From contig SUWA01000023.1 in assembly GCA_015061695.1 (NCBI GenBank), positions 1-34,921 on the forward strand: a stretch of 34,921 nucleotides of DNA, read 5' to 3'. The notes under the pieces are model-generated. The model did no database searches. It was not told where the DNA came from and saw only the letters and a list, made by a program, of their open reading frames with translations. Made by a program: the position numbers and the translations under genes. This document shows positions 1-34,921 of the stretch, piece by piece. This DNA comes from Lentisphaerota bacterium (GTDB lineage Bacteria > Verrucomicrobiota > Lentisphaeria > Victivallales > Victivallaceae). Each line of letters starts with the position of its first letter. Position 1 is the first letter of the stretch.

Positions 1-2
1 AT

Positions 3-119
3 ATACAAATACCCGGTTTTGACTATTGGGTGGTTGAAAATACGCTGCTGAAAGAAGGTACGCGGGTTGAATGTATCAATGATTTGCCGGTAAATGTGCA
101 AAATTTTGTCAAGTATTGA
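3..119 (+). CDS. C-terminal fragment of an unidentified protein (runs off left edge)
   Basis: Frame 3 is open from the window start to TGA at 117-119: ...IQIPGFDYWVVENTLLKEGTRVECINDLPVNVQNFVKY*. No family recognised. Confidence 0.45.
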   Translation: MQIPGFDYWVVENTLLKEGTRVECINDLPVNVQNFVKY

Positions 120-212
120 TCATACGGTGTCGGGAAAAAACTCTCCGGAAAATCTTATTTGATTCAGGGCCTGCTGTCGGGCATAATACCTGGCAGCAAG
201 CCCATTTATTTG

Positions 213-365
213 TCAAAAAAGCTGGCCGCCTTCTTCGCTGATGGCGGGGACTTCTTCAAACTTAACGGTCTGTCCCGACTTGAGTTCCGATTTTTCGACA
301 TCAATGACACATTCGGGGGGGGGGACTTGGTATTGCTTGCCGCCGGTTTTGATGATAGTATACAC
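213..365 (-). pseudogene. Truncated ribosomal protein L21-like N-terminal fragment (50 aa)
   Basis: Minus-strand reading from GTG at 365: VYTIIKTGGKQYQVPPPECVIDVEKSELKSGQTVKFEEVPAISEEGGQLF*. 'xxIIKTGGKQYxV...VEKxE...G..V.F.EV' is the L21 N-terminal signature. The C-terminal half of L21 is absent and stop codons follow. Not in the supplied ORF track. Confidence 0.6.
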
Positions 366-561
366 TTTTATATTCTTCTGATTTATAAAAAATGTTCAAT
401 GCTATCTGACCGGATCGCAGGGGAAGACTTTTTCGTATTCAATCATAGTAATGATTGCGTTGATCTACATTCTTTTTGAATTTTTGCAAGTTTTTTACCG
501 GCATATCAGCGCTTTTTCGGCTAAAAAAACAGCACATTTATCCACTTGATGCGTTACAGCC

Positions 562-1980
562 TCAAAATCCCAGCTGCAAGTCGCTGTTGCCGAGGTCGCC
601 GGAATCCCGCTGGCCCGGAAGATCGGCAGCGCCTTTCCGGTGGTTGCTCCGGCGGTGGCGGCGGCGTTTGCGTTTACGGTATTCACCGGAGGCATTATCA
701 TTCTCACCACCGGCGTTCCCGTTCCGATCGGCATCGCCGGCATCTTTACGGTTTACTCCGCCCATATTGATTATGACATCGCGCCACTTGGTTATGAATT
801 GTGTATCGCACTGCAGATATCCGGATTCGCACTGCACTTTGAACAGCTCCATTGCGTGTGCAAAACCGCGCAGTCTGACTACTTTACGCGGATTGTTTCT
901 GCCCAGCAGCATCGGCTGGATCGCCAGCATCCGGCAGGCCGAACAGTTGAGCCGTTTGATGATCGCAAGCGGTTGATAGATCGTCAGCAGGGCTTGACGG
1001 AGATTTTCTTCATCCCACATTTCCGGCATGGTTTGGGCCGCCTCGGGGGCCTGGGCGTATTGGAGCCGGTAATTGCCGTCGATCATAGTGTCGATAAACG
1101 GCAGAGCCAGTGCTGCCATGGCCAGCGAGGCGCTGTTGCGGTAGTAACCGGCCGCCACACGCCCGTCGCGCACCTTCAGCAGCTGCAATGATTTCTCCCA
1201 GCGTTTGCGTTCGTCCGCGCGGGCTACATAGGGCAAAAAGTGCTTCAATAAGCCGTAATCGGTAATTGCTTGCAGGATCGAGCCGGTGTAGTTGGAGTTG
1301 AGGATTTTTTCCAGTTCCAGCGAAAGGCGCGACGACGAGGCCAGTTCCAGATGCGGCAACGTGGCGATCAGGGCATTTTCTGTCTTGCGTTCCAGCTTGA
1401 ATCCGTATTGGCCGACCAGCTTCAGGGCGCGGAGCATCCGCACCGGGTCTTCTTCAAACCGCAGTTTGGCATCGCCGATGGCCCGCACCAGACCACTTTC
1501 GATATCCGCAATGCCCCGGCCGGTGTAGTCGATAAGTTCGTCCGAAACCGGATCATAGAAGAGGGCATTGACCGTAAAGTCGCGCCGCCATGCGTCTTCT
1601 TCGGAAGTGCCGAAATCATTGTCGTTGAAGATCATATTTTCGGCTTCTTCCAGCGCGGCGATTTTTCTGGCTCCCGGGGTTTGCGGCTCGTGGCTCTTTT
1701 CGGCCGGAGCGCGCCGGAAGGTGCTTACTTCAAAAATATCTTTGCCGCAGCGCACATGCACCAGCTGAAAACGTCTGCCGATGATTCGGGCGCGGCGGCG
1801 GCCGAACACTTCCCGGATCTCTTCGGGCGTGGCCGCGGTGGATATATCATAATCTTTAGGCGGGCGGTTTTGCAGCAGATCGCGGATCGCCCCCCCGACG
1901 ATATAAGTTTCGTAACCGGCTTCCTGCAAGCTGGCTACTACGCTGTATACATTTTCTTCGACCTCAAATTGATGCACCAT
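562..1980 (-). CDS. pcnB: Poly(A) polymerase / tRNA nucleotidyltransferase family protein (PcnB-like)
   Basis: 472 aa; class II nucleotidyltransferase motif 'YIVGGAIRDLLQNRPPKDYDISTAATPEEIREVFG', 'RRFQLVHV', 'RRDFTVNALFYDP', 'RFEEDPVRMLRALKL'; basic C-terminal tail. Confidence 0.85.
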   Translation of the reverse strand: MVHQFEVEENVYSVVASLQEAGYETYIVGGAIRDLLQNRPPKDYDISTAATPEEIREVFGRRRARIIGRRFQLVHVRCGKDIFEVSTFRRAPAEKSHEPQTPGARKIAALEEAENMIFNDNDFGTSEEDAWRRDFTVNALFYDPVSDELIDYTGRGIADIESGLVRAIGDAKLRFEEDPVRMLRALKLVGQYGFKLERKTENALIATLPHLELASSSRLSLELEKILNSNYTGSILQAITDYGLLKHFLPYVARADERKRWEKSLQLLKVRDGRVAAGYYRNSASLAMAALALPFIDTMIDGNYRLQYAQAPEAAQTMPEMWDEENLRQALLTIYQPLAIIKRLNCSACRMLAIQPMLLGRNNPRKVVRLRGFAHAMELFKVQCESGYLQCDTQFITKWRDVIINMGGVNRKDAGDADRNGNAGGENDNASGEYRKRKRRRHRRSNHRKGAADLPGQRDSGDLGNSDLQLGF

Positions 1981-2002
1981 AACTATTAAAAAACATCCCT
2001 GA

Positions 2003-3652
2003 TTACAGTTTGCGCGACAGCACCGTATCGACTTCGGCCAACGCCGGATTGGTATCCGGATAGTCGGAGTTGTAGTGCAGTCCGCGGCTTTCTTTGCGCG
2101 CCAGCGATGAGTCGATGATCAATTCGGCCACCGTGGCAATATTGCGCAGTTCGATCAAATCCGGCGTTACCAGAAAATCCCAATAATATTTTTCGATCTC
2201 TTTACGGATCAGTACGATTCGGGCTTTGGCCCGTTCCAGCCGCCGGTTGGTACGGAAAATCCCTACATAGTCCCACATGAAGCGGCGGATCTCATCCCAG
2301 TTGTGAGCGATCACCACCTGTTCGTCGGAGTTCACCGCATTGCCGCAATGCCAGGGCGGCACAAAGCCGTCAAACTGATTTTTGCGCAGCGTATCGATAT
2401 GCTCAAGGATGTGTTGGGCCGAAAAGTTTGCGCAGACCACCGCTTCGAGCAAGCTGTTGCTGGCCAGACGGTTGGCCCCGTGCAAGCCGGTACAGGCGGT
2501 TTCGCCCACCGCGTACAAGCCCGAAATATTGGTCGCGCCGTTGACATCGGTTTTTACCCCGCCGCACGAATAGTGTTCGGCCGGAACCACCGGAATGGGG
2601 TCATGGGCCATATTGACGCCGATTTCCAGACATTTTTCAAAAATATTGGGGAAACGCCGCCGCAATTCTTCTTCGCTTTTGTGGGTTATATCCAAAAATA
2701 CACATTCTTCGCCGGAGCGCTTCATTTCGTTGTCGATGGCGCGGGCCACCACATCGCGGGGGGCCAGACTCTTCATGGGGTGGTATTGATCCATAAACTC
2801 CACGAGTTTGCCCTGCTTGTTGCGGATTTTCAAAACGGCACCTTCGCCGCGGACCGCTTCGGATATAAGAAAACTGCGCATTTGCGGGTGGTAAAGGATC
2901 GTGGGGTGGAACTGGATGAATTCCATATTGGCGATTTCCGCGCCCGCCCGGTAACACATGGCCACACCTCCGCCGCAGGCTACATCCGGATTGCTGGTGT
3001 ACAAATAAACTTTGCCCACGCCGCCGCAGGCGATCGTGGTGCTCAAGCCGCGGAATGATTTGACTGTGCCGTTGGGTATATCCAGCGCATACAGCCCCAG
3101 ACAGCGGTTTTCGCCCGGCAGTCCCAGGCGCGCGGTAACGATCACATCAATTGCCATGTGATGCTCAAAAACAGTGATATTTTTGTTGGCAAAACATGCT
3201 TCGACCAGCGCCCGTTCGATTTCCGCACCGGTTATATCGCCGGAATGCAGCACCCGGCGTTTGTGATGACCGCCTTCGCGTCCGAGGTCGGGTTCGTTCT
3301 GATCGCCCTCTTTGCCCATTTCGCCGCGGGTGGTAAAGTGTACCCCCCGCTCGATCAGATCGTTTACGGCCGCGGGGCCGGCTTCGACGATGGCGCGGAC
3401 AATATTTTCGCGGCAGAGTCCGGCTCCGGCTACGAGCGTATCGCGCACGTGTTCATCAAAAGTATCCAGCGAATCGGTTACACAGGCGATCCCGCCTTGA
3501 GCATGGGGCGTGCTGCCTTCGTTGATGGTTCGCTTGGTCAGCAGCGCTACTGACCCTCCGGCTTCGGCCAGTTTAAGTGCGGACATAAGTCCGGCCAATC
3601 CGCTGCCTACTACCAAATGGTCGAATTCGATGATTTCTGAATTACTTTTCAT
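2003..3652 (-). CDS. nadB: L-aspartate oxidase
   Basis: FAD-binding 'DHLVVGSGLAGLMSALKLAE', 'GSTPHAQGGIACV', 'HYSCGGVKTDVNGATNISGLYAVGETACTGLHGANRLASNSLLE'. Start moved to MKSNSE at 3652. Confidence 0.92.
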   Translation of the reverse strand: MKSNSEIIEFDHLVVGSGLAGLMSALKLAEAGGSVALLTKRTINEGSTPHAQGGIACVTDSLDTFDEHVRDTLVAGAGLCRENIVRAIVEAGPAAVNDLIERGVHFTTRGEMGKEGDQNEPDLGREGGHHKRRVLHSGDITGAEIERALVEACFANKNITVFEHHMAIDVIVTARLGLPGENRCLGLYALDIPNGTVKSFRGLSTTIACGGVGKVYLYTSNPDVACGGGVAMCYRAGAEIANMEFIQFHPTILYHPQMRSFLISEAVRGEGAVLKIRNKQGKLVEFMDQYHPMKSLAPRDVVARAIDNEMKRSGEECVFLDITHKSEEELRRRFPNIFEKCLEIGVNMAHDPIPVVPAEHYSCGGVKTDVNGATNISGLYAVGETACTGLHGANRLASNSLLEAVVCANFSAQHILEHIDTLRKNQFDGFVPPWHCGNAVNSDEQVVIAHNWDEIRRFMWDYVGIFRTNRRLERAKARIVLIRKEIEKYYWDFLVTPDLIELRNIATVAELIIDSSLARKESRGLHYNSDYPDTNPALAEVDTVLSRKL

Positions 3653-3797
3653 GATCGCACCTGCACACACTTGCGGTTGATCGCAACCGCCTGATAATAT
3701 ATTTTTTCCGGAAAAAAAATCTTCCGGAGTGGAAAATAAATTTTATTATATTAAATTACACTTAAAACTCCAATATTTCAAACTTTAATGGCTATTT

Positions 3798-5561
3798 ATG
3801 AAGATTTTTCATGTTATAAAGCGTTTTTTCAGTGCCTCCGGCGAGTTGGAAGCAAGTCAAAAACCGCAAATATCCCGCTGGAAAGCGTTGCTGCACTGGC
3901 TGGTGATTTTTGCCGGCGGCGTTTTGATGGCGGCGGCATTTCCACCCTTGAATCTGACTCTGAGTGCTTTCTTGGCTTGGGCGATTTTGTTTTATGAAGC
4001 CCGCAACCGTTCGCCGTTCAAGGCGGCGCTGGCCGGTTGGGTGTGGGGCATGGGCTACGCATTGTGTGCATTTTTCTGGCTGCGCGAAATAAACTGGGCG
4101 ATCCCGTGGGGAATGATGGTCGTTCTGGGGGCCTACTATATACCGGTCGGGTGGATGAGTGCAATCGCCAACCGTTACTTGCTTTTGCCGCCGCAAATCC
4201 GGAAACAGGGGTTTACTGCCCAGAGTCAATACCGCGATTTCCCGTTATGGCGCCAGCTGGCTTTTGTATTGGTAATGGGGGCGGTGGTGGTTTTTGTGGA
4301 GTATTTGCGCCACTCGGTGCTGCCGTGGAACTTTGTGGGCGTGGCGTTTTACCGCAACGCAGTTATGATGCAGTTGGTTCGTTATACCGGTATTTATGGC
4401 TTGACCATGCTGGCAGTAATGCTCAACGCATCTCTGATGCTGGCCTGTTTGACGGTTGCGCGCAAAGATGAAGAAAAGGGCCGTATACGTTATTACCGCC
4501 CGTGGCCGCTTTTGATCGTGCTGCTGCTGCTGGCGCTGAACATGGCTTGCGGGATCGCTTCGCTGCGGGAGCGGCGCAAAGAGTATGCGTCTTTCAGTAA
4601 AAAAGTGCGCCTGACGCTGGTGCAGGGGCAATTATCGCAACGGCGCGGCGGCAACGAAGATTCCGGGATGGAAGCATTGCAGAAATATGCGGCACTGACC
4701 CGTACTCAAATCGGAGTGCCGACCGATCTGGTGGTGTGGCCGGAAACTGCGGTCAATTACCCGTTGCGCGGGAATTACCCGGTCAGCAAGGTTTACCGGC
4801 AGGAAGTCAGAACTTTGTCGGAACTTATGAATGCACCGCTGCTGCTGGGGACTTTGGAGTTCGATATTTCGACCAACCCGGTGGGGATGCTCAACAGCGC
4901 CGTGCTGACCGATACGCGCGATGTTTTGCGCGAGGGCTATATCAGACAATACGACAAAGTTCATCCGGTTCCGTTCGGCGAATATGTGCCGATGCGCAAA
5001 TATCTGCCGGAGTTTCTGATCAAAGCCATTGATATGAACCGGGATCTGACCCCCGGCAAGAGCCTGGAGCCGATACAGTTGAATGAAGATGTGCGCCTGG
5101 GGATGAATATTTGCTTTGAAGATGTTTTCAGTTACATATCGCGTACCGAAGCTGTTCAGGGGGCCGATATGCTGCTGGTCATTACCAATGATGCGTGGTA
5201 TCCGACGAGTTCCGAGCCGGAGCAGCATCTGGCCAACAGCGTGGCCCGCTCCATCGAAAATAATCTGCCCATGGTGCGGTGCGGCAACGACAGCGCCACT
5301 TGTCTTATTACTCCCGGCGGAGAAATCATCTGGAGTCTGGCCGATGCACTCAAGTTTGAGGACGGCAAGCCGTTCCGGCGCGGGGCTGGAGCTGCTACGA
5401 TCACAGTAAATCTGCCGGACAAAAGTCAAAAACAGCGCACTTTCTACAGCCGTTACGGTGATTGGCTGGTTTATATCTGCATTATGGTGATCGCTGCAAT
5501 GTTGATGTACGCTTTACAGCAGCGGTTGGAATTTTTGCAGAAATTGCAGAATAAGCAGTAA
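3798..5561 (+). CDS. lnt: Apolipoprotein N-acyltransferase
   Basis: 587 aa; multi-TM N-terminus plus nitrilase-like domain: 'VVWPETAVNYPL', 'QYDKVHPVPFGEYVPMR', 'GMNICFEDVFSYISR', 'ITNDAWYPTSSEPEQHLANSVARSIENNLPMVRCGN'. Confidence 0.9.
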   Translation: MKIFHVIKRFFSASGELEASQKPQISRWKALLHWLVIFAGGVLMAAAFPPLNLTLSAFLAWAILFYEARNRSPFKAALAGWVWGMGYALCAFFWLREINWAIPWGMMVVLGAYYIPVGWMSAIANRYLLLPPQIRKQGFTAQSQYRDFPLWRQLAFVLVMGAVVVFVEYLRHSVLPWNFVGVAFYRNAVMMQLVRYTGIYGLTMLAVMLNASLMLACLTVARKDEEKGRIRYYRPWPLLIVLLLLALNMACGIASLRERRKEYASFSKKVRLTLVQGQLSQRRGGNEDSGMEALQKYAALTRTQIGVPTDLVVWPETAVNYPLRGNYPVSKVYRQEVRTLSELMNAPLLLGTLEFDISTNPVGMLNSAVLTDTRDVLREGYIRQYDKVHPVPFGEYVPMRKYLPEFLIKAIDMNRDLTPGKSLEPIQLNEDVRLGMNICFEDVFSYISRTEAVQGADMLLVITNDAWYPTSSEPEQHLANSVARSIENNLPMVRCGNDSATCLITPGGEIIWSLADALKFEDGKPFRRGAGAATITVNLPDKSQKQRTFYSRYGDWLVYICIMVIAAMLMYALQQRLEFLQKLQNKQ

Positions 5562-5566
5562 CGCGC

Positions 5567-5962
5567 TTAAATCACTTCCGGCGGAATCAGCCAGTTGAAG
5601 GGGAAAAACGGCAGGTTGCGCAGTATTGTAAAAGCAATGACCGCCGCGGTAATACTCCAGCAAAAACAGCGGTTACGGGACATTTGCGGTTTGATTATCA
5701 TTATTGCCAAACATATCAGCAAGGGCAGCAGCAGCAAATTGCAGCGCAAGGCAGTAACTATATTGCCGTGTAAAAATGAATAGACTGCCCGGGTATTGCC
5801 GCAGCCGGGGCAGTAAACTCCCGCCAGCTGATACGACATACACTTGGGCAGCCAGACTGTCTGCATGGGGTGGTGGTTGTAAAGCATCACGCACCCCAGG
5901 ATCACTGCCAACACAACTGCCGCATAAGTTATAACCTTTTTATAAGACTTTTTCATGTGCAA
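5567..5962 (-). CDS. DUF2752 family membrane protein
   Basis: 131 aa with 'GVYCPGCGNTRAVYSFLHGN' motif typical of DUF2752 and hydrophobic segments. Confidence 0.75.
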   Translation of the reverse strand: MHMKKSYKKVITYAAVVLAVILGCVMLYNHHPMQTVWLPKCMSYQLAGVYCPGCGNTRAVYSFLHGNIVTALRCNLLLLPLLICLAIMIIKPQMSRNRCFCWSITAAVIAFTILRNLPFFPFNWLIPPEVI

Positions 5963-5994
5963 GCTGTGTTAATGGTGTCAATAAGTTGCCGTTC

Positions 5995-6435
5995 TTACAA
6001 TGCGCCGGCAAAAGCGATAAATACATACAGCAAGCTGAACACCAGCCCGCAGATAAAACCGGCAGTACACCAGTTTTTGGCCGAGTTGGCCGCCTTTTGA
6101 GCTTCCATGACCCGACCGCAGGCGAGATGGCCGGAAACCTGACTGGCATAGACAATAGCAATGATCCCGAAGATCTGACAGCAGAAAATCGTTACCAGAA
6201 TAGCTTCGGTCATATTGCTTTTGATGTTGGTGTATGCGCCGGGATAGCCGCCTTGAGCATAGGGCGCTTGCCCGTAAGGCGCTTGACCGTAAGGTGCTTG
6301 ACCGAAAGGCTGCTGCTGCTGCTGCTGTCGCGGCATTTGCATCTGCGGTTGAGTTTGCATCGGGGCCGGAGCGCCGCAGCTGGGGCAGGTGGCAGATCCT
6401 TGCGGAATCGGATTGTTGCAATACTGGCAATTCAT
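5995..6435 (-). CDS. Zinc-ribbon + CD225/dispanin family membrane protein
   Basis: N-terminal CQYC...CPSC zinc ribbon, Gln/Pro-rich GQAPY-repeat linker, then 'MTEAILVTIFCCQIFGIIAIVYASQVSGHLACGRVMEAQKAANSAKNWCTAGFICGLVFSLLYVFI', which resembles CD225/dispanin. Confidence 0.78.
   Translation of the reverse strand: MNCQYCNNPIPQGSATCPSCGAPAPMQTQPQMQMPRQQQQQQPFGQAPYGQAPYGQAPYAQGGYPGAYTNIKSNMTEAILVTIFCCQIFGIIAIVYASQVSGHLACGRVMEAQKAANSAKNWCTAGFICGLVFSLLYVFIAFAGAL
6249..6327. repeat. Short tandem repeats inside the CD225 gene: degenerate 15-bp units (GQAPY) and (CTG)6
   Basis: gcgcttgcccgtaag / gcgcttgaccgtaag / gtgcttgaccgaaag units, followed by ctg x6 at 6310-6327 (poly-Gln on the minus strand). 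Confidence 0.85.
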
Positions 6436-6504
6436 TTGGTTTATTCCTTATTCTTGATTATTTTTTATAAAAATTAAACGGATTTTATTATTTCTACAGA
6501 TTTT

Positions 6505-7092
6505 TTACAATGTATTTTGAGCTGCGGCGCTCACCAGAGTCGCAGCAGCATAAAGCAGTGAAAATACGATCCCGCAGATCAGAGATGCGAGCATCCACTT
6601 TTTGGCAGTTTCCGCCGATTTGAGCGCCAGCTGATACTGTTGCATAGCCAGCAAACTGCCGGCATGGGCCGCAAAAACAATTGCGATCACACCCAGCGGC
6701 ATACAGCAGAGCAGCGTTACTAAAATCGACTCCACCAGATAGGTTTTTACCATGTTCTGCGGAATAAATCCGGGCTGATAACACGGCTGCGTGGGATTGC
6801 CGTTGACCGGGATCTGGTTATTTTGCGGCATAAATGTGTTGGGAACAGGAGGCACGGCCGGATTGGGCGCATCTGCTGTTTGAGGTGTGTTGCAATTGGC
6901 TTGTCCGGGTTCGGACGACGGCAGCGGCTGTACCTGTATGGGCGCTGTAGCCGGATTGAAAACATCCGTAACTTCGGCTTGGACCGTAAAATCCTTATTG
7001 CAAATCGGACAATGGGCAAGTTTGCCGTTCAATTCTGCGGCCACACTCAAAGTGGCATCGCAGAAGGTACATTTTACATTTATATTGGCCAT
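6505..7092 (-). CDS. Zinc-ribbon + CD225/dispanin family membrane protein (paralogue of the neighbouring gene)
   Basis: N-terminal 'VKCTFCDATLSVAAELNGKLAHCPICNKDF' zinc ribbon, Pro/Gln-rich linker, then 'YLVESILVTLLCCMPLGVIAIVFAAHAGSLLAMQQYQLALKSAETAKKWMLASLICGIVFSLLY'. Confidence 0.78.
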   Translation of the reverse strand: MANINVKCTFCDATLSVAAELNGKLAHCPICNKDFTVQAEVTDVFNPATAPIQVQPLPSSEPGQANCNTPQTADAPNPAVPPVPNTFMPQNNQIPVNGNPTQPCYQPGFIPQNMVKTYLVESILVTLLCCMPLGVIAIVFAAHAGSLLAMQQYQLALKSAETAKKWMLASLICGIVFSLLYAAATLVSAAAQNTL

Positions 7093-7162
7093 TTTTATAT
7101 CCCCGGGTTGAGCTTATAAGATTCCTTTAAAAATATCGCTCAATTAAATTAGCACTGTCTGA

Positions 7163-7182
7163 AAGTTTTTGCAAGTTTTTGC
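7163..7182. repeat. Perfect 10-bp tandem direct repeat (AAGTTTTTGC)x2
   Basis: aagtttttgcaagtttttgc between the mutL stop and the start of the CD225 gene. Confidence 0.8.
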
Positions 7183-7198
7183 AGCTGAAAATATCAAT

Positions 7199-9226
7199 TC
7201 AAATTCTGCCGAAACGCCTTGATAATTCATTTTTGGTCAATTTTAACGTGGTCGGCCGCCCATGAGGGCATACATCCGGGCGCTGACATTGACTTAAACT
7301 TTTCAGAAGCGCCTGGGCGCTGGTTTCGTTCAACGGGTCATTGGCCTTGACTGCGCTGTGACAGGCGGCCCGGGCGATAGCTTCCAGCGAATCACGGGTG
7401 GTTTTTTCGCCCTCCAGTGCAGTGCTGACCAGATCCGAAAGTATATTCTCCCAGTTGGAGTCCCCGGGAAAGTCCGCCGGTATCGCATTGAGCAAGATCG
7501 TGTTGGAACTCAACAATGCGGTATCGAAACCGAGCTGCTGAAAGAATTTTTCATTTTTATCAATAAACGCGGCGGCGGTGCGGCTCAACTCCACGGCCGG
7601 CGGCAGCAAAAGCTGCTGGCTGGCGGCAGGTTCGCCGTTTTGAGCTTTTGCCAGCAGTTTTTCGTACAAAACCCGTTCATGGGCGGCGTGAAAATCCACC
7701 AGATACATCACATCACCATTGAGCGCTTCCAGCACCACGAATGTGCCGAAAAGTATACCCACATAACGCAGATTTTCTATATCACTCAACTCCACGGCCA
7801 GCGCCGGACGCTGCTGGACTTGCGCCGGAATGAGCTTGGTCAACATTTCATCATTGGGCCGGTCGGTAAATTTTTCGCTGTTTTCCGGCGTCGGATGGGC
7901 GCTTGATGCTGGGGGCACATCCGGCCGGGGCAGGGGAATACAGCCGGGAGAACTGTATTTGCTGCTTACAGCTTCTTGAGTTTTTTCTGAAACCGGCGCC
8001 GGTTGGCTGACCGTTGCCGGCTTCGGTGCGGAAATCGTGGCCGGAAGCGGAACCGGGGCGGCTTCCACTGTTGGGGTCGGAAGATCAAACTTGCTGAACA
8101 TATCTTTATGTTCAGCAGTTTCCAAGCCCGGGATCGCCGGTGCTTCCGGACGCGGCATGTAGTTTATATTGGCTGCCTCCAGCAAAATTTCCGGCCTTGC
8201 CAGATTGCGGTCGCCGGGCAGCTGGATCTCCGGCGCCGGAGCCTGATGCAGCGCATTGCGTACCGCTGCGGTTACGGCCCGGCTGACTGCGTATTCGCGT
8301 TTGAAACGCACTTCGCGCTTGGTGGGGTGTACATTTATATCGTAATCACCGGCATCGATGATAATATTCAATATCGTCGGCGGAAAACGCCCGAAGTCAG
8401 CCAACGTGCCGTAGCCATCGCGTATGCCCCGGTAAAGTGCCGGAGATTCCACGGCGCGGCCATTGACAAAAGTGCGCTGTTCGCGGCGGCTGGTTCGGGT
8501 GAATCCGGGCGCGGCGATCAGACCTTGCACTGCAATATCTTCTTCGGTGTGATCTATTTTGATCATTTTTCCGGCAAAGGCTTTGCCGAACAATCCGGCC
8601 GCCCGGGCCGAGGGATCGACTGATCCCGGCGACTGCAAGGCGATTTTGCCATCGAATTTAAGGGTAACTGATACCGCCGGAAAACCCAGCGCCAATGCTA
8701 TGACCATCTCCTGAATATGCGCTTCTTCTGTAGCCGGACTGCGCAGAAATTTCTTGCGGGCCGGCACATTATAAAACAGATCCCGCACCGCGATCGAGGT
8801 ACCGACGGCCATGCCGGCGGGCCGGCGGTCGATGATCCTGCCGGCTTCCAGTTCCAGCTCCACCCCGGCCGGATCGTCGGCTACGCGGGTTTTCAGCAAA
8901 AGTTTGGATACTGATGCTATGGATGGCAGAGCTTCGCCGCGAAAACCCAAAGTCAGGATGCGTTCAATATCTTCAGCCGTTTTGATCTTGCTGGTGGCAT
9001 GGGGCGAAAAACAAAGTTCCGCATCCGCTTCATCCATGCCGCAGCCGTTATCGGTAATACGGATCAAACGCGATCCGGCCCGTTCGATTTCCACCGTAAT
9101 GACCGTGGCCCCGGCATCTACGGAGTTTTCAAACAGTTCTTTGACCACCGAGGCGGGGCGTTCAACGACCTCGCCGGCGGCGATCCGGTTGCTCAATTCT
9201 TCGGGTAAAACAGTTATCTTGCTCAT
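7199..9226 (-). CDS. mutL: DNA mismatch repair protein MutL
   Basis: 'ITVLPEELSNRIAAGEVVERPASVVKELFENSVDAG', 'ITDNGCGMDEADAELCFSPHATSKI', 'LGFRGEALPSIASVSKL'; C-terminal 'ACHSAVKANDPL...CPHGRPTTLKLTKNELSRRFGRI'. Start set at MSKITV (9226). Confidence 0.95.
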   Translation of the reverse strand: MSKITVLPEELSNRIAAGEVVERPASVVKELFENSVDAGATVITVEIERAGSRLIRITDNGCGMDEADAELCFSPHATSKIKTAEDIERILTLGFRGEALPSIASVSKLLLKTRVADDPAGVELELEAGRIIDRRPAGMAVGTSIAVRDLFYNVPARKKFLRSPATEEAHIQEMVIALALGFPAVSVTLKFDGKIALQSPGSVDPSARAAGLFGKAFAGKMIKIDHTEEDIAVQGLIAAPGFTRTSRREQRTFVNGRAVESPALYRGIRDGYGTLADFGRFPPTILNIIIDAGDYDINVHPTKREVRFKREYAVSRAVTAAVRNALHQAPAPEIQLPGDRNLARPEILLEAANINYMPRPEAPAIPGLETAEHKDMFSKFDLPTPTVEAAPVPLPATISAPKPATVSQPAPVSEKTQEAVSSKYSSPGCIPLPRPDVPPASSAHPTPENSEKFTDRPNDEMLTKLIPAQVQQRPALAVELSDIENLRYVGILFGTFVVLEALNGDVMYLVDFHAAHERVLYEKLLAKAQNGEPAASQQLLLPPAVELSRTAAAFIDKNEKFFQQLGFDTALLSSNTILLNAIPADFPGDSNWENILSDLVSTALEGEKTTRDSLEAIARAACHSAVKANDPLNETSAQALLKSLSQCQRPDVCPHGRPTTLKLTKNELSRRFGRI

Positions 9227-9245
9227 ACTTATATAAAAATCGGTT

Positions 9246-9854
9246 TTATTGACGTTCCTGCAGTTTGACCAGTTCCCGGTATTTGATGACCATTTCCGGC
9301 GTGGCGCCATTGTTCAAGGCCCGATGCAGCAATTCCACGGCTTTTTGATCCTCATGCAAAAGCGCGTACAAATTGGCTGCATTCAACTGTATTTCATAAT
9401 TTTCCGGCGCCAGTTCGATGGCTTTGGTTATGGCACTTTTAGCTTCGGGCAGCCGGTTCTGACGGATCAGAGTTTCGCACAGATTATTGTAAGCTGCGGC
9501 ATTATTGGGGTGGTATTTCAGTAAATCAGAAAAGGTTTGTTCGGCCTTGGCGTAATTTTTCTGCTGATAATATACCGAGCCCAGCCGCATCCTCGGCACG
9601 CTGGCTTCCGGGTAGCTGGCAATGATCCGGTTCAACAGATCGACCGCCTGATTGAATTCCTTTTGCTGGATAAGTTTTTGAGCCTGTTCCATAGAACCTT
9701 CCAGATCGGCAACGGTTTTGAAATAGCTGGAATGTGTATTGCTGCGCTGTATGGCCGGGATCTTGTCGGTTTTCAGGGCAATACTCATGGTCATGCCCAG
9801 CAAAAATATCAGCGTTCCGACCAGCAATATCAGATTTTTCCGCTCTTTTTTCAT
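9246..9854 (-). CDS. TPR-repeat protein with an N-terminal membrane anchor
   Basis: 202 aa; N-terminal TM 'NLILLVGTLIFLLGMTMSIAL' and tandem TPR units 'AVDLLNRIIASYPEASVPRMRLGSVYYQQKNYAKAEQTFSDLLKYHPNNAAAYNNLCETLIRQNRLPEAKSAI'. Confidence 0.8.
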   Translation of the reverse strand: MKKERKNLILLVGTLIFLLGMTMSIALKTDKIPAIQRSNTHSSYFKTVADLEGSMEQAQKLIQQKEFNQAVDLLNRIIASYPEASVPRMRLGSVYYQQKNYAKAEQTFSDLLKYHPNNAAAYNNLCETLIRQNRLPEAKSAITKAIELAPENYEIQLNAANLYALLHEDQKAVELLHRALNNGATPEMVIKYRELVKLQERQ

Positions 9855-9860
9855 CGTTTT

Positions 9861-10859
9861 TTATGATTCCAGTATACAACGCCAGAGGTGATCGCCCTGC
9901 TGCTGACATTTTATGCCCGGTTGACTGCATTGAGTTTTTGCGTACAAACAGCGGTCGGCAAAGCGGCATCCGGCCGGAAATTTTCCCGGCATCGGCACTT
10001 GCCCCGGAATGGTGTTGAGCTTTTGATCTTTCATTCCGAACCGCGGCACGGCTTTCAACAGGGCTTGAGTATAGGGGTGGCGGGCATTGCTCAAAAGCTC
10101 CCCGGCAGGCGCGGATTCCACAATATTGCCGCCATACATAACTTCCACCTGATCGGCAAGTTCGGCCACGATCCCCAGGTTGTGAGTTATGAGGATCACG
10201 GCCATATTGTATTTTTTCCGCAGTTGGTCGATCAAATCAAGGATCTGGCTCTGAATGGTTACATCCAGAGCCGTAGTCGGTTCGTCGGCAATCAAAAGTT
10301 CCGGCTGACCGGCCAGCGCCATGGCGATCATGATCCGCTGCTGCATACCGCCGGAAAGCTCGTGCGGGTAGGCACTGCACCGTTTTTCCGGATCGGGTAT
10401 GCCCACATCCTGCAGCAGTTTGACTACCTCCTGATGCACATTGTCTACATCCTGCCGGTGCAGTTCGATCACTTCTGCGATCTGATCTTCCACCGAAAAC
10501 ACCGGGTTAAGCGAGGCCCCCGGTTCCTGAAAAATATACGCAACAGATGAGCCGCGCAATTTGCGCAGTTTTTTTTCCGGCAACGTTGCCAAATCATATA
10601 CCTGACCGTTTTTGTGGTGAAACTCCACACTGCCGGAAAAGATTCTGCCTCCCGGCGGCAGCAGACGTGTCAACGCCAGACAGGTGAGGCTTTTGCCGCA
10701 GCCGCTTTCGCCGACCAGCGAAACGATTTCGCCCCGGTGGAGTTTGAACGATACATTGCCGGTAACTTCTAATCGTTTGCTGCCGGAACCGAACCCGACC
10801 GAGAGATCCTTTACTTCAAGGATCAGATCGTTGGCAGATTGTGTTGTCGGATCGACCAT
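9861..10859 (-). CDS. ABC transporter ATP-binding protein, oligopeptide/dipeptide (OppD/DppD) type
   Basis: Walker A 'LVGESGCGKSLTCLAL', signature 'HELSGGMQQRIMIAMAL', Walker B 'LLIADEPTTALDVTIQ', Opp/Dpp C-terminal 'GCRFADRCLYAKTQC'. Confidence 0.88.
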   Translation of the reverse strand: MVDPTTQSANDLILEVKDLSVGFGSGSKRLEVTGNVSFKLHRGEIVSLVGESGCGKSLTCLALTRLLPPGGRIFSGSVEFHHKNGQVYDLATLPEKKLRKLRGSSVAYIFQEPGASLNPVFSVEDQIAEVIELHRQDVDNVHQEVVKLLQDVGIPDPEKRCSAYPHELSGGMQQRIMIAMALAGQPELLIADEPTTALDVTIQSQILDLIDQLRKKYNMAVILITHNLGIVAELADQVEVMYGGNIVESAPAGELLSNARHPYTQALLKAVPRFGMKDQKLNTIPGQVPMPGKFPAGCRFADRCLYAKTQCSQPGIKCQQQGDHLWRCILES

Positions 10860-10860
10860 T

Positions 10861-13800
10861 TTATGCTCCCGCATTGGCGTTGCTGTTGCTGTTGCTGTTG
10901 CTGAAATCTTTGTTCCAGCGGCGGCGCTGGATTACTTCCGGCGGTTCGACTTTGAGTTTGCAGTGGCGGGGTCCCAGCAGATTGCCGATCGCTTTGATCA
11001 AATCTGCGGAGATATCCACGCCCGCATTGCTCCGCTCGATGAACACATAGCGTTCGCCATTATTGATGACCATGCAGAAGACGGTTTTGACGCGCCCCGG
11101 ATTGGCATCCAGCAGCTTTTTCAGCTTGTTCAAAGTTGCATCGTTTACTTCGTCTTCATAGAGGTCGATCAACAGTTCTCTGGTATTGTTTTTGACTGCC
11201 GCATCCAGAAGTTCGACCTTGTCAGCCACGATCCGCGGCGCTTCGTTTTCGTCCCGGCGCGACACGGTGGCGGTTACGGCCACGTTCATGCCGGCTTCCA
11301 GCTCCAAACCCTGTTCGAGCATCTTGCTGTAGGCTTCGTTGTAAACCATGATATCGGCCGCGGATTCAAAGTCTTCCAGATTCAAAATCAAATAGGGTTT
11401 ATTGTCGCGTTTGGAAAACTTTTTGCTTACGCTGTTGAGCATACCTGCCAGACGCACCGTGGCGTAGTCATCGACTTCCTCCAAATGCGCCAGCGTAGTG
11501 GTACTCAACGCCTCCACTGCCGCCTGATAGGGCGACAACGGATGCGCGGTAACATAGAATCCCAACAGTTCTTTTTCGTGTTTGAGAATATCCTCAATAT
11601 CAAATTCCGGTATATCCGGAATGGTCACGCCGTTGAATTCCTGCTGGCTGGAGTCATCCATCAGGTCAAAGAGTGATCCCTGACCGGCAGCGCGGTCTTT
11701 AGCGCGGTTGGCGGCATTTTTCAGCGCATCTTCGGCAATGGCCAGGATTTGACTGCGGCGGATATTCAGCGAGTCGAACGCCCCGGCCCGCGCCAGATTG
11801 TCGATCATTCTGGAGTTCATGGCTGAACCGCAGCGTTCGCAGAAATCGTTGAAATCCTTGAACTTGCCATCCTGTTCGCGCGCTTCGATGATCTTGCCTG
11901 CGGCATTTTCGCCCACACCTTTGATCGCACCGAGTCCGAAGCGGATGGATTCTTTGTCCACGCTGAAACTTATATCACTGGTGTTGATATCCGGCGGCAG
12001 TACAGCGATCTTCATATCGCGGCAGGTGTTGATCAGAAATGCGATCTTTTCGGCATTATCGATTTCGCTGGTCAGCACGGCCGCCATGAATTCCACCGGG
12101 TAGTTGGCTTTGAGGAACGCCGTCCGGTAAGCTACAAAGGCATACGCCGCACTGTGGGATTTATTGAAGCCGTAGCCGGCAAAAGTTTCGATTTTGGCCC
12201 AAATGCTGTTGGCCACCTCTTCGGATATATTGTTGAACTGGGCGCAGCCTTCCACAAATTTGCTTTTCTGTTCGGCCAGCACGTCAGCTTTCTTTTTCCC
12301 GATCGCACGGCGCAGAATGTCGGCCCCGCCCAGCGAAAAACCGGCCAGAACCTGTACGACTTGCATGATCTGTTCCTGATAGAGCATGATGCCGTAGGTT
12401 TCGGCGAGATACTCTTCCATTTTCGGGTGGTCATAAATGATCTCTTCAGTACCGCGTTTACGCGCGATGAATGTATCAATAAACTGCATCGGGCCGGGGC
12501 GGTAGATCGCAATCAAAGCAATGATGTGTTTGATATTTTCCACCCCGAACTGGCGGCACAAATTACGCATACCCTGCGATTCCAACTGGAATACCGAAAT
12601 CGTATCGCCCCGGTTGAGCAATTGGAAACTGGCCGGATCGTCCAGCGGGATCTTGGCCATATCCAGTTTGACTCCCCGGTTCTTTTCGATCATATCCACG
12701 GCGCGCTGGATCGTGGTCAGGGTCCGCAGCCCCAGAAAGTCCATCTTGAGCAAGCCCAGGTGTTCGCACTGTACGGCCGGAAACTCGGTGATGACTTCGC
12801 CTTTGGCGCCCCGCGCCAGCGGCACCAGATTATCCAGCCTTTGATTACAGATGATCACCCCCGCCGCGTGGATCCCCAACTGGCGGTTGATGCCTTCCAG
12901 AACTTCAGCATGTTTAAATATTTCCTTAACGTATGCTTCATCCGCGATCAGTTTTTCCAGATCAGAAGATTCTTTTTTAGCTTTGGCCAGCGTCATCTTG
13001 GGGTCGGCGGGGATCAGTTTGGTGATCCGGTCGCCGGCGGCAAAATCGTGGCCCAGCACGCGGGCAACGTCTTTTACTACGGCTTTGGCTTTGAGTGTAC
13101 CATAGGTGCAGATCTGCGCCACAGAGTCTTCGCCGTATTTTTTGCGCACATATTCGATCACTTCGCCGCGCCGCTGTTCGCAAAAGTCAATATCAAAGTC
13201 CGGCGGGCTGACACGTTCCGGGTTGAGGAAGCGTTCAAAGAGCAGCCCGTAGCGCAGCGGGTCGATGTCGGTGATCTTGGCCAGATATGCCACCACACTG
13301 CCTGCGCCCGAACCGCGCCCCGGGCCGACCGGAATACCGTGATCTTTGGCGTATTTGATAAAGTCGCTTACTACCAGAAAGTAACTGCAGTATTTGGTCT
13401 TGTCGATGATCCCCAGCTCATAATCCATCCGATCCATAACTTCCTGTTGTTCCGGAGTCAGGGTATCCAGTTCGCGCGGATCAAAGCCGTAACGGTACAT
13501 CATGTTGTCCAGACAGAAGTTACGCAGATAGTCCTTTTCGTAAGAGCCGTCCGGAATGGTGAATACCGGGTAGTGGTTGGCTTTAGGTGCGTAAACAAAA
13601 TCCAGATCGCAGCGCTCGGCAATACCCACGGTGTTGGTTACAGCTTCGGGGACTTCGCGGAAGAGCGACTTCATTTCGTCCGGACTTTTGAAATAAAATT
13701 CCGGGCAGGGGAAGCGGAAGCGGTTTTCGTCCGAGAGTTTGCTTTGGGTTTGGATGCAAAGCATGATCTCGTGAGCTTCGGCATGTTCTTTTTTCAGGTA

Positions 13801-14430
13801 GTGTATATCGTTGGTGGCAACCAGCGGTATATTGTTTTTGCGCGACAATTCGATCAAACCACGGTTGGCAATGCGTTCTTCTTCCATGCCGTGATCCTGA
13901 ATTTCGAGGAAAAAGTTTTCTTTGCCGAAAATATCCAGATGCTCGTTCAGCAGTTTTTGCGCTTTGTCCATGTCGCTGTTCAAGATGGCGCTGGGGATCT
14001 CGCCGGCAATACAGGCCGAGAGCGCGATCAGCCCTTCGTGATACTCTTTCAGCAGATCATGGTCGATACGCGGTTTGTAGTACATGCCGTTGAGCCATGC
14101 TTCGGAAAGCAGTTTGCACAGGCTGTGATACCCCTGAATATTTTCGGCCAGCAGCACCAGGTGGTGGCCGCGGATATGCGGCGTGGAGGGATTTCGGTCA
14201 AAGCGTGTGGTGGGCGATACATAAACTTCGCAGCCGATGATCGGCTTTTTGCCGCCGGCTTTGAACGTATCGTACATATCGACCACACCGCCCATGTAAC
14301 CGTGGTCGGTAATGGCACAAGCGGGCATATCATATTCTTTGGTCATTTCCAGCAACTGTTTGACGGTACACGCTCCGTCGAGCAGACTGTAGTGCGAGTG
14401 TACATGCAAATGGACAAAATCAGCAGACAT
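10861..14430 (-). CDS. dnaE: DNA polymerase III subunit alpha
   Basis: PHP domain 'FVHLHVHSHYSLLDGACTVKQLL', 'GPGRGSGAGSVVAYLAKITDIDPLRYGLLFERFLNPERVSPPDFDIDFCEQRRGEVIEYVRKKYG', 'GYGFNKSHSAAYAFVAYRTAFLKANYPVEFMAA'. Start set at MSADFV (14430). Confidence 0.97.
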   Translation of the reverse strand: MSADFVHLHVHSHYSLLDGACTVKQLLEMTKEYDMPACAITDHGYMGGVVDMYDTFKAGGKKPIIGCEVYVSPTTRFDRNPSTPHIRGHHLVLLAENIQGYHSLCKLLSEAWLNGMYYKPRIDHDLLKEYHEGLIALSACIAGEIPSAILNSDMDKAQKLLNEHLDIFGKENFFLEIQDHGMEEERIANRGLIELSRKNNIPLVATNDIHYLKKEHAEAHEIMLCIQTQSKLSDENRFRFPCPEFYFKSPDEMKSLFREVPEAVTNTVGIAERCDLDFVYAPKANHYPVFTIPDGSYEKDYLRNFCLDNMMYRYGFDPRELDTLTPEQQEVMDRMDYELGIIDKTKYCSYFLVVSDFIKYAKDHGIPVGPGRGSGAGSVVAYLAKITDIDPLRYGLLFERFLNPERVSPPDFDIDFCEQRRGEVIEYVRKKYGEDSVAQICTYGTLKAKAVVKDVARVLGHDFAAGDRITKLIPADPKMTLAKAKKESSDLEKLIADEAYVKEIFKHAEVLEGINRQLGIHAAGVIICNQRLDNLVPLARGAKGEVITEFPAVQCEHLGLLKMDFLGLRTLTTIQRAVDMIEKNRGVKLDMAKIPLDDPASFQLLNRGDTISVFQLESQGMRNLCRQFGVENIKHIIALIAIYRPGPMQFIDTFIARKRGTEEIIYDHPKMEEYLAETYGIMLYQEQIMQVVQVLAGFSLGGADILRRAIGKKKADVLAEQKSKFVEGCAQFNNISEEVANSIWAKIETFAGYGFNKSHSAAYAFVAYRTAFLKANYPVEFMAAVLTSEIDNAEKIAFLINTCRDMKIAVLPPDINTSDISFSVDKESIRFGLGAIKGVGENAAGKIIEAREQDGKFKDFNDFCERCGSAMNSRMIDNLARAGAFDSLNIRRSQILAIAEDALKNAANRAKDRAAGQGSLFDLMDDSSQQEFNGVTIPDIPEFDIEDILKHEKELLGFYVTAHPLSPYQAAVEALSTTTLAHLEEVDDYATVRLAGMLNSVSKKFSKRDNKPYLILNLEDFESAADIMVYNEAYSKMLEQGLELEAGMNVAVTATVSRRDENEAPRIVADKVELLDAAVKNNTRELLIDLYEDEVNDATLNKLKKLLDANPGRVKTVFCMVINNGERYVFIERSNAGVDISADLIKAIGNLLGPRHCKLKVEPPEVIQRRRWNKDFSNSNSNSNANAGA
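10880..10903. repeat. Hexanucleotide repeat (TTGCTG)x4 at the 3' end of dnaE
   Basis: ttgctg x4; encodes an Asn/Ser run (SNSNSNSN) at the DnaE C-terminus. Confidence 0.9.
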
Positions 14431-14554
14431 ATCTGAAAAACTTTCAAGGTTATAAATTAAAAAAACAATCGCTGAACAATGTACCACTTATCCGGCATAA
14501 AAACAAGTCTGCAATCAATAAATTTGCAAAAAAAATTGCCGCTGCTCCGGCAAT

Positions 14555-14578
14555 AAAAAAACCCGCCGGATCGGCGGG
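14555..14578 (-). terminator. Intrinsic terminator downstream of the 14602-15036 lipoprotein gene
   Basis: CCCGCCG-atc-CGGCGGG hairpin followed on the minus strand by TTTTTTT. Confidence 0.8.
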
Positions 14579-14601
14579 GGATGAATTGCATCTGATTACG
14601 C

Positions 14602-15036
14602 TCACATATCTTCAACGTACCAGGGCGAGAAAATATCTTTGCGTTTCATTTTTATTGTGGCAGTCGAGCCATCCAACGCTTTGACTGTTACATTGCATCT
14701 TTCTTCGCCATCGGCCCAGAACGAATCGGTCTTGCTGGAACTTTGAACTGAAACCAGACCGGCCAGTCCAAGCAGATTTCTTACCAGCTCGCGCTCATCA
14801 GCAGAAGCTACATTGTACTCGCGTTCAAGATCGTTTATTTGGGATAATTTTTGGCCGGTGGCGTATTTTCTCATTTCCGGAAAATTACAGTTTTTCATTG
14901 CAGACAGAAATTTTGATGCCACTTCTTCCGGTGAATCGGTGGTGAATCCCTGTTTGTCGTCATAACCGCAACCGGCCATAAAAATACAGGCCAACCCCAT
15001 TACCGCTGCCAACAGCAGCCCTTTGAATACTTTCAT
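14602..15036 (-). CDS. Small lipoprotein, DUF4878-like
   Basis: Signal peptide with lipobox 'LLLAAVMGLACIFMAGCG', then 'SPEEVASKFLSAMKNCNFPEMRKYATGQ', resembling DUF4878/NTF2-like lipoproteins. Confidence 0.65.
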   Translation of the reverse strand: MKVFKGLLLAAVMGLACIFMAGCGYDDKQGFTTDSPEEVASKFLSAMKNCNFPEMRKYATGQKLSQINDLEREYNVASADERELVRNLLGLAGLVSVQSSSKTDSFWADGEERCNVTVKALDGSTATIKMKRKDIFSPWYVEDM

Positions 15037-15132
15037 TTTTTGATCTCCCCTTGTTGCTTGGTGAAAGTTGTGTAACTAATTTAACATTATAACTTAACTT
15101 TGTCAAATAAAAAACGCGAAAATAATAAACAC

Positions 15133-15185
15133 CATAAAAAAGATGCTTCCGGAACGCAGTTGTAAGATACTTACGTTCCGGAAGC
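15133..15185 (-). terminator. Intrinsic terminator (long stem with bulge) downstream of the 15208-15687 gene
   Basis: Arms GCTTCCGGAACG (15145-15156) and CGTTCCGGAAGC (15174-15185), inner GTAAG/CTTAC pairing, followed on the minus strand by ATCTTTTTTATGG. Confidence 0.75.
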
Positions 15186-15207
15186 GTGGGAGGGGAATGG
15201 GTCTTTA

Positions 15208-15687
15208 TTATTTTTGCGGATCAGCTTTTGCTCCGCGCGAACCACGCGGACGGTCGCCGCCTTTGCCGCGCGGACCGCGCTGACGATCACCGCGCGGCTG
15301 ACGCCGGGGCATTTTCAATTCGCCGGACTTCACTTTTTCCAGAAAACTTTTGGCGCGCTGCTGCTGATCTTTTTCCAGATTGGCCAGCGCTTTTTCCAGA
15401 TTGGCTTTGCGTTCGGCGGTATCTTTTTTCATGGCTTCGTTCAAAGCCTTTTCCAGCGCCGCAAAATTTTCCGGCGTGGGGTTGGCCTGATAAGCGCGCA
15501 ATTCTTTCATTACCAGTCTGGCGGTCATCATATCCGGATTGCGGCGCATATCCATGCCAGGACCGCGCCCGTAGCGCTGCTGCATCATGGGGTTGCGTTC
15601 CGGCGCCGGAGCTTCGGCACGGAGATCAGGCGCAGAAAACAATACTCCACCCAGCAATAAAACACTACTGAAAACTTTCAAGATCAT
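15208..15687 (-). CDS. Secreted small basic protein with Arg/Gly-rich C-terminus, hypothetical
   Basis: 159 aa; signal peptide 'MILKVFSSVLLLGGVLFSAPDLRAEA', helical Glu/Lys/Ala region, tail 'RRQPRGDRQRGPRGKGGDRPRGSRGAKADPQK'; own terminator. Confidence 0.65.
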   Translation of the reverse strand: MILKVFSSVLLLGGVLFSAPDLRAEAPAPERNPMMQQRYGRGPGMDMRRNPDMMTARLVMKELRAYQANPTPENFAALEKALNEAMKKDTAERKANLEKALANLEKDQQQRAKSFLEKVKSGELKMPRRQPRGDRQRGPRGKGGDRPRGSRGAKADPQK

Positions 15688-15798
15688 ATTTTTACCTCTG
15701 CATTCATTATTGTGATTGTTTTTTGCATTGCCCGGGAGTTTGCAAAGCGTTACACCATATATAAATGCTTGCCGGAGGTAATATATTGTCTTGAATCA

Positions 15799-16680
15799 TC
15801 AAATTTTTTTCTGTACCGCCAGCAAACCTTCCCGCCCCGGGATCGTGCCTTGCTCGATTCGGCCGGTCGGAAGGTTGCCGCTCAACAGCGCGGAAGGCAG
15901 TACGATCTCGATATTGCGCTCTTTGCACATGGTCAGAAAATCGTCAAACATTTGACTGCAAATACCGCCTTCGGCTTCGGCGTGGATGGTCAGCAGATTC
16001 ATTGCATCGGGTTTGGCAAACTCCAGCAGCCGCTCGTTGTAATTGCTGTTGGTAACTCCGTTGCGGCCGATCAACTCATCGTAGGTCGGCATGGAAAGCG
16101 GTATTTGCGGTGTTTTGAGCAAAGTTCCGTTGACTTCCGGCATAAAAACTGAATCGCCGCGGCAATCGCTGTTGTAACGGAAGTTGAATTTGTCTTTGAC
16201 GAGCAACGCTTCTTCGCTGCAGCGCCAGCCGGGGGCGGCTGAACATGTCGGGGGATTACCCGTGATTTCGCAAATCGTATCGTAAGCCATCTGCAAATGG
16301 CGTTCGATTTTTGACTCGCGCATTTTCATGATCCTGGCCTGCCAGGTCTGGTGATCCCATGCGTGCAATCCGATTTCGTGGCCGGCAGCGGCGCAATCGC
16401 GTAAAACTTGTTTGCAGCGTTTGCCGATTTTCGGCCCCGGCCATGCCGTACCCATAAAAATTATATCAAAACCGTAAAGACCGGCTGCCGGAGTACGCAG
16501 CATTTTCCACAGAAATTTGGGCTTGAGCAGGCGCCACAGATGACGCCCCATATTGTCCGGCCCCACCGAAAAGAAAAATGCTGCCTTGACCTGATGTCTG
16601 GCCATGATTTCCAGCAGTTTGGGTACACCTTGCCGGGTGCCGCGCAGAGTATCTACATCGACTCTTAAAGCGATTTTCAT
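15799..16680 (-). CDS. arnD: 4-deoxy-4-formamido-L-arabinose-phosphoundecaprenol deformylase (ArnD-like polysaccharide deacetylase)
   Basis: 'MKIALRVDVDTLRGTRQGVPKLLEIMARHQVKAAFFFSVGPDNMGRHLWRLLKPKFLWKML', 'AAGHEIGLHAWDHQTWQ'; 4-bp ATGA overlap with arnB. Confidence 0.92.
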   Translation of the reverse strand: MKIALRVDVDTLRGTRQGVPKLLEIMARHQVKAAFFFSVGPDNMGRHLWRLLKPKFLWKMLRTPAAGLYGFDIIFMGTAWPGPKIGKRCKQVLRDCAAAGHEIGLHAWDHQTWQARIMKMRESKIERHLQMAYDTICEITGNPPTCSAAPGWRCSEEALLVKDKFNFRYNSDCRGDSVFMPEVNGTLLKTPQIPLSMPTYDELIGRNGVTNSNYNERLLEFAKPDAMNLLTIHAEAEGGICSQMFDDFLTMCKERNIEIVLPSALLSGNLPTGRIEQGTIPGREGLLAVQKKI

Positions 16681-17828
16681 TTTTTCAGTATATCCTTGAT
16701 AGCTGCGACCACATCGTCAATATCCTGATCGGTCATATCCGGGAACATGGGCAGCGAAAGTATGCGTTCGGAGTTCCATTCCGTATCCGGCAGCATACCG
16801 GGTGCGCAGTTGAACGCTTCCCGGTAATATTTCTGCAAATGCACACAGCGGAAGTGCAAGCCGGTGCCGATATTGCGTTTTTTCAATTCGCTCATAAAAT
16901 CATCGCGGCTCATCGCAGCTTTATTTATATCCAAGCGTACCACCATCAGGTGATGCGCGTGAGTAAACTCGTAATCCGGCTGTTTAAGCTGGATTATTTC
17001 GTCGATGCTGTTGAGTTTTTCGGCATACTGCTGCATGATATAACCGCGTTTGCGGTTCATTTCGTCTACTCTGGCCAGCTGACCGATACCCAAAACGGCC
17101 TGCATATCCGGCAAATTGAATTTGAATCCCGGTTCTACCACCTGGGCCTGCGGAGCGCGGCCGTGGGTTTGCCGGTCATAAGCATCCACACCCAAACCGT
17201 GGAACTTCAAACTCCGCATCCGGTCGGCCAGAGCCTGATCGTCGGTGGCAAACATACCGCCTTCTCCGGTGGTGATGTTTTTGATCGGGTGGAAACTGAA
17301 CATGGCATGGCCTTTTTTTCCGACTTTTTCGCCTTTGTAAGCTCCGCCCAGCGCGTGAGCGGCATCTTCCACCAGCATGATATTGTGTTTGGCGGCTACC
17401 GCGCGGATCTTATCCATATCCAGGATCGCACCGGCAAAGTGTACCGGCACAATAAGTTTGGTGCGGGGGGTAATGGCTTTTTCGATCGCTTCAGCGGTGA
17501 TCATAAGTGTATCGCGGTCGCAATCAACAAAGACCGGAGTTGCACCGCTCAATGCCGTGATGTTGACCATCGAAACCCACGTCATGGAAGGCGTTATGAC
17601 TTCATCGCCCGGGCCCAGATCAATGGCGCGGGCCAGCGTCTGCATTACGCTGGTTTCGCTGGTCATGCAGACCACATCCGCAGCTCCGGTGTAGGCTTTG
17701 AGGTCGCTTTCAAACTGGGCGCCTTTAGGCCCGGTGGTGATCCAGCCCGACCGCAGCACATCGCCGACGGCGGCGATCTCTGCTTCGGTTATACAGGGCT
17801 TGGAAAAAGGCAAAAATGTATCTCTCAT
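16677..17828 (-). CDS. arnB: UDP-4-amino-4-deoxy-L-arabinose--oxoglutarate aminotransferase
   Basis: DegT/DnrJ/EryC1 family: 'FLPFSKPCITEAEIAAVGDVLRSGWITTGPK', 'VVCMTSETSVMQTLARAIDLGPGDEVITPSMTWVS', 'LVEDAAHALGGAYKGEKVGKKGHAMFSFHPIKNITTGEGGM'. Confidence 0.92.
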   Translation of the reverse strand: MRDTFLPFSKPCITEAEIAAVGDVLRSGWITTGPKGAQFESDLKAYTGAADVVCMTSETSVMQTLARAIDLGPGDEVITPSMTWVSMVNITALSGATPVFVDCDRDTLMITAEAIEKAITPRTKLIVPVHFAGAILDMDKIRAVAAKHNIMLVEDAAHALGGAYKGEKVGKKGHAMFSFHPIKNITTGEGGMFATDDQALADRMRSLKFHGLGVDAYDRQTHGRAPQAQVVEPGFKFNLPDMQAVLGIGQLARVDEMNRKRGYIMQQYAEKLNSIDEIIQLKQPDYEFTHAHHLMVVRLDINKAAMSRDDFMSELKKRNIGTGLHFRCVHLQKYYREAFNCAPGMLPDTEWNSERILSLPMFPDMTDQDIDDVVAAIKDILKK

Positions 17829-17851
17829 AATATAAAAATCCTGTATTTGTC

Positions 17852-17880
17852 AAAAAAAGCCGGTCAGAGGCGACCGGCTT
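17852..17880 (-). terminator. Intrinsic terminator between arnA and arnB
   Basis: AAGCCGGTC (17857-17865), 6-nt loop, GACCGGCTT (17872-17880); minus-strand RNA is AAGCCGGTC-GCCTCT-GACCGGCTTTTTTTG. Confidence 0.8.
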
Positions 17881-17891
17881 GGAGTGATTCT

Positions 17892-19877
17892 TTACTTGTC
17901 AGTAAATTCGCCGCTTTCCACGGCCTGTTGCAGGAAGAAGTCCAGCGTTTCTTTGACCGATTCTTCCAGCTCGACCACCGGCTTCCAGTCGCAATAGCGC
18001 CAGGCGTTTTTGATGCTGGGCTTGCGGTGCTGGCAATCCTGATAGCCTTCGCCGTAGAAACTGCCGCTTTCCACTTCTTTGAATCCGGCAAAAGGCGGGA
18101 ACTTGCCGCGCAACGGGTGGTTTTCAAAGTGTTTGACCAGAATTTCGGCCAATTCCTTGATGCTTGCTTCGTTATCGGGGTTGCCGATATTGATGATTTT
18201 GCCGTCGCAGCGGTTGTCTTTATTTTCCACGATCCGGAACAGGCACTCGATACCGTCGGTAACGTGCGTAAAGCAGCGTTTCTGCAAACCGCCGTCGATC
18301 AGCTGGATCGGGTTGCCCTGTACCAGATTGAGGATCAGCTGGGTGATGGCCCGGCTGCTGCCCAGACGCGCGGAGTTGAGGCTGTCGAGTTTCGGCCCCA
18401 TCCAGTTAAAGGGACGGAACAGCGTGAATTTCAGCCCCTTGGTTCCATAGGCCCAGATCACGCGGTCGAGCATCTGCTTGCTGCAGCTGTAGATCCAGCG
18501 CTGCATCCGGATCGGGCCGAGGATCAGACGGCTGTTGTCTTCATCAAAGTTTTCATCATCGCACATGGCGTAAACTTCGCTGGTGGAGGGGAAGAGAATA
18601 CGTTTGTTGTACTTGTGGCACAACCGCACGATGCGCAGGTTTTCTTCAAAGTCCAGTTCAAAAACACGCAGCGGGTTGCGGGTGTATTCGATCGGAGTGG
18701 CGATCGCCACCAGCGGCAGCACGATATCGCACTTGCGGATGTGGTATTCGATCCACTCGCGGTTGATCTGGATGTCGCCTTCAAAGTAATGGAAGTTGGG
18801 GTGGTTGATGATGTCGGAGATGTAATTGCTCCGCAGGTCCATACCGTAAACTTCGTATTTGCCGTCTTCCAGCAACCGGCTGCTGATGGCGCTGCCGATA
18901 AAACCGTTCACGCCCAGGATCAGCACTTTTTTGCGGTCAGTACGCGGCGGGCGTTCACTGTTGGTGAAGTTCATTTTTTCAACAAAGCGGCAGGTTTTGG
19001 CCAGCTGACTGCCGGAGCAGTAGATGCCGTTTTCCTGCTGGGCAAAGTCGACCTTGACCGCATCTTTGCCGGCGGCCACGATCAAAGGATCGGTCGAGAT
19101 GACCGTGCCGGGTTTGGCATTGGCGGTGTTTTCGACCTTGCTTACTTCCCAGAAGAGATATTTTTTAGCCGCGTAGTAGCTGAACGCACCGGGGTAGGGC
19201 TGGGTGACTGCCCGCACCAGATTGCGTATCTCGTCCGCGCTTTTGGTCCAGTCGATCAGGCCGTCGGCGGGTTTGCGGCCGCCGAATTTAGTGGCTTCGG
19301 CTTCGTTCTGCGGAGTGCGCGGAGCTGTTCCGGCAATGATCGCCGGCAGCGTCTTTTTGAGCATGTCGCGTGCGGCATCGGCAGCTTTCAGGTGCAGATC
19401 TTTGGCAGTATCGAGGTCGTCGATTGCAATTTCCTGCTGGGCAACAATATCACCGGCGTCAGCTTTGTTTGTCATGTAATGCAAAGTTACACCGGTGGTT
19501 TTTTCGCCATTGACGATCGCCCAGTTCAGCGGCACGCGGCCGCGGTATTTGGGCAGGAGCGAACCGTGCAAATTCAAACAACCCTGCGCCGGAATATCCA
19601 GTATCGGCTGCTTGACCATGTTGCGGTAGTAGAACGAAAAGATCACATCCGGCTGCATGGCCTTGATGCGGCTGACCCACAGCGGGTGGTTGATATCTTC
19701 GGGCGAAAAGACAGGCAGATTTTTGCGGGCGGCCAATTCGGCCACGCTGCGGAACCAGACATTTTCGTTGGGATTATCCTGATGAGTGAATACAGCCTGA
19801 ATTTCGATGCCGGCATTGAGCAATTCTTCGATGCCGACACAACCGATATTGTGATACGCTAAAACTACAGCTTTCAT
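17892..19877 (-). CDS. arnA: Bifunctional UDP-glucuronic acid decarboxylase / UDP-4-amino-4-deoxy-L-arabinose formyltransferase
   Basis: 661 aa. Formyltransferase domain '[49 protein letters not shown]'; decarboxylase domain '[30 protein letters not shown]', '[19 protein letters not shown]', C-terminal '[32 protein letters not shown]'. Confidence 0.95.
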
Positions 19878-20854
19878 TATTTGTTTTCTCCTGCGTTGTT
19901 ATGTTTTTTGCCTTGTACATATTCGATAAAATATTGGGGTCTGGCGCGGGTGTTGATATGGATCTTGCCAATGTATTCACCCAGCAGCCCCAGCGCTGCC
20001 AGCACGCCGCCAGTCAGCACAAACTGGATGGAAAACAACGCAAAGACGCCGTCCGCTCCCCAGTGTTTGTCGATTTGCGACATGATAAAGATCACGATGC
20101 CGAAGATCACCCCGAAAGCCGCCACCAGAAAACCGCACACAGTCAGCATCCGCAGCGGGAAGATCGACGTGCCGGTCAGCAGATCGTACTGCAAAGCAAT
20201 GAGTTTCCAGAGATTGTACTTGGAAACCCCGGCGGTACGTTCGGCGTGTTTGACCTCCACTTCGCACACATTGCGGGCAAAGCTCATGGCCAGCATGGGG
20301 ATGAATTTGCCGTGTTCGTGGCAGCGCAGGATCGCGTTGATCACCGGGCGGCTGTAACCGCGCAGCATACAGCCGTAATCCTGCATGGTGCGGCCGTTGC
20401 AGAGTTTGCGCACCATGCGGTTGACGCATTTGCTGGCGAATTTGCGGAAAAAGGTATCCTGCCGGTTTTCGCGGATGGAGCCGACCACATCAAAACCTTC
20501 GCGCAATTTTGCGAGTATTTTATGGATCTCTTCGGGCGGATTCTGCAAGTCGGCATCCATGGTAACGATATATTTGCCGCTGGAAACTTCCAAACCCGCC
20601 GTTACTGCTGCGTGCTGGCCGAAGTTGCTGGAAAGCACCACCGCCACCACCTGACCGGGATTTTTTTCCGCCGCTTCGCAGATCATTACCTGCGAGGCAT
20701 CGCGGCTGCCGTCATCAACCAGAATTATTTCGCTGGTGGTGTTGAGTTTTTTTACTGCTGTCAGAGTTCGCTGCAACAGCTCCGGTAAGTTATCTTCTTC
20801 GTTATACACGGGTATAACGATTGACAGTTCGATATTTTTTTCTGCCTCGCTCAT
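19877..20854 (-). CDS. arnC: Undecaprenyl-phosphate 4-deoxy-4-formamido-L-arabinose transferase
   Basis: GT2 '[22 protein letters not shown]', '[13 protein letters not shown]', '[16 protein letters not shown]', '[18 protein letters not shown]', two C-terminal TM segments; stop and start shared with arnA (TAATG). Confidence 0.92.
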
Positions 20855-21050
20855 GGCTTTTACTCCTTAAATCTGCTGCCGCCGGCCGGTTTATTGCGTT
20901 TGCGGCATGGAATAATATAACCGCATTATTTTTTTTATCAAATCATCAACACCGGTTTTACCGGATTAAATCTTGATTTTTATACAACATACCATGGTTG
21001 TTTCAGCGGATCATTAGCTGAAGATTATTTTTTGTTAATATTAGCGAATA

Positions 21051-21080
21051 TTGGCAAAAGTTGCATTGTGATGCTATATT
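21051..21080 (+). promoter_or_regulatory. Candidate sigma70-type promoter for the response-regulator operon
   Basis: TTGGCA (21051-21056) - 18 bp - TATATT (21075-21080), 34 bp upstream of the ATG at 21115; overlaps AATATT-agcg-AATATT (21037-21052). Confidence 0.4.
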
Positions 21081-21114
21081 ACTTTTGTATATGGAATAAT
21101 AACACAGGGTTGCC

Positions 21115-21783
21115 ATGCGTATATTGTTAGTCGAAGATGACCGCGCTACTGCGGATTTTATCAGCAAAGGTCTGAATCAGGCCGGTTTGCGCTGCGTCCA
21201 CGCTGCGGATGGTTTGGAAGGCTTGATCAAACTGCGCAGTGAGTCTTTTGATCTGGCAGTGGTGGATATCATGCTGCCCAAGCTCGACGGCTTGTCGCTG
21301 ATCGAAGAAGCCCGCAATGCCAAACTGACTTTGCCGATCATTGTTTTGAGCGCCCGGGATTCGGTTGAAAGCAAGATCAAAGGTTTGGAAAAGGGCGGCG
21401 ATGATTATATGGCCAAACCTTTTTCGTTTGCCGAACTGCTGGCCCGGATCCAGGCACTGCTGCGGCGGGCATCGCAGACCGCTGAACCGACCCGGCTGGT
21501 GGTCGGCGATCTGGTGATGGATCTGTTGAGCCGCAAAGTCAGCCGCAGCGGAGTGAATATCGAGCTGCAGCCGCTGGAGTTTCAGCTGTTGGAGTACCTG
21601 ATGCGCAACCGGGGCAGAGTGGTTTCCAAAACTACGATATTGGAACATGTGTGGGAATATAATTTTGATACTCAAAGCAACATTGTGGAAGCCGGTATTT
21701 TCCGTTTGCGCGAAAAGATCGACAAACCGTTTGATGTAAAATTGATCCGTACAGTAAGGGGGTTCGGATATGTCCTGGATTAA
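21115..21783 (+). CDS. OmpR/PhoB-family two-component response regulator
   Basis: Receiver 'MRILLVEDDRATADFISKGL...DLAVVDIMLPKLDGLSLIEEAR...PIIVLSARDSVESKIKGLEKGGDDYMAKPFSFAELLARIQALLRR' and winged-helix 'LLEYLMRNRGRVVSKTTILEHVWEYNFDTQSNIVEAGIFRLREKID...IRTVRGFGYVLD'. Confidence 0.95.
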   Translation: MRILLVEDDRATADFISKGLNQAGLRCVHAADGLEGLIKLRSESFDLAVVDIMLPKLDGLSLIEEARNAKLTLPIIVLSARDSVESKIKGLEKGGDDYMAKPFSFAELLARIQALLRRASQTAEPTRLVVGDLVMDLLSRKVSRSGVNIELQPLEFQLLEYLMRNRGRVVSKTTILEHVWEYNFDTQSNIVEAGIFRLREKIDKPFDVKLIRTVRGFGYVLD

Positions 21784-23392
21784 ATCGCCGTTTTTCCGCT
21801 CGGTCAAATTCCGGATCGCAGCGGTATATGCCTCGCTGCTGACCGTGGCTGTTATTGTGCTGTTTACAGCCTTTTTTATCTATTGCAAGCAAGAGATCTA
21901 CACGCTGATGGATCGGGATCTGGCCGACAATGTTGACCGCTTGAGTTATGAATATCTGACCGGCAGTGGCCTGCCGGAGGGGTTTGTGCCGGTAAAAAAC
22001 AAGCGTTCCAGAAAAATCGCTGTTCAAGCCAGACAGGAAATCGGTAAGGATTTCAAAACCCTTATGACATTTGAAAATGAAAAAGCGCAGAAAATACTGG
22101 TACTCGGCACTCTGAAAGATCAGCTCAAACTGGTGTTGAGTTCACCGGGCAAATCTATAGAGATCCGCGATATAAAACAAGTGCCGGACAGCGAAAAAAA
22201 TATTGCAGAACTGACCCGCGAAAAGCCTGAAAACGGACGGCAATATGATTACTTCTGGCTTTACAGTGCCGACGGCAGAGAATTGTTCGGTTCTTCGGTT
22301 GGCAGCAGCGACAGCGAATGGATCCGCAAACTTAAATACAAGACCGGCCGCAACAAAGTTTGTTACAGCATTGCTGATGCTCCGCGCCACCGTTTGCGGG
22401 TGGCTTACCGGAGTTTGCCGGATGGCAAAATAATGGCGGCGGCCCGCAGTTTGCATGATTTTGACAGCGGTATTGAACGGCTGCTGATAATTTATCTTTC
22501 GATCGCCGGCGGAGTGCTGGTTTTGAGTTTTGTCTGCAGTTACTTGATCGCCTGCCGGCTCTGCCGCGGCGTTGATGCGGTAAGTGCGGCGGCCAACGCT
22601 GTAGCTGAAGGCGATTATACCCGGCGGGTCAAACCGCGCAACTCCGGCAGCGAGATCGACCGGATGATGAAAAATTTCAATACCATGATCGGCAATACTG
22701 AAAAACTCATGGACGAGCTGCGGACTATTTCGGACAACATAGCCCACGATTTGCGCACGCCGTTGACCCGGATGCTGGGACGGGCCGAGTTGGCTGTAAC
22801 CGGTGATATGAGCCGCGAAGATTACGAAAATGCTTTTGCAGCCAATGCCGAAGAGTGCCGCCGGATGCTGGCGCTTATCAATACCATGCTGGATATAACC
22901 CGTACCGAATCCGGTACCGGCCAGCTGCATTGGGAAGAATTTGATCTGGCTAAAGTGCTGGATCAGGCTATCGAACTCTTTGGCATGTTGGCCGAACAGA
23001 AAAATTTGAGTTTGAGCTGCCGCTTGCCGGAAATGCCGGTCATATTGCAGGGCGACCGGATGCGTTTGCAGCAGTTGATCGCCAATCTGCTGGATAATGC
23101 GATCAAGTTTACGCCGGAAAACGGCCGGGTGGATGTCAGTTTGCAGCTGGAAAGCTCCAACGCCATTCTGACCGTGCGCGATAACGGATGCGGCATGAGT
23201 AAAGAAGAGCTGGAACAGGTTTTCAAACGTTTTTATCGTGCCGACAGCAGCCGTTCGCTGCCCGGCAACGGCTTGGGTTTGAGTTTGGTGCAGGCGATCG
23301 TCAATGCTCACAAAGGCTCGATCGAAATCAGCAGCGAACCCGCCGAAGGTACGGTTGTATGGGTCAAACTGCCGTTGATGAATAAAAATTAA
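21770..23392 (+). CDS. Two-component sensor histidine kinase (HAMP-HisKA-HATPase)
   Basis: 540 aa; two TM segments, large periplasmic region, H-box 'DNIAHDLRTPLTRMLGRAEL', N/G boxes 'NLLDNAIKFTPENG', 'VRDNGCGMSKEELEQVFKRFYRADSSRSLPGNGLGLSLVQAIV'. Overlaps the RR gene by 14 nt. Confidence 0.95.
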   Translation: MSWIKSPFFRSVKFRIAAVYASLLTVAVIVLFTAFFIYCKQEIYTLMDRDLADNVDRLSYEYLTGSGLPEGFVPVKNKRSRKIAVQARQEIGKDFKTLMTFENEKAQKILVLGTLKDQLKLVLSSPGKSIEIRDIKQVPDSEKNIAELTREKPENGRQYDYFWLYSADGRELFGSSVGSSDSEWIRKLKYKTGRNKVCYSIADAPRHRLRVAYRSLPDGKIMAAARSLHDFDSGIERLLIIYLSIAGGVLVLSFVCSYLIACRLCRGVDAVSAAANAVAEGDYTRRVKPRNSGSEIDRMMKNFNTMIGNTEKLMDELRTISDNIAHDLRTPLTRMLGRAELAVTGDMSREDYENAFAANAEECRRMLALINTMLDITRTESGTGQLHWEEFDLAKVLDQAIELFGMLAEQKNLSLSCRLPEMPVILQGDRMRLQQLIANLLDNAIKFTPENGRVDVSLQLESSNAILTVRDNGCGMSKEELEQVFKRFYRADSSRSLPGNGLGLSLVQAIVNAHKGSIEISSEPAEGTVVWVKLPLMNKN

Positions 23393-23480
23393 TTTTATTT
23401 TAAGAATCCGGTAAAACACTTTGGGTATATTGTTGCAATGACCAAAGAAGGTGCAGCCGAATTTTGAGGAGTGATTTTAT

Positions 23481-25196
23481 ATGTTGAATACCGAGCGATT
23501 TTCCGAGCGCAAGTTCCATGGTATAATGCTGGCAATACTGGCGGCATTTTTTCTGCTGGGGTATATTCTGCCGTTAGGCTTGCGCGATATGATGCGCCCC
23601 GATGAGTTCCGTTATGGCGAGATCCCCCGCGAAATGATCGCGCGCGGCGATTGGACCACACCGCTGCTGGTGGGGGTGCGCTACTTTGAAAAACCGGCAT
23701 TGGGATACCAGTGGACGGCACTCTCGATGGAGATTTTCGGCGAAAATGCTTTTGCGGTGCGCTTGCCTTCCGCGCTTTCGGTCGGATTGGCCGCGCTGCT
23801 GATCTATTGGCTTTGTGGTGCCAAAAGCCGCGATCGCTGGCTGGCACCGTTGGCATCGGCGCTGTATATGAGTTTTGCACTGGTGTTCGGGGTCGGGACT
23901 TTTGCGGTACTCGACAGTCAACTTTCCATGGCGCTTACCTGGTGCATCGGCAGCTATTACCTGGCGTGCGAAGCCGAAAAGATCCCGCGCAAACTTATGT
24001 GGCTGGCCGTGGCCGGATTGGCCGCCGGCGCGGCGTTCCTGTTCAAAGGTTTTCTGGCTTTTGCTGTGCCGGTGGTGGTGATCGCACCCTATTTGATCTG
24101 GCAGAAGCAATTCATGAAGTTTCTGACTACTCCGTGGCTGCCGCTGGTGTTGGCAGTCGGCGTGGCACTGCCGTGGAGTCTGGCGATCTGGAAAGCGGAA
24201 CCGGAATTCTGGAATTACTTTTTTATCGAAGAACATATCAAACGGTTTACCTCCGGCACTTATGACCGCTCGCCGGAACCGTTCTGGTTTTTCATTCCGG
24301 TACTGCTGGGGGGCATAATGCCGGGCGGACTGCTCTGGCTCGGCGCGTGGAAAGGTGTCTGCAAAGAGTGGCTCAAGGAGCCATTGGTGCGCTTTTGCAT
24401 CTGCTGGAGCGTCATGCCGTTTATATTGTTCAGTATCAGCAGCTGCAAGGTCGGTACTTACATATTGCCCTGCTTTCCGCCGCTGGCCATTCTTACGGCA
24501 TGGGCGTTTATCCGGGCGCTGAAAAAAAATCAGGATAAAGTGCAGAAGTTTTTGCGCATCATAGATTTGAGCTTGGGCTGGATCCTGATGGCCGGCGGGA
24601 TCCTCTGCGGAGCGTTTTTGATCGTATGGCGGCTCAAACTGGCCGCAAAATGGCCGTTATTCGATCCGGAGTCGATGCTGCCGCTGACTGCGGCGCTGCT
24701 TTTGAGTGTGTTCGGCGCAGTTTGTTATTGGTGCCAAAAACTGGAAATCAAACTGCAGCTTTGCATACTGCTGGGCGGATTTATCACTGTTTGCGGCTGG
24801 GGCGCGCCGGTGATCTTGAGCAATGCGACCAATCCGCAGAAAATGCCGGAAAAGACCTTGAGAAGATTTTATCAGGAGTGGGAAATAACCGATAATGATG
24901 TGGTGGCCGTTGACCGCGGCGCAGCCACTGCGACCGCGTGGATCCTCAAGCGCGATGATTTGCCGGTGGTGGGGCGTTACGGCGAATTTCAATACGGTTT
25001 TACCAAATTTCCGGAAGAATATTCCCTGCGCTATTACGAAATTGATGATATTGAGCGCCTGCTCAAAGATTCAGGCGATAAACGGGTGTTTTTTGTCAAT
25101 ATCCGCAGCATAAAAAAGAACGCTTTCCCGAAAGATTGGAAAGTAAAACGCACTAAATCCGAACAGGGTATCACCATTGTCGAACTTGATAAATAA
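23481..25196 (+). CDS. arnT: ArnT-like lipid A 4-amino-4-deoxy-L-arabinose transferase / PMT-family glycosyltransferase
   Basis: 571 aa; 'RDMMRPDEFRYGEIPREMIARGDWTTPLLVGVRYFEKPALGYQWTALSMEIFGENAFAVRLPSALS', 'AAFLFKGFLAFAVPVVV', multiple TM segments; adjacent to the arn cluster. Confidence 0.85.
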   Translation: MLNTERFSERKFHGIMLAILAAFFLLGYILPLGLRDMMRPDEFRYGEIPREMIARGDWTTPLLVGVRYFEKPALGYQWTALSMEIFGENAFAVRLPSALSVGLAALLIYWLCGAKSRDRWLAPLASALYMSFALVFGVGTFAVLDSQLSMALTWCIGSYYLACEAEKIPRKLMWLAVAGLAAGAAFLFKGFLAFAVPVVVIAPYLIWQKQFMKFLTTPWLPLVLAVGVALPWSLAIWKAEPEFWNYFFIEEHIKRFTSGTYDRSPEPFWFFIPVLLGGIMPGGLLWLGAWKGVCKEWLKEPLVRFCICWSVMPFILFSISSCKVGTYILPCFPPLAILTAWAFIRALKKNQDKVQKFLRIIDLSLGWILMAGGILCGAFLIVWRLKLAAKWPLFDPESMLPLTAALLLSVFGAVCYWCQKLEIKLQLCILLGGFITVCGWGAPVILSNATNPQKMPEKTLRRFYQEWEITDNDVVAVDRGAATATAWILKRDDLPVVGRYGEFQYGFTKFPEEYSLRYYEIDDIERLLKDSGDKRVFFVNIRSIKKNAFPKDWKVKRTKSEQGITIVELDK

Positions 25197-26220
25197 ATAT
25201 AAATCGTGGCGCGAACAGCTCTGGTTCAAGATCTTCAGTATGGCGTTTAAATTGGCGCTGGCGGCACTTATATTGCTGGTGCTGATCGCCAAAGCAGATA
25301 TAAAAATAGAAAACTTTGCCGGACTGGATATGCGCTGGATAGCGGCGGCATTGCTGGCAATATTGCTGCAGAATTTTCTGACGGCGGTACGCTGGTGGTA
25401 CCTTATGCGCTCGGTGGGGGTCAAGGCTTCGCTCTTCGAAGCGCTTTCGCTGACCATGCAAGGATTGTTTTATACACTGTTTATTCCCGGCGGATCGGTT
25501 TCCGGCGACGTGGTCAAAGCCGCACTGATGGCAGGCAAAAGTGCTGACGGCAGTAAATTTGCCGCCGCATTTTCAGTTTTGATCGACCGGGTGTGCGGGT
25601 TGTGCGGACTGCTGCTGCTTTCGTTCATCGCCGCTTCGGCGGTGCTTTTACTGGATATAGCCGGCAATGGCTTATTCAAAACGTTGCTGACAGCCACAGC
25701 GATCATAGCGCCCTGCGCGCTGATCTGTGCGGTAATGGCGTTCCGGTGCGATGTTATCCTGAAAATAAAACTCTTCAAAAAACTGTATGATTTTCTGGAC
25801 AAAATCAGCAAAGGCGCCATCGGGCGGATCGAAAACGCGTTGGCCGCTTACCGCCCGGCCTGGAAGACGGTTCTGGCATGGACTCTGATTTCCGGTTTGA
25901 TCGCATTTCCGTTGATCGCGCTGGCGGTGTGGTTTATTGCCGCCGCGTGTCCGGACAGCGGCGGTTGGAGTTCCGGCAGCTGTGTTGCGGGGGCCTTGTT
26001 GTCCGGCAGCATCGGCGAATTGGCCGGAATATTGCCGCTGACTCCCGGCGGGATCGGGGTCAGGGATGCGGTGTTTGTCGAAATATTTAAAGCCTGCGGA
26101 CTGCCGGGGGGAGTGGCCACTCAAATTCCGGTACTTTTTACCACTTTGTTTGTGCTGGCCAGTTCCACGGGGGCATTTTTTGCATTGTACATGCTGATCG
26201 TCAAGCGGCGCAAACGTTGA
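25177..26220 (+). CDS. Lysylphosphatidylglycerol synthase TM region / AglD2-type (PF03706) membrane protein, putative flippase
   Basis: 347 aa polytopic; 'AVRWWYLMRSVGVKASLFEALSLTMQGLFYTLFIPGGSVSGDVVKAALMA', 'SVLIDRVCGLCGLLLLSF', 'GELAGILPLTPGGIGVRDAVFVEIF'. TTG start; overlaps arnT by 20 nt. Confidence 0.82.
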   Translation: MSNLINKYKSWREQLWFKIFSMAFKLALAALILLVLIAKADIKIENFAGLDMRWIAAALLAILLQNFLTAVRWWYLMRSVGVKASLFEALSLTMQGLFYTLFIPGGSVSGDVVKAALMAGKSADGSKFAAAFSVLIDRVCGLCGLLLLSFIAASAVLLLDIAGNGLFKTLLTATAIIAPCALICAVMAFRCDVILKIKLFKKLYDFLDKISKGAIGRIENALAAYRPAWKTVLAWTLISGLIAFPLIALAVWFIAAACPDSGGWSSGSCVAGALLSGSIGELAGILPLTPGGIGVRDAVFVEIFKACGLPGGVATQIPVLFTTLFVLASSTGAFFALYMLIVKRRKR

Positions 26221-26223
26221 TTT

Positions 26224-26541
26224 TCAGCGGTATTTTTCCACCAGATCGGCGGCCAGACGCACACATTCCTTACAGGGGTACGGTTCTGCGGCCGATTTGA
26301 TGGCATGACAGGTTTCCCCTCCGGCTTGCGCGGTAAATTCAGCAATGATTTGAGCATGTTTAGCGGCCGGAGTCAGTTCCAACGCTGCATGTAATGCGCC
26401 GCAGCGGCCCAACGGAGCTTTGCCGCCGCCGCAATTCTGCATGGCTTCCGCCATTGCCCGGCAGCCGAAGCCATCGGCTACGGCCTGGGCGCAGTTGTGT
26501 TTTTTGGGTACAGCAGTAAAAAGTTCATACGCGTTGTTCAT
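26224..26541 (-). CDS. C_GCAxxG_C_C family (redox-active, Cys-rich) protein
   Basis: 105 aa; 'HNCAQAVADGFGC...NCGGGKAPLGRCGALHAAL...CHAIKSAAEPYPCKECVRLAADLV' cysteine pattern. Confidence 0.7.
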   Translation of the reverse strand: MNNAYELFTAVPKKHNCAQAVADGFGCRAMAEAMQNCGGGKAPLGRCGALHAALELTPAAKHAQIIAEFTAQAGGETCHAIKSAAEPYPCKECVRLAADLVEKYR

Positions 26542-26561
26542 AAAAAATCACTTCCTTTTTT

Positions 26562-28436
26562 TCAGGCCAGATCGGCCAATTCCAGCCAGCGCTCGGAGGC
26601 ACTGTCCAAATCCTGTTTGAGTTGTTCAAGCTCGCAATTCAGCTCATTGGTTTGCGAGCCGTATTTGCTGTAGAAATCTGGGTCCTGAAAAATCGCTTCC
26701 AGCTCGGCGATGCGGGATTCCAGTTCCGGAATGTTTTCTTCCAGTCGTTTGAACTCGGTTTGCTCTTTGAAAGTCATCTTGCGCGGCTTTTCCCGTATCG
26801 GAGCCGGTGCAGCCGCCGGCGCGATCTTGGCTGGCGCCGGGGCGGTTTTGACTTCAGCTTGTGCCGGGCGCTTCTGCAGATAATAATCGTAATCACCGGG
26901 GGTGTAAAACACTTTGCCCGTGCCATCCAGCGCAATGATTCCGTCGCAAATACGGTTCAGAAAATAGCGGTCGTGGCTCACCAGCAGGATCGTTCCGTTA
27001 TAGGCGCTCAACGCTTCTTCCAGCATCCGCAGTGTGGAGAGATCAAGGTCGTTGGTCGGCTCGTCGAGGATCAGAAAGTTTCCGCCTTTTTTCAATATCT
27101 TGGCCAGCACGATGCGGGCTTTTTCGCCGCCGGAGAGATACTTTATGTGCGTATTGATCCGGTCGTCTTCAAAAAGGAATCTCCGCAGATAGCTGCGTAC
27201 AGTCAGCGAATCCCGGCCGAATTTTATGCTGTCGCGGCCTTCGGCAACTTCTTCGTAAACAGTGTGTTCTCCGTTCAATACCATGCGGCTCTGGTCGATG
27301 TAATTGAACTCCACCTGCGGCGCCATTTTGATTGATCCGCTATCCGGCGCAAGCGCGCCGGTTATGACCCGCAGCAAGGTGGTTTTGCCGCAGCCGTTAG
27401 CTCCGACGATACCGATCTTGCGCCCCGGTGTTATTTCCAGCGAAAACGGTTCAAACAGCGTTTTTCCGCCCAATGTTTTGGATATATCTTTTATTTCCAG
27501 ACACATATTGCCCAGCCGCGGGCCCGGCGGTATCAGCAGTTCCACTTCGCCGGTGCGTTCCGGGCCGGATTGAGCGGCGATTTCGTTGTAACGGCGCAAA
27601 CGGCCCAGATTACGCCGCAAGCGGGCTTTGGGGGAACGGCGCACCCATTCGATTTCGGAACGCAAAAAGTGTTTGCGTTTGGCCTCGAGTGCATCTTCGT
27701 TGGCTTCGCGTTCGGCTTTGAAGGCCAGAAAATCGGCGTAAGAACCTTCCACGCTGTAGAATTTGCCGTGATCCAGTTCCACGATCCGGTTGGCGACCCG
27801 GTCAAGGAAAAAGCGGTCGTGAGTGACCAGCAGCGTTGTGCCGCGGTAATCAGCCAGAAAATCTTCGATCCACTTGACCGTTTCAATATCCAGATGGTTG
27901 GTCGGTTCGTCCAACAGCAGCAGATCCGGCTGCGATACGATCGCCCGGGCCAGCGCCACCCGGCGCTTTTCGCCGCCGGAGAGATTTTTCAAAAGTTCCT
28001 GCGGGCGGTCAAGCCGGAGTTTATCCATGACTTCTGCCAGCAAAGTTTCCGGATGCCACGCATCAAGCAGATTCAGAAAATGCTCCAGTTCTTCGTGGCG
28101 TTGCTGCGCGGTAGACGCATTTTCGTATTCAGCAAGCAAGTCATAGATATATTGCTGACCCTCGCGGACACAATCTGCCACGCTCATATCCGCGGGCATA
28201 TCAAACTCCTGATCCAGCGAGGCAATACGCAGATTACGCATCTTGTTTATCACCGCGTCATTCAGCACCAGCGCGCCTTTGATAACGCTCAACAGGGTGG
28301 ATTTGCCGCAGCCGTTGCGTCCGACCAGTGCGACTTTTTCGCCTTCAGCGATCGCAAAGGCGGTATGATCAAAAACAGTTTGGGTGCCGATCGAAAAAGT
28401 CAGATCAGAACCCGACCAGATAACTTGTTCTGCCAT
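26562..28436 (-). CDS. uup: ABC-F family ATPase (Uup-like)
   Basis: Two ABC domains: 'LVGRNGCGKSTLLSVI', 'LSGGEKRRVALARAIVSQPDLLLLDEPTNHLDIETVKWIEDFL'; 'IVGANGCGKTTLLRVI', 'LSGGEKARIVLAKIL'; C-terminal coiled coil 'MTFKEQTEFKRLEENIPELESRIAELEAIF'. Confidence 0.9.
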   Translation of the reverse strand: MAEQVIWSGSDLTFSIGTQTVFDHTAFAIAEGEKVALVGRNGCGKSTLLSVIKGALVLNDAVINKMRNLRIASLDQEFDMPADMSVADCVREGQQYIYDLLAEYENASTAQQRHEELEHFLNLLDAWHPETLLAEVMDKLRLDRPQELLKNLSGGEKRRVALARAIVSQPDLLLLDEPTNHLDIETVKWIEDFLADYRGTTLLVTHDRFFLDRVANRIVELDHGKFYSVEGSYADFLAFKAEREANEDALEAKRKHFLRSEIEWVRRSPKARLRRNLGRLRRYNEIAAQSGPERTGEVELLIPPGPRLGNMCLEIKDISKTLGGKTLFEPFSLEITPGRKIGIVGANGCGKTTLLRVITGALAPDSGSIKMAPQVEFNYIDQSRMVLNGEHTVYEEVAEGRDSIKFGRDSLTVRSYLRRFLFEDDRINTHIKYLSGGEKARIVLAKILKKGGNFLILDEPTNDLDLSTLRMLEEALSAYNGTILLVSHDRYFLNRICDGIIALDGTGKVFYTPGDYDYYLQKRPAQAEVKTAPAPAKIAPAAAPAPIREKPRKMTFKEQTEFKRLEENIPELESRIAELEAIFQDPDFYSKYGSQTNELNCELEQLKQDLDSASERWLELADLA

Positions 28437-28441
28437 AAATC

Positions 28442-28482
28442 AAAAAATCTCCCGCCCGCACCGGAGGATCGATCCGGCGGGC
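28442..28482 (-). terminator. Candidate intrinsic terminator between the radical SAM gene and uup
   Basis: Minus strand GCCCGC-CGGA...TCCG-gt-GCGGGC followed by GGGAGATTTTTTG; 2-nt bulge. Confidence 0.55.
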
Positions 28483-28499
28483 AAATAACCATACATGAG

Positions 28500-29408
28500 T
28501 TAAACTCCCGTGCCGTCAAAACAGGGTATGAAAGCATCGGATGCACTGGAGCCATCCTGAACAAAACCATCTTCTATGCCGGAAGTGTAGAGTGCTTCTT
28601 CAATAAGTTCGTATTCTTCATCGCTGACGGTGCGGTTGATTTCGCTGAAACGCTCCGGCGAAACCTCGCCGCAGGGCAGATATTGCCGCATCAGGCTGAA
28701 AAGTACCTGACCGGGCGCAAACTGCTCCGATACTTTTTTTATGACCTGCAAAGTATTTTCCACTGCATTGGGCAATATAAGGTGGCGGATGATCACGCCT
28801 TTTTGCATGATCCCATTGTCATCGATCACATAATCCCCGGTCTGGCGGTACATTTCCTGAATCGCATCCCATGCAACTTGTGCGTAATCTCTGACTCCGC
28901 TGTAGCGCTGTGCAAGAGCATTATCGGCATATTTGTAATCGGCCAGATAGATCTGCACTTTGGATTCAAATTTTTTTAGCATATCCACCGAGTCGTAACT
29001 GTTGGTGTTGTAAACCACCGGCACCGGCAGCGGCGTCTGCAAACTCTGCAGTATGACCTTGCTGTAATGCGTGGGCGTTACCAGATTGATATTGTGCGCA
29101 CCCAATGCGATCAACTCCTGATAGATTTCCTGCAAACGCTCCACACTTATAAGTTTGCCCTGCACCTGACTGCTGATATGGTAATTCTGACAATAGACGC
29201 AGTTCAGATTGCACCCGGCAAAAAAGACCGTTCCGGAGCCGCGTTCTCCGCTGATGACCGGTTCTTCCCAGTGGTGCAGTCCCGCGCGGGATACCACCGG
29301 CAGCGCCGGCGCATGGCATACGCCGGGGAGTTTACTGCTGCCGGGATATTCATTTCCGCGGCTTATATTGCATTGCCGCGGGCATTGTTTACACAGTGTA
29401 TCCATCAA
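28500..29408 (-). CDS. Radical SAM protein, PflA/PflX-like (COG1313 type)
   Basis: CxxxCxxC in 'FFAGCNLNCVYCQNYHISSQVQGK', N-terminal Cys motif 'CKQCPRQCNISRG', 'LVTPTHYSKVILQSL', 'GVIIRHLILPNAVENT'. Confidence 0.82.
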   Translation of the reverse strand: MMDTLCKQCPRQCNISRGNEYPGSSKLPGVCHAPALPVVSRAGLHHWEEPVISGERGSGTVFFAGCNLNCVYCQNYHISSQVQGKLISVERLQEIYQELIALGAHNINLVTPTHYSKVILQSLQTPLPVPVVYNTNSYDSVDMLKKFESKVQIYLADYKYADNALAQRYSGVRDYAQVAWDAIQEMYRQTGDYVIDDNGIMQKGVIIRHLILPNAVENTLQVIKKVSEQFAPGQVLFSLMRQYLPCGEVSPERFSEINRTVSDEEYELIEEALYTSGIEDGFVQDGSSASDAFIPCFDGTGV

Positions 29409-29614
29409 TTATTGTTCCGTTCAGCCCATTGACGGGCGAGGGGGGCGATCACAAAGTCTTCGATTTCGGGGCAGGGTTCGATTTTGCCGTTGCAATAGCA
29501 GCAATGGCTGAAAGTTTCCAAGTCCGCCGGATAAAGATATTCGCCGCAATGCGGACACTTCAAACGCACGCCGGTGTTTTCCGGATTGTCAAAAATCAGT
29601 TTTTGTGAACTCAT
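29405..29614 (-). CDS. Small zinc-ribbon protein, hypothetical
   Basis: 69 aa from ATG at 29614: MSSQKLIFDNPENTGVRLKCPHCGEYLYPADLETFSHCCYCNGKIEPCPEIEDFVIAPLARQWAERNNN; 4-bp overlap with the radical SAM gene. Confidence 0.75.
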   Translation of the reverse strand: MSSQKLIFDNPENTGVRLKCPHCGEYLYPADLETFSHCCYCNGKIEPCPEIEDFVIAPLARQWAERNNN

Positions 29615-29618
29615 AATC

Positions 29619-30533
29619 TCACCCCAGATAACGTTCCGCATCGATCGCAGCCCGGCAGCCGGCCGCCGCCGCAGTAATGGCCTGACGGTAGCGCGGATCA
29701 GCACAATCGCCGGCGGCAAAAACGCCTTTCAGATTGGTCATGGATGTGTTGCACTGCAGTTTTATATAACCGGCTTCGTCCAGTTCCAGCTGCCCCTTCA
29801 CAAGTTCGGTCTGCGGAGAATGCCCCAGCGCTACAAACAACCCCTGACAGGGAATGACTTGTTCCTGCCCGTCAGCATTGCTGCGCACTTTTATGCCGGT
29901 AACTTCTTTGTCGCCGAGAACTTCCACGATCTGGCTGTTCCAGACAAAGTTGATTTTTTCGTGATTCATCGCCCGTTCGGCCATGATCTTGGATGCCCGC
30001 AGTTCGTTGCGGCGGTGGACAACGGTTACGCTTTTGGCAAATTTGGTCAGGAAAAGCGCTTCTTCCATAGCTGAATCACCGCCGCCGGCAACCACTACAT
30101 CCATATCCGTAAAGAACGCTCCGTCGCAGGTCGCGCAAGCCGATACCCCGCAGTTTTTCAAACGTTCTTCCGACTCCAGCCCCAGCCAGCGGGGGCTGGC
30201 ACCGGTCGCCACGATCACGGATCGGGCGGTAACAGTTTCGCCGCTGTCGAGCGTGATAATCTGGTCGCCGCCGTCGGAAAATTTTACTGACTCAACGGTG
30301 TTTATTTCGATGCGCACTCCGAATTTTTCGGCCTGCGTCTGCATATTCATCATCAATTCAAAACCGTTGATGCCGTCCGGAAAACCGGGAAAGTTTTCCA
30401 CTTCGCTGGTTTGAGTGAGCAATCCGCCGGGCAGATTGCCGGCGATCAAAAGCGGATTCAAATTGGCTCTTGCAGCATAAACCGCCGCGGTAAGTCCGGC
30501 AGGACCGCTGCCGATGATCACGAGTTTTTCCAT
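29619..30533 (-). CDS. trxB: Thioredoxin-disulfide reductase
   Basis: 'LVIIGSGPAGLTAAVYAARANLNPLLI', redox motif 'CATCDG', 'VVAGGGDSAMEEALFLTKFAKSVTVVHRR', 'GVFAAGDCADPRYRQAITAAAAGCRAAIDAE'. Confidence 0.93.
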   Translation of the reverse strand: MEKLVIIGSGPAGLTAAVYAARANLNPLLIAGNLPGGLLTQTSEVENFPGFPDGINGFELMMNMQTQAEKFGVRIEINTVESVKFSDGGDQIITLDSGETVTARSVIVATGASPRWLGLESEERLKNCGVSACATCDGAFFTDMDVVVAGGGDSAMEEALFLTKFAKSVTVVHRRNELRASKIMAERAMNHEKINFVWNSQIVEVLGDKEVTGIKVRSNADGQEQVIPCQGLFVALGHSPQTELVKGQLELDEAGYIKLQCNTSMTNLKGVFAAGDCADPRYRQAITAAAAGCRAAIDAERYLG

Positions 30534-30550
30534 AACACAAATCTTTCGTT

Positions 30551-31375
30551 TTATTTTTTCAAATCAACAATATATTCTTCAATGATCCGGCGCGCAATGC
30601 TGCCGTGCCCCGGCAGCGGCGGCAGCGCATCCGGCGAATAAAAATCTGCCTCTACGATCTCTTCGCCATCGGGTTTTACCGTGCCGGAGGCGTAGTCGGC
30701 AACAAACCCCAGCATCAACGAATCTGGGAACGGCCAGCTCTGACTGTATTTGTAGCAAATATTTTTTATTTCCAGACCGACTTCCTCCCGGACTTCCCGC
30801 CGGACAGCGTCTTCGGCACTTTCGCCGGCTTCAACAAATCCGGCGATCAGACTGTAGACCTTGTGGCGGAATTTGCGGTTGTGAGCCAACAGGATCCTGC
30901 CGTCGTCGCGCTTGATCAAAACGATCACCGCCGGACTGATCTTGGGAAAAAAGAGCGTCTTGCAATCAGGACAACAACGCGCCTCTTCTTGTTCGTGATC
31001 TTTCAGCAAAGCTCCGCAGACACTGCAGTAGCGGCGCAAGTCCAGCCATTCAAGGATCGGTTTGCCGCGCAGCAGCAGCGCCTTGACCGGCGCCGAAACC
31101 TGCACCACGGCTTCGCGCACATCAATACGCACCAGTCCGGATGCAGGCATGGAATCAGCTTCCCACCGGCAGCCGTAGCAAAGCTGATTACCCAGTTCTC
31201 CCAGCTCCGGCAGATCATTTTGCAGCAGTTCCGGCATGATGGCCGCATCGGGTATACCCAGTTGGCCGTCAGGAAGTTTTTGCAGATAAACCTGACCGGC
31301 ATGGTCAAGCAGCAGCAATTTATCCTGCGGCTGCGGAACGGAGCGCTGCAGTTTGTAAATCGGTACAAAACTCAT
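30551..31375 (-). CDS. nudC: NAD(+) diphosphatase (NudC-type Nudix hydrolase)
   Basis: Zinc ribbon 'CSVCGALLKDHEQEEARCCPDCKTLFFPKISPAVIVLI', Nudix box 'GFVEAGESAEDAVRREVREEVGLEI', NudC-type 'YSQSWPFPDSLMLGF'. Confidence 0.92.
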   Translation of the reverse strand: MSFVPIYKLQRSVPQPQDKLLLLDHAGQVYLQKLPDGQLGIPDAAIMPELLQNDLPELGELGNQLCYGCRWEADSMPASGLVRIDVREAVVQVSAPVKALLLRGKPILEWLDLRRYCSVCGALLKDHEQEEARCCPDCKTLFFPKISPAVIVLIKRDDGRILLAHNRKFRHKVYSLIAGFVEAGESAEDAVRREVREEVGLEIKNICYKYSQSWPFPDSLMLGFVADYASGTVKPDGEEIVEADFYSPDALPPLPGHGSIARRIIEEYIVDLKK

Positions 31376-32160
31376 GCTCGTGCCTCCAAATCCAGAAATT
31401 TCAGCGCATTGGCCGTGGTTTCCGCCGCCAGAGTTTCCGGGTCCAAATCCAGAAAATTTGCCGCATACTGCACCACAGTTGCCACCAGCGCCGGATGATT
31501 TTCTTTGCCCCGGAACGGCACCGGAGCCAGATACGGCGAATCGGTTTCAAACAAAAGCCGGTCGCGGGGAATATTTTTAAGATGCTGCCGGATGTTGTCG
31601 CTTTTGGGGAAAGTTACCATGCCGGTAACGCCGATGTAACAGCCCAGCTCCAGAAATTTTTCCAGAAAATCCCCATTACCGGCGTAACAGTGCAGCACAG
31701 CTTTGCTATCATGTTTGCACATAAAATTTTTCAGCATGGCATAACAATCTTCGTAAGCGGCAATACTGTCGGCCTGATCACGGCAGTGTACGCTGACCGG
31801 TTTATGGTATTCAGCGGCCAACTGCAGAAATTGTTCGAAACACTTTATTTGTTTCCGGCGCGGCGCAAAGTCGTAGAAAAAGTCCAATCCGATCTCGCCG
31901 ACCGCACAGTTTTTGGGGTTGGCAAGCATGTTTTTGAACGGCTCAAGATCGCCGTCAAAATTTTCAGCATCATGCGGGTGAACTCCACAGGCAAACCATA
32001 CATTGTCCTGCCCGGAGGCATATTCACACGCCCGGATACTGCCGGACAGCGAAGCCCCCAGCGCCAGCATCCGGTAAGAGTGTTCCGGCAGCAGCCGGGC
32101 CGGAAAATCATCCAGACTTCCGCTTTCCGGCAGGTGAAAATGTGTATCAAATAAATCCAT
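31372..32160 (-). CDS. TatD family metal-dependent hydrolase
   Basis: 'LFDTHFHLPESGSLDDF', 'GVHPHDAE', 'VGEIGLDFFYDFAPRRKQIKCFEQFLQLA', 'KPVSVHCRDQ', 'LFETDSPYLAPVPFRGKENHPA'. Start set at MDLFDTHF (32160). Confidence 0.92.
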   Translation of the reverse strand: MDLFDTHFHLPESGSLDDFPARLLPEHSYRMLALGASLSGSIRACEYASGQDNVWFACGVHPHDAENFDGDLEPFKNMLANPKNCAVGEIGLDFFYDFAPRRKQIKCFEQFLQLAAEYHKPVSVHCRDQADSIAAYEDCYAMLKNFMCKHDSKAVLHCYAGNGDFLEKFLELGCYIGVTGMVTFPKSDNIRQHLKNIPRDRLLFETDSPYLAPVPFRGKENHPALVATVVQYAANFLDLDPETLAAETTANALKFLDLEARA

Positions 32161-32292
32161 GAACGATCCCGTATATTTGAACAATATCAATGAGTCGGAT
32201 ATATCAAAAACAACCGACTTGATAAAGTAATACTTTTTTGATATTTTTCAATTCCGGAAAAGACTTTATCGGCTAAAAATATGCTTTTTTTA

Positions 32293-32320
32293 TTGCAAAG
32301 TTCATCAAAAATGCTATTGT
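32293..32320 (+). promoter_or_regulatory. Weak candidate promoter for the acyl-CoA synthetase gene
   Basis: TTGCAA - 16 bp - TATTGT in an AT-rich divergent intergenic region. Confidence 0.28.
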
Positions 32321-32399
32321 ATATACAGTGATATTTTTTTGATAACGGGATTTTCAGTCGGGTTTCTGTTGATTTATCCCGGGAAACATGGAGCTTGTT

Positions 32400-34088
32400 A
32401 TGGCTGTAGATAATAAGAAATTCGAGCTTGAAACACCGCCGGTGGATTTTGCTGAACGCAAGAAGAATTTTCACATCGATATACCCGAATATTTCAACTT
32501 TGCCACCGATGTCATTGATGTGTGGGCCGCGCGCGACCGCAACAAACTGGCAATGATCTGGACCAATCAGCGCGGCGATGAAAAGCGTTTTACGTTCCAC
32601 GATATGAAACGCCTGTCGATCCAGGCGGCCAATCTGCTGCTCAAACACGGTATCACCAAAGGCGACCGGGTCATTATGATGCTGCCGCGTCTGCCGGAAT
32701 GGTGGGTCTTTTCGCTGGCGCTGATCCGGCTGGGCGCAGTTCAGTGCCATGTGCCGACTCTGCTGACGCCCTCTGACCTCAAACAGCGGATCAAATTCGG
32801 CAAATTCAAGATGATAATCGCCGACTCCAGCAACGCCGACAAGATCGAAGCCATCTGCGATGAATGTCCGACCTTGTCCGACAAAGTGCTGGTCGATGAC
32901 GTGCGCAAAGGCTGGATCAATTATCAGACCGATGTATTGTACCCGGTCAAACTTTCGTCGTCCACGGTAAAAACTTCCCGGAAATTCGTTACCAAAAGCA
33001 GCGACCCCATGCTGACGATCTTTACTTCCGGCACCAGTAAAAACCCCAAATTGGTGGAACACACCTGTGCTTACGCTTTGGGACACCGGATCACGGCGGA
33101 ACTCTGGCACGGCATTTCCAGCAACGATCTGCACTATGCAGCGTCGGATACCGGCTGGGCCAAGAACTTGTGGGGCAACTACTTCGGTCAGTGGATCGTG
33201 GGTGCTTGCGTGTTTATTTTTGACATCCGCGGCAAATTCGACCCCGATCAGGTGCTGCCGATGCTGGAAAAATACTGCATTACTTCGTTCTGCGCGCCGC
33301 CGACGATCTTCCGTATGCTGGTGCTGAACGATTTGCGCAAATTTGATTTGAGCGAACTCAAACAGTGTACCTCGGCCGGCGAACCGCTGCATACCGAAAC
33401 TGTGCGGTTGTGGAAAGAAGGTACCGGCATAACCATCCGCGAAGGCTACGGCCAGACCGAAACTGTCTGCCTGATCTGCAATCAGGCCGGCGAAGAACCT
33501 TGCCCCGGCTCAATGGGCGTGGCTTCGCCCGGTTGGGAGATCGAACTGCATGACGATGAAGGCAAAGTCGTGCCCGACGGCGAAGACGGCCGGATCGCGG
33601 TCAGGATCAAACCGAACCGTCCGGCGGGGTTGTTCCTCGAATACATGTTTGGCAAAAAAGATAACGAAGCGTGTTTTATCGGCGACTATTATTACACCGG
33701 CGATAAGGCGCGTAAAGACGAAAACGGCCGCTTCTGGTTCCTCGGCCGCAGCGATGATATCATCAAGAGTTCCGGCTACCGGATCGGCCCGCTGGAAGTG
33801 GAAGAAGCCATGATGCAACACGATGCCGTACACGAAGTGGCTGTAGTCGGCGCACCCGACCCGATGCGCGGAGCTAAAGTCAAAGCCTACATTGTTCTGC
33901 ACGAAGGCTGGGAAGCCACCGAATCGCTGGTCAAAGAATTGCAGCAGCATTGCAAACGCATTACCGCGCCCTACAAATACCCGCGCGAAATCGAGTTTGT
34001 CCACAGCCTGCCCAAGACCTTTTCCGGCAAGATCAAGCGCGATATTTTGCGCAAATATGCCGAAACCGGCGAAGGCTTCTGGGAATAA
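32400..34088 (+). CDS. AMP-forming acyl-CoA synthetase (acetyl-CoA/medium-chain acyl-CoA synthetase-like)
   Basis: 'MLTIFTSGTSKNPKLVEHTCAYALGHR', 'REGYGQTETVCLICN', 'YYYTGDKARKDENGRFWFLGRSDDIIKSSGYRIGPLEVEEAMMQHDAVHEVAVVG', 'LPKTFSGKIKRDILR'. ATG at 32400 preferred (GGAG 6 nt upstream); the ORF can extend to 32388. Confidence 0.93.
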   Translation: MAVDNKKFELETPPVDFAERKKNFHIDIPEYFNFATDVIDVWAARDRNKLAMIWTNQRGDEKRFTFHDMKRLSIQAANLLLKHGITKGDRVIMMLPRLPEWWVFSLALIRLGAVQCHVPTLLTPSDLKQRIKFGKFKMIIADSSNADKIEAICDECPTLSDKVLVDDVRKGWINYQTDVLYPVKLSSSTVKTSRKFVTKSSDPMLTIFTSGTSKNPKLVEHTCAYALGHRITAELWHGISSNDLHYAASDTGWAKNLWGNYFGQWIVGACVFIFDIRGKFDPDQVLPMLEKYCITSFCAPPTIFRMLVLNDLRKFDLSELKQCTSAGEPLHTETVRLWKEGTGITIREGYGQTETVCLICNQAGEEPCPGSMGVASPGWEIELHDDEGKVVPDGEDGRIAVRIKPNRPAGLFLEYMFGKKDNEACFIGDYYYTGDKARKDENGRFWFLGRSDDIIKSSGYRIGPLEVEEAMMQHDAVHEVAVVGAPDPMRGAKVKAYIVLHEGWEATESLVKELQQHCKRITAPYKYPREIEFVHSLPKTFSGKIKRDILRKYAETGEGFWE

Positions 34089-34121
34089 ATAAGTTATCAG
34101 TGCCGGCTGCTGCCGGCAAAA

Positions 34122-34173
34122 AAACGGCCGTTTGCCAAATTTAACCGTTTGGCCGCGGCCGTTTGAATTTTTT
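34122..34173 (+). terminator. Intrinsic terminator downstream of the acyl-CoA synthetase
   Basis: AAACGGCCG (34122-34130)...CGGCCGTTT (34156-34164) with inner GCCAAA/TTTGGC pairing, followed by GAATTTTTTG. Confidence 0.7.
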
Positions 34174-34230
34174 GCCAATTTGCTTGTCAGAAATCACTTT
34201 TTATATCCTCTTAAACAACAGAAAATCAAT

Positions 34231-34259
34231 TTGCTTTATTGCGCAAGCAATACTATATT
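34231..34259 (+). promoter_or_regulatory. Candidate sigma70-type promoter for the FGE-like gene
   Basis: TTGCTT - 17 bp - TATATT, with an inverted repeat TTGCTT...AAGCAA in -35/spacer; ATG at 34300 preceded by GGGGGAGG. Confidence 0.5.
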
Positions 34260-34299
34260 AAGTCATCAAATCATTATTAAAACAGGGGGAGGTTGCAGT

Positions 34300-34921
34300 A
34301 TGGCAAAGACGCAATGCCGCAAATGCGGTCAGGTTTACGAAATAAATAAGCCCGGAGTGTTTTTGTGCAGTGCCTGTGGGGAAACTCTGCCGCCGGTCGC
34401 AATCGAAGTTAATGAGGCCAATGCCCCGGCCGTTTCAGCAGTTCCGGCCGCAGTTACAACTCCGATCGCTCCGGCAGTATTCCAAAGTAATACATGTATT
34501 GCCACTCTGCCGGGGAATGTAGAAATGCAGTTGAACCTGGTCAGAGCGGGCAGTTTTAACATGGGCAGTCCGCCTTTTGAAAACAATTGTTGGTTCAATG
34601 ATGAGAAAAAACATACCGTAACGCTGAGCCAAGATTATTACATGGGAGTAACCGAAGTAACCCAAGGTCAATACCGTGCGATAATGAAAGACAATCCGGC
34701 ATACTTCAAAGAAGATGATCTTCCGGTGGAGCGTGTTACCTGGCATAAGGCTATGGAGTTTTGCGAACGCCTGAATGAGTATGCTCCGGATGGCTGGAAG
34801 TTTACTCTGCCGACCGAAACCCAGTGGGAGTTTGCCTGCCGAGCCGGCAGTAAAAGTGCTTACAGTTGGGGAGATAGTTTGAATGGCGATAAAGCTAATT
34901 GCAACGGCAACTATCCTTATA
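34300..34921 (+). CDS. Zinc-ribbon + formylglycine-generating-enzyme (SUMF1/FGE-sulfatase) domain protein, 3' truncated by window edge
   Basis: Hand translation: MAKTQCRKCGQVYEINKPGVFLCSACGETLPP...MQLNLVRAGSFNMGSPPFENNCWFNDEKKHTVTLSQDYYMGVTEVTQGQYRAIM...VERVTWHKAMEFCERLNEYAPDGWKFTLPTETQWEFACRAGSKSAYSWGD... Open to the window end; not in the ORF track. Confidence 0.88.
   Translation, partial: MAKTQCRKCGQVYEINKPGVFLCSACGETLPPVAIEVNEANAPAVSAVPAAVTTPIAPAVFQSNTCIATLPGNVEMQLNLVRAGSFNMGSPPFENNCWFNDEKKHTVTLSQDYYMGVTEVTQGQYRAIMKDNPAYFKEDDLPVERVTWHKAMEFCERLNEYAPDGWKFTLPTETQWEFACRAGSKSAYSWGDSLNGDKANCNGNYPY

Follow-up and report, generated by a model that had tools for sequence, protein, structure and literature searches.

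How does C55P-L-Ara4N reach ArnT in a bacterium that carries the genes for making it and in whose assembled genome neither ArnE nor ArnF is found? The question is raised by the 34,921-nt stretch of Lentisphaerota DNA analysed here (hereafter the window), in which arnT is followed by a gene for an MprF-type flippase-like membrane protein of family PF03706. It was suggested in the original prediction that this gene might replace the missing flippase. The window is one whole contig (G000:C60) of a MAG of 2.65 Mb that is 84.8% complete, with about 15% of the genome missing.

The arn locus and the gene after arnT

Table 1. Features of the arn locus, in coordinates of the window.
Feature	Position	Strand	Details
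up1	15208..15687	-	159 aa, no Pfam family; flanks the locus on the left in G143 (with arn genes) and in G144 and G145 (both without)
arnD deformylase	15799..16680	-	NF011923 383.7 bits, cut-off 382
arnB-like aminotransferase	16677..17828	-	NF008658 559 bits, cut-off 631
arnA, bifunctional formyltransferase/oxidative decarboxylase	17892..19877	-	NF005998 1081 bits, cut-off 777
arnC-like undecaprenyl-phosphate Ara4FN transferase	19877..20854	-	NF007986 386 bits, cut-off 529
OmpR-type response regulator	21115..21783	+	profile matches
Sensor histidine kinase	21770..23392	+	HAMP, HisKA, HATPase_c; 14-nt overlap with the regulator gene
arnT-like GT-C glycosyltransferase	23481..25196	+	571 aa; NF009784 408 bits, cut-off 567
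AGGG, Shine-Dalgarno-like	25165..25168	+	8 nt before TTG; counterpart in G143 and G142
arnT/PF03706 overlap	25177..25196	+	20 nt, 3' end of arnT; kept in G143 and G142
PF03706/TIGR00374 MprF-type flippase-like membrane protein	25177..26220	+	347 aa, TTG start, stop 26218-26220
dn1	26224..26541	-	105 aa, Cys-rich, no Pfam family; flanks the locus on the right in each of the five congeners

The locus consists of two divergent units (Table 1), with the regulator, kinase, arnT and PF03706 genes on the plus strand (21115-26220) and arnC, arnA, arnB and arnD on the minus strand (20854 to 15799). ArnA and ArnD score above their NCBIfam equivalog cut-offs; for ArnB, ArnC and ArnT the equivalog is the best match and the score lies below the cut-off. 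As judged from these profile matches, the L-Ara4N gene set ArnA, ArnB, ArnC and ArnD is complete in the window. The ArnT cut-off (NF009784, 567 bits) is passed in none of the 388 genomes of the phylum. ArnT activity needs a Tyr, a Lys, an Arg and a Glu in both Burkholderia cenocepacia (Y43, K69, R254 and E493) and Salmonella (PMC5377068), and in the alignment all four are present in the window protein, at the motifs RYG, YFEKP, YDRSPEPFW (the Arg) and GEFQYGF. In the congener G142, arnDBAC (L126, G142:C46) lies on a different contig from the regulator-kinase-arnT-PF03706 unit (L064, G142:C45), and the two divergent halves can therefore part while arnT and PF03706 stay joined.

The family assignment of the 347-aa product stands, since the protein scores 107 bits against the PF03706 cut-off of 33.4 (E=1.7e-30, residues 23-321) and 58.4 against the TIGR00374 cut-off of 43.2. 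PF03706 is its sole Pfam match, hence it carries no fused PF09924 synthase domain, and no ArnE/ArnF, SMR or EamA match was obtained for it. The gene is the only one of its family in the assembly. PDB sequence and profile searches with the protein gave no match to solved MprF chains; the estrogen-receptor matches that they returned at E of about 0.1 are due to chance. AlphaFold2, run on an alignment of 2 sequences (the window protein and one relative), reached a mean pLDDT of 40, too low for the model to be of use.

The TTG start inside arnT and the 20-nt overlap, both part of the original prediction, are confirmed by the coordinates. In G143 and G142, too, the overlap measures exactly 20 nt and the start codon is TTG, with AGGG or GGGG 8-9 nt upstream, in congeners whose ArnT is 64% identical to that of the window (62-64% among the three species) and whose PF03706 protein is 62% (G143) and 53% (G142) identical. 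Given its conservation in three diverged species, the overlap is more than chance. Retention of overlap, TTG and Shine-Dalgarno sequence in all three likewise supports the translational coupling to arnT that had been proposed, which we regard as probable. In E. coli, arnE directly follows arnT and overlaps it by 4 nt. Since the overlap in the window also lies at the 3' end of arnT, the PF03706 gene holds the place of the missing flippase.

ArnE/ArnF and arnT neighbours across the class

That ArnE/ArnF ORFs are missing was also borne out: the models NF011625 and NF002816 gave no match at E<=0.01 in the window or anywhere else in the 84.8% complete assembly. The ArnE cut-off was passed in none of 80 genomes tested in the class (the two arn-less congeners and 78 in which ArnA was matched), and that of ArnF in none of 40. 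Matches above noise in the class fell mostly in ORFs of about 300 aa, and a few genomes outside the genus had small, SMR-sized proteins. ArnA was found in 83 of 198 genomes of this Lentisphaeria-type class, nearly always above the bifunctional equivalog cut-off. In the genomes examined and by these profiles, the arn-bearing Lentisphaeria are a group without a known ArnE/F flippase.

One way to account for this is that another transporter flips C55P-L-Ara4N, be it one of the EamA/DMT proteins of about 300 aa, which are distantly related to ArnE/F, or the GtrA-domain protein, and that the PF03706 protein only assists or recycles the carrier lipid. Candidates exist, as G000 has 20 EamA matches (13-20 per congener in five, nearly all in ORFs of about 300 aa; those of G000 mostly so, rather than in ORFs of 110-130 aa) and a single GtrA domain, in a 402-aa ORF away from the arn locus; moreover, the remainder of the class does without both ArnE/F and an arnT-linked PF03706 gene. 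However, the arn locus contains no EamA or GtrA candidate, and proteins of both families are also present in the arn-less congeners; we consider this explanation very unlikely.

An ArnT-like protein (E<=1e-30) was detected in 98, and a PF03706 protein (E<=1e-10) in 161, of the 198 genomes surveyed in the class. Among the matches listed, the two genes stand side by side in all three arn-bearing members of the genus and in none of the approximately 95 other genomes with an ArnT-like protein, adjacency being judged partly by eye from contig positions. A tblastn search of 60 arnT loci, which included loci outside the class but within the phylum, found the pair in those three genomes only, and no other flippase gene was found beside arnT in other genera. 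This includes G102 (L068) and G195 (L069), where a regulator-kinase-arnT unit (ArnT 48% identical) is followed by neither PF03706 nor a recognisable flippase. The co-occurrence of an arnT-linked PF03706 gene with absence of ArnE/F thus holds in this genus and fails in the rest of the class, which is ArnE/F-less yet unlinked. The other arn-bearing genomes, having neither ArnE/F nor an arnT-linked PF03706 gene, must have another answer, possibly an unlinked PF03706 protein.

PF03706 is widespread in the order, occurring in 120 of 137 genomes, 42 of them without ArnA. The two go together slightly more often than chance would predict, PF03706 being present in 78 of 82 genomes with ArnA as compared with 42 of 55 without (Fisher p 0.003, and p 0.03 in genomes at least 90% complete, kinship being uncontrolled in both).

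Several other arrangements were encountered in the survey. The gene after PF03706 in most related genera, frequently overlapping it, is MTHFR/DUF5981-like (L109:2312-4818, L113, L119, L120 and others), so that a lipid flippase-like gene is paired with folate-type enzymology across most of the family. In many relatives (for example G123:C89, G196:C1:1043385-1046626, L076), GT-C proteins resembling ArnT, with about 34-44% identity to that of the window, are encoded in tandem pairs at a distance from arnA. The units of G102 and G195 have no arnA-D nearby, and their regulators are 71-76% and their kinases only 38-40% identical to those of the window. Genes c10, c11 and c18, beside arnD in some genera, were suspected to be GtrA-like and are actually [2Fe-2S]/NADH dehydrogenase-type proteins.

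Constraint on PF03706 with and without arn genes

In two congeners, G144 and G145, neither an ArnT-like nor an ArnA match was obtained. At the same locus they carry up1, PF03706 and dn1, followed at some distance by an ABCF gene; up1 and PF03706 have no arn gene between them, and the PF03706 reading frame is intact over its full length in both. All five PF03706 proteins of the genus fall into a single clade. ArnA of the genus nests in another family of the order, with 73-75% identity to most members of that family versus 64-70% to its own, whereas MutL shows its greatest similarity within its own family; it follows that the arn cluster was probably acquired horizontally. An unrooted tree of six core genes joins G144 and G145 as sisters and places G143 closest to this pair; the six genes neighbouring the locus served as species marker because rpoB is missing from G000 and G145. 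With an outgroup, insertion and loss of the arn genes were indistinguishable (AU p 0.40), and since the root of the genus is ambiguous, one gain or one loss fits equally.

On the fixed species tree, the rate of PF03706 relative to core genes was 1.96 on arn-bearing and 5.28 on arn-less branches, so that it evolved 2.7 times faster in the pair G144/G145 (2dlnL 93.7 for one extra parameter), a contrast that reflects a single evolutionary event and counts as one rather than several. For six neighbouring control genes 2dlnL ranged from 0.7 to 7.1, the largest value being in the opposite direction. Between arn-bearing pairs dN was 0.31-0.40 for PF03706, near the 0.30-0.32 of arnT; dN alone was compared, in place of a dN/dS relaxation test, because codon-based dS was saturated. 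Of 18 positions that do not vary among 17 PF03706 proteins of other genera, 17 are kept in the arn-bearing copies and 13 and 14 in the two arn-less copies, which have lost G110, Y225 and G292 among others. Read most simply, some of what the PF03706 protein does hinges on the arn pathway, and some function persists without it.

These data bear on two further explanations. In the first, a horizontally acquired arn cluster would have landed upstream of a resident PF03706 gene, which would be transcribed by read-through and have no functional link to it. The family affinities of ArnA and MutL, the arn-less up1-PF03706-dn1 locus of G144 and G145 and the equal fit of insertion and loss all agree with such a bystander. 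Chance placement does not, however, account for an exact 20-nt overlap, TTG and Shine-Dalgarno sequence kept in three diverged species, for the higher constraint on PF03706 where arn genes are present, or for G142, where regulator, kinase, arnT and PF03706 are still together with arnDBAC on another contig. We therefore think it quite unlikely.

In the second, the protein would be a flippase or scramblase for another cationic or bulk lipid, for example the aminoacyl-lipid of a candidate PF09924 partner (a 'split MprF'), and would share the arn operon because both counter cationic peptides. This alternative is a real one because a stand-alone PF09924 gene was present in all 18 genomes tested (G000 and 17 relatives); that of G000, of aminoacyl-PG synthase type, is single and encodes 328 aa (G000:C117:2720-3520). 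The many PF03706 genes of the order in genomes without ArnA and the intact copies of the arn-less congeners point the same way. It leaves unexplained, however, why constraint drops only in the arn-less pair, given that PF09924 occurs in both groups, and the PF09924 gene, whose product is putative here, does not adjoin PF03706. We regard this possibility as unlikely, though one to be taken seriously.

Proposed function and comparison with known systems

It was originally proposed that the PF03706 protein replaces ArnE/ArnF. In favor of this are the conserved coupling, the missing ArnE/F, the full L-Ara4N set, the ArnT residues, a family of promiscuous lipid scramblases and a constraint that tracks the arn genes within the genus; against it are a linkage to arnT in one genus only and the presence of PF03706 at the same locus in two arn-less congeners. 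PF03706 is not a general replacement for ArnE/F. What we retain, at about an even chance, is a candidate partner-defined MprF-type flippase that probably serves C55P-L-Ara4N in this genus.

According to this proposal, the two-component system would turn on the regulator-kinase-arnT-PF03706 unit, and ribosomes ending arnT would restart at the overlapping TTG, so that transferase and flippase would be made together. C55P-L-Ara4N would be made at the cytoplasmic face by ArnA, ArnB, ArnC and ArnD and be brought by the PF03706 protein to the periplasmic face, where ArnT would use it. A passive scramblase could suffice, because ArnT would consume C55P-L-Ara4N on the outer side. The low-specificity MprF-type channel would owe its substrate to its neighbours and not to a selective pocket.

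Precedents for parts of this scheme exist. The MprF of Pseudomonas aeruginosa was demonstrated in 2025 to act as a promiscuous scramblase, with selectivity proposed to arise from proximity to the partner enzyme, and stand-alone MprF-type domains such as YbhN exist (PMC11980842). Genes of PF03706 type lie beside aminosugar-lipid enzymes in gpgSDF of P. aeruginosa (PMC12713373) and hexSDF of Clostridioides difficile (PMC10128005). A point against the scheme is that the product lipids are not abolished by loss of GpgF (PMC12713373) or HexF (PMC10128005).

A bolder version of the proposal, to which we give somewhat less than an even chance, is that one MprF-type scramblase replaced the two-subunit ArnE/ArnF for C55P-L-Ara4N, its substrate being set by coupling to ArnT, and that unlinked PF03706 proteins do likewise in many arn-bearing, ArnE/F-less Lentisphaeria. 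We know of no PF03706 protein shown to move a polyprenyl-phosphate sugar, so this would be the first to our knowledge, and no publication describing a PF03706 flippase for L-Ara4N turned up in a search of the open-access literature. What is known of the MprF-type family comes mainly from aminoacyl-phospholipids and antibiotic resistance. If the proposal is true, it fills a gap in the L-Ara4N pathway of a large bacterial group, and the substrate range of MprF-type scramblases widens to polyprenyl-phosphate sugars. The natural arnT-PF03706 pair also makes 'selectivity by proximity' directly testable for MprF domains. Even if the proposal is false, how arn-bearing Lentisphaeria manage as a group without a known flippase is a testable question.

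Compared with the EmrE-like ArnE/ArnF of E. coli and Salmonella, the predicted flippase is alike in pathway and in its place after arnT, with a longer overlap (20 nt versus 4 nt in E. coli), and differs in being one 347-aa PF03706 protein instead of two SMR/DMT proteins of 111 and 128 aa. With the MprF flippase domain (RtMprF, PaMprF, SaMprF) it shares the Pfam family name (LPG synthase TM region) and the tie to cationic head-group lipids and peptide resistance. Unlike MprF, it has no fused synthase, its partner would be ArnT, and it is a single domain of TIGR00374 size where MprF has a larger membrane part of two subdomains. GpgF and HexF are, like it, stand-alone MprF/YbhN-like proteins of aminosugar-lipid operons, and hexSDF adjoins its own two-component system as does the unit in the window. 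However, the lipids concerned are GlcN-PG in the one case and an aminohexosyl glycolipid in the other rather than C55P-L-Ara4N, and the flippase role is putative there too. GtrA/GtcA, a 4-TM family unrelated to the PF03706 protein, is comparable in its proposed role, the transfer of C55P-monosaccharides across the membrane to GT-C transferases of the periplasm.
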